Positions 1 through 64,000 are shown, counted from the stretch's first letter. The stretch: DNA of 64,000 nucleotides from Gracilimonas sp. (GCF_040218225.1 NZ_JAVJQO010000008.1:186001-250000); one strand, 5' to 3'. Notes: generated by a model not told the origin, from the sequence alone. A program made the numbers and translations.

Positions 1-1
1 C

Positions 2-916
2 CGTAAATATGGAGAAACTGCAGAAACCATCAACGTTATTTATGTGGTTGATGATAAAGAGCATCTTATTGATGACCTGCGGATCACTCATCTGATCCTC
101 GCAAATCAGGAAGACCATATTGAAGTGTTGATGGATCGTTCTTTTGAAGCTCTTTCAGTATATGATGATCAGGAAGAAGCGGTTAAAATGCTGGCTAAAT
201 ATGACCGTGTTGCCTTACCAGTTGTAGACTCTGATGGTGTACTTGTAGGAATTGTGACAGCTGATGATGTTATTGATGTAGCTGAAGAAGAGACCACCGA
301 GGATATGCAGAAAATGGCCGGTATGGATGCTTTGGATGACTACTATTCCCAATCGTCCATTTTCGACATTGTTAAAAAGCGTCTCTGGTGGTTGATCGTT
401 CTTTTTGTTGGGCAGATTTTAACGGCCATTGCGATGGGAGGCTATGAAGAAGTACTTCAGAAAGTTGTAGCACTGTCATTCTTTGTTCCGCTAATCATTT
501 CAAGTGGCGGTAATTCAGGTTCACAGGCAGCGACCTTGGTGATACGAGCCTTGGCAACCGATGATCTTAAACCCGAAGATTGGAAAAAAGTTTTCAGGCG
601 TGAATTTACTTCAGGTCTTATGCTGGGAGGTTTAATAGGACTATTAGGCTTTTTCACACTAATTGGATGGGATTTGATAGGCGGGGCAGAATTGACAAAG
701 ACTGTATTTCTTACCGCAGGTGTTATAGGGTTGAGCCTTTTTTCAATTGTGTTATTTGGAAATTTTACCGGAGCTATGCTGCCTTTTTTCCTTTCCAAAA
801 TGAATCTTGATCCGGCTGTTTCTTCTGCTCCTTTTGTAGCAACTATTGTGGACGTAAGCGGAATCATTATTTATTTTACCATAGCAATTGTACTTTTAAG
901 CGGAACCTTACTTTAA
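2..916 (+). CDS. mgtE: Magnesium transporter MgtE, C-terminal part (5' end outside window)
   Basis: The frame is open to the left edge, so this is the 3' portion of a longer gene; the first visible GTG at 44 is internal. The visible protein has the end of a paired CBS regulatory region (a CBS repeat about 75 residues long ending near VTADDVIDVAEEE), then a hydrophobic channel domain with about five membrane segments. The signature GNSGSQAATL, typical of the MgtE pore domain, follows the second segment. MgtE is a homodimeric inner-membrane Mg2+ channel gated by Mg2+ binding to the cytoplasmic CBS domains. The stop is 16 bases before thyA, so the genes may be co-transcribed. Family assignment is firm; the N domain cannot be seen. 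Confidence 0.93.
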   Translation, partial: RKYGETAETINVIYVVDDKEHLIDDLRITHLILANQEDHIEVLMDRSFEALSVYDDQEEAVKMLAKYDRVALPVVDSDGVLVGIVTADDVIDVAEEETTEDMQKMAGMDALDDYYSQSSIFDIVKKRLWWLIVLFVGQILTAIAMGGYEEVLQKVVALSFFVPLIISSGGNSGSQAATLVIRALATDDLKPEDWKKVFRREFTSGLMLGGLIGLLGFFTLIGWDLIGGAELTKTVFLTAGVIGLSLFSIVLFGNFTGAMLPFFLSKMNLDPAVSSAPFVATIVDVSGIIIYFTIAIVLLSGTLL

Positions 917-932
917 AGCCCAAAATATTTCG

Positions 933-1781
933 ATGAAAGCATATCATGATCTTGTAAAAAGTGTACTCGAGAATGGAGTCAGAAAAGAAAACCGAACCGG
1001 TACGGATACGATCTCAAATTTTGCTGAATTTTATAAAGTAGATCTCTCCGAAGGCTTCCCTTTATTGACGACTAAAAAAGTCTACTTCAGGTCAGTCATT
1101 TTGGAGATGCTTTGGTATTTAAGGGGAGAAGATCACATCCGTTGGCTTCGCGATGAAAACGATTGCCACATTTGGGATGCCTGGGCTGATGACGATGGAC
1201 ATGTTGGCCCCATTTACCCCGTGCTTTGGAGAAGATTTCCATACTTTGAAAAGGAGTCGGTACGCTTTGAGGGAAATGGCTCAGCACTCGATAAAGAAGT
1301 ATGGGTTCGTAAAGAATTCGATCAGGTACAACGGGCTATTGATATGTTGAAAAACAACCCAAACAGCCGAAGGATAGTTGTGAGCGCCTGGCATCCCGGG
1401 TTATTGGATCAAATGGGACTTCCGCCATGTCACCTCATGTATATTTTCAATGTAGCAGATGGAAAATTGAATTGTCATCTGACTCAGCGCTCCGGAGACG
1501 TTGCTCTTGGAATACCATTTAATCTGGCCTGTTATTCTGCCTTAACTATGGCAATTGCTCAGGAAGTGGGGCTGGAACCGGGCACTTTTGCTCATTCTAT
1601 TGTGGATGCTCATATCTATGTAAATCATGTGGATGGATTGAAAGAACAACTGACCAGAAAACCTAAACCTCTTCCAACACTTAAGATATCAAAGAAGCCG
1701 GTTGATGAACTCACATTCGATGATTTCATTTTGGAGAACTATGATCCGGATCCGGTGATTAAATTTGAGGTCGCAGTATGA
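933..1781 (+). CDS. thyA: Thymidylate synthase
   Basis: The enzyme methylates dUMP to dTMP using 5,10-methylene-THF and releases dihydrofolate. The 282-residue protein is slightly longer than the usual ~264. The catalytic cysteine is C166 in LPPCHLMYIF, and the folate/dUMP-binding stretch LTQRSGDVALGIPFNL follows. The early RTGTDTIS motif carries the phosphate-binding arginine. The stop overlaps the start of folA by four bases (ATGA), the classic coupling of dTMP synthesis to dihydrofolate recycling. The ATG start is chosen because the protein begins directly with the conserved Y-x-x-L-x-x-x-V-L-x-x-G block. Nothing looks damaged. Confidence 0.98.
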   Translation: MKAYHDLVKSVLENGVRKENRTGTDTISNFAEFYKVDLSEGFPLLTTKKVYFRSVILEMLWYLRGEDHIRWLRDENDCHIWDAWADDDGHVGPIYPVLWRRFPYFEKESVRFEGNGSALDKEVWVRKEFDQVQRAIDMLKNNPNSRRIVVSAWHPGLLDQMGLPPCHLMYIFNVADGKLNCHLTQRSGDVALGIPFNLACYSALTMAIAQEVGLEPGTFAHSIVDAHIYVNHVDGLKEQLTRKPKPLPTLKISKKPVDELTFDDFILENYDPDPVIKFEVAV

Positions 1782-2245
1782 TTATTACTCTTGTTGCTGC
1801 TCACGATCCCAATTTGGTAATAGGTAAAGATGGTGGACTTCCATGGCGATACCCGGAAGATTTAAAGCATTTCAAGAGAACTACCGTTGGTGGCACCATA
1901 ATCATGGGTAGGGGAGTATTTGAAGAATTAAACGAGATTCCACTTCCTGAAAGAAAAAATATCGTGCTTTCTACCACTCAAACTTATGAGAATGCAGACA
2001 CCTATACATCTCTGGATGAGGCGTTAAAATCTTCTAATGATAAAGAGGTTTTTATTATTGGAGGAGGGGTTTTGTACAGGCAAGCCATTGATGTTTCTGA
2101 TAAGCTTATCATTACTGAAATCCACGAGGAATACGATGGAGATACATATTTTCCTGAATACAGAGATGATATAGGAACAATATGGAAGGAAGAATCAAGA
2201 GAAGATTACGAAGAGCTTAGCTTCGTCACCTATAAGAGAATTTAA
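1778..2245 (+). CDS. folA: Dihydrofolate reductase
   Basis: This enzyme reduces dihydrofolate to tetrahydrofolate with NADPH, regenerating the cofactor consumed by ThyA. The protein has 155 residues, normal for the family. The substrate site is visible as LPWRYPEDLKHFKRTT, with D28 in the place of the catalytic acid, and the NADPH-binding segments IIMGRGVFEEL and FIIGGGVLYRQA are present. The usual GRKTFES motif reads GRGVFEE here, a modest variation. Translation is coupled to thyA through the ATGA overlap. The gene ends about 110 bases before a response regulator. Confidence 0.97.
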   Translation: MIITLVAAHDPNLVIGKDGGLPWRYPEDLKHFKRTTVGGTIIMGRGVFEELNEIPLPERKNIVLSTTQTYENADTYTSLDEALKSSNDKEVFIIGGGVLYRQAIDVSDKLIITEIHEEYDGDTYFPEYRDDIGTIWKEESREDYEELSFVTYKRI

Positions 2246-2356
2246 AACCGGTTTTACAACTATTAATTAAGAAAGATTAACCTGTATTCTGCAGGCTCTT
2301 TTAATAATTTTGATGTGTTATTCGAGAGAGGCTTAACACCGTCTTAAAATTAAAGA

Positions 2357-2785
2357 ATGAGCCCAGTTTTAGAACAAATACCGGCCAAAAAAGATACGAA
2401 GGCACTGAAAGCTCTGATCGTAGATGATCTGAAGATTAACAGAAGTCTGGCCCGGATTATGCTTGAGCGTAATAATTTCGAGATCATGGAAGCAGAAAAT
2501 GGGGAAGAGGCTCTTCATTTCTTTGGCAGGCAAAAGCCTGATGTTGTTTTAATGGATATCTGTATGCCTGTAATGGGTGGTATTGAAGCAATGAAGCAAA
2601 TCAGGAAGTTAAATCAGAAATTTTCCAGTATTCCAATAATCGCTTTTACTTCAGGTGAGCATAAAGAATCAAAATCTGATTTAATGGAAAAGGGATTTTC
2701 AGAATACATTAAAAAACCATTTAAAGAGAAAGAGCTATTTGATAAGATTTCTCTATTCCTTCCTATTCAAAATATAGCTTCCTAA
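2357..2785 (+). CDS. Single-domain response regulator (CheY-like)
   Basis: The 142-residue protein is a stand-alone receiver domain with about 15 extra N-terminal residues. The acidic pair D23/D24, phosphoacceptor D67 (in VVLMDICMPVMGG), switch residue T98 and K120 (KKPF) are all present, so it should be phosphorylatable. There is no DNA-binding or enzymatic output domain, so it likely acts through protein contacts or as a phosphorelay intermediate. No kinase is adjacent. The nearest phosphotransfer protein in the window is the lone Hpt at 27849-28196, and a link would be speculation. The gene converges on the HD phosphohydrolase gene and overlaps it by four bases. Confidence 0.93.
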   Translation: MSPVLEQIPAKKDTKALKALIVDDLKINRSLARIMLERNNFEIMEAENGEEALHFFGRQKPDVVLMDICMPVMGGIEAMKQIRKLNQKFSSIPIIAFTSGEHKESKSDLMEKGFSEYIKKPFKEKELFDKISLFLPIQNIAS

Positions 2786-4032
2786 AAGCTGATATCTTTC
2801 AAATGCACGCAATAGTGTTTAACTACCGGCTCAGTTAAAGCAATAATATTTTTTGTCTCAGCAGCTTTTGAAAACTCAATAGCTTTTTCATCCTCCAGAA
2901 TCCAAATACTCTCATTTTTATATTTGTAGGCCTCGGAATAGCTGTTTTCAAAGCCAAGGTAGTGACCAACAGCTATTTCATCCTGGGGAAGACGAAGCTT
3001 TTTAAGTGCTTTTTGCGTTTTTTGAGTGATTTCTGATATCTGTGCTTTAGTCGGTTTTTTATCTAAAAAAGTAGTTCTGAATAAATCGCGGTTCAGGAAC
3101 CGATGACAAAGGTTACTTAAGATTTTATCCCCCGACTTTTCCCAAAGCTTAATGCTTAAATATACGTCATGATCATCCATTTCAGCATAACGGTCAATCA
3201 TCTGTTTGGAGATCATTTTTTTTGCTGAAGGCTGTTCGTGCAAGAAATACTCAAGGGCAGGTGAAGCGAAACTTAATTCCTTTCCTTGTTCAATCAATTG
3301 GTGGACTCGCTTGAAGATGCTCCGCAGGAGAAAGTCTGCACTAAGCACTGTTTTATGCTGGTACACTTGCATATACATCAAACGGCGGGCAATAATGTAG
3401 TTCTCAACAGCATAAATCCCTTTCTTTTCAATTACAATATTACCCTTGAAAACCCGCATGGTTTTGAGAATTCGGTTAATGCCTACCGTACCTTCTGAAA
3501 CACCGGTAAAAAAGCTGTCTCGCCTCAGGTAATCTAATCGGTCTAAGTCGAGCTGAGAGGATATCAGCTGATGCAAAAACTTCTTTTTGTGCTGATTGGT
3601 GAAAATATCAATAGCCACATCCAGTGCTCCATTAAACTCTTTGTTGAGCTCTTTCATAATGGCCAGACTCATCATTTCATGATTAAAGTCCGTAATAAGT
3701 GAATGTTCTAAAGTATGAGAAAGAGGGCCGTGCCCAACATCATGAAGAAGAATGGCCATCAGGGTACCTTCATATTCTGGCTGGCTAATGGTTGTATCTT
3801 TTTCACGAAGATTGTTAAGCACTCGCTGTCCCAATTCAAGTGCGCCTAATGCATGGGAGAAGCGGGAATGTTCAGCAGCTGGGAAAACCAGATACCCAAG
3901 TCCTAACTGCCGGATTCTTCGTAATCTCTGCACATAAGGGTGATCTATCAACCTGAGAATAGGACCCTTTGGAACGGTGATAAATCCATGAATCGGATCA
4001 TTGAAAATTTTATACCGGGTGCTTTTATCCAT
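2782..4032 (-). CDS. HD-domain phosphohydrolase (YwfO/dGTPase-like)
   Basis: The 416-residue soluble protein starts with DPIHGFI and the H...HD...D metal-binding set: EHSRFSHALG (H55, H60), LLHDVGHGPLSH (H97, D98) and DRLDYLRRDSF near residue 170. These are typical of the YwfO/SAMHD1-like branch of HD phosphohydrolases, which act on nucleoside triphosphates such as dGTP. The true substrate is not known from sequence. It stands alone on the minus strand, with its stop overlapping that of the convergent response-regulator gene. Length and motifs look intact. Confidence 0.9.
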   Translation of the reverse strand: MDKSTRYKIFNDPIHGFITVPKGPILRLIDHPYVQRLRRIRQLGLGYLVFPAAEHSRFSHALGALELGQRVLNNLREKDTTISQPEYEGTLMAILLHDVGHGPLSHTLEHSLITDFNHEMMSLAIMKELNKEFNGALDVAIDIFTNQHKKKFLHQLISSQLDLDRLDYLRRDSFFTGVSEGTVGINRILKTMRVFKGNIVIEKKGIYAVENYIIARRLMYMQVYQHKTVLSADFLLRSIFKRVHQLIEQGKELSFASPALEYFLHEQPSAKKMISKQMIDRYAEMDDHDVYLSIKLWEKSGDKILSNLCHRFLNRDLFRTTFLDKKPTKAQISEITQKTQKALKKLRLPQDEIAVGHYLGFENSYSEAYKYKNESIWILEDEKAIEFSKAAETKNIIALTEPVVKHYCVHLKDISF

Positions 4033-4090
4033 GCTTTATTTACAAGTTAGATTGAACAGGCTGAAGATATAAAAAAGTTGATAGAGTGAG

Positions 4091-4138
4091 AGTTGATAGG
4101 GTGATGAATTTGATTTAAACGAGATCAACCTATCAACT
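4091..4138. repeat. Perfect 10-bp inverted repeat, probable transcription end
   Basis: AGTTGATAGG (4091-4100) is perfectly complementary to CCTATCAACT (4129-4138), with a 28-base loop. It lies immediately downstream of the minus-strand thioesterase gene that ends at 4140, so it may stop that transcript. The large loop and lack of a T-tract make it an atypical intrinsic terminator. A related direct copy (GTTGATAGAGTGAG) sits just before the left arm. Confidence 0.4.
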
Positions 4139-4139
4139 T

Positions 4140-4574
4140 TCAACTCTGAACCACCATCTCATCTAAATTTTCAATTTCAGGCAATCGGGTAGGCCTCTTT
4201 TTGTTGATATCATACCAAACACCGGTTGACCTTGCTATCCCCATCAAATCTTTTGATTTCTTATCAAAAATCCCCTGAACAGCCTCTATACTCGAGTTAC
4301 CTACTTTGCCTACACCGGTACCTACCAGTAAGGTTGATGGGAAGGTAATTTGTTTAAGGTATTCTATGGTGATTTTCACCAATACAAAGGTTTTTCCTTC
4401 GGTGAATTCACTTTGCATCTGCCCGACTTCTCCTAAAAACTGAATTCGAGCCTCTTCAAGGTAAGTATTGAACAGCGCATTGTTCACGTGGTTAAGAGGG
4501 TCTAAATCCCTAAAACGAACGGGAATTTCCGTCCAATGATAAAAGGTGTCAGGATTGTATTCAGGTCGAAACAT
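4140..4574 (-). CDS. Acyl-CoA thioesterase (4HBT hotdog fold, YbgC-like)
   Basis: The 144-residue protein carries the hotdog signature RFRDLDPLNHVNNALFNTYL near residues 21-40, with the aspartate and H-x-x-N arrangement of 4-hydroxybenzoyl-CoA thioesterase relatives. It is predicted to hydrolyse acyl-CoA or aroyl-CoA thioesters in the cytoplasm; chain preference cannot be told. It is divergent from the M42 peptidase gene at 4698, with 123 bases between the two starts that must carry both promoters. The length is normal for a single hotdog domain. Confidence 0.88.
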   Translation of the reverse strand: MFRPEYNPDTFYHWTEIPVRFRDLDPLNHVNNALFNTYLEEARIQFLGEVGQMQSEFTEGKTFVLVKITIEYLKQITFPSTLLVGTGVGKVGNSSIEAVQGIFDKKSKDLMGIARSTGVWYDINKKRPTRLPEIENLDEMVVQS

Positions 4575-4697
4575 AGGTAAAAATTTTTGTCAGAAGATGC
4601 AGGTCATAACAACCAATGACAAGTACAAAAGGCTTATTCTGGAAGCTATATTTATTATATTCAACCCGAATAAATTTAAAATCAATCAAACACTAAG

Positions 4698-5780
4698 ATG
4701 GCTAAGCAGAACGAACGTGATTTTTTAGAAGAACTACTCATTACCCCAAGCCCAACAGGGTATGAAAAAGAAGGTGTGAAAGTCTGGAAGAAGTATGTAG
4801 AGCAATTCGCTGATGAAGTAGTTACGGATGCTTACGGTTCTGCCGCTGCTAAAATAAACATGAGTGGAGATGTAGCTACAGTGATGCTGGAAGCCCATTG
4901 TGATGAAATTGGAATGGTGGTGCAGCATATAACAGACCAGGGATACATTTATGTAAATAAACTGGGAGGAAGTGATTCTACTATAGCCCGTGCAAAAAAG
5001 GTTTTCATTCACAATAAAAGAGGACGCGTAGTGGGTGTGACCGGAAATACAGCTATTCACCTTCAGGACAATAAAAACGGTGGGGGTAAGCAACCTGCCT
5101 GGAAAGATATCTATGTGGATATCGGGGTTTCATCCAAAGAGGAAGCCCTGGAGTTGGTGCAAATTGGAGATCCTATTACCTATGCTTCTGATACTGAATT
5201 TTTAAGTGATGACCGTTTAACAGCCCGCGCTTTGGATAACCGCATTGGTGGGTACGTGATTGCTGAAGCCATGCGAAAAATCAGTGAGCAGAAGAAAGAC
5301 CTTAAAGTAAATGTAATCGCCCTAAACTCTATTCAGGAGGAGGTAGGTGGATTTGGCGCTCGCATGATGAGCTATCGGTTTATGCCCGATGTGGCACTTG
5401 TTACTGATGTAACCCATGCTACCGACACGCCGGGAATAGATCAGAAAGAACATGGAACCGTGGAATTAGGTAAAGGTCCAACCGTACAACATGGTGGAGC
5501 TAATCATCCCAAAGTTGTGGAGTTTCTGGAAGAAGTATGTGAGAAGAACAAAATTGAAATACAACATGAAGCTACCAGCGTGAGAACCGGTACCGATACC
5601 GACAGTATCTTTTATCAGCAAACCGGTATTCCGAGTGCCTTGATCTCGCTTCCGCTCAGATATATGCATTCTCCCGTTGAAATTTGCTCTATGAAGGACG
5701 TGGATGCTTTAGTTGACGTGATGGTCAAAGCTGTACTGGCGATGCGTCCAGATCAAACATTTGGGGTATTTGAAGAATAG
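4698..5780 (+). CDS. M42 family aminopeptidase (tetrahedral TET/FrvX type)
   Basis: The 360-residue metallopeptidase has the co-catalytic metal ligands H67 and D69 (LEAHCDEIGM), D180 (ARALDNRIGG), the catalytic/ligand pair E214-E215 (SIQEEVGGFG), D237 (VTDVTHATDT) and H324 (RYMHSPVE). M42 enzymes are cytosolic, oligomeric and trim peptides from the proteasome or Clp systems. All ligands are intact and no signal peptide is present. The last 28 bases overlap, antisense, the 3' end of the tsaC/sua5 gene on the other strand. Confidence 0.95.
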   Translation: MAKQNERDFLEELLITPSPTGYEKEGVKVWKKYVEQFADEVVTDAYGSAAAKINMSGDVATVMLEAHCDEIGMVVQHITDQGYIYVNKLGGSDSTIARAKKVFIHNKRGRVVGVTGNTAIHLQDNKNGGGKQPAWKDIYVDIGVSSKEEALELVQIGDPITYASDTEFLSDDRLTARALDNRIGGYVIAEAMRKISEQKKDLKVNVIALNSIQEEVGGFGARMMSYRFMPDVALVTDVTHATDTPGIDQKEHGTVELGKGPTVQHGGANHPKVVEFLEEVCEKNKIEIQHEATSVRTGTDTDSIFYQQTGIPSALISLPLRYMHSPVEICSMKDVDALVDVMVKAVLAMRPDQTFGVFEE

Positions 5781-6703
5781 CCAATAGCTTTTCGGACCCT
5801 GTTCAGGAGGGCAGAGACCAATGGGTGATTCATTTCACTGAAATCCTCAATGATAACCGAATGATATCCTTCAATGTCAGCTTGACGAAATCGGTCGTAT
5901 AATTCACGTGCCATTTGGTCCAGATCATTATCATAGGCAATGATATTTGGTGAAACTGGATAGGAAGAATCCAATAATAAGTATAAATACTCTTGATTAT
6001 CTGGAACTTCTTTAGCTTTTAGCCACCGGACTTCAGCTTCAGGCTTGTAATGAGAATATTTTTGCCCCGGACTCTTGGGTCGGTCCATATGTTCAAAGAA
6101 CGATTCATGCACTGAAAATCCGAGCACATCTTCTATCTCTTTACGGCTGATGCTTCCGGGACGCAGTATTTCAGGCTGATCTCCTGTTAAATCTAATACC
6201 GTCGATTCCAACCCGACTTTGGTAGCTTTTCCATCGATAACCGGGAAATGATCCCCAAAATCTGCTTTAACATGTTCAGCTCTGGTAGGGCTCGGGCGTC
6301 CTGATCTGTTGGCACTGGGAGCAACAAGTGGACCGGTTTTAGAAATGAACTCCAATGCAATTTCATGATCAGGCATCCGGATGGCTACGGTATCCAAGCC
6401 AGCAGTAACAGCATCCAATACTTTACTCTTTTTTTGAAGTACGAGTGAAAGAGGGCCTGGCCAGAATTCTGTGATTAATAAATCGGCTGAATCAGGAATT
6501 TTTTCTGAAAAATCCCGAACCTGATCTTTCGAAGAAACATGTACGATCAGAGGGTTATCAGAAGGCCGGTTTTTAATGGTAAAAATCTTTTGAATAGCTG
6601 CGGGATTCCAGGCATCGGCTCCGAGACCGTACACCGTTTCGGTAGGGAATGCAACTACATCTCCATTTTTAATAAGATCTATATATTTTGTTAGGTCAGG
6701 CAT
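5753..6703 (-). CDS. L-threonylcarbamoyladenylate synthase (Sua5/TsaC family)
   Basis: The enzyme makes threonylcarbamoyl-AMP from threonine, bicarbonate and ATP for the t6A37 modification of ANN-decoding tRNAs. The YrdC domain spans about residues 5-190, with FPTETVYGLGADA, the ATP-site K-x-R-P element (KNRPSDNPL) and SANRSGRPSPT. A further ~110 residues, joined by a SPGQKYSHYKP linker, form the extra C-terminal domain that separates Sua5 (about 320-350 aa) from the short TsaC. The start overlaps the 3' end of mfd by eight bases, so the genes are co-transcribed. Its 3' end overlaps the M42 gene. Confidence 0.95.
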   Translation of the reverse strand: MPDLTKYIDLIKNGDVVAFPTETVYGLGADAWNPAAIQKIFTIKNRPSDNPLIVHVSSKDQVRDFSEKIPDSADLLITEFWPGPLSLVLQKKSKVLDAVTAGLDTVAIRMPDHEIALEFISKTGPLVAPSANRSGRPSPTRAEHVKADFGDHFPVIDGKATKVGLESTVLDLTGDQPEILRPGSISRKEIEDVLGFSVHESFFEHMDRPKSPGQKYSHYKPEAEVRWLKAKEVPDNQEYLYLLLDSSYPVSPNIIAYDNDLDQMARELYDRFRQADIEGYHSVIIEDFSEMNHPLVSALLNRVRKAIGYSSNTPNV

Positions 6704-9700
6704 GCAACTCGCTTAAAGCCAATTCTTTAAGATATTCATATGCAGTAGGTATATCAGGGATTTCCTGTATTACAAAACGAACGGTATCTTTCTTTTGAAC
6801 GACTTGGAAATTATCTTTTTTAGTAGCTTCAAGCTTCTCAAGAATATCCTGAAACTTTCCGGAATCGAAGAAACTTGCTCCCATTTCTGTTTCCTGTTTT
6901 GGGCAGACAAGCCACATCCGGTCGGCCCTGATGGTCACTTTGGTAAAAAAGTTTCTGGATGCAAATAACCTGATTTTGCTAGCTAGTATCAGATATTCAG
7001 CTTCTTTTGGTGCAGGACCAAAACGATCGACAATCTCATCTTTCCATTCTTCAATCTCTTTTTCAGTTTTGGCCTGAGATAGTTTACGATACAGATTCAG
7101 TCGCTCTACGTTATCAGACACATAGTTCTGGGGCAGAAGGGCGGTTTCGTCGAACTCAACAGTCGTTTCCGGTAGTTCAACTTCAATCTCCACATCATCA
7201 AACATATCACTGAATTCTGACTGCTTCAGCTCTTTCACAGCATCATTCAGGATCTTCGTGTAAAGATCAAAACCGATGTCGTTGATAAAGCCGCTTTGTT
7301 CTGCTCCCAGTATATCACCTGCTCCACGGATATCAAGGTCGCGCATGGCGATATTAAATCCAGAGCCCAGGTCAGAGAATTCTTCAAGAGCCAATAAACG
7401 TTTTCTTGCTTCTGTGCTCAAGGTTTGAATTGGATTGGTAATGAGATAGCAAAAAGCTTTACGGTTAGATCGGCCGACACGTCCACGAAGCTGGTGTAGC
7501 TCTGCAAGCCCGAAATTATTAGCTTGGTTAATAATGATAGTATTGGCATTCGCTATATCAATTCCGTTCTCAACAATATTGGTTGAAACGAGTACATCAA
7601 ACTTATGTTGATAGAAATCGGTGATTATCTTATCTAATTGGGATCCAGTCATTTGTCCATGACCAAATCGAACCCTGATGTTTGGAACGAGTCGTCGGAC
7701 CATCTCGGCTATTTCTTCAATATTCTTCACCCTGTTGTGAATAAAAAAGACTTGTCCGCCCCGGGATATTTCCTGCAGGATAGCATCTCGTATCAGTTCC
7801 TCATCAAAGCTGTGAATTTCGGTGTAAACGGGCTGACGGTTCGGGGGAGGAGTGTTGATGACACTCAGGTCACGTGCTCCCATCAATGAGAATTGAAGTG
7901 TTCTGGGTATTGGAGTAGCAGTAAGGGTAAGAACATCAACAGATGCACGAAAGCTCTTGAGTTTCTCCTTTGCTGAAACCCCGAATCGTTGTTCTTCATC
8001 TACGATAATTAGGCCAAGGTCTTTGAACTTAACGTCTTTGGAAAGCAGTCTGTGTGTACCGATGACAATATCCAATTCGCCATCTTGCAATTTTTTAATA
8101 GACTCTTTTTGCTGCTTTGGGGTCCGAAAGCGGGAAAGGGCTTCAATTTTAACCGGAAACTTCTCCATGCGTCGCATAAAAGTTTTAGCATGCTGCTCGG
8201 CTAAAATGGTTGTAGGAACAAGAACTGCAACCTGCTTATGATCCAGGACAGCTTTAAATGCTGCTCGTACAGCTACTTCTGTTTTCCCAAAGCCAACATC
8301 TCCGCAAATCAAACGGTCCATGGGGTGTTTACTTTCCATGTCTTTTTTCACCGCTTCAATAGCATCGTATTGATCGGGCGTTTCCTCAAATTCAAAGTTG
8401 GCTTCCAGTTCTGTTTGCCATTCATTATCAGGTGAAAAGTCATAAGCTGTTTCTGCTTTTCTTTTGGCGTACAATTGGATAAGCTCACGAGCTATATCTT
8501 TCACCTTCTTCTTGGTTTGCTCCTTTTTACGAGCCCAGGCTCCAGAGCCAAGCTTGGTAATCCGTGGGGCGGTTCCTTCTTTCCCGGAATATTTTTGGAG
8601 TTTGTGAAGGCTGGTTACGTTCACATATAGAGTGGAGTCGTCCTTATACTGCAGGACGACGACTTCCTGTTCGGTATTTTTTACGTTGATCTTTTTGAAG
8701 CCCATAAACTTCCCAATACCATAATCAACGTGAACTACGAAGTCCCCCAGGCTTAAATCTTTTAGCTCTTTGAAGGAGATGCCGCCATGAAATCGTCGCC
8801 GTTTGGTTTTTGGACGGTGATAACGGTTAAAGATCTGATGATCTGTATAAACGGCTAATTTAGCTGGCTCATAAATGAAACCTTCATGTAGAGTTTCAAC
8901 AACAAGCAGGTATTTAAATTCCTGGCTGGCTTCCCCGAGCAGTTCTTCAAAACGGTCTCTTTGCCCATCATTATCACATAGAATAATGGTGTTAAGCCCA
9001 TCAGAAGAGTTTTTGGAAATATTTTCACGCAATAATTTGAAGTTGCCGTGAAAATCGGGTTGGGGCTTTGTTTCAAGGGTAAGTGTTTTGTCACCCTTTT
9101 CAGAGGCTCCTACATTAGCGACAAACAACTGATGGTTGAACTTCCCAAGCTCTTCATCAAACACTTCTTCCGATAGGAAAAGCTCTTCCGGTAGTGATAA
9201 ATCCTCTTCAGCTTCATGACTGTCATAAGCTTCAACGGCTGACTCAAAGTTTTTCCCGACTTCGGATACAATCAAATCCCTGTTGGAAGTAACCAGCAGA
9301 GTTTCTTCATCAAAATAGGAGAGAAAGCTTGATTTTTCAGTTTCAGGAAGATTAGTAAGATCCGGTATGATGCGAGCCTGATTGAGAAAAGCTATAGAGC
9401 GTTGCGAGTCTGCATCAAACTCCCGGATGGTATCAAGTTCATCCCCGAAAAATTCAAGCCGGAGAGGATATTCCCCGGAATAAGGAAATACATCTAAAAT
9501 ACCTCCGCGTACGGCAAATTCACCAGGTTCGTCCACAAACTTAACGGGGCTATACCCCTGATCAACTAACTGCTCCCTAAACTTTTCCAGGTCCACTTCC
9601 TGCCCTTTTTCCAATACCAGGCTAACTTCATTTAAGGTGGAAGGCGGAGCGATTTTCTCTCCAATAGCTTCGATGGAAGTAATGACTATTTTTGATTTAC

Positions 9701-10040
9701 GGTCAGAGATTGCCTGTAATGCTTCAGACCTTTGAACTAATAAGCTGGTGTCTTTAAGTTGTTGTCTATCATATGGTTTTCTGTTTGAAGAGGGGAAGAG
9801 AATAATCGGATGTTCATTACTTATTACATCCAGATCGGCTTTAAGGAAGCGGGCCCCTTCATCTGTTTCTGAGATTACAAGTATGCTTTTATTTCTGGAA
9901 GAAAGAGCATTTAACAGAAAGCTATTCAGGGCACCAATACTCTTTTTTAAAGTGAGCTTTTTTTGGTTGGAAATTTCCTCATTAACCCGGTCAAAAATCC
10001 CGTTTTTCTGAAGTTGATCTTTAATTAAAGATATGCTCAT
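6696..10040 (-). CDS. mfd: Transcription-repair coupling factor Mfd
   Basis: The 1114-residue ATP-dependent translocase displaces stalled RNA polymerase and recruits UvrA. In order it has a UvrB-like N-terminal module (to ~residue 230), a linker, a CarD-like RNA-polymerase-interaction domain near 425-490 (LGDFVVHVDYGIGKFMG), a RecG-like motor with Walker A GDVGFGKTEVA, IIVDEEQRFG, TATPIPRTLQ and LRGRVGRSNR, and the C-terminal TRCF domain. Length matches the family (E. coli 1148). The ATG lies about 110 bases from the neighbouring VWA gene, and tsaC/sua5 follows with an eight-base overlap, forming a two-gene operon. Confidence 0.98.
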   Translation of the reverse strand: MSISLIKDQLQKNGIFDRVNEEISNQKKLTLKKSIGALNSFLLNALSSRNKSILVISETDEGARFLKADLDVISNEHPIILFPSSNRKPYDRQQLKDTSLLVQRSEALQAISDRKSKIVITSIEAIGEKIAPPSTLNEVSLVLEKGQEVDLEKFREQLVDQGYSPVKFVDEPGEFAVRGGILDVFPYSGEYPLRLEFFGDELDTIREFDADSQRSIAFLNQARIIPDLTNLPETEKSSFLSYFDEETLLVTSNRDLIVSEVGKNFESAVEAYDSHEAEEDLSLPEELFLSEEVFDEELGKFNHQLFVANVGASEKGDKTLTLETKPQPDFHGNFKLLRENISKNSSDGLNTIILCDNDGQRDRFEELLGEASQEFKYLLVVETLHEGFIYEPAKLAVYTDHQIFNRYHRPKTKRRRFHGGISFKELKDLSLGDFVVHVDYGIGKFMGFKKINVKNTEQEVVVLQYKDDSTLYVNVTSLHKLQKYSGKEGTAPRITKLGSGAWARKKEQTKKKVKDIARELIQLYAKRKAETAYDFSPDNEWQTELEANFEFEETPDQYDAIEAVKKDMESKHPMDRLICGDVGFGKTEVAVRAAFKAVLDHKQVAVLVPTTILAEQHAKTFMRRMEKFPVKIEALSRFRTPKQQKESIKKLQDGELDIVIGTHRLLSKDVKFKDLGLIIVDEEQRFGVSAKEKLKSFRASVDVLTLTATPIPRTLQFSLMGARDLSVINTPPPNRQPVYTEIHSFDEELIRDAILQEISRGGQVFFIHNRVKNIEEIAEMVRRLVPNIRVRFGHGQMTGSQLDKIITDFYQHKFDVLVSTNIVENGIDIANANTIIINQANNFGLAELHQLRGRVGRSNRKAFCYLITNPIQTLSTEARKRLLALEEFSDLGSGFNIAMRDLDIRGAGDILGAEQSGFINDIGFDLYTKILNDAVKELKQSEFSDMFDDVEIEVELPETTVEFDETALLPQNYVSDNVERLNLYRKLSQAKTEKEIEEWKDEIVDRFGPAPKEAEYLILASKIRLFASRNFFTKVTIRADRMWLVCPKQETEMGASFFDSGKFQDILEKLEATKKDNFQVVQKKDTVRFVIQEIPDIPTAYEYLKELALSELHA

Positions 10041-10151
10041 GAATAGCTTTTGCTGCCTGAAATTTTTTGTTAAAGATACGCTCTTTCCGGCCCGATTGGC
10101 AATCGAAATAGTATCAAGGAAAGAGGCAAAGGGAAGTTAGTCCGAAAACGT

Positions 10152-11147
10152 TCAGGAGTTTTCAATTCCATTTAATATGGTCTTGCTCAAAATAAAGCTG
10201 ACGAATATGAATCCCAACGAGAGCGCTAGATAATGGGCATATAGATCTTCATAATCTGTATAAATGAGTTCTTCAACCTCAGATTTCTCAAGTTCGTCAA
10301 TTTCGGCATAGATGTTTTCAAGTTGTTCGGAGTCGGTTGCCCGGAAGTATTTTCCATCCGTTAAATTTGCGACCTGAGTTAGCATCTCCTCATCTATATT
10401 CACTTGTATATTTTGGTATCTTCGTCCGAAAATCGGGTCTTGAATGGGGTAGGGAGCCGTTCCCCGTGTTCCGGCACCAATCGTATATATTTTTATTCCA
10501 TAAGTGACAGCCAGGTCTGCAGCGGTAACGGGATCTATCTCACCAGCATTATTCTGACCATCGGTAAGGAGAATAATGACTTTACTCTCAGCCTCACTTT
10601 CTTTGAGCCTGTTGATAGCTGTGGCAATTCCCATTCCAATAGCCGTTCCATCTTCTATAACTCCCATTTCCAGATCGTCAAGTAAGCTTTTGAGTAGCCG
10701 GTAATCAAGTGTAGGCGGAACCACCGTAAAGCTTTTCATGGCAAAAGTTACCAGACCAATACGGTCTGAATTCCGTTTATCAACGAAGCTTTTGGCTACA
10801 TTGCGTGCTGCTTCAAAGCGATTGGGTTTTAAGTCTTCAGCACGCATGGAGGTAGACATATCCAGCACCAAAACAATATCAATTCCTTCAGCATTACGCT
10901 CAACGGTTGTAAGTCGTTCCTGGGGGCGTGCAATCGCAATGATTAAAAATCCAATTCCTGTCCATAAAAAAAGTGCCTGTACCCAGTGCAGATGTGATTT
11001 CCAGTTTCCGGGTAAGTCTTCCAGTAATTCGAGAGAAGAAAAAGAAAGTGTAGCCTGTTTATGTGCAAAATACCGGTAAAGGTATAATCCTATAATAACC
11101 GGCAGAACCAGTAATGCCCAAAACCATTGTGGATTAGCAAACTCCAT
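10152..11147 (-). CDS. BatA-like VWA-domain membrane protein
   Basis: The 331-residue protein has an N-terminal membrane hairpin (about residues 7-27 and 55-75), a von Willebrand factor A domain with an intact MIDAS (D96-x-S98-x-S100 in LDMSTSMRAED, and LLTDGQNNAGE later), and a C-terminal membrane segment near 305-325. The layout is that of BatA in Bacteroidota Bat (aerotolerance) operons, whose biochemical role is still unclear. Its ATG shares one base with the stop of the upstream gene (TGATG), indicating translational coupling. BatB, BatC and BatD are not downstream: mfd follows instead. Confidence 0.9.
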   Translation of the reverse strand: MEFANPQWFWALLVLPVIIGLYLYRYFAHKQATLSFSSLELLEDLPGNWKSHLHWVQALFLWTGIGFLIIAIARPQERLTTVERNAEGIDIVLVLDMSTSMRAEDLKPNRFEAARNVAKSFVDKRNSDRIGLVTFAMKSFTVVPPTLDYRLLKSLLDDLEMGVIEDGTAIGMGIATAINRLKESEAESKVIILLTDGQNNAGEIDPVTAADLAVTYGIKIYTIGAGTRGTAPYPIQDPIFGRRYQNIQVNIDEEMLTQVANLTDGKYFRATDSEQLENIYAEIDELEKSEVEELIYTDYEDLYAHYLALSLGFIFVSFILSKTILNGIENS

Positions 11148-12145
11148 CAGACTTCCTCGTTCTCTTTTTGTGTTGTTGTAATGACGAATTGCTGATTGTA
11201 TTTGGCTCTAAGCCGGGCAATACGTGCGGAATCGGCAAGTTTGGCTCGTTCCAGAAACTCAAGAGCATAATCATGTGTCTGCCATGCGTCTTCCAGAGTG
11301 GGAGTATACTTGGCAAATTTAACCAAGTCAGCTTTTCTTAAAATCTGACGGGTTTTTTCAGTAAGGGTGTCATCAACGCCATAAGCATCCAGATACCTGA
11401 GAAGTTCGCCAGATGTACATTCAAGGGCGGGAATATTATATAAATCTTCGAAGTAGGCCCGAATTGCATCTCCAACTTCACTATAGAAAAGCTTGAAGTT
11501 TTTGGTTTCAGCAACCTTAGAGTCTCTTTTAATAGCCAATAGCTGCTTTTCAAGTTCATCAAGGGGATTATAAAAAGGTTCGACCTTAGTCTTTTCTTCA
11601 ACCTGTGTGCCTTCTTTTTGCTCTCGGAACCTAAACCACCAAAGTAAGAATCCTGCAATGGCCAAACCTGCTAACACCCATGGCCACCATGGTCTTGGGA
11701 AATCAAAATTAGGTTTCATAGGTTTGAAGGTGGTATCTCCTTTAGCTACAACCGTTTTAAAATAGAGGGCAACGGGAGCAGTATAAATAGTGGATGAATC
11801 GCTTACCCCAAAAAGCCGGATTGGCAGGGAGGAGATTTGTAAATCCTGATTGTCAAAATACTGCAGTGTATAAACCAGACTGTCTGAGAATTCAGAAACT
11901 CGATATTGCTGTCGTCCAATAAGTTCTAAAGAGGTAGGAAAAGAATTTGTGTCAGGGTATTGTACGCTTTGATATTCTTTATCCAATTGTATGGCAATGG
12001 AATATTCAAATACTTCACCCACGGTAAGAGAATCAGTATTAACCCGGGTATTCACACTTTGAGCGAAGACATGCACTGATAAAAAACTTGAAACCAACAA
12101 AAAAAGCAGTCGTAAAGCGCGGAGCCTCAGCAGGGTGATTTTCAT
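11147..12145 (-). CDS. Membrane protein of the Bat locus, signal peptide plus one TM
   Basis: The 332-residue protein starts with a cleavable-looking signal peptide (hydrophobic to about residue 28, ending VHVFAQ), has an extracytoplasmic region of about 120 residues that resembles BatD-like beta domains, a single membrane span near 152-168 after PRPWWPWVLAG, and a charged cytoplasmic helical part. The position next to BatA and partial resemblance to hypothetical proteins of MoxR/DUF58/VWA operons suggest an assembly or signalling partner of BatA. No enzymatic motif is visible. The stop overlaps the BatA start by one base. Function is inferred from context only. Confidence 0.8.
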   Translation of the reverse strand: MKITLLRLRALRLLFLLVSSFLSVHVFAQSVNTRVNTDSLTVGEVFEYSIAIQLDKEYQSVQYPDTNSFPTSLELIGRQQYRVSEFSDSLVYTLQYFDNQDLQISSLPIRLFGVSDSSTIYTAPVALYFKTVVAKGDTTFKPMKPNFDFPRPWWPWVLAGLAIAGFLLWWFRFREQKEGTQVEEKTKVEPFYNPLDELEKQLLAIKRDSKVAETKNFKLFYSEVGDAIRAYFEDLYNIPALECTSGELLRYLDAYGVDDTLTEKTRQILRKADLVKFAKYTPTLEDAWQTHDYALEFLERAKLADSARIARLRAKYNQQFVITTTQKENEEV

Positions 12146-12298
12146 TAAAATTGAGAATAAAATCTTAGTTGAACTTAACAGCTTGAAAATATAACAATGA
12201 GTTGTAAATATTTTGCAAAAGTAAGGTGCATCTCATTTTTATGAAAGTAGGCTATTAATTCTTATTATTTTCGAAATTATTAAATCTACAGTTGATAC

Positions 12299-13591
12299 AT
12301 GGTGAGTAAAGGTATGAAGTTGGGTATGGGAGTTGGTGTGCTATGTTTGGTCGGGGCACTTTCTTATATACTCTTTTCAAATAATAATTCAGAATTGCCT
12401 GAACTGGTTATTTCATCCGAAAATATGGTTGAAATTGCAGAAGAGGTACAGCTTGATTCATACGGCTTCGACCGAAATAATCTTGAAGTTCAGGAGGGGA
12501 AGGTCAAAAGGAATGAAAGCCTGTATTTGATTCTTAGTGACTTAGATGTTTCTCCTCAGACCATCTACGAAATTAATAAGAAGTCGAAAGATGTATTTCA
12601 GAGTAACCGAATTAAACCGGGGCAACGGTATATTACGTACCTCGATAAAGAATCCAGGGCCGCTCAAAGGCTTATCCTTCATACCAACGCGCTCGACTAT
12701 GTGGTTTTTGAATGGGGTAATGAGATAGCAGTTAGTACAGGACAAAAAGAAGTTACAACCCGGATTGCTGAGGCAAGTGGTGTTATTGAGTCCTCTTTAT
12801 ATGAAACACTTGTTGACCAAGAGACGAGCACTTTGCTTGGCTATCGGCTAAGTGAGATATTTGCATGGCAAATTGATTTCTTCCGTCTATATCCCGGCGA
12901 TAGTTTTAAAGTTATTTATGAAGAAGAGTTTGTGGATGGCGAACCTTTCGGGATAGGCCGAATTCTGGCGGCTGAATTCACAAATAAGAATGAAACATTT
13001 GATGCTTTCTATTTCGAAACCAAAGATAGAGCCGGTTATTACGATAGTGAAGGGAATGGAGTTCAAAAAGCATTAATGAAGGCCCCTTTTAAATATTCTC
13101 AAAGGGTCAGTTCTAATTTCTCGCACAACCGTTTTCACCCGGTTTTAAAAAGAAGAATTCCACACTATGGTGTTGACTATGCTGCTCCATTGGGAACACC
13201 AGTACTCTCGGTGGGTGATGGCGAGGTCATTGAAGCACAGTACAGAGGGCCGAACGGAAATATTGTGAAAATCCGGCATAATGGAACCTATACTACCGCT
13301 TATTTACATCTGAATGGATTTGCAACAGGCATAAGGGCAGGGCAGAGAGTAAAACAAGGGCAGGTAATTGGATATGTAGGTAAAACCGGAAGAGTAACCG
13401 GCGTACATCTGGATTATCGAATCTATAAAAATGGACAGCCTGTGAATCCACTAAAAGTCAAACTACCTCCATCAAAAGCAATTGAAGAATCTGAACTAAG
13501 TCGGTTTTCAAATCATATTGAAGACCTGAAGTCTGAGCTTGGCCAAATTAGTAGTGAAACAGAATCAACAGTTGCAGCTGTAGCTCCCTGA
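12299..13591 (+). CDS. M23 peptidoglycan endopeptidase-like protein with atypical zinc site
   Basis: The 430-residue protein has an N-terminal membrane anchor (~residues 8-26), a LysM/OapA-like region (~60-115), a middle linker domain and a C-terminal M23/LytM domain (~275-390). The H-x-x-x-D motif is intact (H289, D293 in PHYGVDYAAP), and H337 is present in YLHLNG. The usual H-x-H motif reads H370-L-D372 (TGVHLDYRIY), so the last zinc-binding histidine is replaced by aspartate. It may be a weak hydrolase or a non-catalytic activator like EnvC/NlpD. The gene lies opposite to and inside the Bat locus, and its end is two bases from DUF58. Confidence 0.9.
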   Translation: MVSKGMKLGMGVGVLCLVGALSYILFSNNNSELPELVISSENMVEIAEEVQLDSYGFDRNNLEVQEGKVKRNESLYLILSDLDVSPQTIYEINKKSKDVFQSNRIKPGQRYITYLDKESRAAQRLILHTNALDYVVFEWGNEIAVSTGQKEVTTRIAEASGVIESSLYETLVDQETSTLLGYRLSEIFAWQIDFFRLYPGDSFKVIYEEEFVDGEPFGIGRILAAEFTNKNETFDAFYFETKDRAGYYDSEGNGVQKALMKAPFKYSQRVSSNFSHNRFHPVLKRRIPHYGVDYAAPLGTPVLSVGDGEVIEAQYRGPNGNIVKIRHNGTYTTAYLHLNGFATGIRAGQRVKQGQVIGYVGKTGRVTGVHLDYRIYKNGQPVNPLKVKLPPSKAIEESELSRFSNHIEDLKSELGQISSETESTVAAVAP

Positions 13592-13593
13592 GA

Positions 13594-14475
13594 TCAGTAG
13601 CGACTTCCCCTTCGCTTGAAGAAATTCATAAGAGGTTGTACATATGATTCGTTGGTTTGAACCTCTACGGCGTCAATCTTCATTTTAAGCATCTTGTCGT
13701 GGATGTAAGCCTTCTGTTCCATACGCCTGATTTTATAGGCGTCACGGACTTTTTTGCTTGATGTATCCACTATTTTTTCAGCCCCGGTCTCGGCATCTCT
13801 GATCTTGACCAAGCCAATGTCAGGTAGTTCATCTTCCAGGTGATCGTTGATGATAATACTAACCAAATCATGCTTTTGGTTGGTAATACGAAGCTGTTTT
13901 TCAAAATCCTTATCCTGAAAATCAGAGGTTAATACAACAATCGCTCTTCGGTCTAATAATCTGTTTATATAGGAGAGCGCATCGGCAATATCAGTTCCGG
14001 TTCCGGTGGGTTTGGTAGTGTAGAGCTCTCTTATTAGCCGTAGGACATGCGTACGACCTTTTTTGGGAGGAACAACCTTTTCAATATGATCGCTAAATAA
14101 GACTAATCCTACTTTATCACTGTTTTTGATAGCACTAAAAGCTAAGACAGCAGCCAATTCAATTGCCAAATCCATTTTGCTTTGGCTCTGACTACCAAAG
14201 GTGCCGCTTTGAGAAATGTCAATACAAAGCATCAGGGTTTGTTCGCGTTCTTCTTCAAAAACTTTGATGAACGGGTCACCTGTACGTGCCGTCACGTTCC
14301 AGTCAATTTGCCGGATATCATCCCCGTAGGTGTAAGCCCGCACTTCCGAAAACTCCATTCCACGGCCTTTAAATGCAGACTGATATTCTCCACCAAATAA
14401 AGTATTGACAATACCTTTAGTCTGGATTTCAAGCTTTCGAATCTTTTTGAGGATTTCCTTGGGGATCATGGGCAA
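13594..14475 (-). CDS. DUF58 domain protein (Bat-locus VWA-like)
   Basis: The 293-residue soluble protein contains the DUF58 signature YGDDIRQIDWNVTARTGDPF (about residues 50-69), followed by a VWA-like fold with a MIDAS-type D86-x-S88-x-S90. DUF58 proteins are usually encoded directly between a MoxR AAA+ ATPase and membrane VWA proteins. Here no moxR gene is present upstream, and the M23 gene separates DUF58 from its expected partners at 10152-12145. Probable role: adaptor of a MoxR/Bat chaperone-like system. The molecular function of the family is not settled. Confidence 0.92.
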   Translation of the reverse strand: MPMIPKEILKKIRKLEIQTKGIVNTLFGGEYQSAFKGRGMEFSEVRAYTYGDDIRQIDWNVTARTGDPFIKVFEEEREQTLMLCIDISQSGTFGSQSQSKMDLAIELAAVLAFSAIKNSDKVGLVLFSDHIEKVVPPKKGRTHVLRLIRELYTTKPTGTGTDIADALSYINRLLDRRAIVVLTSDFQDKDFEKQLRITNQKHDLVSIIINDHLEDELPDIGLVKIRDAETGAEKIVDTSSKKVRDAYKIRRMEQKAYIHDKMLKMKIDAVEVQTNESYVQPLMNFFKRRGSRY

Positions 14476-14545
14476 ATAATTTGATTAGTCTGTTTTGAAG
14501 ATAATAATTGAGGCGATTAATGTAATAGAGAGAAATTTGTATTTA

Positions 14546-14609
14546 AACCCTTCCAGGGTTAAACCCCTGTAACTTGATTCAAAAAAATTGCTGTAACCCT
14601 GAAAGGGTT
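14546..14609. repeat. Inverted repeat, probable terminator of the M50-like gene
   Basis: AACCCTTCCAGGGTTA (14546-14561) faces TAACCCTGAAAGGGTT (14594-14609). The arms are complementary apart from one base, with 32 bases between them. Each arm is itself partly self-complementary (CCCTTCCAGGG). The element follows the stop of the minus-strand gene at 14632, so it may end that transcript; arms of this form also occur as dispersed intergenic repeats in Bacteroidota. No strong T-tract is present. Confidence 0.45.
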
Positions 14610-14631
14610 GATTAATGGATACATCTACCTG

Positions 14632-15249
14632 TCATACATCCATCTCTATATCCACATATTCATATTGTTTGCGCTCAATTAGTGGCCATATAAAAAACAG
14701 GATCAGCGTCAGGATTCCTATCCAATACATAATCCACGCGTAGGTCATGTGTTCAGTCAGGACTCCTTTCATCGAGAATAGGTTATAAAAATCGTGAGAG
14801 GATTTTGGAAGGTTTCCGATCAATGGCATCCTTCTGTCCATGGCATCGGCTGCATAAGCCGCCGACTCTATCCAGGCAAAAGCGGTGAGAAGTAACCCTG
14901 TTTGAGCTACAAATCGTTTATGATTGTACCACCCATAGGCGAAGATGGCGAAAGGAAGAAGTATTTCAAAAAGTGTTCCCCCAAGGATAGTGAGAAACCT
15001 GCCGCCGATAAAACCAAATATTGTATGGCCGGCCTCATGGACAATCAACAGAAAGTTATCGATGAAAAAGAAAAAGGGCGACAGAAAGAAGGGATAGGGA
15101 TAGTTCCAGGAAAAGGAGATTTCCCACTTCAGAGCCATCCAAAACTGCTCGGCCAACACCCAGCAAAATGGAATGCAAACCACCGAAAACCACCATTTTT
15201 TTATGACCGGTAAGGCTTTCTCAAAGTAATGTTCAAAATCAATGTTCAC
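14632..15249 (-). CDS. M50-like (site-2-protease-fold) integral membrane protein
   Basis: The 205-residue hydrophobic protein has about five membrane segments. The second or third contains LLIVHEAGHTIFGFIGG, with H71-E72-x-x-H75, the zinc-binding H-E-x-x-H of membrane metalloproteases. The second metal-binding element (N/D-P-G or similar) of site-2 proteases is not obvious, so activity is uncertain and it may be a divergent M50B-like protein. It stands alone between the DUF58 and aconitase genes, divergent from the latter. No characterised relative is recognised. Confidence 0.75.
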   Translation of the reverse strand: MNIDFEHYFEKALPVIKKWWFSVVCIPFCWVLAEQFWMALKWEISFSWNYPYPFFLSPFFFFIDNFLLIVHEAGHTIFGFIGGRFLTILGGTLFEILLPFAIFAYGWYNHKRFVAQTGLLLTAFAWIESAAYAADAMDRRMPLIGNLPKSSHDFYNLFSMKGVLTEHMTYAWIMYWIGILTLILFFIWPLIERKQYEYVDIEMDV

Positions 15250-15325
15250 GAATCTGAATCTTTTTGCGTCTCATGAAGTTGTGATAGTAGCGATAATTCA
15301 CAATTTCAACAATCGGTAAATAGAT

Positions 15326-17287
15326 ATGAGCAAGCCACTTAACGTAACGCAGAAATTAATCCAAAGTCATTTGGTGGAAGGGGAGATGGTGCCCGGACAA
15401 GAAATCGGGCTTAAGATCGATCAAACCCTGACGCAGGATGCAACCGGCACCATGGTAATGTTGGAATTGGAAGCCATGGAACTGGATGAAGCCAAGACTG
15501 AGCTCTCCTGTCAATATGTAGATCACAATTTGATACAGTCTGATTTTAAGAATCCTGATGATCATGTATTTCTGAAATCAGCAGCTGAACGATTTGGAAT
15601 GTGGTTCAGCCGTCCGGGAAATGGAGTGAGTCATCCTATAGAGACCGAACGTTTTGCAATCCCCGGTAAGACATTGGCAGGTTCTGATAGCCATACACCG
15701 GCATCAGGATGTATGGGAATGTTGGCCATCGGTTCTGGAGGGTTGGATGTGGCCTTTGCGATTGCAGGCGAACCACTTTTTATAAAAATGCCCAAAGTGC
15801 TGGGTGTTGAGTTGAAAGGTGAATTAAAAGATTGGGTCAGTGCCAAAGATGTGGTGCTTGAAATGCTTCGGCGTTATGATGTGGATGGGGCTTCAGGCTA
15901 CGTGATTGAATACTTCGGGGAAGGATTGAAGAATCTGGATACCATGGACCGTCATGTGATTGCCAATATGGGTACCGAAATGGGGGCTACAACAACGGTT
16001 TTTCCGGCCGACGGGGAAATCCGTCGATTTATGGAGACCCAGAAACGGGGTGATGAATACGTTGAACTCCTCGCCGATGAAGGAGCAGAATACGATAAAT
16101 ATGAAGAACTCATTCTTGATGATGTGGAGCCGCTGATTGCCCTGCCTAGTTCACCGGGTAATGTTGTGCCCGTGCGAGAAGTAGAGGGTAAAGATATCTA
16201 TCAATCCTACATTGGCTCTTCGGCAAACCCGGGTTATCGCGACTTTTGGATTTCCTCTGAAATCGTTAAAGGAAAAACGGTGAATGATAACGTCTCATTT
16301 GATATCAACCCGACTTCACGCCAGATTATTGAAAATATGGTTAAGAATGATGTAATGTTTAACTTGGTGCAATCCGGTGCACGAATTCATCAGGCGGGTT
16401 GTAACGGATGTATTGGAATGGGACAGGCCCCTGCAACCGGTCAAAATAGCCTGAGAACCGTGCCTCGCAACTTCCCGGACCGCTCAGGTACTCCTGAAGA
16501 TTCTGTTTTTCTTGTGAGCCCGGAAACGGCCGCAGCTTCCGCTTTGACGGGTAAAATAACCGATCCGAGAGATCTTGAGAAGCTGTTTAATATGGAGTAT
16601 CCGAAATACACTCCGCTCAAAAAAGTGATTGTAAATACTGATATGCTGACTCCGCCCAAGCCTAAAGAGGAGCGGGGCGAAATTAAGAAAGGGCCAAATA
16701 TCTCAAGCATGCCAAATTTTGGTGAACTGGAAGACTTTGAAGTACCGGTACTGCTGAAAATGGGTGATGATATTTCGACTGATGAAATACTGCGTGCAGG
16801 TACAGAAGTGCTGCCTTATCGAAGTAATATCCCTGAGATCAGTAAATTTACGCTGGATGTGGTAGATAAAAATTTCCACGACCGGGCAATGAAAGCCAAA
16901 GAAGAACATGGCGGTCATGTAGTTATCGCCGGAGAGAATTACGCACAGGGCTCCAGTAGGGAGCATGCGGCAATTGCTCCGCGGTATCTTGGCCAAAGAG
17001 CAGTTATTGCCAAGAGTTATGCACGTATTGGCTGGCAGAATCTGGTCAACTTTGGAATTCCACCTTTTGAATTTACCAATGACGAAGATTATAATGACAT
17101 CGATCAGGGAGATACCCTTAAGGTGGAAAATATTCGTGCCAGTATTGAAAGCGGAAATTTTGCTAAAGTGATCAATGTGACCAAAGGTAATGAATACAAA
17201 GTGAAACATACGCTAAGTGACCGACAGCGACAAGCGGTACTGGATGGAGGAGTGATCAATTCATTCAAGAAGAGAAAAGCTTCTTAA
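15326..17287 (+). CDS. Aconitate hydratase, short (~650 aa, Aquifex-type) family
   Basis: The enzyme isomerises citrate to isocitrate in the TCA cycle. The 653-residue protein is far shorter than AcnA/AcnB (about 890/865) and resembles the short Aquifex-type group. DSHTPASGCMG (from D121), the cluster pair C359/C362 (GCNGCIGMGQ), the substrate segment RNFPDRSGT and the swivel-domain motif YAQGSSREHAA are present. Where canonical aconitases have G-S-C-T-N, this one has GSSAN (297-301), so the first cluster cysteine position is S299. It starts with ATG 76 bases after the divergent M50-like gene and is monocistronic. Confidence 0.92.
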   Translation: MSKPLNVTQKLIQSHLVEGEMVPGQEIGLKIDQTLTQDATGTMVMLELEAMELDEAKTELSCQYVDHNLIQSDFKNPDDHVFLKSAAERFGMWFSRPGNGVSHPIETERFAIPGKTLAGSDSHTPASGCMGMLAIGSGGLDVAFAIAGEPLFIKMPKVLGVELKGELKDWVSAKDVVLEMLRRYDVDGASGYVIEYFGEGLKNLDTMDRHVIANMGTEMGATTTVFPADGEIRRFMETQKRGDEYVELLADEGAEYDKYEELILDDVEPLIALPSSPGNVVPVREVEGKDIYQSYIGSSANPGYRDFWISSEIVKGKTVNDNVSFDINPTSRQIIENMVKNDVMFNLVQSGARIHQAGCNGCIGMGQAPATGQNSLRTVPRNFPDRSGTPEDSVFLVSPETAAASALTGKITDPRDLEKLFNMEYPKYTPLKKVIVNTDMLTPPKPKEERGEIKKGPNISSMPNFGELEDFEVPVLLKMGDDISTDEILRAGTEVLPYRSNIPEISKFTLDVVDKNFHDRAMKAKEEHGGHVVIAGENYAQGSSREHAAIAPRYLGQRAVIAKSYARIGWQNLVNFGIPPFEFTNDEDYNDIDQGDTLKVENIRASIESGNFAKVINVTKGNEYKVKHTLSDRQRQAVLDGGVINSFKKRKAS

Positions 17288-17353
17288 TGGTAAAATAAAG
17301 GTGATTTATTTGATAGTATGCTGGTGTTTTGTTCAAACGTCCAAGCTTGTAAT

Positions 17354-17478
17354 CCGACCTCACCTAAATCCTCTCCTTAGGACTTAGTCATGCCCATTTT
17401 AAATAGTGTGTAGAAATTAATTTATGATTTTGTGAAAGCGTCCTTCTCCTTGTTGAAGGAGAAGACAGAAGAGGTCGG
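17354..17478. repeat. Intergenic inverted-repeat element with internal hairpin (MITE/REP-like)
   Basis: Within the 259-base gap between aconitase and a GT2 gene, CCGACCTC (17354-17361) is mirrored by GAGGTCGG (17471-17478). An inner perfect 9-bp hairpin, CTTCTCCTT/AAGGAGAAG (17443-17451/17456-17464), lies next to the right arm, and CTCTCCTTAGGA lies next to the left arm. The arrangement resembles dispersed small non-coding repeats of Bacteroidota genomes. No target-site duplication was found by eye. It may double as a transcription terminator for the convergent genes on both sides. Confidence 0.5.
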
Positions 17479-17546
17479 AAGTGGTGAGCTAAGTATCACT
17501 TTTATTGGTAGCAATGGAATAACTTTAGCGAAAACCTCCCTTAAAA

Positions 17547-18563
17547 TTACAATTCACGAAAGCGTTTAACACCCTTGGCAAAATGTTGCCAAATAAGACT
17601 TATATTCATCATGGTATTCGGATCATGCGAGATAGTTCGCTTGGCTTGAAGCTCTTTTCGCTTGTGGTTCACACTTAAAAATCCTTTTGCAAAGTGAATA
17701 TGAGCTCTTGTTACCGCCCACCATTCTTTTGATTTTCCGGACAGGAGCGCTTTGTAAGCAGCTATTACATCCAATATCAACCGAAGCAGAAACCTCTTTC
17801 GCAAGCTGGCCGAACTGTAATTCTTCCAAAGCATGAAGAGGCTGTTGCGGAAGTTATAATAGACTTTTCGGGGTGAGCCCATCGGTAATGAACCACCACC
17901 AAGATGATAGACCAAACTCTCCGGAGCATAACCGATTTTGTATCCCTGGTTCTGAAGTCGCCAGCATAGATCAATCTCTTCCATGTGGAACTCGAAATCC
18001 TCGTCAAATCCACCGGATTCTATAAATAGATCCTTTCGGATGGCGAGTGCCGCTCCCGATGCCCAGAAGAGGTTAGGCGAATCATCGTACTGTCCTTCAT
18101 CCCGTTCTACTTCATCAAAAATACGTCCCCGGCAAAAGGTGTATCCGTATTTATCCATGAATCCCCCGGCAGCCCCGGCGTACTCAAAATATTCCGGTTG
18201 TTCGACTGCTCTCATCTTGGGTTGTACGGCCGCCATTTTCTCGTCTTTCTCAAATATATCATTGATTCCCTTGAGCCAATTTTTCTCTACTTTAACGTCG
18301 TTATTCAGGAATAGTAAAATATCTTTTTCAGCAAAGGGAACGGCTCTGTTATTTCCTCCGCAATAGCCGTAGTTTTGGTCAAAGCTGGCAATTTTAATTT
18401 CAGGATACGTTGACTTAACCCAATCTTTGGAACCGTCGGTTGAGGCGTTGTCGGCAATGATGATTTCAAAATCAGGATAGTCTGTTTCAGTTACCGATGG
18501 CAGATAATTCTTGAGATGCTCAAGGGCATTCCAGGTAACGATAATAATGCTGAAACTCTTCAA
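17547..18563 (-). CDS. Family 2 glycosyltransferase
   Basis: The 338-residue protein has a GT-A fold N-terminal half: FSIIIVTWNALEHL, FEIIIADNASTDGS and ILLFLNNDVKVEKNW, the last carrying the metal/nucleotide-binding acidic motif of rhamnosyl/GT2 enzymes. The middle HMEEIDLCWRLQNQGY contains the family's E-D-x-D/W-like catalytic element. No long membrane domain is present, only moderately hydrophobic C-terminal stretches. The likely role is transfer of a sugar to a cell-surface glycan; donor and acceptor are unknown. The gene is alone and diverges from the phosphodiesterase gene at 18667. Confidence 0.9.
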   Translation of the reverse strand: MKSFSIIIVTWNALEHLKNYLPSVTETDYPDFEIIIADNASTDGSKDWVKSTYPEIKIASFDQNYGYCGGNNRAVPFAEKDILLFLNNDVKVEKNWLKGINDIFEKDEKMAAVQPKMRAVEQPEYFEYAGAAGGFMDKYGYTFCRGRIFDEVERDEGQYDDSPNLFWASGAALAIRKDLFIESGGFDEDFEFHMEEIDLCWRLQNQGYKIGYAPESLVYHLGGGSLPMGSPRKVYYNFRNSLFMLWKNYSSASLRKRFLLRLILDVIAAYKALLSGKSKEWWAVTRAHIHFAKGFLSVNHKRKELQAKRTISHDPNTMMNISLIWQHFAKGVKRFREL

Positions 18564-18666
18564 TGAATGAATAAAATTTTGCTATTGTTTCGAAATTGGT
18601 GGAACAAGAATAAAAAATGTAGTTTCTTGTTCCGCTTTGTTGGAGTACTAAGATGATACAAAAAGT

Positions 18667-19179
18667 ATGATCAAAATAGGGCTAATTTCAGATACACATA
18701 ATTACCTCGATCCTCAGGTATTCGAATACTTTGAAGGCTGCGACGAAATCTGGCATGCAGGTGATTTTGGCAGTATATCTATTGCTGAAGAACTTAAGAA
18801 AGTTGCTCCGGTAATTGGAGTTTATGGTAATATTGATGGTGACGACATTCGGCAAGAGTATCCGCTTCATCAGCGTTTTGAAAGGGAAGGCCTCAAAATA
18901 TGGATGACGCATATTGGAGGTATTCCGGGGCGTTATTGTTTGCCTATACGTCAAGAAATGGAAACAAATCCCCCTGAACTTTTTGTGTGCGGCCACTCTC
19001 ACATTCTTCGCATTTCCCGTGACCAGGATTTGAATAAAATGCTCTACATGAATCCGGGGGCTGCGGGTAAACAAGGATTTCAATCACAGCGGACGGTTGT
19101 CCGGTTTCAAATTATAGAAGGAAAGCTCCATAACGTAGAAGTAATCAACCTAGATGTTGACAAGGAAGCGGCAGAGTAA
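18667..19179 (+). CDS. MJ0936/YfcE-type metallophosphodiesterase
   Basis: The 170-residue protein is a minimal calcineurin-like phosphodiesterase. Metal ligands are visible as D9-x-H11 (SDTHN), D33 (HAGDFG), N55 (YGNIDGD), H82 and H110-x-H112 (CGHSHI). Members hydrolyse phosphodiesters such as cyclic nucleotides or bis-pNPP in vitro; the natural substrate is unknown. It lies between oppositely oriented neighbours, and its stop is 15 bases from the end of the crtI gene. Length and ligands are complete. Confidence 0.93.
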   Translation: MIKIGLISDTHNYLDPQVFEYFEGCDEIWHAGDFGSISIAEELKKVAPVIGVYGNIDGDDIRQEYPLHQRFEREGLKIWMTHIGGIPGRYCLPIRQEMETNPPELFVCGHSHILRISRDQDLNKMLYMNPGAAGKQGFQSQRTVVRFQIIEGKLHNVEVINLDVDKEAAE

Positions 19180-19194
19180 TTAAGCATTTTTTCT

Positions 19195-20667
19195 TTATTT
19201 ATACCGGGCAATTAGCTCAAGGGCATTAAAGGCAGACTGCACAACCAAAGGAATACCGCCACCGGGGTGTGTTGAGCCACCTACAAAATACAACTTATCA
19301 ATTTCCCGGGATTTATTTCTTGGGCGAAGAAAAGCAGAGAACTTACTATTTGATGAAGTCCCGTAGATACTGCCTTTGTTAGAAAGGTATTTTGTGTAGA
19401 AATCCTTTGGAGTGATAGATTTCCGCACCCGAATGTGTTCGGAAAGGTTTCCTAAACCATGGTGCTCCAGCTTTTTTATAATCTTGTTACCATATGCGGT
19501 TTCTTGCTCATCCCAGTTATACTGTTCAGAGAGATAAGGTGCGTTCACCAAAATAAAGAGGTTGGAACTATTCTCAGGAGCATGATGCGGATCTGAATAG
19601 GATGTATTTGCAATATAAATTGTAGGCTCGTCAGGCATCACTTTTTTATTAAAAATCTGATGAAATTCTCTTTCATAGTTTTCTGAAAAGAAAATATTGT
19701 GATGAACCAATTGTTCGTATTTTTTATCTACTCCAAGCATTAAAACAAAACCAGAGCAAGACGGTTCGATAGATTTTGCTTTTTCTTTTCTCCGTGATGA
19801 TATAGAGAAGTTGGGCAATAGATTAGCAATTGTCTCTGTTGCATCACTATTTGAAATCACTATCTCAGATTTTATTCTTTTACCTGACTTAAGTTCTATC
19901 CCGACAGCCTTCGCATTTTCTACTACTATTTGTTTGATTTCTGCATTAAAATGAAATTCAACTCCTAAAGTCTCAGCTAGCGAAGTAAAAGCCTCTGCAA
20001 CTTTATACAAACCACCTTGTACATAAAACCCACCCTGATTTATTTCTACATGAGGGATTACGTTTAATGTTGCAGGAGCCAGATAGGGAGAAGAGCCATT
20101 ATAGGTGGTAAATCGTTTAAAAAATTTTTTCAGGTACGATGACTTAAAGGTAGAATCGACCCGTTTACTTACGGTCGTGAAAGCATCTATCCCGAAAAAA
20201 CTAAGCAGGTCAAGTTCTTTCAGATCTTTGAAGCCAAATAATGGGTTAAATATAAATGCATCGGCTGTTTTTTGATAAAGTGACTCTGCATAATTTAAAA
20301 AGGAGGAATAGGAATCCGCGTCTTCCGGTGCAATGGATTCAATTTCAGCTTTAGTAGCTTGTTTGTCCTCGTAATTGTTAAAAATGGTTCCATCAGGGTA
20401 AAAATACTTACAGATAGGATCCAGGGGGGTAAGCGAGAGATACTCATCCATATCTGCTCCGCACTCTTTAAACAACTTCTCGATGATGAATGGCATGGTC
20501 AAAAGGCTGGGCCCTGTATCAAACCGAAAACCTTCCGATTCGAAAACATTCATCTTACCACCTGTATTTCTATTCTTTTCGAATACAGATACCTGATGTC
20601 CTTGTGCGGCTAGCAGACAAGCTGCAGATAGTCCTCCTAAGCCGGCACCTATAACTGATACTTTCAT
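19195..20667 (-). CDS. crtI: CrtI-type carotenoid/phytoene desaturase
   Basis: The 490-residue FAD enzyme begins with the dinucleotide-binding motif GAGLGGLSAACLLAAQGH and GGKMN, and ends with the CrtI signature FVGGSTHPGGGIP, which contacts FAD. It desaturates phytoene or a related polyene in the membrane. The exact product (neurosporene, lycopene or a modified carotenoid) cannot be inferred, and CrtI-like proteins include ketolases and oxidases. No crtB, crtY or geranylgeranyl synthase gene is in the window, so it is an orphan desaturase here. A VOC gene lies 15 bases upstream, possibly co-transcribed. Confidence 0.9.
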   Translation of the reverse strand: MKVSVIGAGLGGLSAACLLAAQGHQVSVFEKNRNTGGKMNVFESEGFRFDTGPSLLTMPFIIEKLFKECGADMDEYLSLTPLDPICKYFYPDGTIFNNYEDKQATKAEIESIAPEDADSYSSFLNYAESLYQKTADAFIFNPLFGFKDLKELDLLSFFGIDAFTTVSKRVDSTFKSSYLKKFFKRFTTYNGSSPYLAPATLNVIPHVEINQGGFYVQGGLYKVAEAFTSLAETLGVEFHFNAEIKQIVVENAKAVGIELKSGKRIKSEIVISNSDATETIANLLPNFSISSRRKEKAKSIEPSCSGFVLMLGVDKKYEQLVHHNIFFSENYEREFHQIFNKKVMPDEPTIYIANTSYSDPHHAPENSSNLFILVNAPYLSEQYNWDEQETAYGNKIIKKLEHHGLGNLSEHIRVRKSITPKDFYTKYLSNKGSIYGTSSNSKFSAFLRPRNKSREIDKLYFVGGSTHPGGGIPLVVQSAFNALELIARYK

Positions 20668-20682
20668 AACGTATAAGGCATT

Positions 20683-21075
20683 TTATGAAGCATCATTTAC
20701 CTCTATCCAATAATCATCAGGATCTTTGAAGTAAACCTGCCGGACTCCATCAGCCCGGGTAGTGATTTTTTGTGGATTTGCTTTTGAATCATGTGCAATC
20801 ACTGAGTTTTCGTCGAGATGGGAGAGGAACTGATCAAAATCTTTTAATTTTAAAGCAAGATGAACTCCAATATTTGTCTGGATTTCAGGCACTTTTCCTT
20901 CAACGATATGAAGTTCTCCTTGTCCTAAAGAAAACCAGCGAATATGGGTTTTTTTGGTTCGATTTGTTATTTCCTGCAAACCCAATACGGATGTATAAAA
21001 CTCCGCACTTACTTCAAGATCAGTTACTTTAATGGTGTAATGGTCAAATTGCAGATTCTGCATCGGTTTCATCAC
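20683..21075 (-). CDS. VOC-family (glyoxalase/dioxygenase superfamily) protein
   Basis: The 130-residue protein has one vicinal-oxygen-chelate domain with paired beta-alpha-beta-beta-beta motifs: FDHYTIKVTDLEVSAEFYTSVLGLQ and a second half ending DGVRQVYFKDPDDYWIEV. The potential metal ligands H11 (near the start), H near the middle (GVHLALKLKD) and E (WIEVND) are in plausible positions. The reaction is not predictable: VOC proteins include lyases, isomerases and resistance proteins. It lies immediately upstream of crtI in the same direction. Confidence 0.85.
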   Translation of the reverse strand: MMKPMQNLQFDHYTIKVTDLEVSAEFYTSVLGLQEITNRTKKTHIRWFSLGQGELHIVEGKVPEIQTNIGVHLALKLKDFDQFLSHLDENSVIAHDSKANPQKITTRADGVRQVYFKDPDDYWIEVNDAS

Positions 21076-21096
21076 TTTGATGAATTTTAAAAGATT

Positions 21097-21630
21097 CTAT
21101 TTCAGGATTTTATCTTCAATACGCTTCAGGGAATCTCTGATTTCTTTAAGAATTTCAGTGGTTGATTCATTTTCATGGGTTGAAGATACGGAACTCTGGT
21201 TGTCGGTTACTTTATCTCGTTGATCTAATACAAGGCTTCGGAAGTCAAAGGCATCTACAACGCCAATCAGGGATAAGTCGGGCCCGCCCTGAGCTGAACT
21301 TCCGGCTGTTTCAATTCTCAATATGCTCAACCCGAAATACTTTAAAAGCGGTCCTTCTTTAAAGGTGAGATCCTGTATTTTATCTAACGGGATGGTTCGT
21401 TCGGTGTGAAAAATATACCCTTTCTTAAATCGAAGTGAACGGGTAGTGAGCTCACACTCGAGACGCTCAAAATATCTTTTTAAATAAATTGAAGCGATAA
21501 GCAGCCAAATAGGGATCAGTGGAATCATGAAGATACTTATGAGACAAATAAGGACCCCATACCAAAGTATATAGTTCTTTATTTTTGGATTGAAAGTTGC
21601 TTCATGAAGTATGGTAGCTTTTGCACTCAT
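21097..21630 (-). CDS. Bacterial PH-domain membrane protein (DUF304-like)
   Basis: The 177-residue protein has two adjacent membrane segments (about residues 18-50) followed by a cytoplasmic bacterial pleckstrin-homology domain (about 55-135). That domain contains the typical strand run FKKGYIFHTERTIPLDKIQD and ends in ISLIGVVDAFDFR-like sequence. A charged helical tail (residues 140-177) is rich in Glu and Lys. These proteins are linked to envelope or stress functions, but the role here is unknown. It follows msrB on the same strand, after a strong terminator. Confidence 0.8.
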   Translation of the reverse strand: MSAKATILHEATFNPKIKNYILWYGVLICLISIFMIPLIPIWLLIASIYLKRYFERLECELTTRSLRFKKGYIFHTERTIPLDKIQDLTFKEGPLLKYFGLSILRIETAGSSAQGGPDLSLIGVVDAFDFRSLVLDQRDKVTDNQSSVSSTHENESTTEILKEIRDSLKRIEDKILK

Positions 21631-21657
21631 GCTAAGGATCTTGGTTTAAGTTTCAAC

Positions 21658-21682
21658 AAAAAAAGGTGCCCTAAGGCACCCT
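21658..21682 (-). terminator. Intrinsic terminator of msrB
   Basis: On the minus strand GGTGCC-TTAG-GGCACC is followed by seven T residues (the plus strand shows AAAAAAA, GGTGCC, CTAA, GGCACC). Stem, four-base loop and T-tract have the classic order for transcription leaving msrB (stop at 21729). Confidence 0.85.
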
Positions 21683-21728
21683 ATAATCTAAATTGTAGAT
21701 ATGATTTCCAACCTAAAGCATGAACTTT

Positions 21729-22307
21729 TTATTCATTCGCTGTTATTTCATCTTTTGGGATGAAATCCATGGCAGCAGAATTCATGCAATACCTTAAACC
21801 GGTAGGTTGGGGGCCATCATCAAAAACATGCCCAAGATGGCCGCCACAATTTGAACATACAATTTCAGTGCGTGTCATGAAGAGGCTATTATCCTCACGT
21901 TCACCTACAAGAGAATCTGCCAGGGGCTTCCAGAAACTCGGCCACCCCGTTCCGCTATCATACTTATGTTCAGAACTATACAGTTTTTGACCGCATCCTG
22001 CACAAACATATACGCCTTCCTGCTTATTATCGTCATATTCATTTACGTATGGAAGCTCTGTACCGCGATCACGGAGGATTCGATATTCTTTGGAGGTCAA
22101 AATTTCTTTCCATTCAGCCTCTGTTTTCTTGTAGGGGTAATCATCTTCAGGCATGGTATCCTGAGAAACAGCTATCATTTCCACTTTTCCAATATCCACG
22201 TGAGCATGGCTGGCTTTGGGGTTTTCAGTATTTACTATAAAAAGAGTAACAACGAAGATAGCTGCCAAAGCTGCTACATAAACTGCGTATTTCATAAAAT
22301 CTAACAT
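21729..22307 (-). CDS. msrB: Membrane-anchored methionine-R-sulfoxide reductase B
   Basis: The 192-residue protein reduces methionine-R-sulfoxide in oxidised proteins. An N-terminal hydrophobic segment (residues 8-26) anchors it, probably facing the periplasm. The MsrB domain (~60-185) has the zinc cysteines C102/C105 (CAGC) and C151/C154 (CSNC), the signature GWPSFWKPL and the catalytic C174 in LRYCMNSAAMDF. All are intact. A dedicated electron donor is not adjacent. It is transcribed alone, ending at the terminator at 21658-21682. Confidence 0.96.
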   Translation of the reverse strand: MLDFMKYAVYVAALAAIFVVTLFIVNTENPKASHAHVDIGKVEMIAVSQDTMPEDDYPYKKTEAEWKEILTSKEYRILRDRGTELPYVNEYDDNKQEGVYVCAGCGQKLYSSEHKYDSGTGWPSFWKPLADSLVGEREDNSLFMTRTEIVCSNCGGHLGHVFDDGPQPTGLRYCMNSAAMDFIPKDEITANE

Positions 22308-22422
22308 TAATTGGTTTGTCTGTGTTAAGCTTTAAAACAGTACGAACTTATTTTTAGTTTAGATTTGATGAAACTAATTTATCTTACTAAATAATTTAAA
22401 ATACCACAGGATAGGTTAGGCC

Positions 22423-23904
22423 TTACCAATCAATATCCCAGTTGTCAAACTCATCTTTAAATTTAGGAATAGCTTTTTGTTTGAATAGTCTTATTCCAGC
22501 TGTAAATCCAACCCAAAATCGATAATCACGACCTTTCCATTCGGGCGACCATAAACTATACCAAGCATAATCCTCCGAACCGCTTACCCTTGAAATTTGA
22601 GCGTTAAATGTTGGCCCTCCATATAATGAAAAGCCACTACCAAAACGCTTACCAAGAAGGAATTTATAAGAGTAAATCAGATTTAATTTACGAGTCCATT
22701 CTTCCTCAAACTGATGAGTAACAGAAAATTCCTGGTTTACATACATAGATTCATTTTTCCAGTTCTGGAATGAATCATTTATGTTTTTCTCTAATCCGAC
22801 TGCAAGTCCAATTCGATAAACATCACGGTCTAAAAGGGTGTTGTACCCAAAAATAGCGGAATTATAAACACGATAGGTACCGAGCGTTAAGCCAATATCG
22901 GTAAACCCGCCATCAGAAAACCTCACATCCATATTTTTTCTACCATTACCATAAAGGCTTACAAAACCGATTGGAACCCCTTCAAACTCTTTCGCAATAT
23001 TAATTAATCCAATCTGTACACCCGTGGCTTTTTCTGAAAAGTTTAATAAGCTTGCAAATTGAACACCCTCTAAATTTTTGGCGATGTTAGCACCGCCAGA
23101 GAAAACTAATCCTTCAACATCATTGGCTATGTTTAATAGACCGGCAGCAAATAAGCCGCTAGCATTCTGTCTTGCTATGTTTACACCTCCGGCAGCCATT
23201 AAACCTTCAATATCACCAAAGGCTATGTTGGCAGCACCAGCAGCCTGCAAACCTGAAATATCAGATCCTGCAAAGTTCAGAACGCCTGCGGCTTGAAGTC
23301 CTTCAACATCTTCGCGGGCAATGTTAGCTACACCAGCAGCTTGCAGTCCTGAAATATCTCCCCATGCTGCATTAATAATCCCAGAACCTTGTAAACCTTC
23401 AATATCTCCCCGGGCGATATTACCAATTCCGGCAAATTGCAGTCCGCTTGAGTTGTCTCCAGCGATATTGAATAAGCCTGATCCCTGAATTCCTTCAAGA
23501 TCATTACCTGAAATATTTGCAAGCCCGGAAAATTGCATGCCGGACATTTCATCTTTTGATAAGTTTATACCACCTGCAATATTAATACCTGCCATGTCAC
23601 CACCGGTGGCATTAACCAGACCAGCTAACTGAAAACCATGAGCATAATATTTGTTGTAGTTAATGAGGCCGCCGATTTCACCGCCGTCTAGCCCGCCATG
23701 ATACCCACCAAGGATTTTAATTGAATAACGGGCTGTATAGTCCGGAGCATTGGTCCAGTTTGTACTTAAAGGAGGGAAGAGGGTAACTCTCCACTTTCGA
23801 TACTTTAGCCTATCATAATCAGTATTGTCCTGAGCAAAAGATTGATTCGTGGAAAATAACAGGCCTAAACAAAAAATTGAGAACAATAAAAGTCGCTGTA
23901 TCAT
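22423..23904 (-). CDS. Secreted 16-residue-repeat surface protein (LA_2272-like)
   Basis: The start is set at the ATG at 23904 because it begins a signal peptide (IQRLLLFSIFCLGLL..., cleavage after SFAQ); the in-frame ATG 48 bases upstream adds a poor N-terminus. Of 493 residues, 90-321 hold about 15 tandem repeats, ten of exactly 16 residues with consensus G-L-Q-A-A-G-x-x-N-I-A-x-x-D-I-E/S. The last ~170 residues have alternating beta-strand character (ending WVGFTAGIRLF), as in outer-membrane proteins. The repeats resemble LA_2272-like surface-repeat proteins of unknown role. Translated as part of a minus-strand envelope cluster. Confidence 0.85.
   Translation of the reverse strand: MIQRLLLFSIFCLGLLFSTNQSFAQDNTDYDRLKYRKWRVTLFPPLSTNWTNAPDYTARYSIKILGGYHGGLDGGEIGGLINYNKYYAHGFQLAGLVNATGGDMAGINIAGGINLSKDEMSGMQFSGLANISGNDLEGIQGSGLFNIAGDNSSGLQFAGIGNIARGDIEGLQGSGIINAAWGDISGLQAAGVANIAREDVEGLQAAGVLNFAGSDISGLQAAGAANIAFGDIEGLMAAGGVNIARQNASGLFAAGLLNIANDVEGLVFSGGANIAKNLEGVQFASLLNFSEKATGVQIGLINIAKEFEGVPIGFVSLYGNGRKNMDVRFSDGGFTDIGLTLGTYRVYNSAIFGYNTLLDRDVYRIGLAVGLEKNINDSFQNWKNESMYVNQEFSVTHQFEEEWTRKLNLIYSYKFLLGKRFGSGFSLYGGPTFNAQISRVSGSEDYAWYSLWSPEWKGRDYRFWVGFTAGIRLFKQKAIPKFKDEFDNWDIDW
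22942..23637 (-). repeat. Tandem 48-nt coding repeats
   Basis: The DNA encoding residues 90-321 of the surface protein consists of about ten 48-nt units followed by shorter 42-45-nt units. Each encodes one G-L-Q/x-x-A/S-G-x-x-N-I/x-A block. The protein copies differ at many positions, so the units are diverged rather than recent identical duplications. Confidence 0.85.
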
Positions 23905-23977
23905 AATGATCGTGTAGAAGGATTTAATTTTGGAACTACTACGAAACAGCACTTAAAAAGTTTACTGCTTTTTAAAA

Positions 23978-24508
23978 TTAAACGGCAGCAGGTTTTAAAT
24001 TTTTAAATTGTTCATCCAGAGTTTCATTCCAGTAATGTACCTCATCTATTTTTCGAAGTAGTTCCTCATATTCGCCTTCAATATTTATGGATTCTATTTC
24101 ATCTCCTGATGAAATTGCGTTAATAATTTTTTGATCTTCATCTGTTTCAACTTCTCCAAAAACTGCATGTTTACCGTCTAGCCATGGAGTTGGAACATGT
24201 GTTATAAAAAACTGGCTGCCATTTGTGTCAGGTCCGGCATTAGCCATTGATAACTTGCCCGGTTCATCATGAATAAGTTCATCATGAAACTCATCTTCGA
24301 AGCGGTAACCGGGGCCTCCGCGCCCGTCGCCATTCGGGCAGCCACCCTGTATCATAAAATCATTAATCACCCGGTGAAACTTTAGATTGTCGTAAAAACC
24401 CCGGGAAGCCAGATTAACAAAATTAGCAACAGTTCTTGGAGCTCTTTTTGAGAAAAGGTTAACGTTAATGGTTCCTTTGTTTGTTTTGATGGTTGCCTTA
24501 AGTGCCAT
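23978..24508 (-). CDS. Cyclophilin-type peptidyl-prolyl isomerase
   Basis: The 176-residue protein has the cyclophilin core: FKHRVI-like [14 protein letters not shown] (catalytic arginine), [24 protein letters not shown] and HAVFGEV. It catalyses proline cis-trans isomerisation. No signal peptide is seen, so it acts in the cytoplasm, unlike the FKBP lipoprotein at 39932-40651. It is four bases downstream of the start of the PagL-like gene's stop (24513) and probably in one operon with it. All active-site positions are present. Confidence 0.94.
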
Positions 24509-24512
24509 GTAT

Positions 24513-25118
24513 TTATTGTATTGAAAGTTTTAGAAAAAGAAAGTTCGAATCGAGTCCGGGGTTTTCGGTTCCGGTTTCTGCATTTGAAATATGATGAAAT
24601 TTATATCCAAAGGATATCATTCCAAAAGAATTGAACCTGAAATTCGCACCCAGGGTTATATCGAAAGTAAAATTCAACTTTCTAGCATCATCGGTAGGAA
24701 AATTACTTTCCATGAAAATCATTCCACCTGTAGTTCTTACAAATGTCGTAAAAAGTTTTTGGGATGAATTCATAAGTGTAAATCCTATGGGTGACAAACC
24801 AAATCCTTTTCTTGAAACGATCCGATTGTTCTCATCTCTTTTAGGATAAGTGAAATGAATGTATGGAATAAGATCTGCTGTATACCAAAGAAGCTTATTA
24901 CCATAGTATTTTTTTAATGGTTTTTGGATACCAATACCTAAAATCTGAGTTTGCGAATTCTCTGTTTTGCCCAGAAACCTTACAGATGAAAAAGAGTATC
25001 CACCCCAAAAAGAAAGACTTGTGTTGCTTACATTTGGAGTCTGAGAAAAACCTTTATGAGTAGGGACGCAAAAAAATAGAAGCAAAAAAAGTAAGAGAGA
25101 TAGAACCTGGAACTTCAA
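24513..25118 (-). CDS. PagL-like lipid A 3-O-deacylase (acyloxyacyl hydrolase family)
   Basis: The 201-residue protein has a signal peptide (hydrophobic to ~residue 19, cleavage near GFSQ) and alternating beta strands of an eight-stranded outer-membrane barrel. Near the C-terminus [17 protein letters not shown] contains H176-x-S178-N179, the PagL-type catalytic motif; D190 falls at about the position of the catalytic acid, usually Glu. PagL removes the 3-O acyl chain of lipid A, remodelling the outer leaflet. The assignment is from the motif and size; the acid replacement lowers certainty about activity. Confidence 0.75.
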
Positions 25119-25136
25119 AAAAGGCAGTGGGTAAAA

Positions 25137-25463
25137 TTAAGATTTCTTTTTCTTACTCTTTCCTGAACCAATATAAGAGGCTATCCAAATTATAAGCCAG
25201 GCAATAACTAAGTAGTATTTACCAATATAAAGAAATATCCCAATTGTGAGCGCGTAAATTCCGTGATAGAATAGGGGAGGTGCATCCGTTTGATTTGCTT
25301 TCTTCTGAAGAGATGGCATAAAAAAAGTCAGCACTTTGCTCAATAGTAAGAGACCAGTGTATACCCATAAAACTACTTCCAGTATATTATTTGTATATAC
25401 AGCAAAAACTGCTATCAGCAATAAAACAATAACATCTAAATAGGCATCTTTAAGCCAGGCCAT
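25137..25463 (-). CDS. Small hypothetical membrane protein, 4 TM
   Basis: The 108-residue protein is mostly hydrophobic, with about four membrane segments (about 8-25, 28-47, 67-82, 85-100) and a short lysine-rich C-terminus (GSGKSKKKKS) likely facing the cytoplasm. No known domain is recognised. It lies six bases after the cold-shock gene and 18 before the PagL-like gene, all on the minus strand, so an operon is likely. Function unknown. Confidence 0.65.
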   Translation of the reverse strand: MAWLKDAYLDVIVLLLIAVFAVYTNNILEVVLWVYTGLLLLSKVLTFFMPSLQKKANQTDAPPLFYHGIYALTIGIFLYIGKYYLVIAWLIIWIASYIGSGKSKKKKS

Positions 25464-25469
25464 ATATAC

Positions 25470-25703
25470 TTATTCCACCTGATCTTCAATAGGATTAAGG
25501 GATACTACTTCTTTGGCGTGCAATCCTTTATCGCCTTCATCTAAAAGAAATTCTACTTCTTCACCTCGCCGTAACTTCTTGAAGCCATCAGCCTGGATTT
25601 CAGAATAGTGAACAAATGCATCTTCTCCGGATTCCGTACTAATAAACCCATAACCTTTAGTGTTGTGGAACCACTTCACCGTACCCTTTTGCTTGTCAGA
25701 CAT
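25470..25703 (-). CDS. Cold-shock domain protein (CspA family)
   Basis: The 77-residue protein is a single nucleic-acid-binding cold-shock domain: [16 protein letters not shown] carries the RNP1-type KGYGFI, and [10 protein letters not shown] holds the RNP2 motif. Such proteins are RNA chaperones that melt secondary structure. A 110-base leader precedes the ATG and is AT-rich, with no recognised riboswitch. It is the first gene of the probable minus-strand cluster to the left. Confidence 0.94.
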
Positions 25704-25813
25704 ATAATACCCGATTAACTTTAATATTTAACTCACAAGGAGTTATGCTCCCTATGATCGAACCTGAAAATAATTTTTGAGGATAATACAATCAATAGGA
25801 ACTTGAATTTAAG

Positions 25814-26398
25814 TTATCGGATGTGAAATTCCTCAACCCAAATTGCAAAACCAGTATCATTATACCTTTCGGAGGTCGCTGTTGAAGTTTGATAATTAAA
25901 ACCTTCGTCATGTTCAATATCAACTAACAGACCTTTAAGCTTGATAATGTGTCCATCGCGGAGTTGCTTTAATTGTTCTTCTATAGAGGCAGTAGATGGA
26001 ATATAATGCCACAAGTCACTCTCCCTGTATATAGTAGATAACTCCAATGGAGGGCGTGTCAGATCTACGTCATAGTTTCGGTCATCTAACGTAAAGAATA
26101 TGTAGTCGAGATTACGTTCATCAGAAAGCTGATTCCAACCCACAACAGCATCTACAGGGGAATAGCGAGAAAAACTGTCAAAGAAATATCGCTTTCTTTT
26201 TATGACTCGAACTTCTGCTTCTATTACCTTTTTGGGTACCAGGGTAGCTCCTTTGAATGAAAAGGGTTCCTGCCATGTCAGCCGCTTAATTTCAGGCTCA
26301 TTATTTGCGGTAATACCAGGTCCATGATTTACAGGGAAATTGGTATACACTATGTAGCCTGCTGCTACAAAAACACAGAAAACTAAATACTTGACCAT
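25814..26398 (-). CDS. Hypothetical membrane-anchored protein
   Basis: The 194-residue protein begins with an N-terminal hydrophobic segment (VFCVFVAAGYIVYTNF), then a hydrophilic domain probably outside the membrane. The mid section PVDAVVGWNQLSDERNLDYI and DLWHYIPSTASI is reminiscent of uncharacterised proteins found next to integrative or plasmid genes, but no such genes are nearby. No catalytic motif stands out. Real-gene status is supported by length, an ATG near a weak GGAGCA upstream and lack of a better overlapping frame. Confidence 0.65.
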   Translation of the reverse strand: MVKYLVFCVFVAAGYIVYTNFPVNHGPGITANNEPEIKRLTWQEPFSFKGATLVPKKVIEAEVRVIKRKRYFFDSFSRYSPVDAVVGWNQLSDERNLDYIFFTLDDRNYDVDLTRPPLELSTIYRESDLWHYIPSTASIEEQLKQLRDGHIIKLKGLLVDIEHDEGFNYQTSTATSERYNDTGFAIWVEEFHIR

Positions 26399-26651
26399 GC
26401 TGCTCCTTCCTTAATTCTTTTTGTTTACAAGAGTATACGTAACCCATCTGTGTTACAGATTTATTATAAATGATTAATATTTAAACAGATTGGAGAGTGG
26501 GATAAAGAAATATGGTGTAAGCCTAAGGTAACAGCGATTAAAAACTTAGTTCCTGATCTATTTAGTTTATATATCTAAATTATAGTTCAAAATTTAAAAA
26601 GCACTAGCCTTATTGACTGGAGGCCGGATATGTAAAAAGGGGGGCTATAAA

Positions 26652-26679
26652 AAAGCCTTACAGAATTCTGCAAGGCTTT
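26652..26679 (-). terminator. Intrinsic terminator of tRNA-Leu
   Basis: On the minus strand AAAGCCTT pairs with AAGGCTTT around CAGAATTCTG, itself a palindrome that extends the stem, and six T residues follow. It sits seven bases past the tRNA 3' end. Transcription from the minus-strand tRNA gene should stop here. Confidence 0.8.
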
Positions 26680-26685
26680 ATGAAG

Positions 26686-26767
26686 TACCAAAGGAGGGAC
26701 TCGAACCCTCACTCCCGAAGGAACGCGATTTTGAGTCGCGCGCGTCTACCAATTCCGCCACTTTGGC
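26686..26767 (-). tRNA. tRNA-Leu (anticodon CAA)
   Basis: Read on the minus strand it starts GCCAAAGTGGCGGAATTGGT and ends with the acceptor CTTTGGT plus discriminator A. The acceptor stem is GCCAAAG/CTTTGGT. The anticodon stem CGCGA/TCGCG encloses the loop CTCAAAA, giving anticodon CAA (reads UUG). The variable arm (TTCCTTCGGGAG) is long, as in class II leucine tRNAs, and the T arm has GGTTCGAGTCC. The 3' CCA is not encoded, so it is added by CCA-adding enzyme. It stands alone with a terminator downstream. Confidence 0.93.
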
Positions 26768-26827
26768 AATTTCGAAGGTTTTCAAGATAAGGGTAGTAAC
26801 GACTAAATAACAAAGCAGTTTTAATAA

Positions 26828-27838
26828 TTATTTGTAGCCATCTGGATTCTCTGATTGCCATTTCCAGGAATCTCTGCACATTTCTTCAATCCCGCGTTTT
26901 GCTGTCCATCCAAGCTCTTGTTCCGCTTTGGAAGGATCGGCATAACAAGCAGCAATGTCTCCTGGCCTGCGTGCGGTGATTTTATAGGGAACTTCTTTGC
27001 CTGAGGCTTTTTCGAAGGCATTTACCATTTCTAGAACACTGGTTCCTTTGCCTGTACCGAGGTTATAAATTACCAGTCCGGGACTTGAGTTTAGTTTTTC
27101 CAGAGCTTTTAAATGACCAATGGCCAAATCTACCACATGAATATAATCCCTGACTCCGGTTCCGTCTGAGGTAGGGTAGTCGTCTCCGAAAATAGAGAGT
27201 TCCTTTAATTTACCCACCGCAACCTGTGAGACAAAGGGCATCAAGTTATTGGGTATGTCATTGGGATCTTCTCCAATCAATCCACTTTTATGTGCACCAA
27301 CAGGGTTAAAATAACGGAGAAGAGCAATATTCCAGGAATTGTCAGCTTTGTATAGATCTTTCAGAATATATTCAATGAATAGTTTTGTTCGCCCGTAAGG
27401 GTTAGTGGCAGAGAGGGGAAAGTCCTCTGTAATAGGGACTTTATGGGGATCTCCATATACGGTAGCGGAAGATGAAAACACAATATTTCTCACCTCGTAC
27501 TTTTTCATTAACTCGCACAGATAAAGAGTACTGGTGATATTGTTATCGTAGTACTGCAAGGGTTTTTGTACTGACTCACCTACTGCTTTATAGCCAGCAA
27601 AATGTATCACTGAATCAATATTATGCTGAGAGAAAATATCCTCCAGAGCATTTTTATTCAACAGATCCTCTTTATAAAAAGTGAGATCTTTACCAGTGAT
27701 TTTTTTTACCCTTTTCAGAGATTCCTCACTGCTATTCGAGAGGTTATCGATTACTATTACTTGATGGCCTTCATTCAATAATTCCAAGACCGTGTGACTT
27801 CCAATGTAGCCGGCCCCGCCTGTTACTAATACATTCAT
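26828..27838 (-). CDS. galE: UDP-glucose 4-epimerase
   Basis: The extended short-chain dehydrogenase of 336 residues interconverts UDP-glucose and UDP-galactose, supplying surface polysaccharides. The NAD-binding GGAGYIGSH (7-15) and the catalytic triad S124 ([10 protein letters not shown]), Y148 and K152 (NPYGRTK) are intact, as is the sugar-binding region near RYFNPVGAH. It lies 60 bases beyond the tRNA-Leu gene and next to an Hpt gene; a functional tie to the Hpt protein is not evident. Confidence 0.97.
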
Positions 27839-27848
27839 TTGAAACAGC

Positions 27849-28196
27849 CTAAATTTTTTCTTCTAATTCTGTGATTACTTCTGAACAGATTTGCTGTACT
27901 TTGTTTGCTGAAGCTTCTAATTCTTCTTGCGGTTTCTCATCCCAGATAAGTGTTTTGGCATACTCGTATTCCTCGAGGATTTGCCCCAGTCCAAGCATTT
28001 GGGTTACAGGTTTAATTTTATGCCCTGCTTTCCTGAAATTAGTTTCATCACGATTAAGCAAAAACTTCTTATAGTGATCTGAAAACTCACTAAATGAAGA
28101 AATAGCTGCTTCCGCGAACTCTTTTATATACTTTTCCTCTCCATAGAGCATTTCTGAGAGGCCCGAAAAATCTACCAATTTATTATTTTTACTCAA
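27849..28196 (-). CDS. Stand-alone Hpt phosphotransfer protein
   Basis: The 115-residue all-helical protein resembles an isolated histidine phosphotransfer domain: [17 protein letters not shown] carries the candidate phospho-acceptor H59 followed by K-I-K-P and a hydrophobic helix, as in A-H-x-L-K-G motifs. It would pass phosphate between a hybrid kinase and a response regulator in a multistep relay. No kinase is adjacent. Stand-alone receivers at 2357-2785 or 59139-60074 are possible partners, but this is speculation. Gene spacing to galE is ten bases. Confidence 0.75.
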
Positions 28197-28204
28197 GATA
28201 TAAA

Positions 28205-28576
28205 CTATTCGTTAACGGGTTCTTTAATATGGTGAGGCGTAGGTTTTCCAAATTCATCCAGGTGAACGAATACAATTTTATCGATACTGATGATGGTGTC
28301 TTTACTAAATTTATTTCTTACAACGCACTTTACGGTAATGGAAGTACGTCCGAATTTAACAGTTTCCATGCCAATCTCAATAACCTCACCCAGTTTGGCT
28401 GAATTCACGAAATTAATTTCAGACATATACTTGGTAACAATATTGCTTTTACCCAGCTGGCACAGAACATAAATGGCGGCTTCTTCATCAACCCAACTCA
28501 AAACGGAACCCCCAAAAAGCGTACCATGGGCATTCAGGTCTTGGGGCTTAATTAACTTTCGGCTAAAAAATCTCAT
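28205..28576 (-). CDS. Acyl-CoA thioesterase, YciA/BFIT-type hotdog
   Basis: The 123-residue protein has the hotdog signature LNAHGTLFGGSVLSWVDEEA, with N-x-x-G-x-x-F/H-G-G and an aspartate on the following helix, the active-site arrangement of YciA-like acyl-CoA thioesterases that hydrolyse short to medium acyl-CoAs. It is cytosolic. It precedes the Hpt and galE genes on the minus strand with 8 and 10-base gaps, so the three may be one operon. It diverges from parA at 28760. Confidence 0.9.
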   Translation of the reverse strand: MRFFSRKLIKPQDLNAHGTLFGGSVLSWVDEEAAIYVLCQLGKSNIVTKYMSEINFVNSAKLGEVIEIGMETVKFGRTSITVKCVVRNKFSKDTIISIDKIVFVHLDEFGKPTPHHIKEPVNE

Positions 28577-28759
28577 TATATCTTCGTTCTTTATTACTAC
28601 ATTTAAAGATACAGGATATTGAATAAATGAAATAGTCTCTTTTGTACTTTCAAGAATTAAAAAGTTCTATTGGACAATCCGCAGAACTAATATTATTGTA
28701 ACAAAAGGGCACAAGATTACTCTCTAAGTAAAAAGAATTGATTACGGCTTAGAAACACC

Positions 28760-29518
28760 ATGAAAACAATCGCATTAACAAATCAGAAGGGCGGAGTTGG
28801 TAAAACAACCACAACAATTAATCTTGGGGCAGGGCTTGCAAAATTAGGCAAAAAGGTACTCCTCATAGACCTTGACCCTCAGGCTAATTTAACCTATTCC
28901 TTAAGAACACATTCACACCGGCTTGAAAAAACGATTTATCACGCTCTGCGTGGAGGCGTTAATGTGGATGATATCATTATTGAACATAACGGGTTTGACT
29001 TCATTCCCTCTTCATTAGAGTTATCTGGTGCAGAACTGGAATTAGCGAGTGAGCCAGCCAGGGAGAGTTTACTCAAGGATGTTATGAAGCAGCTTGAAGA
29101 AGATTATGACTACGATTATGTGTTGATCGACTGCCCTCCAAATCTCGGGTTATTAACTTTAAACGCATTTACGGCAGTTAAAGATATTTTCATCGTGCTT
29201 CAGTCAGAATATCTGGCATTGCATGGTCTTTCCAAATTGCTTGACTTAGTGAAAGTTGTACAGCAAAGATTGAATAACAAGCTTGAGGTTGGTGGTATTA
29301 TTTGTACACTGTACGATAGCCGAAAAAATCTTAATAAAGAAGTAGTGGGGCATATTAAGGACTATTTTGGTCCGAAGGTGTTTAAGACCATTATTAGAGA
29401 TAATGTTGCTCTTGCTGAAGCTCCAAGTCACCATAAAACGATATTTGAATACGATGGTAATAGTGCAGGGGCACAAGACTACTTTGCATTAGCCAAAGAA
29501 ATAAAAAACGGCCACTAA
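28760..29518 (+). CDS. ParA-family ATPase
   Basis: The 252-residue ATPase has the deviant Walker A KGGVGKTT (residues 10-17), the signature LLIDLDPQANLT (~Walker A' region), VLIDCPPNLG (Walker B) and the C-terminal DNA-binding helices of ParA/Soj proteins. Such ATPases pattern on the nucleoid and segregate DNA or large complexes with a cognate partner protein. A ParB gene is absent; the downstream ribbon-helix-helix gene is the probable partner. Only three bases separate the two genes, and recC, recB and recD follow on the same strand. Confidence 0.93.
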   Translation: MKTIALTNQKGGVGKTTTTINLGAGLAKLGKKVLLIDLDPQANLTYSLRTHSHRLEKTIYHALRGGVNVDDIIIEHNGFDFIPSSLELSGAELELASEPARESLLKDVMKQLEEDYDYDYVLIDCPPNLGLLTLNAFTAVKDIFIVLQSEYLALHGLSKLLDLVKVVQQRLNNKLEVGGIICTLYDSRKNLNKEVVGHIKDYFGPKVFKTIIRDNVALAEAPSHHKTIFEYDGNSAGAQDYFALAKEIKNGH

Positions 29519-29521
29519 ACA

Positions 29522-29809
29522 ATGAGTAAGAAAAAGAGCCTTGGGCACAATCCGCTTGCTTACAGCACGCGGAGGCATGCTTCTTTTGACTTTATTACTC
29601 CTTCTGAACCTCAGGAACAGGATAAGGAAGAAGTTTCTCAAAGAGAGGATTCCTCAGCCTCCAGGGTGAATAAAATTACTGCCAGCTATTACTTGGAAGA
29701 GCCTGTAGTAGAAAGTGTAAAGATGATAGCAGATGAAAAAGAGACCTCTTACTCAGCAGTGGTAAATGCTATTCTTAAAAGTTCAATTAGAGATCTTATC
29801 AATAGATAA
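29522..29809 (+). CDS. Small ribbon-helix-helix protein, probable ParA partner
   Basis: The 95-residue protein has a disordered, acidic/basic N-terminal half (residues 1-48, rich in Ser, Glu, Lys and Gln) and a C-terminal ribbon-helix-helix-like fold from RVNKITASYYLEEPVVESV to the end. The latter follows the RHH pattern of strand, helix, turn (EKETSYSA) and helix. This architecture (flexible N-tail plus RHH) resembles ParG-type centromere-binding partners that stimulate ParA by an arginine-containing tail. It follows parA by three bases. Its binding site is not identified in the region. Confidence 0.7.
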   Translation: MSKKKSLGHNPLAYSTRRHASFDFITPSEPQEQDKEEVSQREDSSASRVNKITASYYLEEPVVESVKMIADEKETSYSAVVNAILKSSIRDLINR

Positions 29810-29865
29810 TTTCAGCTTTAAATCCTCTTCGGTTTTCTTATTATGTGCCCCAGATATAAGGCACT

Positions 29866-32800
29866 ATGTTTAATACTTATCAGTCAAATTCATTACAAAA
29901 ACTGGCAAATCATTTTTCCAGGGTTTTAAAACCGGATAATGATGATCCTCTGGTAAAACCGTGGATTATTGTTCAGAACAATGAAATCAAAGAGTGGTTA
30001 TCTCTCCGGATTTCAGAAGAACATGGAATAGCGGGTAACTTTAGGTTTATTTTTCCATCTGAGTTTCAATGGACACTTTATCGGCTGTTTAAAGATGAGA
30101 TACCGCAGGTGCTTCCCAGCGACCTAAATTCCATGCACTGGTTACTCTTCGAAGTGTTTTCATCTAATCCGGAGCTCCTTAAACAAATCCCTTTCTATAG
30201 CCCTGAAAACGATAATCCAAAAAAGAGATTTCAGTTATGTGGTCAGCTAGCAGATAACTTCGATCAATACCAGGTTTACCGGCCAGAAATGATGGAAAGC
30301 TGGCTTCAAAGAAAATTTGTTACAAAAGATCCAAATGAACGCTGGCAGCTTTTAATTTGGAATCAACTGAATGAATATTGGGTAAAACATAAAATATCTA
30401 AAGAATTACCAAGCCGGTCTAAGTCTTATTCTGAACTTATAGGGTGGGTAAATGACCCAAGTCACCCCATTTGGTCTGAGATACCTCAGAATCTGTATGT
30501 ATTTGGTTTATCTCACCTCTCAGATCCTTTCTTAAAACTTGTAAGCCTTATTGGAGAGAGGAATAATGTGCATTTATTCACGCTTGAAAAGCCTGATTTT
30601 GGAGTAAATGAACGATTATCAAAGCTCATTGAGGACTGGAGTAAACCTAGAAAAGATCAGGATTTGCTCTTGAGAGAAACTTTAGAACAAAAGGAAATTC
30701 CTTTCGAATTACAGAAACTCGAACCAAATTCTGAACAGGCATTTCCTGATTTCAAGGTTCACTCTTGCCATAACCCTCGCCGCGAGGTGCAGGTGCTTAA
30801 GGATGAAATACTCAGATATCTGGATCATAACCCGGAAAGCAAGGCCAGTGATATTTTGGTTATGGTTCCGGATGCAGAAGCTTATTCAGGTATCTTAGAG
30901 ACCACGTTTAGCGAAGAGGAAGGTGAGCCTTCATTACCGGTATCACGGACCTCAGTACAAAATTATCACTCTGCTGAGCATACATTGACCGAGCTGCTCG
31001 AATTGCTGTCATCCGCTTTTAAGACAAGTGCGGTACTGCAATTCCTGAATCATGAATCTATAAGGACAAAGTTTTCTTTTTCTGATTCCGATTTGGACTT
31101 ATTGGAAGATTGGGTGCTCGAAAATCGAATTTACAGGGGAATTGGGGATGATTTTAATACAAAATATAGTTGGCAGAAAGGTTTAAATCAGATTCTGTCA
31201 GGTTTTAGCCTGGATCCAGAATCTCTGGATCTTTACAAGGATTTAGTGCCTTATGGCCGGATTTCATCTTCTGAGGAGGCTTTATTAACTGCCCGGTTTT
31301 CACATTTCATACACACTCTAAAAACAGCTGCTGAAGAGATTTCAGAAGAAAAGAAACCTTTAGAGTGGATAGAATTTTCCGTTCAACTGATCAGTGATTT
31401 TCTGGGTAATGAAGACAGCAATGATACTCAGGTTCGAAAAATCCGAATATTATTTAAAAAACTTAGAGAACAGATATCATTCACAGTTTCTGATAGAAAG
31501 GTTTCTTTTGGATTAATAAAGGAGTGGCTTATCGGACAGTTGTCTGCTCAGGATTCATCATCCGGACGATTCGGACAAGGAATTACCGTCAGTTCATACA
31601 TTCCTTACCGGTCGGTTCCTTTCCGTTTCATAGCCATGTTGGGAATGAATGAGAGTGTTTTCCCAAGGAAAGCTATAAGACCCGAATTTGATCTTATTTA
31701 TGCTGAGCCCAAGCCCGGGGACCGGATTATGAAAGAAGATGATACGTTCTTGTTTCTGGAGACTATTCAGGCAGCAAAGGATCATCTTCATATCAGTTAC
31801 AGGGGGCAGGACCAACATTCTGATTCCATTCGCCTGCCATCTATTCTTGTGCAGCAACTTTTGGATGCGTTTTATGATTCACCCGAAAAGGGCATACTTA
31901 AACATAGCTTGCACCCATTTAATAAGCGATATTTCAAAAATGATGATATTCGGTCGTACTCTGGTGTAAACAGCCAGCTTTCTGAAAGAATGCTAAGTGG
32001 CAAAGGTACTAAACAATCTGGATTTATTGATTCTAAACTAACATCCATTAAAAGTGAAAAACTTGACCAGATACATATTTCAGACTTAATATATTTTTTC
32101 ACTCATCCATCTAAATACATATTACAGAATGGGTTTAGTATTTCAAACTATAGTAGTTTTAAAGAGATTGTTGACCGGGAATCGTTCAAGCTTGATAGTT
32201 TAGATCGGTATAAATTAGACGACTTGCTTTTTGAGGCCTTGCGAAAAGAAGAATCTGCTGATAAAGTCATGAAATATGCGACTGCTTCTGCAATGATACC
32301 TGAATCCTTGCAAGGAAGTAAAGCCTTTGTCAAGGAGAAAGAAAGTATTTCGGCTTTTGTTGAGTTACTGAAAACCTATACAAAAGCAGAGGAGCATAGT
32401 GAAGAGATTTCTATTGAAGTAGCTGGTATTCAATTATATGGTACTATTCATGGATTATATGATAACTTGCTTGTCACTTATCGGGTAGGGCGACGAAGGG
32501 CTGACCATGAGGTTGGGCATTGGCTTAAGCATCTTTTATTGTTAGAAAGCGGATATGATATCCAGAAAAGCCTTTATCTCTCAAAAGAGGGTTCAGAAAT
32601 AGATGTATTTGAAATCTCATCTTCAGATATACCTAAAGATACTATTACAAAATATATGAATTGGTTCCTGGATGATAATTCAGTAATGGAGAAAGTGGCC
32701 TTCTTTCCTCAATCTTCAAAAGCATATGCAGAGGCTATTTTTGAAGGAAAAGAAGTGGAAGAGGCTATAAAGAAAGCAAATTCAAAATGGGAAATAACCC

Positions 32801-32946
32801 CACATAAATCATTCGCTGAAGAAACTGACTATAATAACGCTCTTGTTTGGCGAGGCTGTAACCCTATTGAAAGCGCCGCTTTTAAAGAAAATGCCATGAG
32901 ATTTTGGGAGCCCTTTCTATGGACGCAAAAAAAGGATCAGGGATGA
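29866..32946 (+). CDS. recC: Exodeoxyribonuclease V subunit RecC
   Basis: The 1026-residue protein resembles RecC, the inactive-helicase scaffold that splits the DNA ends, recognises Chi-like sequences and guides the strands to RecB and RecD. Helicase-fold motifs are degenerate, with conserved C-terminal segment GITVSSYIPYRSVPFRF and LGMNESVFPR. It follows the ParA-RHH pair by 56 bases. The recB ATG overlaps the recC stop (ATGA). Size and order match the family (E. coli 1122 residues). A start with a weak SD (TAAGGCACT) precedes ATG. Confidence 0.9.
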   Translation: MFNTYQSNSLQKLANHFSRVLKPDNDDPLVKPWIIVQNNEIKEWLSLRISEEHGIAGNFRFIFPSEFQWTLYRLFKDEIPQVLPSDLNSMHWLLFEVFSSNPELLKQIPFYSPENDNPKKRFQLCGQLADNFDQYQVYRPEMMESWLQRKFVTKDPNERWQLLIWNQLNEYWVKHKISKELPSRSKSYSELIGWVNDPSHPIWSEIPQNLYVFGLSHLSDPFLKLVSLIGERNNVHLFTLEKPDFGVNERLSKLIEDWSKPRKDQDLLLRETLEQKEIPFELQKLEPNSEQAFPDFKVHSCHNPRREVQVLKDEILRYLDHNPESKASDILVMVPDAEAYSGILETTFSEEEGEPSLPVSRTSVQNYHSAEHTLTELLELLSSAFKTSAVLQFLNHESIRTKFSFSDSDLDLLEDWVLENRIYRGIGDDFNTKYSWQKGLNQILSGFSLDPESLDLYKDLVPYGRISSSEEALLTARFSHFIHTLKTAAEEISEEKKPLEWIEFSVQLISDFLGNEDSNDTQVRKIRILFKKLREQISFTVSDRKVSFGLIKEWLIGQLSAQDSSSGRFGQGITVSSYIPYRSVPFRFIAMLGMNESVFPRKAIRPEFDLIYAEPKPGDRIMKEDDTFLFLETIQAAKDHLHISYRGQDQHSDSIRLPSILVQQLLDAFYDSPEKGILKHSLHPFNKRYFKNDDIRSYSGVNSQLSERMLSGKGTKQSGFIDSKLTSIKSEKLDQIHISDLIYFFTHPSKYILQNGFSISNYSSFKEIVDRESFKLDSLDRYKLDDLLFEALRKEESADKVMKYATASAMIPESLQGSKAFVKEKESISAFVELLKTYTKAEEHSEEISIEVAGIQLYGTIHGLYDNLLVTYRVGRRRADHEVGHWLKHLLLLESGYDIQKSLYLSKEGSEIDVFEISSSDIPKDTITKYMNWFLDDNSVMEKVAFFPQSSKAYAEAIFEGKEVEEAIKKANSKWEITPHKSFAEETDYNNALVWRGCNPIESAAFKENAMRFWEPFLWTQKKDQG

Positions 32947-35900
32947 GTCAGCCTTTGAACGTGTTTGAAGTTCCTTTGAGTGGTATTAGCCTGGTAGAAG
33001 CCAGTGCCGGTACAGGTAAAACATATAACATTACCTCATTATATGTGCGGGCCATCTTGGAAAAAGGGCTTGATCCGTCTCAGATCTTGGTTATGACTTA
33101 TACGGAAGCTGCGACAGCAGAATTGAAGTTTAGGTTGCGGAACAGGCTTAAGGAATCCTTACAGGCAATAATTAACACGGATAAAGCGGATGATAACTTC
33201 CTCCAAACGCTTATAAATCAGAATTATGACAATGCAGCGGATAAGTTAAAAGCTGCAATAGATCATTTTGATGAAGCAGCGGTATTTACAATTCATGGTT
33301 TTTGTAGTCGCATGCTCTCCGAATACAGCCTTCAGTTTGGTGTTTCTCCCAATTTTGAACTGCTTACCGATCAATCAGAATTACTGCAGGATTGTGTAGA
33401 TGAGTACTGGCGTTCTTTTATAAGGTCTGCAGATTCGGATGAATACAATCACCTTTTGCTGGATTATCTTACAGATGAAGGTTTTGGTCCGGATGAGTTA
33501 AAGTCTGTTGTAAATGAAATACTTAGCCACCCTGGATCAAAGGTTATACCTGACAATTATGATCAAAAAAGGTTATATAAGCTTCTTGATCAATTTCAAT
33601 CTAAATTCGAGGACGTGCTTGGATATTGGGAGCAGGAAGGAGAAGAGCTTGAAGCAATTTATAGGGGTGATGACTTAAACAGGGGTGTTTATAGGAAGAG
33701 TTCAGAAGAAAGTGACTGGGCTATTTTTCAGGATTGGCTAAATAATGATAAAGCAAAGATCTGGTATTCTGATCGTCTTGAAAAGTTTGGTACAAAACTG
33801 AGTAAATCTGGGAAGAAGTCAGCACCCGAAATCCAGGAATTAAACATATTACAGGCTATTGATGAGTATATGTCTCTTGCCGATGAACTGAAGAGACTTA
33901 AAATTGTATTTGTACAGGAATCAATAGATCAAATAAGACAAAAGTTAAAATTCCAAAAAGAAAAAGATAATCTACTATCATACAATGATTTACTGGAATC
34001 AGTGGAAGAAGGTCTTAGGAATGATGCATCGGGTAAAATAGCAGAACGACTGAGTCAAAAGTATCCGCTTGCTTTGGTAGATGAGTTCCAGGATACGGAC
34101 CCTACTCAGTATGGAATCTTCCGTCAGATTTATCATGGGAGACAAAATACAGCTCTGTTTATGATTGGAGATCCCAAGCAGGCAATCTATGGCTTTCGGG
34201 GGGCTGATATATTTACTTATCTGACAGCGAAAGATGATTCCGATGAATCACAATCATACACGTTAAGCGAAAATTATCGTTCTAACAGCTTGATGATAAA
34301 GGGTGTTAATGAGTTATTTGAACAATCATCTTCTCCTTTTCTAATTGAAGGCCTCTCGTTTCAATCAGCTCAGTTTCCTTCCGAAAAAGAAGACAAATCT
34401 TATTTGAGGATAAAAAATGGTGAAGTCAGAACACCACTTCAGGCAATCGTTTTAGATAATGAGGAATATACTTCCAAGAATAAGCTTAGTGACGATATAT
34501 ATGCTTCAGTTTGTAATGAAGTTATCGAATTATTGTCGGGCGACTATACTATTGATGGTGGGAAGGTTCAGGAAAGGGATATAGCCATTCTTATCAGGAA
34601 GGGATATCAGGGAGAAGAAATACAGCAAAAATTACGTGAAAAGGGACTAAAGAGCGTGTTAAAGTCTCGTAGCAGTGTTTTTTCAACCCGTGAAGCGGAT
34701 GAACTATTCCTCGTACTCAAATCGATACAAAAGGTAAGTAATGAAGCGGGAGTCAGGGCTGCTTTAGCAACAGAACTCTTAGGCTTTACAGCAGTGGATA
34801 TTCAAGAACTGCTGGATGATGAACAATCCTGGTCAGTTATTATCCAAAAATTTGTAAACCTGAGAGAACTTTGGGAAAATCAGGGCATTGAACCTGCTAT
34901 TGAAAAGCTTTTCCGTATGTTTGATATACAAGAAAGACTTTCGGCTTATACCGATGCAGAAAGAAGAATTACAAACCTGGTTCACCTGTCGGAGTTATTG
35001 GGTAATGCTCAAAGAGATCAACACGTACAAGGAAAGTCTTTACTCAAATGGTATTACCAAAAACAACAGGATGACACCGCCGATTCTGATGCTGAACAAT
35101 TACGGCTGGAGAGTGATGAAGATTTAATTCAGATTTCAACAATACATGCTTCAAAAGGACTTCAATATCCAATCGTTATCTGTCCTTTTTTGTGGGATTC
35201 CGGAGCTGATATTAAAAAAAGTGACATTCTGAAGTTTCATCAGAACGGGATTAATTACATAGATATTAGCCAGGCAATTCCTCACCCTGATCGGGAAGAC
35301 TATGAACAGTTGACCAGAAAACAAGAAATGGCTGAAGAAGTCAGGCTTACCTATGTAGCTTTAACTCGTGCTGTAGCAGCCAGCTTCGTATTTGTGCCCA
35401 ATTATAATAAGATTGAGACATCACCTTTATCTTCCATATTGCAAGGCTTGGGAGGTAATTCAGCTGATTTTATCACTATGAAGTCTATTCTGGAAAAGTG
35501 CAATCAAATAGAAGTCAGGCCGTCAGTTGGAGCTCGTAGCAGTAAAAGAGATACTGAATCAGGAAATATGTCAAATCTTAAAGCTGCTGATTTTCAAAGA
35601 AAAGACATATTTCAGTTCCCAAGAATGTTGAGTTACTCATCACTTGCAGAGGGAGGAAAGCATCCAGGTACAGCCCATGATTATGACGAGATATACAATG
35701 CTGAGAATAAAGCGCCACTTACTATCGATAAGTATGGGTTTCCACGGGGAGCAAATGCAGGAACCTGTTTACATAATATTTTTGAAGATATCTCATTCGA
35801 GTCTCCTCAAAACCTGGAGCAGGCAGTAGATGAAAATCTGGATTATTATGGATTTGAAGAATTGTGGAATAAGCCTGTTCAAAAGTGGATCAGAGACACC

Positions 35901-36431
35901 CTTAATATGGATTTAGGAAAACCCCGCCTCAGTCTGTCATCTATTAAGGATTCTGATGTTCTTAAAGAGATGGAATTCTTTTTTCCTGTAGATAATCTTA
36001 AGCCTGAGGAATTATGGAAGCTAATCAGAGGTGAAGGAATAGAAACTTCTAATATTGAACAGGCCTCAGGATTTCTGAAGGGATTTATAGATCTGATTTT
36101 TCGCGTTGGGGATCAATATTTTATTCTGGATTATAAATCAAACTATCTCGGAGATACTCAGGCTGATTATTCACCAGATAAACTTGATCAGGCTATGAAG
36201 GATGCTGGCTACGATCTCCAGTATCATATTTATACAGTGGCTCTTCACCGGTTTCTGCAAAAAAGGATAAAGGGTTACGAGTACAATGAAAACTTCGGAG
36301 GAGTTCTATATCTCTTTTTACGAGGAGTTGAACAGAATAAACCAGGAAGCGGAGTTTTCTTTGATAAACCAGACTTTGGGTTGATAAACCAGCTGGATGA
36401 CTATTTTAATCAGGGAGGTGGTCGGCCATGA
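32943..36431 (+). CDS. recB: Exodeoxyribonuclease V subunit RecB
   Basis: The 1162-residue helicase-nuclease resects double-strand ends in homologous recombination and destroys foreign linear DNA. Walker A ASAGTGKTYN is near the start, DEFQDTDPTQYGIF is motif II, and the C-terminal nuclease domain has GFIDLIFRVGDQYFILDYKS, with the catalytic D-x-n-D-Y-K. The start at 32943 (ATGA overlap with recC) is preferred over the in-frame ATG at 32904, which would force a 43-base overlap and add a poorly conserved tail. The helicase motifs HASKGLQYP and TYVALTRAV are intact. The stop overlaps recD by four bases. Confidence 0.93.
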   Translation: MSQPLNVFEVPLSGISLVEASAGTGKTYNITSLYVRAILEKGLDPSQILVMTYTEAATAELKFRLRNRLKESLQAIINTDKADDNFLQTLINQNYDNAADKLKAAIDHFDEAAVFTIHGFCSRMLSEYSLQFGVSPNFELLTDQSELLQDCVDEYWRSFIRSADSDEYNHLLLDYLTDEGFGPDELKSVVNEILSHPGSKVIPDNYDQKRLYKLLDQFQSKFEDVLGYWEQEGEELEAIYRGDDLNRGVYRKSSEESDWAIFQDWLNNDKAKIWYSDRLEKFGTKLSKSGKKSAPEIQELNILQAIDEYMSLADELKRLKIVFVQESIDQIRQKLKFQKEKDNLLSYNDLLESVEEGLRNDASGKIAERLSQKYPLALVDEFQDTDPTQYGIFRQIYHGRQNTALFMIGDPKQAIYGFRGADIFTYLTAKDDSDESQSYTLSENYRSNSLMIKGVNELFEQSSSPFLIEGLSFQSAQFPSEKEDKSYLRIKNGEVRTPLQAIVLDNEEYTSKNKLSDDIYASVCNEVIELLSGDYTIDGGKVQERDIAILIRKGYQGEEIQQKLREKGLKSVLKSRSSVFSTREADELFLVLKSIQKVSNEAGVRAALATELLGFTAVDIQELLDDEQSWSVIIQKFVNLRELWENQGIEPAIEKLFRMFDIQERLSAYTDAERRITNLVHLSELLGNAQRDQHVQGKSLLKWYYQKQQDDTADSDAEQLRLESDEDLIQISTIHASKGLQYPIVICPFLWDSGADIKKSDILKFHQNGINYIDISQAIPHPDREDYEQLTRKQEMAEEVRLTYVALTRAVAASFVFVPNYNKIETSPLSSILQGLGGNSADFITMKSILEKCNQIEVRPSVGARSSKRDTESGNMSNLKAADFQRKDIFQFPRMLSYSSLAEGGKHPGTAHDYDEIYNAENKAPLTIDKYGFPRGANAGTCLHNIFEDISFESPQNLEQAVDENLDYYGFEELWNKPVQKWIRDTLNMDLGKPRLSLSSIKDSDVLKEMEFFFPVDNLKPEELWKLIRGEGIETSNIEQASGFLKGFIDLIFRVGDQYFILDYKSNYLGDTQADYSPDKLDQAMKDAGYDLQYHIYTVALHRFLQKRIKGYEYNENFGGVLYLFLRGVEQNKPGSGVFFDKPDFGLINQLDDYFNQGGGRP

Positions 36432-38227
36432 ATGTACTTGATTACCTAGAAAAGCTTTTATCAGAAGAGATCATATCGATCCTGGAATTAGAATTCGTTC
36501 GCTTTTTAAAAAACATAAGCAGTGAAGAAAATGATCAGGTACTTCTGGCGGCAGCGGCCTGTATTTTTGCTCAGCAAAACGGGCATGTGTGTTTAGACTT
36601 TAGTGAATGGAATGACGAGTATTTGTTTGGAGACTCAAAATCAGAGATTCAATTAACAGACTCTTTAAAAGATACATGGCGAAAAGAGTTAGAAAAAAGC
36701 AGTTTGGTAAGTCCAGGGGAAGAGTTACAGCCACTGGTATTGGAAGGTGATAGGCTATATCTGCACCGCTTTTGGAAGTATGAGGAAGAGTTATGCAACT
36801 GGCTTAAGCAGAAGTCATCACCAAGTTACGAACTTAAAGAAGATCAGGTTGAGGCTATTCAATCGGTGTTACCACCCGCTAAAGATCTTTTCGAGATAAA
36901 CTGGCAGCACGTTGCGGTTCAACTCAGTTTCTTAAAAGATTTGATTGTCATTTCCGGTGGGCCGGGGACAGGTAAGACATTCACTGTTTTGAATATTATT
37001 TTAGCTCATGTAAAGGTCCATTCAAAGCAAGAACTTCGGATAGCACTTTCAGCCCCGACTGGGAAGGCTGCTCGCAGGTTGGCCGAATCGATAGAAAGTG
37101 GAAAGAAAAATCTAAGTCAAGAGGTTCTTTCGGATATCGATATCCCCGATACAGCTATGACTGTTCACAAATTACTCGGTTCTGATTTCAGAGGAAGTAC
37201 TTTTAAATTTAATGAAGAAAACCACCTTCCTTATGACTTGATAGTAGTAGATGAAGCTTCAATGCTGGATATCAATATGTGGGTAAGGCTGACAAGAGCT
37301 ATAGGGCCAAAAACAAAATTGATAGTTCTCGGAGATAAAGATCAGCTTGCTTCAGTTGAAGCGGGGTCAATTCTTGGAGATGTATGCGGTGGTGATAATT
37401 CCTTTTCTGGTTCTGTCGCAAAATCCATTCAAAAGATACAGGGGGTAGATATCCCTGTTAGTGATTCCCTGCCACTGATTAACGACTGTATAATATTTTT
37501 AACCAAAAGTTTTCGTTTCGGGAGTAATAGTGGTATTCAGAAGTTCGCTGAAGCTGTAAATGAGTCAAATGCTGATAAGGCAATATCAGTTCTGAAGAAT
37601 CCGGAGCTAAAAGGACTTTATTGGGTTGAACCGGACAGTGAAAGAATTGAAGAGGTACTAAAAAATTACGCTCTGCTGCATTACCAGGAATATAGTAAGC
37701 AGTCAGAGCAAAAAAGATTAGATGCATCAAACAAGAAAAAAATCCTCTGTGCGCTCAGGAGAGGGCCTTTTGGAGTAGAATATGTTAATGAGAGAGCTGA
37801 GCTTTTAATACGGAGAGATCAGGGTATATTGGGATCTCAGGAATGGTATGAAGGGCGAATTGTGATGGCTACAAAAAACGATTCAATACTAAAAATCAGG
37901 AATGGTGAGATTGGTATCTACCAAGATAAAAAAGAGATTGTGCAATTTGAAGGGGAGCAAACGGCTGAAGTATCTAAAGCCCGACTGAAAGATTATGAAC
38001 CCGCTTATGCTATAACTATTCATAAAAGCCAGGGTTCTGAGTTCAATGAAGTGGCAATAATATTTCCAAATCAAATAAATACAATACTTTCGAAAGAGAT
38101 TCTTTATACAGCTGTAACAAGAGCAAGGCTGAGCACTCTTATCATTGTTAAAGAAAACATTCTTAGAAAGATAATAGGACGTTCCGTTTCAAGAAAAAGT
38201 GGTATAAAACAAAAAATTTGGGGTTAG
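36428..38227 (+). CDS. recD: Exodeoxyribonuclease V subunit RecD
   Basis: The 599-residue 5'-3' helicase drives the fast strand of RecBCD. Walker A SGGPGTGKTFTV, motif II VVDEASMLDINMW, the phosphate-sensing loop LGDKDQLASVEAG and the C-terminal SF1 motif HKSQGSEFNEV are intact. An N-terminal ~100 residues bind RecC. Length matches E. coli (608). It ends the parA-RHH-recC-recB-recD unit; weak hairpins but no strong terminator follow within 140 bases. Confidence 0.93.
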   Translation: MNVLDYLEKLLSEEIISILELEFVRFLKNISSEENDQVLLAAAACIFAQQNGHVCLDFSEWNDEYLFGDSKSEIQLTDSLKDTWRKELEKSSLVSPGEELQPLVLEGDRLYLHRFWKYEEELCNWLKQKSSPSYELKEDQVEAIQSVLPPAKDLFEINWQHVAVQLSFLKDLIVISGGPGTGKTFTVLNIILAHVKVHSKQELRIALSAPTGKAARRLAESIESGKKNLSQEVLSDIDIPDTAMTVHKLLGSDFRGSTFKFNEENHLPYDLIVVDEASMLDINMWVRLTRAIGPKTKLIVLGDKDQLASVEAGSILGDVCGGDNSFSGSVAKSIQKIQGVDIPVSDSLPLINDCIIFLTKSFRFGSNSGIQKFAEAVNESNADKAISVLKNPELKGLYWVEPDSERIEEVLKNYALLHYQEYSKQSEQKRLDASNKKKILCALRRGPFGVEYVNERAELLIRRDQGILGSQEWYEGRIVMATKNDSILKIRNGEIGIYQDKKEIVQFEGEQTAEVSKARLKDYEPAYAITIHKSQGSEFNEVAIIFPNQINTILSKEILYTAVTRARLSTLIIVKENILRKIIGRSVSRKSGIKQKIWG

Positions 38228-38553
38228 CCTTAAATTTACTTCGTTAAATCTCGGAACATATCCACAGTAAAAAAGCTACAATGCAATTAAGCATAGTAGC
38301 CTTCAATGTTTTGTACCCCAAAAAGCCAACGTATCAGGGGGGAGCGGTTGATAGCCGTTTCCCCTTATTTCTTTCCTCAATATCTGAATAGATTTGTTTA
38401 AATACCCTTAGAGATTCTTAATCGGGATTAAAGAATTCTTAATATTGACGTACCTACGATTTATTAACCCTTTCAGGTGTTTAGAATTAATTAATGGAAC
38501 AATGTATTCAGCTATGTATTTAAGATTGTGAACGTTAATCAAGAGAATTTAAA
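38228..38553. other. Intergenic region after recD, with two hairpins
   Basis: This 326-base AT-rich gap carries no convincing ORF. A stem with one mismatch, GCTACAATGC/GCATAGTAGC (38275-38300), and a GGGGAGCGG/CCGTTTCCCC hairpin with one bulge (38337-38365) followed by TTATTTCTTTCC lie in the first half; the second may stop recD transcription. The second half must hold the promoter of the lipoprotein gene at 38554, which has a weak GAGAATT-type upstream sequence and no clear -35/-10 pair. Confidence 0.5.
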
Positions 38554-39855
38554 ATGTTTACGACAAAGTCGATAAAACTATCATTAATAATATTAACTAC
38601 AGCACTAGTGGCTTTGGGTTGTTCTACCAACTCATCAAATAACCAAAGTGCCACTATCGAAGGTTCAGTCGAAGCTGAATCTGCAAAACAGAAAGCATCT
38701 AATACTTTAGTAGAAGGCGCAGTAGTAACTGCTGCACGGGTAACATCAGAGGGTTCAATAGAAACTATTGATGGTACCGAAACTGAGACTAATGCTTCAG
38801 GTAATTTTATGTTGGAGGTAGATGTAGAATCTGCTGAAAATATCATAATAGTAGCAGAGAAAGAGGGAAATGAATGGAGGGGTTTTCTTTCCAGTCATGT
38901 CGAAAACGGAAGTTCCTTTACTTTGAAACCTATTAATATGGAATCTACAGCAGAATCTTCAGTTTTTGCTGAAGTGGTATCATCTGGTAATGCTGAAATC
39001 GTTCAGAAGTCAGATATCGAAGCTGTTATAACCAGTAATGTGGCCTCAGAGATTGAGTCCGGACTTACTTCTTCAACACAAATAGCTGCAGCTCTTTCAA
39101 ACTCAGCTAAAGCTCGTGTAGAATTTTACAGCGAGATGCTACAGGAGAGCTCCGAAGAATCACTCGAACAGACTTATAATCTTTTAGCAGAGGCTCAATT
39201 CCGGTTAGAATCTGAGTTAGCTTCTTCTTCAAGTGAGGAAGCTCGTTCAGAAGCATATGATGTATTCATAGAATCATCTATAAATGCCTATTTAGATGCA
39301 GGATTAGATGCATCAGCTACTGCTGAAGCTCTGGAAATGTGGGGTCGTATTACTGTAAACAGCATGACTACGGTTTCTTCTGAGATCGAAAATGATGTTA
39401 GAGCACAAGCTTCTTTGCTTGTTGCAACAGCTATTGATTTAGCAGTTCAGGCAGAAGCTGAAGCAACTGAAATGTCACAAAATTCCAGGCAGGCAATTAT
39501 AGATGCCGGTGTTGAACTGAGGTCTGACATTGAAGCAAGTACGGGAGTAGCAAGTGAAATAGAAGCTGCTTTTGAAGCTTATCGTGACGATGTGAGAAAT
39601 ACCATGGAGAGCGATACAGCATTTGAAGCTACAGTCATAATAGATATTGATGGCGAAATCAATTCTAACAATGGCGCCAAATCAACATTTAGCAGTTCCA
39701 TTTCTGGTATTCTAAATGCAAGTGCAGTATTTGATGTGTATGAAACATTCTTCACTAATATTCAGGGAACCGTAGAAAGTAACCTGGAAGGAAGCAGCGA
39801 TTCCGAAATAGAAGCTGTAACTCGAATTATGATTCTTATTAATCTAGCTTCATAA
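38554..39855 (+). CDS. Large Ala/Glu/Ser-rich helical lipoprotein
   Basis: The 433-residue protein is exported: TTALVALGC is a lipobox with C23 as the lipidated residue. Residues ~30-135 look like a carboxypeptidase-regulatory-type (CarbopepD_reg) beta domain (GAVVTAARV, TETNASGNFMLEVDVE). The remaining ~300 residues are rich in Ala, Glu and Ser and predicted almost wholly alpha-helical, with many S-S-E-E/E-A-E-A runs, resembling a helical bundle or coiled rod. No known domain recognised. It ends 22 bases before a strong bidirectional terminator. It may be an outer-membrane adhesin-like or structural protein. Confidence 0.75.
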   Translation: MFTTKSIKLSLIILTTALVALGCSTNSSNNQSATIEGSVEAESAKQKASNTLVEGAVVTAARVTSEGSIETIDGTETETNASGNFMLEVDVESAENIIIVAEKEGNEWRGFLSSHVENGSSFTLKPINMESTAESSVFAEVVSSGNAEIVQKSDIEAVITSNVASEIESGLTSSTQIAAALSNSAKARVEFYSEMLQESSEESLEQTYNLLAEAQFRLESELASSSSEEARSEAYDVFIESSINAYLDAGLDASATAEALEMWGRITVNSMTTVSSEIENDVRAQASLLVATAIDLAVQAEAEATEMSQNSRQAIIDAGVELRSDIEASTGVASEIEAAFEAYRDDVRNTMESDTAFEATVIIDIDGEINSNNGAKSTFSSSISGILNASAVFDVYETFFTNIQGTVESNLEGSSDSEIEAVTRIMILINLAS

Positions 39856-39876
39856 TTTTAACTAATTCGCTTAATA

Positions 39877-39909
39877 AAAAAACCCGGCACAGAAGTGTGT
39901 CGGGTTTTT
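39877..39909. terminator. Bidirectional terminator between lipoprotein and FKBP genes
   Basis: CCCGGCAC (39883-39890) pairs with GTGTCGGG (39897-39904), one G-U pair, flanked by A-runs on the left and T-runs on the right. It can therefore stop transcripts from both the plus-strand lipoprotein gene and the minus-strand FKBP gene ending at 39932. Confidence 0.88.
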
Positions 39910-39931
39910 CTTTTTTTAAAAAGGTTGTGCG

Positions 39932-40651
39932 TTAATTAGAGTTGGCCGGTTGTTTAACTTCAAGCAGTTCTACCTTGAATAACAAAGTTTCGTTTGGTCC
40001 TATTGGACTTCCCTGAGGTGGCCTGTTTCCATAGGCGAGTTCTGCAGGGATGCAAAACTCATAGGTAGCACCTTCTTTCATGAGTTGGACACCTTCGGTC
40101 CAGCCAGGGATTACACGATTAAGCGGGAACTCAGCAGGCTGACCTCTGTCATAAGAACTGTCAAACACTTCTCCATCCAGTAACTTCCCTTCATAATGAA
40201 CCCGAACGGTGCTTTGTGCTGTAGGAGAGTCTCCATCACCTTCTTCAAGTACTTTATACTGCAGCCCTGACTCGGTTTCTTGAACACCTTCTTTGGTAAG
40301 GTTTTCTTCAAGATATGCTTTTCCAGCTTCCAGGTTTTCCTGGCTTCTCATTTCAGTAAGTTCTTGAAGGTAGCTGTTCGTAACGGAACGAATTTGTTCC
40401 TGAGTCAGCAGTCCGTCTTCTGATGAAAGTCCGGCATTGATACCGGCATTGTAATTATTCATTTCCAGTTCGTCGATACCTTCGCGGCTTAAAAACATCC
40501 CATTCTGATAACCGAGTGCGTAACTGACACTGTCAAGTTTAGTGCTCAGGTCAGCTTCGGAAGATCCTGACCCCATTTTTGACTGGTTACAAGCTGAAAC
40601 GAACAGCATGGCGCTCAAAAGAGAACTGAAAAATAGTTTATTAAATCTCAT
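39932..40651 (-). CDS. FKBP-type peptidyl-prolyl isomerase lipoprotein
   Basis: The ATG at 40651 is preferred because it begins a short signal peptide with lipobox LFVSAC (C21); the longer frame to 40819 adds 56 residues without signal-peptide character and would overlap the helicase start. An FKBP_N-like helical region (~45-125) is followed by the FKBP domain (~135-235) with VRVHYEGKLLDGEVFDSSY and GNRPPQGSPIGPNETLLFK. It should fold exported proteins at the inner or outer membrane. The terminator at 39877-39909 ends its transcript. Confidence 0.9.
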   Translation of the reverse strand: MRFNKLFFSSLLSAMLFVSACNQSKMGSGSSEADLSTKLDSVSYALGYQNGMFLSREGIDELEMNNYNAGINAGLSSEDGLLTQEQIRSVTNSYLQELTEMRSQENLEAGKAYLEENLTKEGVQETESGLQYKVLEEGDGDSPTAQSTVRVHYEGKLLDGEVFDSSYDRGQPAEFPLNRVIPGWTEGVQLMKEGATYEFCIPAELAYGNRPPQGSPIGPNETLLFKVELLEVKQPANSN

Positions 40652-40793
40652 AGTTAGGTTTTGATGATTAGAATTATAAAGTTCTATTTCTTTAATCATT
40701 ATAAAATAGGGCAAATCACAGCAAAGTGGAATAAATAATCCATCATCTGTGTATATTAAAGCATCATAAGAAATTTCATAACAGACGAATCCA

Positions 40794-42317
40794 TTGACAT
40801 TTAACGAATTTGATTTCAAAGACGAGCTGAAAGCAGGCTTAAGAGATATTGGCTACACTGAACCTACTCCCATTCAAGAACAAACAATACCTATCATCCT
40901 TCAGAAAAAGGATATAATAGGCGCAGCCCAAACAGGTACAGGAAAAACCGGAGCATTTGTAATTCCCATACTTCAGCAAATTTTAGAGAATCCATCCGAG
41001 CACACACAAGCTCTGATTCTATCTCCGACAAGGGAGCTGGCACAGCAAATAGATGAACAAATTTTTGCACTTGGATATCATACCGGAATTTCTTCCGCTA
41101 ATATTATTGGGGGAGAAGATTTTTCCCAACAAGCTAAAGCCATTCGATCAGGGGTCGATATTATTGTGGCTACTCCGGGAAGACTTATAGATCAGACTAA
41201 AGTACTGGATATTGATTTTAGCCATATTAAATTTTTGGTATTGGATGAAGCAGACCGAATGCTCGATATGGGTTTTCTGCCTGATGTAACAAAGATCATT
41301 AAAAAGCTTCCTAAAGAGCGACAAACACTGTTATTCTCCGCAACTATGCCAAAAGAAATTACAGATTTGGCAAATCAGTTTATGAATAATCCGGAGAAAG
41401 TTGAGCTAGCCATTGAAAAGCCTTCAGGAAGTATTAAACAGCAGGCCTATTTTGTAGATCAGAAACAGAAATTGAGCCTTATTCAGTCTGTACTTGACGG
41501 TTTGAAATGGGATTCCTGTATCATTTTCTGTGCTACGAAAAGAGGAACTGATGAACTCGAACGGCTCCTTATTAAAAAGGGAATTAAGGCGGGTAGTATT
41601 CATGGAGACCGTGATCAGGACGAAAGGAATAAGTCGCTGCATGAGTTCAAGAGCGGACAAGTCCCGGTTATTGTTGCTACTGATGTTTTGGCTCGAGGTA
41701 TTGATATTGCCGATGTGTCCCTGATCATAAACTATGATGTACCAAGAGCAGTAGATGATTACGTTCATCGCATTGGAAGGACTGGACGGTATGACAAAAC
41801 AGGAGTAGCCGTTACCTTCGTAAACAAAAAGGACAAACGCGCATTCAAAGCCATTCAGGATAAAGTAGGGGATCAGCTTGAGATTCTTGACCTGCCATCT
41901 GCAAAAAAAACAGAGCCTCAGGATAAAAAACAATCTGGCAAGCAAGACGAAAAGAGAAGTCAGAAACCTCAGGAATCAACTAAAAAGAAAAAATCCGATA
42001 GCAACGACAAGAAAAATACCAGTAAGCCCAAGCAGGAAAAGAAGCCAGCTAAAAAGATGACAAAGAAAGAGATAGCTGAAGCCAACAAAAAAGTTCAAAA
42101 TCTTGGTTCAGTAGATGTTGTGTTAAAAGGTAGTTCTAAAGATAATTCAAATAAGAAGTCTGAGAAAACGAAACCTGAAAAACCAAAACGCTCTGATAAT
42201 GGTAAGCAGGAACCGGTTATACCAGCTGAACGAATTACTAAGGCAACCAAAAGAAACCAGAATTCACCGAAGCCGGCCAAAGGACTTTGGGGCTTGATAA
42301 AAGCTTTGTTCTCCTGA
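40794..42317 (+). CDS. DEAD-box RNA helicase (RhlE-like)
   Basis: The 507-residue ATPase has the Q motif near TPIQEQTIP, Walker A AAQTGTGKTGAF, the DEAD box VLDEADRMLDMGF, SAT, and the HRIGRTGR motif VI. A lysine-rich tail of ~130 residues (K/S/P-rich) after residue 370 likely adds RNA affinity, as in RhlE proteins. It unwinds RNA during ribosome assembly or decay. TTG at 40794 is the start, because the conserved FNEFDF block follows at once and no ATG lies nearby. Its start region is divergent from the FKBP gene. Confidence 0.93.
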   Translation: MTFNEFDFKDELKAGLRDIGYTEPTPIQEQTIPIILQKKDIIGAAQTGTGKTGAFVIPILQQILENPSEHTQALILSPTRELAQQIDEQIFALGYHTGISSANIIGGEDFSQQAKAIRSGVDIIVATPGRLIDQTKVLDIDFSHIKFLVLDEADRMLDMGFLPDVTKIIKKLPKERQTLLFSATMPKEITDLANQFMNNPEKVELAIEKPSGSIKQQAYFVDQKQKLSLIQSVLDGLKWDSCIIFCATKRGTDELERLLIKKGIKAGSIHGDRDQDERNKSLHEFKSGQVPVIVATDVLARGIDIADVSLIINYDVPRAVDDYVHRIGRTGRYDKTGVAVTFVNKKDKRAFKAIQDKVGDQLEILDLPSAKKTEPQDKKQSGKQDEKRSQKPQESTKKKKSDSNDKKNTSKPKQEKKPAKKMTKKEIAEANKKVQNLGSVDVVLKGSSKDNSNKKSEKTKPEKPKRSDNGKQEPVIPAERITKATKRNQNSPKPAKGLWGLIKALFS

Positions 42318-42394
42318 TTTAGCCATTATTATTCTTTACAATCCCTTAATTCAAAGCTTAATAATTACTATTACTTTCTGTAAAAAATTATCTT

Positions 42395-43567
42395 ATGAAA
42401 AAATTACTATTTCTATCCGTTCTTTTATTCATTTCTACATCTTGTCAGAATTCTGAAGACAGAGAGGATAACACTGAAGTTATTCCGGTTGTGAATTCAG
42501 GCTCAGAAAAAGCAGGACACTTGCCTTTGGTTGATGGCAAGACAGTGAAAAATGTAATTTTGATGATTGGTGACGGTACCGGACTTGCTCAAATAACTTC
42601 GGGACAATATGCTTTGGTTGGTCCCGACGGTTTACTGCATATGCAAACCATGCCAGTTACGGGAATTGTCAAAACACACTCCTCTGACAATTTAATAACA
42701 GATTCGGCTTCAGGTGCTACAGCCTATTCCTGTGGCCTTAAAACATACAATGGGGCTATAGGTGTTAATCCGGATAAAACTCCTTGTAAAACCATTCTGG
42801 AGCTAGCTATAGAAAAAGGATTAAGTACAGGTCTGGTGGCAACATCTTCAATTACACACGCAACTCCCGCAAGTTTTGCTTCGCATGTAGAAAGCAGAAA
42901 TATGGAAGATGAAATTGCTGTTCAGCTTTTAAACTCTGGAGCAGATGTTATGTTGGGTGGCGGTTTTGAGTATTTTTCATCAGGATATCGAAGTGATTCT
43001 GCAGACCTTATCTCAAAAGCTGAACAAGCTGGTTATGAATTGCTTCGCACTAGTGATGAATTAAATAATAGCTCTGCCCAAAAACTGTTAGGTCTATTTG
43101 CGGATGATGGGCTTGAAAGAGTAGAAAGTGAGCCTTCCACATCAGAAATGACCTCAAAAGCGCTGGAAGTATTAAGTAAAGACGAGGATGGTTTTTTTCT
43201 AATGATAGAGGGAAGTCAGATTGATTGGGGAGGACATGGAAATAATTCAGGATATGTGATTCGGGAGGTTGAAGATTTTGATAATGCTGTGAAAACAGCT
43301 CTTGAGTTTGCCCAAAAAGGCGGTGAAACATTAGTAATACTCACTGCTGATCATGAAACGGGAGGAATGACTTTACAGCGTCAGAAAGCTGATGGCGATT
43401 CCTTAGAAATTTACTGGACTACCGGTTATCATACCGGAATACCGGTACCTCTAATGGCTTATGGTCCACAAGCCACCGAATTTATGGGATGGAGAGATAA
43501 CACATATGTTGGACAGAAGCTTTCAGAATTATTGGGAGTTGGGACACTTCCACAACTTCACCAATGA
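42395..43567 (+). CDS. Alkaline phosphatase lipoprotein
   Basis: The 390-residue exported enzyme has lipobox ISTSC (C17). The metal/phosphate sites are VILMIGDGTGLAQI (D60), catalytic serine S104 in ITDSASGATA, and ITADHETGG near the end, with zinc-ligand His/Asp in HETGGMT. It liberates phosphate from monoesters in the periplasm. Residues match the PhoA family core though shorter than E. coli PhoA (471). It converges on the histidine kinase gene with a nine-base gap. No phosphate-regulon site recognised. Confidence 0.93.
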   Translation: MKKLLFLSVLLFISTSCQNSEDREDNTEVIPVVNSGSEKAGHLPLVDGKTVKNVILMIGDGTGLAQITSGQYALVGPDGLLHMQTMPVTGIVKTHSSDNLITDSASGATAYSCGLKTYNGAIGVNPDKTPCKTILELAIEKGLSTGLVATSSITHATPASFASHVESRNMEDEIAVQLLNSGADVMLGGGFEYFSSGYRSDSADLISKAEQAGYELLRTSDELNNSSAQKLLGLFADDGLERVESEPSTSEMTSKALEVLSKDEDGFFLMIEGSQIDWGGHGNNSGYVIREVEDFDNAVKTALEFAQKGGETLVILTADHETGGMTLQRQKADGDSLEIYWTTGYHTGIPVPLMAYGPQATEFMGWRDNTYVGQKLSELLGVGTLPQLHQ

Positions 43568-43576
43568 GTTTCTTAG

Positions 43577-45085
43577 TTACTGAATTTTAGCACTTCCGAT
43601 TCCAGGGGTGTCGGTTCTTTCAAAGCTAAGATGAAAACAAGTCCCTTTGCTATCTTTGCGATTTTCATATTTGTAGGTAGCATTGATTTGTTCGCTTAGA
43701 ACTTTAATCAGGTGGGTACCGAGTGACTTAAGTTCATCCAATGTTAAATCAGGATTGAAGCCAACTCCATCATCAGTAATTTCTATGCTGATCCAATTAT
43801 TCTTTTCCGATAGGGTAAACATAATGGTGCCACTCATGGCATCCGGAAAGGCGTGTTTATAAGCATTTGTCAAAACTTCATTGACAATAAGTGAAGCAGG
43901 AATAGCCTGGTTGATATTTAATCGAATTGGTTCACAATCGATCTCTACACAAATATTTGAACTGGTTTGTAAGGTTTCAGAAACATTCTGTACTAAATTT
44001 TTCAAAGTATCTGAAAATTCAAGGTTCGAAAAACTTTGAGATTGATATAGAAGTTCATGAACCGTAGCCATGGTTTTTATCCTGACCACACTATCGTATA
44101 GTTTATTTCTCAAGGTTTCATCTTTCTCATCAAAGGCCTGAAGCTGCATCATGCCGGAAACTACGGCCAGATTATTTTTCACACGATGATGAATTTCGGA
44201 AAGCAGAATCTTTTTTTCAGACAATGAAGTTTTAAGCTTTTGTTCGGATATCTTTTGCTCTGTAACATCCCGTTGACTTGCCCAAATTCTCACTAAAACT
44301 CCATCCTGAACAACACCATTAATGTTTTCAAGGAAGTATTTTGTATCTCCATTTTTATCCTTTTCAACTGAAATCTCATCTTTAATATTATACCCAGACT
44401 GGATCAACTTGGTAAGAAAATTTAAATTCCTTGGATCCTTATCAGAACCATGGAAATCAATTAGCTTTTTCCCAATAAGATCATTCGAACTAGAAAAACC
44501 GTACATTTTTGCCAGTGCATCGTTGCAGGCAGAAACATATCCATGTTCATAGAATTTTTTAATTTGCTGATCAACAGGAAGGTGAATATCGAAGGGTTGA
44601 GTAAACTCAAAAAGATAGATACCCTCTGTACTGTTTTGTACGAAACTGCGATACTTTTCTTCACTTTTTTGAAGAGCCTGTTCCATATGCTTTCGATCAG
44701 TGATATCTATAGAACTACCAATAAGAGTAGTTACTTTACCTGATTCGTTACAAATGGGAGTAAGTGTTGTTAGATAGTAGCTTTTGGAAGAGCCAGGCTG
44801 GGTGAATTCTTCTTCGTAAGAGATCTTTTTTTTCTTACTAACACATTTACTGTACACCTTGTTGATCCGAATTGCTGTTTCACCCGGAAGGAGCTCATCA
44901 ATGGTTTTACCTAAAATTTCATCTTTTTCTTTACCTAAGTACCTTAGTTGCGCTGTATTTACATCCTGAATTCGGTATTTACCGTCATTAGTGACTTCAA
45001 TGACAAAGACACTATTCGGGATATTGTTAAGAACTTTTCTAAAGTATGAGGCAGATTGGGTAATATTCTCTTCTGGAATCATCAA
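43577..45085 (-). CDS. PAS-PAS histidine kinase with HisKA_2/HWE-type transmitter
   Basis: The 502-residue protein is soluble: two PAS domains (about residues 15-130 and 145-285) lead to a HisKA_2 dimerisation region with the EIHHRVKNNLAVVSGM motif (phospho-acceptor H299 or H300), then a HATPase domain with ISIEITDDGVGFN and LKSLGTHLIKVL. Lack of a membrane segment suggests cytosolic signal sensing. No response regulator is adjacent; the phosphate acceptor is unknown. Its stop faces the alkaline phosphatase gene, nine bases away. Confidence 0.9.
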   Translation of the reverse strand: MMIPEENITQSASYFRKVLNNIPNSVFVIEVTNDGKYRIQDVNTAQLRYLGKEKDEILGKTIDELLPGETAIRINKVYSKCVSKKKKISYEEEFTQPGSSKSYYLTTLTPICNESGKVTTLIGSSIDITDRKHMEQALQKSEEKYRSFVQNSTEGIYLFEFTQPFDIHLPVDQQIKKFYEHGYVSACNDALAKMYGFSSSNDLIGKKLIDFHGSDKDPRNLNFLTKLIQSGYNIKDEISVEKDKNGDTKYFLENINGVVQDGVLVRIWASQRDVTEQKISEQKLKTSLSEKKILLSEIHHRVKNNLAVVSGMMQLQAFDEKDETLRNKLYDSVVRIKTMATVHELLYQSQSFSNLEFSDTLKNLVQNVSETLQTSSNICVEIDCEPIRLNINQAIPASLIVNEVLTNAYKHAFPDAMSGTIMFTLSEKNNWISIEITDDGVGFNPDLTLDELKSLGTHLIKVLSEQINATYKYENRKDSKGTCFHLSFERTDTPGIGSAKIQ

Positions 45086-45395
45086 AATATTTGATTATGT
45101 GTAGATTTTTTTGTCTAAGCACATAATATTCTAAAGCTTAATTGACTGCTGAATATACAGTTTTGTTAGTTTGGTTATCGATTTTTTTGATGAAATCTTA
45201 AGCTTTAGATTTCAGTTTCCGATTTACAATACAATTGTACTCTGTTCTTTTTGAGAAAGCTATGTAAAAAAACAGAATGACTGTTTCATTAAATAAGATT
45301 GCACCGAAAGAGCGCAAATGATATAAAAAAAGGGTATAAATAGAAAAAGCCGCCCTAATGGAAGGCGGCTTTTAAGCTGGTAAAACCTAATCAGA
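45086..45395. other. Intergenic region with promoter of the kinase gene and an OMP terminator
   Basis: This 310-base AT-rich gap carries no ORF of note. It holds the leader of the minus-strand kinase gene on the left and the terminator at 45345-45373 on the right. A short palindrome TACAATTGTA lies near 45230, and A/T runs (AAAAAAACAG, ATAAAAAAAGGG) are frequent. No strong promoter could be assigned. Confidence 0.5.
45345..45373 (-). terminator. Terminator of the small OMP gene
   Basis: AAAAGCCGCC (45345-45354) pairs perfectly with GGCGGCTTTT (45364-45373) around a nine-base loop. On the minus strand the T-run after the stem provides the release tract. It lies 22 bases past the OMP gene's stop. 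Confidence 0.88.
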
Positions 45396-45878
45396 CTAGA
45401 AGTAAAATGAGGCAGATACGCGAGCTAAAGTGGAAAGATTAGTTGCACTATCACCAAAACGGCTATTCAGGTTTGCATCTGCACTTACGCTAAAACTATC
45501 GGAGAAGAAATATTCAGCTCCATAGCCTACTCCCAGCATAAAATCAGTAACAGAATTATTATTATTGCTGAATGAAGTATTATTAAAGCCCAGAGTTCCA
45601 GCAAAATATGTACTCAGTGCATTACTTGACCCTGTATAATATCTAGGCCGTATTCCAATACCTATGCTGGTTGATTGGTCTTCAGTTGTAGTAAATCTAA
45701 GGTAAGGAGCAAGGGATAAAGACTCATTTAACATATATGGAATTTCAACTGAATTCTGGCCAGTTATATTTGCCCGAATACCCAAAGACCCTGTTTCAGG
45801 TATTGTTTGTGCACTGGCTGTAACAGAGAAACCAAGTATAATTCCGAATAGAATAGTACTTACTTTTGAAAGATTCAT
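45396..45878 (-). CDS. Small outer-membrane beta-barrel protein
   Basis: The start at 45878 (MNLSKVST...) is chosen over 45890 because it begins a signal peptide that ends SASAQ. The ~140 mature residues have alternating polar/hydrophobic strands and a C-terminal phenylalanine (ASFYF), matching a porin-like barrel of about eight strands, as in OmpW/OmpX-like proteins. A specific family is not recognised. It is monocistronic, with a strong terminator at 45345-45373. Confidence 0.8.
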   Translation of the reverse strand: MNLSKVSTILFGIILGFSVTASAQTIPETGSLGIRANITGQNSVEIPYMLNESLSLAPYLRFTTTEDQSTSIGIGIRPRYYTGSSNALSTYFAGTLGFNNTSFSNNNNSVTDFMLGVGYGAEYFFSDSFSVSADANLNSRFGDSATNLSTLARVSASFYF

Positions 45879-45958
45879 TAGTGTCTCCAATAGTTAGTTT
45901 TTGTTTGAGTTAATACATACAAGAGTAAAGATGATACGGATTGTTACTCTGAATGTTT

Positions 45959-46453
45959 TTATTCAATATTATATAACTCCTTAATCTGCTCATAGTTCCG
46001 ATAATCTACAGCTTTGGTTTTAATAATCTCTGAGGGAGGAATAGCTATGACTCTCAGTACATCTCCATCAAAAATATTGGCATTTACCTGATTATTATCA
46101 GCAACCTCACCTTCGAGTACCAAGGTAAAATCGTCTATATCGAAATAGTAGCGCATATTAACCAGATCATTTTCAAAAGGAATGGAATAGGGTAAAGCAT
46201 GCCATGCGGTTGTTCCTTCAAATCTTATATAGCCTAGCACCAAACCATAGTCGACCATTTCTTCATCCAGGTTATCCCAGCCATAATTTGCTACAGAAAC
46301 GAATTCATCTTCTGCAACAAAGTCATTTGCGCGAATAGTTATGGTACTTGAATATACAAGATCGACTTCGCCTTCTACATCATTATCATAAATTGTACAA
46401 GATGTGATTGAGAAAAGTATTAGTAGTAACAGTAAAGATTTGATTGCCTTCAT
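45959..46453 (-). CDS. Hypothetical lipoprotein
   Basis: Start at ATG 46453 (rather than 46489) because it begins the signal peptide with lipobox SITSC, giving C19 and 164 residues. The mature protein has no recognised domain; it contains tyrosine- and acid-rich beta-like stretches (MVDYGLVLGYIRFEGTTAWH, SIPFENDLVNMRYYFD). It is on the minus strand, 81 bases before the small OMP gene, with the nuoH terminator upstream. Function unknown. Confidence 0.7.
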   Translation of the reverse strand: MKAIKSLLLLLILFSITSCTIYDNDVEGEVDLVYSSTITIRANDFVAEDEFVSVANYGWDNLDEEMVDYGLVLGYIRFEGTTAWHALPYSIPFENDLVNMRYYFDIDDFTLVLEGEVADNNQVNANIFDGDVLRVIAIPPSEIIKTKAVDYRNYEQIKELYNIE

Positions 46454-46586
46454 AGCCAGCTCCATTTGTTTTTGATAATATTCAATCAAGAATCTGGAGT
46501 AAGAATAGGGAAGTGGGAAGCTAGATTATATCACATCTTTGGATTAGGCAATTCATGCGATAGGAAGGACTGTAAAAAATAAAAAA

Positions 46587-46614
46587 GCCCATCACAGTAA
46601 GGTCTGTGACGGGC
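46587..46614 (-). terminator. Intrinsic terminator of the nuo operon
   Basis: GCCCATCACAG (46587-46597) pairs with CTGTGACGGGC (46604-46614) with one mismatch, and the minus strand follows with a T-run. It lies 26 bases after the nuoH stop, so transcription of the nuo genes ends here. Confidence 0.85.
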
Positions 46615-46639
46615 TGATTAAAGTCAGTTCAACAAACGA

Positions 46640-47671
46640 TTAGAAAAAGTGTGTATAAGCATACATGCCTGCAGCAATCAGCATAAAGTTAAGAATACTG
46701 AGAGGCAGTAAACGAGCCCAGCCTAACTTCATTACCTGATTGTATTTGAATCGTGGGATGGTCCAGCGTACCCAAATGAACACAAAGCACCAGAATACAA
46801 CCTTGCCCATAAATACGGATACATCCAGAATTCCTTTGGCTAATGGGCTCATTTCAGGTAACCAGTATCCCGCGAAAGGAAGGTGGTAACTTCCAAAGAA
46901 GAAAGTTGTAATCAGAACACTTCCAATAAAAACGTGCATATACTCAGCAAGGAAAAACATTCCGAAACGCATGCCACTATATTCAGTGTGGAAACCACCA
47001 ACAAGTTCCTGTTCAGCCTCCACCAAATCAAATGGAGTTCTGTTGGCTTCAGCAAAGGCAGCTATAATAAATATTACTGCACCAATCGGGTTTATAAACA
47101 CATTCCACAGATACTCCTGTGAAGCGGCAATTTCTACCATACTAAGAGAACCGGCTACTAAAACCACCGAAGCCAAGGCCATACCCATGGGAAGTTCGTA
47201 ACTAATCATCTGAGCAGCAGCTCTAAGTCCACCAAGAAGGGAGTATTTACTATTTGATGACCAACCCGCCAGTGTTACACCATAAACTCCAAGAGAAGCA
47301 ATGGCCAGGATAAAGAGAACACCTGCATTGATATCGGTAACATATAGATTTTCTCCAAAGGGAATTACAGAAACGGTCATAAAAGCAGTAAAAACCGGAA
47401 TGACAGGAGCAATGTGGTGAATTACTTTATAACCCTGAGAAGGAGTTACATCTTCTTTCAAAAGAAGTTTTAAAACGTCAGCAACCGGCTGTAATAGGCC
47501 AGCAGGTCCGACCCGGTTTGGCCCTACACGATTCTGAATTAACCCAGCGATTCGGCGTTCAGCATAAACCAGAAGAGCCGCTGAATTGAGCCAGGTAAAA
47601 ATACCTAAGCTAAGAACGGCAACCCAGGTAGGGATAAAAAGTCCTAAAATATCAATTCCACCTGTACTCAT
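46640..47671 (-). CDS. nuoH: NADH-quinone oxidoreductase subunit H
   Basis: The 343-residue protein has about eight membrane segments and typical NuoH motifs: RRIAGLIQNRVGPNRVGPAG (quinone channel), MVEIAASQEY-type E-rich loop, and EANRTPFDLVEAEQELVGGF near the middle, whose acidic residues face the quinone site. NuoH links the peripheral arm to the proton-pumping arm of complex I. Its start abuts the nuoG stop. It is the last gene here; nuoI-N are not downstream. Confidence 0.97.
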   Translation of the reverse strand: MSTGGIDILGLFIPTWVAVLSLGIFTWLNSAALLVYAERRIAGLIQNRVGPNRVGPAGLLQPVADVLKLLLKEDVTPSQGYKVIHHIAPVIPVFTAFMTVSVIPFGENLYVTDINAGVLFILAIASLGVYGVTLAGWSSNSKYSLLGGLRAAAQMISYELPMGMALASVVLVAGSLSMVEIAASQEYLWNVFINPIGAVIFIIAAFAEANRTPFDLVEAEQELVGGFHTEYSGMRFGMFFLAEYMHVFIGSVLITTFFFGSYHLPFAGYWLPEMSPLAKGILDVSVFMGKVVFWCFVFIWVRWTIPRFKYNQVMKLGWARLLPLSILNFMLIAAGMYAYTHFF

Positions 47672-49408
47672 TTATGCTGTTGCCTCTTTTTTGTTTGAAG
47701 GGTTAAGATTTACACCCATTTCATTATCCATTCGTTCGTAGCTAATATCTTCGAAAGCTGGATTAGATGTTGCAATTTCATTCATGATGTCACGGGGTGA
47801 ACCGAACTCTACATTAAGTCCTAAGCGATCGGCCAATCGGTTCATGATTTCCCAGGCGGGAGCACAATCAACCTTATTGTCTTCGGTAACCCAGTTATCA
47901 AAATTGGTTCCGTAGCGATCCAGTCGGCCTTGTGACATTTCCAGATCCAGACTTCGATGGGTGTACTTAGTTTCTTTGGCAGGGAAGGAACGCTGAATTC
48001 GACCATCTACATTTACATAGCTGGCTGCGTGCTCTGCAATACAGGTTACAGGTATAACAAGATCGGCTGCTTTACTGGTATCACATTCATTGGTTGAAAG
48101 CAGTATGCTGAATTTGCCTTTAAGATCATCCGGAGAAAGTACTTCACGATCAATCAACTCATCAGAAAACATGATCACGATTTTGGCATCCTTAATATCT
48201 GACTTAAGATCTGAGCTTTCTTCGTAGCCGAGCAGTTTTACTCCCTCGGTATTAGGGGCCTGATCGTCAGTTAGCAAGAAGTCATCTCCGGCACCTTCAA
48301 TGATATGCGGGGCAAATTTAAAGTTATTAACACCCCAAAGGTTGAAGATCTTCATTAACGCATAATTCTCTTCAACCGATGCGTGAGCACTTCCGATCAC
48401 TAAAACATCTTCCGGCTTTCCGGCTTCCAGCGTTTCAGCAAAAGTCTCAATAGCATTATTCCAGGAAGTCTTGGACTGATTATCTCCATCGAGTTTGAGG
48501 GCAGGGCGGGAGATACGGTTTTCATTAAACCTTCTATAAGCTTCTCGTCCAGCATCTGACATCCAATGGTCGTTTACTTCACCATTATATCTAGGAGTGA
48601 TTCGGAGTACCAGATTATCCCGTGTCCAAATATCAATATTGGTTCCTTTACCATTCGTTACATCGATGCTTGGGGTTTGATTCATTTCCCAAACCCGAGC
48701 CTTAAACCGGAAATCGGTAGATGTGAGGGCTCCTACAGGACAGATATCGATGGTATTCATAGAATAAGGATCATCAAACTCACGTCCTGGGGCTGTAGTA
48801 GGATAATTTTTATCACCACGTGAAGTGATGGTCAATTGATGAGTTTCACTGATTTCTTCTGTAAAGCGTACACATCGGGTACAGTTTATGCAACGTTCAG
48901 CATCAAGTGTTACTCGGGGCCCAAGCTCAACTCTCTTAGGCTTATGAACCTTTTTGACTTCGAAACGACTGCCTTCAGGACCGTATTTATAAGTCTGAAT
49001 TTGCAACGGACATTCTCCGGCCTGATCACAAATCGGGCAATCCAGCGGATGGTTAACCAGAATGAGCTCCATCGTGTCTTTTTGGGCACGAGCTACTTCC
49101 TTGCTGGTCTCCTGAGTTTGAACAACCATACCGTCCTGCATTTGCATAGTGCAGGAGGTTTGCATTTTTGGAAACCATCTGATTTCACGTTCACCATTCT
49201 CATCCAGTTCATACTCGCCAGTTTCCCGGTTTTTAACTGGTGTACCAACTTTTACATAGCACTGTCGGCAGTTAGCCGGTGCGCTCATAGAAGGGTGGTA
49301 GCAAAAGAAAGGAACTTCCTTACCATTATCTAAAATGAATTGAAGCAGACCTTTGTCAGTGCCTTCTTCAAATTCGTATCGTTGTCCGTCTATAAATATT
49401 TCTGGCAT
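47672..49408 (-). CDS. nuoG: NADH-quinone oxidoreductase subunit G (short form)
   Basis: The 578-residue subunit has the N-terminal iron-sulfur binding region: C36, C47, C50 and C86 for the 2Fe-2S cluster, the H120-C124-C127-C133 set (NHPLDCPICDQAGECPL) and C173-C176-C179-C223 (CINCTRCV, CPVGAL). The following molybdopterin-like domain is shorter than in E. coli NuoG (908) and lacks the cysteines of an extra (N7) cluster. It passes electrons from NuoF to the Q-module. No lesion is seen in the frame; the reduced C-terminal part may be a genuine short form. Confidence 0.95.
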   Translation of the reverse strand: MPEIFIDGQRYEFEEGTDKGLLQFILDNGKEVPFFCYHPSMSAPANCRQCYVKVGTPVKNRETGEYELDENGEREIRWFPKMQTSCTMQMQDGMVVQTQETSKEVARAQKDTMELILVNHPLDCPICDQAGECPLQIQTYKYGPEGSRFEVKKVHKPKRVELGPRVTLDAERCINCTRCVRFTEEISETHQLTITSRGDKNYPTTAPGREFDDPYSMNTIDICPVGALTSTDFRFKARVWEMNQTPSIDVTNGKGTNIDIWTRDNLVLRITPRYNGEVNDHWMSDAGREAYRRFNENRISRPALKLDGDNQSKTSWNNAIETFAETLEAGKPEDVLVIGSAHASVEENYALMKIFNLWGVNNFKFAPHIIEGAGDDFLLTDDQAPNTEGVKLLGYEESSDLKSDIKDAKIVIMFSDELIDREVLSPDDLKGKFSILLSTNECDTSKAADLVIPVTCIAEHAASYVNVDGRIQRSFPAKETKYTHRSLDLEMSQGRLDRYGTNFDNWVTEDNKVDCAPAWEIMNRLADRLGLNVEFGSPRDIMNEIATSNPAFEDISYERMDNEMGVNLNPSNKKEATA

Positions 49409-49477
49409 AATTTCTACATTAAAACCACAGAGTTCACAAAGCGAATTTGCTATCTCCGTGTTCTTTGTGGTTAATCA

Positions 49478-50764
49478 TTAAGCAACTGCATGCACGCTTT
49501 TCTTACATCGTGCTTCAAATTCATCTCTGAAACGGTTGATAGTATGGCGAATTGGCCATGCGGCGGCATCCGCCAGGGCACAGATTGTGCGGCCTTCCAT
49601 TTGTGTGGTTAGATCCAATAAAAGGTCTAAATCACGAATTTCACCATCACCGTTTTTAATCTTCAATAAAATCTTTTCAGCCCAGCCGGTTCCTTCACGG
49701 CATGGAGTACATTGTCCACAGGATTCATGATGGTAGAAGTGAGATATTCTCCAGAGGGCGTCAACCATGTCCGTATCTTCATCCATTACAATCATTCCCG
49801 CGGTTCCCATCATAGATCCGGCTTCCCGAAGAGAGTCAGAATCCATAGAAATACCTTCAAGCTGATCTGCTCTTAAAACCGGAGTAGAAGATCCGCCGGG
49901 GATAAGCGCTTTTAATTTTTTGCCACCACGAATGCCCTGTGCAACATCATTAATCAATTCCATTACCGGCACACCAGTGGGCAGTTCATAAACACCAGGA
50001 CGGTTTACATGTCCGGAAATTCCATACAGCACGGGGCCTGGGTGATTTTCAGCACCAATTCCTTTAAACCAATCTGAGCCATTTTTTATAACTAAAGGAA
50101 CATTGGCTAAAGTTTCGATATTGTTGATCGTGGTTGGTCGGCCCCATAATCCTTTTTGGGCAGGAAAGGGAGGCTTAACACGTGGATACCCCCGCTTGCC
50201 TTCGAGCGACTCTAACATCGATGTCTCCTCGCCACATATATAGGCACCAGCACCATAGGTGATTTCAAATTCGACACTATAATCGGTTCCAAATAAATTC
50301 TTACCTATATATCCCTTATCACGGGCATCCTGAAGAGCTTTCTCCATCATTTTAACCCATGAAATATATTCCCCGCGTACGTACACATAAATGGTAGTAA
50401 TTTGCATCGCGTATGCGGCAATCAATGCTCCTTCAATAAAGAGGTGTGGATTGTATTCAAAAATCTTTCGGTCTTTAAAGGTACCGGGCTCAGATTCATC
50501 ACCGTTGCATGCCAAGTAACGAGGTCCGCCATCAGGCTTGGGCATAAACGACCATTTCAGTCCGGCATTGAATCCGGCTCCGCCTCGTCCTCTGATGTTA
50601 GCTGCTTTTACTTCATTTACGACACTTTCAGGAGTCCAGTCGTTGCCGGTAACTACTTTTTTAAGCGATTCATAACCGCCATTCTTTTCATAAACATCAA
50701 TCTTCTCGAGATTGGGGATGTCGGGAATAAGAACGGGTTCAAATGATTTCCAGTCTGAGGCCAT
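49478..50764 (-). CDS. nuoF: NADH-quinone oxidoreductase subunit F
   Basis: The 428-residue FMN- and NADH-binding subunit starts the electron path of complex I. The NADH-binding glycine motif GRGGAGFNAGLKW, the FMN motif GAGAYICGEETSMLES, and the 4Fe-4S (N3) cysteines in ESCGQCTPCREGTGW plus RTICALADAA are all present. It is separated from nuoG by 69 bases, slightly wider than other gaps. Length is normal. Confidence 0.98.
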   Translation of the reverse strand: MASDWKSFEPVLIPDIPNLEKIDVYEKNGGYESLKKVVTGNDWTPESVVNEVKAANIRGRGGAGFNAGLKWSFMPKPDGGPRYLACNGDESEPGTFKDRKIFEYNPHLFIEGALIAAYAMQITTIYVYVRGEYISWVKMMEKALQDARDKGYIGKNLFGTDYSVEFEITYGAGAYICGEETSMLESLEGKRGYPRVKPPFPAQKGLWGRPTTINNIETLANVPLVIKNGSDWFKGIGAENHPGPVLYGISGHVNRPGVYELPTGVPVMELINDVAQGIRGGKKLKALIPGGSSTPVLRADQLEGISMDSDSLREAGSMMGTAGMIVMDEDTDMVDALWRISHFYHHESCGQCTPCREGTGWAEKILLKIKNGDGEIRDLDLLLDLTTQMEGRTICALADAAAWPIRHTINRFRDEFEARCKKSVHAVA

Positions 50765-50770
50765 AATTAC

Positions 50771-51313
50771 TTAAATATTTCTTTTTTCGAGGAGAGGCAT
50801 TCCTACCGATTCAAATTCAGGCATTTCACCTTTTTTAAGGCTGTCGATGACTTTATCTAATTTCTCTTCCGTGAGATTATTAACGTATACATCATTTGTG
50901 ATCTGCATCATTGGTGCATAGCCACACGCCCCGAGGCATTCAACCGATTGAATACTAAACATACCGTCATCAGTTGTTTCGCCAGCTTTAATACCCAGTT
51001 TATCTTCCAGGTAGTGCAGCATTTCATAACCGCCACAAAGCTGACAACTGGTTGTTGTACAAACATCCAATACGTATTTCCCTTTGCGCTCTTTATAATA
51101 TTGGGTATAAAATGATGCCACTCCATGTACATGTGACTCGGGTAGGTCAAGAGTCTCGGCAACCAGACGTTGAACTGCCGGTTCAACGTGGCCAAACCGA
51201 CGTTGAGCTACCCAGAGTGTAGGCAGGGTAGCAGGCATCACGGTAGGAAACTTCGCCTTTATGGTTTCGATTTCCTCTAAGTCTTCTTTTGTAAATTCGT
51301 ACGTTTCTTCCAT
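50771..51313 (-). CDS. nuoE: NADH-quinone oxidoreductase subunit E
   Basis: The 180-residue thioredoxin-fold subunit holds the 2Fe-2S cluster N1a. Ligands are the C-x4-C pair in VCTTTSCQLCGG and the C-x3-C pair in VECLGACGYAP. It sits between nuoD and nuoF in the canonical order; its start overlaps the nuoD stop by one base. The length is near that of E. coli NuoE (166). Confidence 0.97.
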   Translation of the reverse strand: MEETYEFTKEDLEEIETIKAKFPTVMPATLPTLWVAQRRFGHVEPAVQRLVAETLDLPESHVHGVASFYTQYYKERKGKYVLDVCTTTSCQLCGGYEMLHYLEDKLGIKAGETTDDGMFSIQSVECLGACGYAPMMQITNDVYVNNLTEEKLDKVIDSLKKGEMPEFESVGMPLLEKRNI

Positions 51314-52605
51314 TATTTATCTGCTTCTCCCATTACAGGATCAATTCCTCCGATTATTACAACAGTATCAGCAACCATTTCTCCATCCAGAATGTGCTCC
51401 AATACCTGAAGATTTCTGAGGGATGGTGCATTTACTTTTAATCTCCATGGATGTCCGGTTCCATCGCTTTGAATAAAGTAGCCAAGTTCACCTTTTGGTG
51501 ACTCCACCGCATGATAAACTTCTTTACCAGCAGGAGGACAAATGCCTGTATCCGTCATCATGAAATCATGAATCATGCCTTCCATGGAATAATATACTTC
51601 GTCTTTAGAAGGATAGGCTTGTTTGGCATTGTTGGTTCGGATCGGACCTTTAGGCATCTTATCGAAGCACTGCTGAATAATCTTAATACTTTCACCCATT
51701 TCTTCCATACGGACGAAATACCGGGCAAGATTATCACCTTCCATGCGGGTAGGCACTTCAAAATCAACCTGATCGTATTTCAGGTAAGGTTTGATAATTC
51801 GTTGATCAACAGCATAACCAGCAGCTCGTAGTACGGGGCCGGTTGCTCCAAGGTCTAGTGCATTTTCTGTTTTAAGAATACCCACATCCTGATTTCTGTC
51901 AATAAAAATGCGGTTTCTGTCTAAAAGTTTGTGCCAGTCTTTAAGCTCCTGTGGGAATTTTTCGACAAATTCTTTAATACGGGCTACAGCATCATCGGTT
52001 AGATCATTAGCTACACCACCAATTCTGGAATGTGAAACGGTAAACCGGTGACCGGCTACTTCATCAAAAATGTCATAAATTTTTTCGCGCTCACGGAATG
52101 TCCAGATAAAAAAGGAAATCGCCCCGGCATCCATAACCATTGTTCCCAGCCATAAAAGGTGAGAAGAAATTCGGGCAAGTTCACAGCAAATCATTCGGAT
52201 GTATTGAGCCCGTTCCGGCACTTCAACGTCGGCCAGTTTTTCAACAGCGGTACATAAAGCTACATTATTGCTGTATGGAGAGAGGTAATCCATGCGATCG
52301 GTGTAAGGCATGAATTCCTGGTACGTTTTATTCTCAGCAATTTTCTCTACACCGCGGTGGAGATACCCAATATCGATCTTTGTTTTCTCAATGAGTTCAC
52401 CACGTAACTGAAGAATCAAACGAAGCACACCATGAGTTGCAGGGTGCTGAGGTCCCATGTTTAGTACCATTTTGGAATTCAGCGGATCTTCGCTGTCAAT
52501 TTCCTCAATGGTTGTGTGCTTATCCTCAAGACTTTTATATATACCTCGCTGGTGTTCCTTAAAAAACTTAGGATCAACCTTACTGTTAATATCTGTGAGT
52601 TTCAT
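51313..52605 (-). CDS. nuoD: NADH-quinone oxidoreductase subunit D
   Basis: The 430-residue Q-site subunit has the typical motifs MGPQHPATHGVLRL, GYLHRGVEK, RIG/SHLLW-like region (ARISSHLLWLG) and a C-terminal DPVMGEADK. With NuoB, NuoH and the others it forms the quinone-reduction chamber. NuoC and NuoD are separate genes, not a fusion. Reading frame and length are normal. Confidence 0.98.
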   Translation of the reverse strand: MKLTDINSKVDPKFFKEHQRGIYKSLEDKHTTIEEIDSEDPLNSKMVLNMGPQHPATHGVLRLILQLRGELIEKTKIDIGYLHRGVEKIAENKTYQEFMPYTDRMDYLSPYSNNVALCTAVEKLADVEVPERAQYIRMICCELARISSHLLWLGTMVMDAGAISFFIWTFREREKIYDIFDEVAGHRFTVSHSRIGGVANDLTDDAVARIKEFVEKFPQELKDWHKLLDRNRIFIDRNQDVGILKTENALDLGATGPVLRAAGYAVDQRIIKPYLKYDQVDFEVPTRMEGDNLARYFVRMEEMGESIKIIQQCFDKMPKGPIRTNNAKQAYPSKDEVYYSMEGMIHDFMMTDTGICPPAGKEVYHAVESPKGELGYFIQSDGTGHPWRLKVNAPSLRNLQVLEHILDGEMVADTVVIIGGIDPVMGEADK

Positions 52606-52608
52606 GCC

Positions 52609-53121
52609 TTACTCCGTATCTGGGGTTGTGTTAGGCAATTCGATAGAACCGGGGATACCCAACAGCGGAAATTCTTTTCTAAGCGGGAAGTATTCAAAGT
52701 CTTCCGGCATATACATTCTTCTGTGATCAGGATGTCCTTCAAAACGGACACCATACATGTCATAGATTTCACGCTCAAACCAGCCGGCTGAAGTCCAAAG
52801 TGATGTAGCGGTTGGTACGTGAGGGTTTTCTTCTTCTACTCTGATCTTAACAAAAATTCTGTCCTGTGTTCTCAGATTCATGATGTTGTAGATCACTTCA
52901 AATCGTTCATCAGAGGTATACCTGTCGGTTCCAATGATGTCGCATAAAAAGATGAAGTGATGTTTCTCCTTCAGGAATTTGAGAATCTGAATAATATTCT
53001 CTGCTTCAACCCGAATATATGTGTGATCGCAGGATTGGTAGACATCAATCAAATCTTCTGAGAAATCAGAAGACAGGCCATCTACTACGCCTTGCTCCGT
53101 TTTGTTTAGTTCTAAACTCAT
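52609..53121 (-). CDS. nuoC: NADH-quinone oxidoreductase subunit C
   Basis: The 170-residue subunit shows the NuoC signature ERFEVIYNIMNLRTQDRIFV-like strand block and SLWTSAGWFEREIYDMYGV followed by HPDHRRMYMPEDFE, typical of the 30-kDa family. It has no cofactor. It lies three bases from nuoD and four from nuoB. Confidence 0.97.
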   Translation of the reverse strand: MSLELNKTEQGVVDGLSSDFSEDLIDVYQSCDHTYIRVEAENIIQILKFLKEKHHFIFLCDIIGTDRYTSDERFEVIYNIMNLRTQDRIFVKIRVEEENPHVPTATSLWTSAGWFEREIYDMYGVRFEGHPDHRRMYMPEDFEYFPLRKEFPLLGIPGSIELPNTTPDTE

Positions 53122-53125
53122 AATC

Positions 53126-53608
53126 TTAACTATCTAATAAAACAGAGTGCTCAGTTTTAATTTTATCCTGGATCTTCATTAGCGCATGAAGAAGGGCATC
53201 AGGCCGTGGAGGGCATCCGGATACATAAGCATCTACAGGCAAGTAATTATCAACTCCCTGAACTACTCCGTAGCAACGGTGCATACCACCTGTTGATGCA
53301 CAAGCACCCATTGCAATACACCATTTTGGATCCGGCATCTGATCCCAGATTCTGCGAATGGCATGAGCCATTTTGTAGGTAGACCAACCTGCAACGATCA
53401 TTACATCGCTTTGACGAGGGGAGAAGCGCATAACTTCTGACCCAAACCTGGAAGCGTCATAACGAGGACCCGCAAAAGCCATCATCTCAATTGCACAACA
53501 AGCCAAACCCATTGGCATAGGCCATGCAGCATTGGCTCGCGCCCAGTTGGATAGCGCATCAATTTTTGTAGTAAAAAAACCTTCACCTAGTGCTGATTCA
53601 ATTCCCAT
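53126..53608 (-). CDS. nuoB: NADH-quinone oxidoreductase subunit B
   Basis: The 160-residue subunit carries the terminal 4Fe-4S cluster N2: GLACCAIEM provides adjacent cysteines, and [16 protein letters not shown] and [12 protein letters not shown] provide the others. It transfers electrons to quinone. The upstream GLACC is preceded by WPMPM instead of the more common W-P-M-T-F. The gene lies eight bases from nuoA. Fully intact. Confidence 0.98.
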
Positions 53609-53616
53609 AGTAATGT

Positions 53617-53991
53617 TTAAGCTTTAAAATGATTTAAGTCCCAATCCAAGGTGCCTTTTTTCAAAGTATAAAGAAGCCCGATGAATAGTATTACAATAAA
53701 TAGCATCATAGCCATGAACGTTCCTACGCCAAACTCCAGGTAACGAACGGCCCATGGATATATAAAAACAACCTCAAGGTCGAATACAATAAATTCCATG
53801 GCTACTAAATAGAAACTGATAGAATAACGGTCTCTGGCTTCACCCACTGGATCCATTCCACTTTCGTAAGGATCGAGTTTGTTTTTGTTTGGACGAAAAG
53901 GCCCTAAAATTTTAGACAAGAGCAGGAATGCTGCCGCTAAAATCATAGCGACGATAGCTACTATTAGAATTGGAAAATAATTTTCGAGCAT
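53617..53991 (-). CDS. nuoA: NADH-quinone oxidoreductase subunit A
   Basis: The start at 53991 gives 124 residues starting MLENYFPI and a first membrane span, preferred over the 15-residue longer frame at 54036. Three hydrophobic spans, the YESGMDPVG loop and the E-F-x-x-F-D-L-E-V segment ([14 protein letters not shown]) typify NuoA. It is the first gene of the operon, with a 238-base divergent intergenic region holding the operon promoter and that of the nuclease gene. Confidence 0.93.
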
Positions 53992-54217
53992 ATATCTGAA
54001 ATGTTCTCGGTTAATGGGCTGAAAAGTTACCCTCAATGTTTCGCAATGTCAACGAAATTGGGCGAGAATATAGGCTTTATTTGGATTTTTATGGAAGAAA
54101 AAAGATTGAATTTTAGGTAAACTTTTTAAGATTCATTAAAGTTGCATAACAAAATGTGCAGGTTTAAGACTTAATTAAAATTCGTTACCTTCTAAATCCA
54201 ACCTACAAAAGCATATA

Positions 54218-54232
54218 AAAGGTGTAGATTTG
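54218..54232 (+). promoter_or_regulatory. Shine-Dalgarno site deciding the TTG start of the bifunctional-nuclease gene
   Basis: AAAGGTG (54218-54224) lies five bases before TTG (54230-54232), matching good ribosome binding and making TTG the likely start. No ATG start in frame is available before the conserved region. Confidence 0.6.
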
Positions 54233-54808
54233 AGTAAAGTATTAATGGAAATTTTGGGACTCTCAACAAGCCCTAGCAGCGGTGGAGCTTATGCTCTGAT
54301 TTTAACTGAGGCAGAAGGAAATCAAAGACTCCCAATTATAATAGGTTCGTTCGAAGCACAAGCTATTGCATTGGAGCTTGAGAATATTAAGCCACCTCGG
54401 CCCATGACTCACGACCTCCTGAAAAACTTTTTTCTAAGCTTTGACACTCAGGTCAAGCAAGTCTTTATTAATGACCTATCGGAAGGAACCTTTTATGCGC
54501 AAATTATATTTGAGCGGGAGAATCAGCTTGTCGAGCTTGACGCCCGGCCGAGTGACGCTATTGCATTGGCGGTACGTTTTAATGCACCTATTTATGTTAA
54601 CGATGAGGTTCTGAAGGAAGCTGGTATAAGCACTGAACCAGAAAGCCAAACACTGGAAGAGGCACTTAAAAGTGATGAACCTGCTCCCGGACAAAAAGAG
54701 TTAACGCAGCTCGAAAAGTTGGAAAAAGAGCTTCAGACAGCTATTGAAACAGAAAATTATGAGAAAGCGGCCAAGATCAGGGACCGTATTTCAAAAATGA
54801 AAGGATAA
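54230..54808 (+). CDS. Bifunctional nuclease-family protein (DUF151) with UVR domain
   Basis: The 192-residue protein has a DUF151/bifunctional-nuclease domain (to ~140) with the conserved run LPIIIGSFEAQAIALELE, followed by ARPSDAIALAVRFNAPIYV, and a C-terminal UVR motif (LTQLEKLEKELQTAIETENY, residues ~154-190) that binds UvrB-like partners. The family cleaves DNA and RNA in some bacteria. Starts at TTG, supported by a good SD site. It is three bases upstream of bshC, whose TTG follows its stop closely. Confidence 0.88.
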   Translation: MSKVLMEILGLSTSPSSGGAYALILTEAEGNQRLPIIIGSFEAQAIALELENIKPPRPMTHDLLKNFFLSFDTQVKQVFINDLSEGTFYAQIIFERENQLVELDARPSDAIALAVRFNAPIYVNDEVLKEAGISTEPESQTLEEALKSDEPAPGQKELTQLEKLEKELQTAIETENYEKAAKIRDRISKMKG

Positions 54809-54811
54809 ATT

Positions 54812-56425
54812 TTGGACATATCAGGTTGTTCGTTTAGCGAACTCTCTTATTCAACACTATTCAATACTTACCTAAATAATTTCGATAAACTCAGAGCATT
54901 TTATGAGTATAATCCGCTTTATGCCGGAGATATTGAAAAGAGAGCAGGGACTATTTCCAGTTCCAACTATAAAAGCAAATATGTTGAGGCTCTAAAAAAA
55001 TATCATGACGAGCTAGGGATCACATCTTCCCAGGAAAACCAACTAAAAAAACTTGCCAGTGATGATTCACTGGCAATTGTGACTGGTCAGCAGCTTGGAA
55101 TACTTGGCGGACCGTTGTTTACGATTTACAAAACAATGACAGCAATCCTGCTTGCCAAAGAGTATGAAAAGAAATTAGGCAGGCCCGTTGTACCTGTTTT
55201 TTGGTTGGCGGACGAAGATCATGACTTTGAAGAAATTGCCTGGACAGGAATTACCGGTAGAAAAGACTTTACCAAAGTTCAGTTGGATCAGCAGGGCAGT
55301 GGTCACCCGGTTTCTGATGAGATTATTTCTGATCAAATTGAAGAACTGAAAGCAAAAGTTAAAGAAGAGCTTTTTGAAACTGATTTCTCTGATAAACTTT
55401 GGAATCAGCTCAACGAGCACTATATGCAAGGCAAAACTCACGCCCAGGCTTTTGCAGGCTTAATAAATGATTGGTTTGCAGAAGAAGGCCTCCTTATTGC
55501 CGGGAGTAATTTCAAAGCTATTAAAAAAATACTGGCTGATGAATTTACACAAAGTATTTCTGAAGCCGACCTTATCTATCAATCTGTTGAGAATAAAAGT
55601 AAAGAACTGGAGAAAGAGTTTCACAGGCAGGTGATGAATGGAGACTCCAATTTATTTTATATATCAGATCAGGAAGGAAGGCTTAAAATTCATAAAGATG
55701 GTTCTAATTGGACAGCCGGACCAATAAGCTGGAAGGAAGCTGAATTACTTGAAGAAATTCAGAATAAACCAGAAAACTTTTCTCCTAATGTATTCCTGAG
55801 ACCAATAATACAGGACAAGCTTTTACCAACTCTTGGATATGTTGCTGGTCCTGGAGAGTTGGCTTATTACGGACAGATGAAAGACTTATACAAGCAATTT
55901 GATTTAGAGATGCCACCTATTTTTCCAAGGTTCTGCGGCACCCTGATTGAGTCAGGTATTACCCGAATTGTGGAGAAGCTTCCTTTCAGGTTTTGTGAAT
56001 ATGGGAAACGTATTGAAGATCTTGAATCTGAATTTGTTGAGCAGGCAGACACGACTGATATTGAAGAGGTTTTTTCGGAATGGAAACAGAAACTAGAAGA
56101 TTCAGCAAAAAAGCCATTAGAGGTCATTAACGAAATCGATCCCACTTTAGATGGTACCGTTGGTAAAACTGTGGCAGGCTTCACCAATGAGCTCGACAAA
56201 CTAAAGGGTCGGGTATATCGCTCTATCAAAAAGCAGGAAGAAATTCAGATAAACCGGATAGAGAAAATTAAAGTAAACTTATTTCCGGATGGAGGGTTGC
56301 AAGAACGTGCGGTTTCTCCGGTATACTTCATGAATAAATATGGGTTGGATATTTGGAGCCAATTATTAACCGAAGTTGAAAAAAACGGACTGGATTTAAC
56401 TAAGCACCACCTGATTGAATTATGA
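54812..56425 (+). CDS. bshC: Bacillithiol biosynthesis cysteine-adding enzyme BshC
   Basis: The 537-residue protein resembles BshC, proposed to add cysteine to glucosamine-malate in bacillithiol synthesis. The motif TGQQLGILGGPLFTIYKT and PVFWLADEDHDF, whose acidic and histidine residues form the active site, are present, followed by a long C-terminal helical part. TTG is the start (AAAGGA at 54800-54805 precedes it). bshA and bshB are not in the window. Its stop overlaps the next ATG by four bases. Confidence 0.92.
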   Translation: MDISGCSFSELSYSTLFNTYLNNFDKLRAFYEYNPLYAGDIEKRAGTISSSNYKSKYVEALKKYHDELGITSSQENQLKKLASDDSLAIVTGQQLGILGGPLFTIYKTMTAILLAKEYEKKLGRPVVPVFWLADEDHDFEEIAWTGITGRKDFTKVQLDQQGSGHPVSDEIISDQIEELKAKVKEELFETDFSDKLWNQLNEHYMQGKTHAQAFAGLINDWFAEEGLLIAGSNFKAIKKILADEFTQSISEADLIYQSVENKSKELEKEFHRQVMNGDSNLFYISDQEGRLKIHKDGSNWTAGPISWKEAELLEEIQNKPENFSPNVFLRPIIQDKLLPTLGYVAGPGELAYYGQMKDLYKQFDLEMPPIFPRFCGTLIESGITRIVEKLPFRFCEYGKRIEDLESEFVEQADTTDIEEVFSEWKQKLEDSAKKPLEVINEIDPTLDGTVGKTVAGFTNELDKLKGRVYRSIKKQEEIQINRIEKIKVNLFPDGGLQERAVSPVYFMNKYGLDIWSQLLTEVEKNGLDLTKHHLIEL

Positions 56426-56997
56426 GTTCCGCTTCAAAGAAAAAGCAGGAATTGAGGGAAAAAGTATTAGCCGAAAGGCAGAAGATTTCTGCCCGTGACT
56501 GGAAAGAAAAGTCAGATCAAATTATTTCAACACTTATAAACCATGATTCCTTTAAAGTGGCGAAAACGGTGCATACCTATATATCAATGAACCAACGTCG
56601 TGAAGTGTGTACAGATACTCTTTTGGAATATCTGATTAATAGTGAGAAGCGAGTTGTTGTTCCAGTTACCAATTTCTCTGAGGGAACTTTATCGCATTCT
56701 GGGATTACATCACTCTCAGATTTAAAAACGAATAAATGGGGTGTAGCCGAACCGGCTCAAATATCTAAGGTCGATATGGGTGAGCTTGATCTGATAATAG
56801 TACCCATGGCGGCGGCAGACAGGGCAAGAAACAGGCTCGGATATGGAAAGGGTTTCTATGATCGGTTTTTGTCTGAAACCAATGCTCAGAAAGTGGGACT
56901 GGTTTTTGAGTCTTTTCTTTTTGATGAAATTCCAACCGAAGAATTCGATGAAAAATTAGATATGATAATTTCAGAAGAAGAAGTGATTTTCGCGTAA
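56422..56997 (+). CDS. 5-formyltetrahydrofolate cyclo-ligase
   Basis: The 191-residue enzyme converts 5-formyl-THF to 5,10-methenyl-THF with ATP, salvaging one-carbon units. Motifs include K-x2-L-R near the start, the ATP-binding YISMNQRREV region, and DRARNRLGYGKGFYDRFL, the family signature. It overlaps bshC by four bases (ATGA) and probably shares its transcript. Length is typical. Confidence 0.93.
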   Translation: MSSASKKKQELREKVLAERQKISARDWKEKSDQIISTLINHDSFKVAKTVHTYISMNQRREVCTDTLLEYLINSEKRVVVPVTNFSEGTLSHSGITSLSDLKTNKWGVAEPAQISKVDMGELDLIIVPMAAADRARNRLGYGKGFYDRFLSETNAQKVGLVFESFLFDEIPTEEFDEKLDMIISEEEVIFA

Positions 56998-57044
56998 CAA
57001 TGCACTAATTTTGCCGTAGGGCATTACGGAGGAAAAAAATTATT

Positions 57045-57764
57045 ATGGCTGAAAAAACAAGAACAAAACAAGCATCCAGAACCGGTACAGCATCTCTCGA
57101 GTTTAACGATTTTGAATTAAACTCAACGATGCAGGAATTTCTGAAAGAAGAAGAAAAAGATACGGGTAAAAGTATCTGGAACATCGCAACAATTTCGGGG
57201 ATGGTAATGCTTTTCCTTGCTATTACTTTTTTGATTCAATGGGTTGGATTGCCAATAGGCGAAGGACTTTCTAATTTTGTCAGTGACGCAATTGTTGGTC
57301 TTCCAATTATAGGTGGTGCACTAATAACCTTGATCGGTTTTGGATACTTTGTGGGAGACAGGAAAAGAGAACGAAAGATGAAGAAAGCTCGTAAAAAAGC
57401 TAAGCCAACATCTTCAGGCACATACTCAGACATTCCGGGGGCAGAAAACAGCTCTTATTCGTCAGGTTCAAAACTGAACAATGCTTTAGACTCAAAATCT
57501 TCTTCTAAGAGTAAGTCATACAGCGGAATTGATAGTTATGGCTACCGCCATTCAAAAAGACTTATGAAATCCAGATCAGATAAGAAATGGGCAGGTGTTT
57601 GTGGTGGTTTAGCTAAGTACTTTGGGATTAGCGCTACAGTTGTACGGTTTATTTTTGTAGCTGCTTTTTTCATGGGTTGGGGAGCCAGTCTTTTGGTCTA
57701 TTTCGGACTTTCACTCGCCATGCCAAAAGAACCAGTAGAAATGATGGATGACTTTGATTATTAA
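57045..57764 (+). CDS. PspC-domain membrane protein
   Basis: The 239-residue protein has two N-terminal hydrophobic spans (~45-65 and ~82-103), a charged, serine-rich middle, and a C-terminal PspC domain (~180-235) with KKWAGVCGGLAKYFGISATV and a membrane span near FVAAFFMGWGASLLVYFGL. PspC domains occur in envelope-stress sensing and toxin-like systems. A GGAGG-like site (ACGGAGGAAAA) precedes the ATG closely. It ends well before a strong terminator. Confidence 0.85.
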   Translation: MAEKTRTKQASRTGTASLEFNDFELNSTMQEFLKEEEKDTGKSIWNIATISGMVMLFLAITFLIQWVGLPIGEGLSNFVSDAIVGLPIIGGALITLIGFGYFVGDRKRERKMKKARKKAKPTSSGTYSDIPGAENSSYSSGSKLNNALDSKSSSKSKSYSGIDSYGYRHSKRLMKSRSDKKWAGVCGGLAKYFGISATVVRFIFVAAFFMGWGASLLVYFGLSLAMPKEPVEMMDDFDY

Positions 57765-57841
57765 TCAAATGATATGATTACGTCAATTTCAGTCACCATG
57801 ATTTGGTTCTGAAAAAACACATATTTATTTTTTATTTCTTC

Positions 57842-57876
57842 AAGGCCTTCTTTAATTAAGAAGGCCTTTTTTAATT
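57842..57876 (+). terminator. Intrinsic terminator after the PspC gene
   Basis: AAGGCCTTCTT (57842-57852) pairs perfectly with AAGAAGGCCTT (57858-57868) around TAATT, followed by TTTTTT. It stops transcription about 80 bases after the PspC stop and isolates the following two-component genes. Confidence 0.92.
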
Positions 57877-57987
57877 AGTTCTAATCGCATAAAAAAATTA
57901 GTAAGGTTATTTTTAACTAACTACCTTTGTCTAGCCATATTTTGCTCTTTTAATAATGGCAGATTAAACCCCAAAATAAGTTAGCAC

Positions 57988-59127
57988 TTGAAGCCAGAAG
58001 AAAGTTTAATTTTAATTGTAGACGATACGCCCGCAAATCTTCGTCTATTATCGCATGTTTTGTCTAAGGAAGGGTACGAGTACATTGAAGCATCGGGCGG
58101 CAGTGAGGCTCTGGAATTGGCAGAGAAGCATGTACCTGATTTAATTCTCCTTGACATAATGATGCCCGATTTTAGTGGGTTTGAAGTCATTAAAAGGATT
58201 AAATCAAATGAACTGCTTGCAGATATCCCTATCATTTTCCTCAGTTCATTGACGGATACCGATGATAAAGTGCAGGGATTTAAATATGGCGGGGTTGATT
58301 ATATTACCAAACCATTTCAGAAAGAAGAGACATTAGCCCGTATAAAGACTCACCTTCAGATTCGGTCACTTCAAAAACAGCTCAATGAACGCATAAAAAT
58401 TTTACGAGAGCGTGAAATTGAATTAAGCAGACTGAATCAAAAAAAGGATGACCTGGTTCGAACCGTTAGTCATGACATAAAGAACCCGCTCACGGGTATT
58501 ATTGGGCTGGTCAAATTAATGAAGGATAGCGATAAAATAACAGCAGAAGAGCAAACTCATATGCTTTCTGTGATTGAAGAGAGTGGAACAAACTTATTGA
58601 ATCTTGTACGTGAGGTACTCGACAGGGAATCTAAAAAAGTGGAGCCCGAAGAGTTAGAATACTCAAAAATATCGATCGCAGAGTTGCTTGAAAGAGTAAT
58701 TTCAATGAATAAAGCGAAATCTGTAGTTAAGAACATAAAACTGGATTACAAAGTTAATCCAGCCGGACTTAAAGTAGATGCAGATCAGAATAAAATTGAA
58801 ATTGCTATGAACAATCTTGTTTCAAATGCTTTGAAGTTTACTCCTTCAGGTGGAGAAGTGATTGTTTACGCGTCTGAAAATGGCGAGAATTTAGAAATGA
58901 AGGTGAAGGATACCGGCATTGGAATTCCCAAAAAAATGCAAGAAGATTTATTTACAAGCACCAATAAATCATCCCGAAAGGGAACAAGTGGAGAGGTTGG
59001 AACCGGACTTGGTTTGGATATTGTTCAGCTCTATGTTGAGCTTCACAAAGGAAAAGTTTGGGTTGAGTCAGAATTAGATAAAGGCACCACATTCTTCATT
59101 CAGTTACCTATAAATAAGCAAGCTTAA
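57988..59127 (+). CDS. Response-regulator-fused histidine kinase (REC-HisKA-HATPase)
   Basis: The 379-residue cytosolic protein has an N-terminal receiver domain (D12/D13, phospho-acceptor D56 in LILLDIMMPDFSG, K108), then a HisKA domain with H162 (RTVSHDIKNPLTGI) and a HATPase domain (NALKFTPSGG, DTGIGIPKK). Receiver-first hybrid kinases are often controlled by phosphorylation from another kinase. It precedes the REC-GAF protein by 11 bases and the Pel-like genes, so it probably governs exopolysaccharide output. TTG at 57988 is the start because the receiver domain begins at once and there is no ATG; no SD is visible. Confidence 0.9.
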   Translation: MKPEESLILIVDDTPANLRLLSHVLSKEGYEYIEASGGSEALELAEKHVPDLILLDIMMPDFSGFEVIKRIKSNELLADIPIIFLSSLTDTDDKVQGFKYGGVDYITKPFQKEETLARIKTHLQIRSLQKQLNERIKILREREIELSRLNQKKDDLVRTVSHDIKNPLTGIIGLVKLMKDSDKITAEEQTHMLSVIEESGTNLLNLVREVLDRESKKVEPEELEYSKISIAELLERVISMNKAKSVVKNIKLDYKVNPAGLKVDADQNKIEIAMNNLVSNALKFTPSGGEVIVYASENGENLEMKVKDTGIGIPKKMQEDLFTSTNKSSRKGTSGEVGTGLGLDIVQLYVELHKGKVWVESELDKGTTFFIQLPINKQA

Positions 59128-59138
59128 ATAAATTACCT

Positions 59139-60074
59139 ATGAACTATAAGGTTTTAGTTATTGATGATGATGAACCCATTCACTTCATGATCAAAAACCT
59201 CCTCAAGAACGAATTTACCGTATTAAATGCCCATAATGTGCAAGAGGCAATTGACATTCTATCAGAAACTGATATCAATCTGATTCTGTCCGATATTCAT
59301 ATGCCAGGTATTTCCGGGCTGGAGTTTTTGGAATCTATAAGACTGGATGAAAAAAAGAAAAAGATTCCGGTTCTGATTATGACAAACCTGCCAACTGTAG
59401 AGAAAGAACAGAAGGCTTATGATCTTGGAGCTGCTGATTTTATTAAGAAAGAACTCCTGAATAATGACAGAGAGCGAGTTCTTGAAATCATACGGATGAA
59501 AATAGTAACGGATATCAGGGTTACTGGACTGGATGAGGATCAGTCTAAAAAGAAAGATAAGCTCGTCATGAAGTTGATGGAAACGGCAATATCAGGTTCA
59601 TTCCCCGATACCGTAGAGACTTTAGGAAATGGATTAAATGAGATTATATCCAATAAATTTACGGGTTTTTGGATGGTCCAGGATAATCAGACAAAGTTGT
59701 TGTATCTGGAGACTCTGAATTCAAAACAACCTGACAATCCCGCGGATATTTATAACCAGCAAAGCTTTGAGCATCTCCAGGAAACAAAAGAAGCCTACAT
59801 GACCAATCATGTATTTAATGAGGAACTGGGCTTTTTTATCGATTTTTCGAAGAATGAGGAGTTAGCAGCTGAAATAGCTGTTCCATTATTTGCGATAAGT
59901 GAACGGGAATTATTAATGAATAACATGAACGTTCCGTCTGATGCCCCAATGTTTGGAATATTACTCATGAAACGTTCTGTTTTATTCTCATCTACTGAGT
60001 TTGAGCTTGTCTCCAGATTAATTAAACAATCAGGCTCTATTCTTTATCGGCTTTACAAAAAAGCTAACTCCTGA
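59139..60074 (+). CDS. Response regulator with GAF-like output domain
   Basis: The 311-residue protein has a receiver domain (D10/D11, D52 in LILSDIHMPGISG, T82 and the lysine pair at 103-104) and a ~170-residue C-terminal region without DNA-binding or GGDEF motifs. That region (AEIAVPLFAISE, then FGILLMKRSVLFSSTEFELV) has the strand-helix pattern of a GAF sensor domain. The usual K-P after the receiver reads K-K-E. Neighbouring genes suggest a regulator of the Pel-like synthase, perhaps taking a PelD-like place; this is inference. Confidence 0.8.
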   Translation: MNYKVLVIDDDEPIHFMIKNLLKNEFTVLNAHNVQEAIDILSETDINLILSDIHMPGISGLEFLESIRLDEKKKKIPVLIMTNLPTVEKEQKAYDLGAADFIKKELLNNDRERVLEIIRMKIVTDIRVTGLDEDQSKKKDKLVMKLMETAISGSFPDTVETLGNGLNEIISNKFTGFWMVQDNQTKLLYLETLNSKQPDNPADIYNQQSFEHLQETKEAYMTNHVFNEELGFFIDFSKNEELAAEIAVPLFAISERELLMNNMNVPSDAPMFGILLMKRSVLFSSTEFELVSRLIKQSGSILYRLYKKANS

Positions 60075-60083
60075 TTTAAGTAT

Positions 60084-61268
60084 ATGAATATTCTGCTCAT
60101 TATAGAAGGCACCTACCCATGGTACAGAGGTGGAGTTAGTGAATGGGTTTATCAGTATTTAAACCATTTACAAGAGTTTGATTTTACCATTCTGCAGATT
60201 GCAACGGATGAATTTCAGGGGCTCAATCCATCCGATGCACTTTATCCTTTGACTGATAATATTGTTGAATTCATTCGGATTTCTCCTCCTGAAATGAATT
60301 CCGGTTCTTTAAACTATCTTGATAAATGGTTTGAGGACTCAGTTTCAAGTCAGGAGCTCACGAAATCAAAATTTGATCTCGTACATGTAACAAATACTGG
60401 TTTTGCCGGATGGCTGGGTACAAAATTATCAACCATAAATAAAATTCCACTGCTGCTGACGGAACATGCTATTTATTGGAAAGAAATTGAGATGGGAGCA
60501 GTAGCCCTGGAATGTGGCTACAAAATACCCAACGATCATGATGGTAAAAATGACGTGGTTTCATCTTTTAAAAATATCGCTTCATTGACGTATCAATATG
60601 CAGAGCAAATAGTTACAGTTTCTGAATCTAATATTCCCTATCAAAAAGAATTAGGCGCAAATGATGTAAAATACATCCCAAACGGAATTCCCAAGTCATG
60701 GCTTAAATCTGAAAAAAGCAGGGGTAAGGAACCTGTAATAGGGTGGGTAGGTCGGTGTGCTGAAATGAAGAACCCACTTGCTTTTTTTGAGTTAGTAGAG
60801 GAATTCAGAAGTAAAAGTATAAGCCCTCAATTTCGAATGTTACTAAGCGATGCAAACGAGAAAGAGCTTGAAAACAAGGTTAAAGCCGTATCATTAAATT
60901 ATCCTGAAGTAGAGTGCATTTGGAACCAATCGGCACAGACTTATTTTAGAGATTTTGATTTTCTGTCGATAACCAGTCATAATGAATCACAGCCATTGGT
61001 AATGTTAGAGGCATTAGCCCATAAAGCACTGCCAGTTGGTTTTCGTGTAGGTGATTTGACTGAAAAGTATGGGCTTGTAATCGCTCCGGGTTTGCCGGTT
61101 AGCAAATTAGCTGACAATATCATCAGGCTATGGAATCATCAGGCGGAATTTGAACATTATGTTGAGAACCGTTTTGCTCGTGTTCAGGAATATCACACCT
61201 GGGAGTATATTTTTTCTCACTATAAGACTTTGATTAAGGAAATGATGGAGGAAGTAATAGAAGAGTGA
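60084..61268 (+). CDS. PelF-like GT4 glycosyltransferase, short form
   Basis: The 394-residue enzyme begins with the PelF-type block IIEGTYPWYRGGVSEWVYQY and has a GT-B fold. The E-x7-E motif (NESQPLVMLEALA) that binds the nucleotide-sugar is intact. PelF is the cytosolic polymerase of Pel polysaccharide, using UDP-sugars. This short copy lacks the large insertion of the next gene. The GTG start of the second glycosyltransferase overlaps its stop by four bases. It may be a paralogue making a different or partial reaction. Confidence 0.85.
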   Translation: MNILLIIEGTYPWYRGGVSEWVYQYLNHLQEFDFTILQIATDEFQGLNPSDALYPLTDNIVEFIRISPPEMNSGSLNYLDKWFEDSVSSQELTKSKFDLVHVTNTGFAGWLGTKLSTINKIPLLLTEHAIYWKEIEMGAVALECGYKIPNDHDGKNDVVSSFKNIASLTYQYAEQIVTVSESNIPYQKELGANDVKYIPNGIPKSWLKSEKSRGKEPVIGWVGRCAEMKNPLAFFELVEEFRSKSISPQFRMLLSDANEKELENKVKAVSLNYPEVECIWNQSAQTYFRDFDFLSITSHNESQPLVMLEALAHKALPVGFRVGDLTEKYGLVIAPGLPVSKLADNIIRLWNHQAEFEHYVENRFARVQEYHTWEYIFSHYKTLIKEMMEEVIEE

Positions 61269-62848
61269 GTAAAGACACTCCATATGTGCTGTTTGAAACG
61301 GAGGGTTCTTACCCTTACAGCGGCGGAGGTGTGTCTACCTGGTCTCATATTTTGTGCACCGAATTGAAAGAGAAGGTGGATTTTGAATTACTGGCTATTA
61401 CAGGTAATCCCTATGTAGAAAGCCGTTACAGGCTGCCTGAGAATATCAGAAAGATTACTCATATTCCGCTATGGGGAGTCGATGAGCCCTCAGATTATTA
61501 TGATGATGAGAACCCTTTTTCTCATCAAATTGAAAAGAAAGCCAGAGTATCTAAGGATGTCATCAACCAATATTTTAAGCCTATTTTTGAGGACTTTATA
61601 CAATGCCTCCTCAATCCATATACTGATGTGTCTCGTGTAAGTGATATTCTTTACGGCCTTTGGAAGTACTTCCAATATTATGATTATAAACAAACATTGA
61701 GACAGCCTTTGCTGTGGACTGAATTCAAACAGTCGCTGATCAATTATTTTGAGGAGTCTAACCTGTCTTACAATGAGCAGCCGCGTGTATTTGATATTAC
61801 GTTTGGAATGCGCTGGCTTTATCATTTTATGATGCCTTTGGCTGCTCCTGTTACAGATAAAGTGGATGTTACCCATGCCACGCTCGCAGGTTTTCCGGCC
61901 TTGGTTTCCATTGCAGGAAAATATGAGTATGGCATACCAAGTATGGTTACAGATCATGGTGTTTACATGCGGGAGCGGTTAATTAACGTGGGACAGGCAG
62001 ATATGCCTTTCTTCTCAAAAAAGCTGCTTGTGGATATGTCAACGTTGGTTAGCAGAGCTGTTTATTTTACTGCTGACCAGATTTCGCCCGTAACAACAGC
62101 AAACAAGGAGTGGGAGATGCGGTTTGAAGCCGAAGAGAGTAATATCATTCCCATCTATAACGGGGTGAATACAGATCTTTTTAAACCAACTCCAAAACCT
62201 AAGCAAACCCAGGATGTACCCACAGTAATTGCCGTAGCGCAGGTTTTTCCTTTGAAAGATATTGAAACCATGATTCGGGCTGCTGATTTGGTTCGGAAAG
62301 AGATTCCAGCGGTTCAGTTTAAGGTATATGGAAGCCTGGAGGTTGATAAAGATTACGTTGAAAAATGCAGGGACTTAATTAAAGAGCTGAAATTGGAAGA
62401 CACATTTCATTTTGGAGGCTTTCATGATCAGCCAAGCATGATTTTTAATGAGGGTGATATATCTATCTTAACCTCAATCTCGGAAGGATTCCCCTATACA
62501 GTTATTGAATCTATGAGTTGTGCACGCCCAGTTGTGGCTACAGATGTAGGTGGTATCAGAGATGCACTTGAGGGTTGTGGAATTTTATGTAAGCCCAGGG
62601 ACCCTCAGGACATTGCAAAAGGAGTGGTGAAATTATTGAATGACGATGATCTCCGGCTTGAATTGGGTAGTAAAGCCAGAGAAAGGGTATTGCTTACCTT
62701 TACAACAGAAAAGTCAGTAGATGCTTACTACGATTCATACATGAAGTTGGCATCTCAACACAGAACTCCGTTGAAGAAAAACGTTCAGATAGCTTCTGTT
62801 CTTAAGCTGCTCAGTCATCTTGAAGAAGCGGAGTTTGAGCATGCCTGA
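61265..62848 (+). CDS. PelF-like GT4 glycosyltransferase, long form
   Basis: The 527-residue protein starts ETEGSYPYSGGGVSTWSH, as in PelF, with an N-terminal DUF3492-like half carrying a ~90-residue insertion (around residues 75-170) and a C-terminal GT4 domain with E-x7-E (SEGFPYTVIESMS) and DVGGIRDALEG. It starts at GTG 61265, overlapping the upstream stop by four bases, so translation is coupled. It is the likelier genuine PelF of the pair. The PelG-like gene overlaps its 3' end by eight bases. Confidence 0.9.
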   Translation: MSKDTPYVLFETEGSYPYSGGGVSTWSHILCTELKEKVDFELLAITGNPYVESRYRLPENIRKITHIPLWGVDEPSDYYDDENPFSHQIEKKARVSKDVINQYFKPIFEDFIQCLLNPYTDVSRVSDILYGLWKYFQYYDYKQTLRQPLLWTEFKQSLINYFEESNLSYNEQPRVFDITFGMRWLYHFMMPLAAPVTDKVDVTHATLAGFPALVSIAGKYEYGIPSMVTDHGVYMRERLINVGQADMPFFSKKLLVDMSTLVSRAVYFTADQISPVTTANKEWEMRFEAEESNIIPIYNGVNTDLFKPTPKPKQTQDVPTVIAVAQVFPLKDIETMIRAADLVRKEIPAVQFKVYGSLEVDKDYVEKCRDLIKELKLEDTFHFGGFHDQPSMIFNEGDISILTSISEGFPYTVIESMSCARPVVATDVGGIRDALEGCGILCKPRDPQDIAKGVVKLLNDDDLRLELGSKARERVLLTFTTEKSVDAYYDSYMKLASQHRTPLKKNVQIASVLKLLSHLEEAEFEHA

Positions 62849-64000
62849 ACTAGACCAGATCCAAGTTTCAGAGCTTACCAAGCCTGAAGCGGTTGACCAA
62901 ATAACGGAACGTGTATACCAACTAATTGGAAACCCAATCAGTAAATGGGCCGTTGCAGCTACCATCGAGTCTTTAGGAGTTCGAAATGTTGATGCCCAGA
63001 CAGATTATGGATTCCAATCCGTATTTGATCTGGGTGATGAAGTTTACAGAAGGATAAAAAGCAGGGAACAGGAATCAGCCCTTAAGGATGAGGACGATAA
63101 AGATGAGTTTAAATTTGGTGGTATTGGGCGAACCCTTAAACTATTTGCCAGGCATTACAGTGCTGGAATGGTTTTTTCTATGCCAATGCTATCCCAAATC
63201 ATAGCTATCATAGTTTTTGAATATGCACTATGGGCCTGGTTTGATTTCAATGAAGCTCAGGCAACGGTAGTGGCTTTAGGTACCATGCTCTCTTTTATAT
63301 TGACCGGTGGTTTCATTCAAACATTGGGAAGGTTAGTATCAAAATATAAAGGAGAGGGTAATTACTACTTAGCCGCCAAAGCAACCATATCTGTCCTGAA
63401 AATTGGCATTCCGTTTGTATTAATATCTGCAGTTGTCATTTTTGCCATTAATCTGATCTTACCTTTTTATCCGCAACAGCTTATCATTTTGGCAATGATT
63501 TATATGGTGCTGATTTCATTATTATTACTGTCAGCATCGGTTCTGTTTGCCACAGAACAACGGCTTATGATTTTGGTCGGTATTGTAGGGGGTACCATTT
63601 TTGTAATTTTTGGAATGGATTTCGCAGGCCTGGGAATTTATTTATCCCAATGGCTCGGCATTCTAACGTCTACGCTAATAATAGCCGCATACGCATTTAT
63701 TTATTACAGGCTTAAAATACAGTCGCTTCGTCAGGAACTCTTTAAGCAATCTTTGCCAGAAGGGGAAGTAAGCTATTATAATACGTATCGATATTTTGTG
63801 TATGGATTTTGCTATTTCACCTTTCTATTTATGGATCGATTGATGGCATGGTCGGCCGGACCACCACCTCCAGAATATATCGTTTGGTTTAATACTCCAT
63901 ACGAACTTGGGATGGACTGGGCTCTTATCAGTCTGGTTATTACGATTGCGATGCTTGAATTTAGTGTTCAATCATTTTCTCTGAACCTTATTCCAGCTCA
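62841..64000 (+). CDS. PelG-like exopolysaccharide membrane transporter, N-terminally extended (3' end outside window)
   Basis: The frame from ATG 62841 is open through the window end, so at least 386 residues are encoded. An ~95-residue hydrophilic region precedes GGIGRTLKLFARHYSAG, which matches the usual very N-terminus (A-G-I-G-F-x-L-R) of PelG, a MATE/Wzx-like flippase. About seven membrane spans follow in the visible part, with MDRLMAW in the expected F-x-D-R-x-x-x-W place. The extension is helical and acidic at its end (DEDDDKDEF). It would move Pel-like polymer across the inner membrane with PelF. Confidence 0.85.
   Translation, partial: MPELDQIQVSELTKPEAVDQITERVYQLIGNPISKWAVAATIESLGVRNVDAQTDYGFQSVFDLGDEVYRRIKSREQESALKDEDDKDEFKFGGIGRTLKLFARHYSAGMVFSMPMLSQIIAIIVFEYALWAWFDFNEAQATVVALGTMLSFILTGGFIQTLGRLVSKYKGEGNYYLAAKATISVLKIGIPFVLISAVVIFAINLILPFYPQQLIILAMIYMVLISLLLLSASVLFATEQRLMILVGIVGGTIFVIFGMDFAGLGIYLSQWLGILTSTLIIAAYAFIYYRLKIQSLRQELFKQSLPEGEVSYYNTYRYFVYGFCYFTFLFMDRLMAWSAGPPPPEYIVWFNTPYELGMDWALISLVITIAMLEFSVQSFSLNLIPA

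Follow-up and report, generated by a model that had tools for sequence, protein, structure and literature searches.

A PelD-free Pel-like locus in Gracilimonas that carries a degenerate HD-GYP protein and a REC-kinase/REC-GAF pair

Pel has been described as an exopolysaccharide whose synthesis is driven by c-di-GMP, with PelD serving as the receptor for this signal. The PelD protein of the classic system is built from a GAF domain and a degenerate GGDEF domain. A 64,000-nucleotide stretch of DNA from Gracilimonas sp. (NZ_JAVJQO010000008.1:186001-250000; the window hereafter) ends in Pel-like genes that are preceded by two signaling genes, which raises the question of how such a synthase might be controlled if PelD is missing. 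The host is a salt-water, Gracilimonas-like bacterium of the Balneolaceae, and a scan of named genomes (80 loci) places it in this family and in the genus of Gracilimonas.

The Pel-like genes belong to a run of nine genes with operon-like spacing (intergenic gaps of -35 to +11 bp) that extends from position 57988 to an extrapolated position 72937. The gaps among the first five genes are 11, 9, -4, and -29 bp. Sequence behind the window reveals that the run continues for about 9 kb beyond the window end and includes four more genes there, whose coordinates above 64000 are extrapolated from this downstream flanking sequence. A strong terminator-like hairpin lies between the run and the preceding PspC gene and sets them apart. 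The features are as follows.

57842 to 57868, + strand: terminator-like hairpin, 11 pairs plus a T run, at the end of the preceding PspC-gene unit
57988 to 59127, + strand: soluble REC-HisKA-HATPase histidine kinase, 379 aa (domain search)
59139 to 60074, + strand: REC-GAF response regulator, 311 aa (domain search and AlphaFold2 model)
60084 to 61268, + strand: PelF1, GT4/DUF3492 glycosyltransferase (domain search, EX7E motif)
61265 to 62848, + strand: PelF2, GT4/DUF3492 PelF (above the NCBIfam cutoff, EX7E motif)
62820 to 64475, + strand, of which the window holds 62820 to 64000: PelG-like membrane transporter, 551 aa (relatives match PelG PF16933)
64485 to 66110 (extrapolated): GAF-GAF-HD protein, a degenerate HD-GYP relative, directly after pelG
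66107 to 66970 (extrapolated): PelA-hydrolase-like protein
66967 to 69024 (extrapolated): multi-pass membrane protein, 685 aa
68990 to 72937 (extrapolated): 1315 aa fusion of a PelADA-type deacetylase (DUF2194), TPRs, and a probable barrel

The initial annotation had described a tight run of a REC-kinase, a REC-GAF protein, two PelF-like enzymes, and a PelG-like transporter, and all five open reading frames are indeed found at the coordinates listed above. Because 17 Balneolaceae genomes have these genes in the same order, this run is more than a chance arrangement.

The enzymes encoded by the locus are Pel-like. Canonical PelF is matched by PelF1 and PelF2 alike, and the EX7E motif is present in the sequence of each. 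Against the PelF family NF038011, which has a cutoff of 100 bits, PelF2 scores 159.9 bits and PelF1 falls slightly below with 99.3 bits. The PelG label comes by way of relatives, since PF16933 is matched by 3 of the 18 members of the PelG-like alignment (best 2e-9), one of them above the cutoff (29.9 bits versus 29). The window protein, which exhibits an N-terminal extension of about 100 aa, has no Pfam PelG match of its own and no pairwise match to canonical PelG, and a PDB profile search with the PelG-like alignment likewise returned no match.

A PelA-type hydrolase and a deacetylase are both present, as separate genes. The former matches the hydrolase part of canonical PelA (a fragment) with an E value of 7.8e-24, and the N-terminal half of the 1315 aa fusion matches PelADA of Bacillus cereus (structure 9zau, E 8e-32). 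The C-terminal half of the fusion yields TPR matches, including one to cellulose synthase operon protein C (1.7e-5) and a weak one to PelB (0.067), and its end is probably a barrel as judged from sequence. The 685 aa membrane protein recurs in most related Pel-like loci; a family search and a PDB profile search with its alignment gave no match. Among the operon profiles, none matches canonical PelC or canonical PelE, the latter being a protein that diverges fast. Given these enzymes and the lack of PelD, the locus is filed here as a Pel variant, and its product is probably a Pel-like, galactosamine-rich polysaccharide.

A search with PF16963 (PelD_GGDEF) finds no PelD in the genome, and the same search does respond to the canonical pel operon of a Pseudoalteromonas plasmid. 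No PelD scores above the cutoff in 238 genomes of the class or in 27 other carriers of the locus, and no open reading frame within the operon combines transmembrane segments with a GAF domain. Likewise, GGDEF domains above the cutoff are absent from the genome (an assembly that is 98.6% complete in 11 contigs) and from every Balneolaceae genome carrying the locus, one of which has a single sub-cutoff match, where it should be considered that some of the compared assemblies are incomplete. No sequence similarity to PelD was found for the HD or REC-GAF proteins. Comparisons by hhalign of these two proteins and the membrane protein with single PelD or PelE sequences, which are weak templates, also gave nothing. 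A standard PelD just downstream, which would have refuted the initial annotation, was thus not found, nor was one located elsewhere in the genome. Of the four homologs that the initial annotation proposed to seek past position 64000, pelA is represented by the PelA-type hydrolase and deacetylase, pelB has the weak match noted above (0.067), pelD was not found, and pelE was not recognized.

The locus is mostly a Balneolaceae feature within its class, where 26 of 244 genomes have a PelG-like match and 24 of the 26 belong to this family. The full order of kinase, REC-GAF, pelF, pelF, pelG, HD, hydrolase, membrane protein, and fusion is found in 17 of these 24 loci. A cultivable relative, Gracilimonas mengyeensis DSM 21985, has this order in its entirety. 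Three more, from the Fodinibius group, retain REC-GAF and HD with the kinase not adjacent, and REC-GAF and HD thus occur together in 20 of the 24. One locus carries HD with neither kinase nor REC-GAF adjacent and has a degenerate tandem copy beside it. Three loci lack both HD and REC-GAF, although in one of them a contig end truncates the upstream side.

Related loci are also found more broadly. In Flavobacteriia and Cytophagales, about 40 loci exhibit a minimal core of pelF, pelG, hydrolase, membrane protein, and fusion, with no HD or REC genes, and no GGDEF domain above the cutoff is present in the nine genomes sampled. Loci from Calditrichota, KSB1, Ignavibacteria, and Kryptonia, as well as from an Actinomycetota metagenome-assembled genome (MAG), combine an HD gene with genes for a GAF-SpoIIE phosphatase and a free-standing receiver. 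HD genes are also present in Chloroflexota, Bdellovibrionales, and Campylobacterota loci, although many carriers outside Balneolaceae are MAGs whose labels may be wrong. Outside Balneolaceae, GGDEF domains occur in every sampled HD carrier except for one MAG.

The two signaling genes that lead the operon have the hallmarks of a two-component system, namely a phosphoacceptor His, an ATPase domain, and a receiver Asp. The histidine kinase has zero predicted transmembrane segments, and its phosphoacceptor His (SHDIKNP) and receiver Asp (LLDIMMP) are conserved among orthologs. In the REC-GAF protein, Asp52 is invariant and a DNA-binding domain is absent. The AlphaFold2 model of this protein is confident (mean pLDDT 89.3), with a C-terminal domain that appears GAF-like, and by Foldseek its whole length matches 6ob8 (E 3.5e-14), a green-light dual-sensor kinase that has also been crystallized with BeF3 and whose REC and GAF domains are taken from the entry titles. 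The GAF-like end initially assigned to this protein is thus backed by the model. A VIA-align search with the same model returned a list filled by receiver domains, and so it barely probed the GAF part.

The gene directly after pelG encodes an HD-GYP relative that is the sole HD_5 match of the genome. Indeed, all 21 HD_5 matches in Balneolaceae are in genomes that carry the locus, and each is at the locus. A model of the Gracilimonas mengyeensis ortholog suggests two GAF-like parts, the first read from secondary structure only and the second matched by fold, followed by an HD-GYP part. The nearest solved structures are PmGH, DvhD, and PA4781. The model aligns to PmGH, a GAF-HD-GYP protein, with a Z score of 19.5 over 308 residues (rmsd 10.7), and the HD-GYP part alone reaches a Z score of 19 against 9rbz over 183 residues (rmsd 3.6). 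There is also a match to the cGAMP phosphodiesterase 5z7c (Z 17.2, 176 residues, rmsd 3.5).

The catalytic residues of HD-GYP domains have been lost from this protein family. We compared 27 Pel-locus HDs, which form one clade with 14 members from one family and so do not represent 27 independent events, with a control set of 27 HD-GYP domains drawn from the class and the same genomes and chosen by an HHE-GxGxP pattern that favors canonical members. The position of PmGH Lys225 is Lys in 0 of 27 Pel-locus HDs versus 22 of 27 controls; the operon's own protein reads HDIGY around it. At the position of Asp305, a metal ligand, Glu is present in all 27 Pel-locus HDs and Asp in 24 of the controls. 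Asp183 is retained in 1 of 27, and the Glu185 position is mostly not acidic. The GYP motif reads G-S-P in the operon's protein and G-T-P in most Balneolaceae relatives. In PmGH, Lys225Ala or Asp183Ala abolishes activity, and Asp305Ala weakens activity without killing it (PMC4159591). By these residues the HD protein is catalytically degenerate. However, the metal ligands H189, H221, D222, H250, and H276 are conserved in 27 of 27, and H277 in 24 (Gln in three), and because these are kept, the protein may still bind metal and hydrolyze another substrate. The Pel-locus HDs of several phyla fall on one side of a branch with support of 96/92, which appears in 95% of bootstrap trees.

The anatomy of the locus is well supported, and from it we infer both a mechanism and a polymer. 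We tentatively favor, with a little less than even confidence, a PelD-free Pel variant in which the pseudo-phosphodiesterase HD fills the slot of PelD and takes its switching input from the REC-kinase/REC-GAF pair. The proteins of the nine-gene operon would make, trim, deacetylate, and export a Pel-like polysaccharide. The soluble REC-histidine kinase would phosphorylate the REC-GAF protein, which, because it has no DNA-binding output, might act by contact, most likely via the GAF-GAF-HD protein. The latter, encoded directly after pelG, is the better candidate for the PelD slot and would sit in PelD's place to gate the PelF/PelG synthase. Several points weigh against this model. The HD protein keeps most of its metal ligands and may still be active on another substrate, no likeness to PelD was found in the sequence of either HD or REC-GAF, and in the Fodinibius group the kinase does not sit beside the locus. 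The core exists in Flavobacteriia without these regulators, and synthesis may therefore need no switch. In addition, the regulators could work via unseen partners on transcription or on other targets. A broader proposal, which is more doubtful, is that a dead GAF-HD-GYP family replaces PelD across several phyla, perhaps as a c-di-GMP receptor where c-di-GMP exists, and that in Balneolaceae, which are without recognizable c-di-GMP synthesis, this family has been rewired to a phosphorylation input from the REC-kinase and REC-GAF proteins.

Several other explanations deserve consideration. The HD protein might be an active phosphohydrolase of another substrate (e.g., a different cyclic dinucleotide) that lowers a local signal controlling the synthase, with the REC-kinase pair tuning its activity. 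This fits with the conservation of its His/Asp metal ligands in 24 to 27 of 27 proteins and with its structural likeness to 5z7c (Z 17.2), but none of the 27 keeps Lys225 and only one keeps Asp183, PmGH mutants of either residue are inactive (PMC4159591), His277 is Gln in three, and the genome has no GGDEF domain above the cutoff. We therefore regard an active enzyme as unlikely. Alternatively, the kinase and REC-GAF proteins might act directly on the synthase by phosphorylation, replacing PelD, with HD being secondary. The conserved order of REC-kinase, REC-GAF, pelF, pelF, and pelG in 17 genomes and the lack of a DNA-binding domain in REC-GAF are as expected from such a role. However, the Fodinibius group retains HD without a neighboring kinase, the one locus with neither gene beside it also has HD, and in the Pel-like loci of other phyla HD recurs whereas REC-GAF does not, which makes direct action improbable. 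The initial annotation had proposed that phosphorylation might replace PelD and c-di-GMP. This survives in part, in that there is no PelD and no GGDEF domain above the cutoff and the REC-kinase/REC-GAF pair is a conserved part of the operon, but it missed the HD gene after pelG. Moreover, Flavobacteriia and Cytophagales frequently have PelD-free and GGDEF-free loci without REC genes, so phosphorylation does not stand in for PelD in general.

These same loci, about 40 with the minimal core, no REC or HD genes, and GGDEF domains in 0 of 9 sampled genomes, also invite the speculation that the synthase is constitutive once expressed, with control being transcriptional and the signaling genes simply riding along. 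Yet the order of the signaling genes is kept across Balneolaceae genera and they carry no DNA-binding domain, and we consider this reading quite improbable. It is scarcely credible that the signaling genes are unrelated neighbors of a normal Pel locus whose PelD is encoded at another site in the genome. Although the kinship of the PelF and PelA-type proteins to Pel is clear, the gene order is conserved, no GGDEF domain scores above the cutoff, and a PelD gene elsewhere is rejected by a negative genome search whose positive control worked.

Among known systems, the Pseudomonas-type pelABCDEFG operon shares with this locus PelF, a distant PelG, a PelA hydrolase homolog, and a TPR export part. 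It differs in that here PelD is missing, PelE and PelC are not recognized, hydrolase and deacetylase are separate genes with the deacetylase fused to the TPR part, and the operon has two PelF proteins, encodes a further membrane protein of 685 aa, and includes genes for REC-kinase, REC-GAF, and HD. The Gram-positive pelDEADAFG operon of Bacillus cereus (PMC7112168, PMC13254593) shares the PelADA-type deacetylase, PelF, and PelG; here PelD is again missing, PelE is not recognized, and the fused TPR part has a probable outer-membrane barrel. The Pel system of Streptococcus intermedius is without c-di-GMP control but keeps a PelD with transmembrane and GAF parts (PMC12345266). The Gracilimonas locus resembles it as a Pel system apparently free of c-di-GMP control, but here PelD is absent altogether. 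PmGH (4mcw) shares the GAF-HD-GYP architecture, from which the operon's protein departs by loss of Lys225 and Asp183, change of Asp305 to Glu and of GYP to G-S-P, and an extra GAF domain.

A precedent is DvhD of Desulfovibrio vulgaris, an inactive HD-GYP protein that serves as a c-di-GMP receptor for adhesion and whose role in a biofilm-control operon is held elsewhere by the degenerate GGDEF-EAL receptor LapD (PMC13090378). Both proteins have an HD-GYP domain without catalytic residues (here read from sequence) inside a biofilm-type operon. DvhD, however, is part of a protease/adhesin system and binds c-di-GMP, and its HD and HH metal ligands are gone, whereas the operon's protein retains the metal ligands in a genome with no recognizable c-di-GMP synthesis. 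In the open-license literature we found no described Pel locus that is PelD-free or contains an HD-GYP protein, nor the present combination of a PelD-free Pel-like locus with a degenerate HD-GYP protein and a REC-kinase/REC-GAF pair.

The existence of a widespread PelD-free form in organisms without a recognizable GGDEF domain makes the real job of PelD for the synthase testable. Furthermore, the Pel-locus HD family offers a specific candidate for another type of receptor, in parallel with the recent DvhD finding for adhesins.

One component of the Pel-like operon is encoded just beyond the end of the window:

L002:10968-13025 (L002 being the stretch that holds the window's own copy of the operon), conserved membrane protein of 685 aa

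No family match was obtained for this protein, and its counterparts are found in most PelD-free Pel-like loci. It may be a core component that has so far gone unrecognised.

In an Aliifodinibius MAG (L051, oriented 756-4571, and likewise L074), the Pel-like operon is duplicated in tandem, and the copy is partial and degenerate, with pieces of pelF, pelG, the hydrolase gene and the membrane protein gene. In G024, a genome of the same genus as that of the window, a single in-frame TAG interrupts the pelG-like gene and the ORF of the hydrolase is broken up (L037 / L008), so that this locus may be decaying or misassembled. Furthermore, a locus of Flavobacterium type (L099) resides in a MAG labelled Bifidobacterium breve, which is probably a binning or labelling error.

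In Campylobacterota loci (L120, L123, L137 and L139), the HD protein has GYP intact and the catalytic Lys is absent; one N-terminal TM segment is predicted for it in L120 and L137, and a gene for an OEP-family outer-membrane protein lies 5′ of pelF in L120. Elsewhere, the GAF-GAF-HD protein is accompanied by a GAF-SpoIIE phosphatase of the PP2C type and by a stand-alone receiver in five Pel-like loci (L081, L084, L090, L091 and L121), whose hosts are Calditrichota, KSB1, Ignavibacteria, Kryptonia and one Actinomycetota MAG. In L081, the HD protein ends C-terminally in a STAS domain, and with this end the set looks like a partner-switching module tied to exopolysaccharide synthesis.
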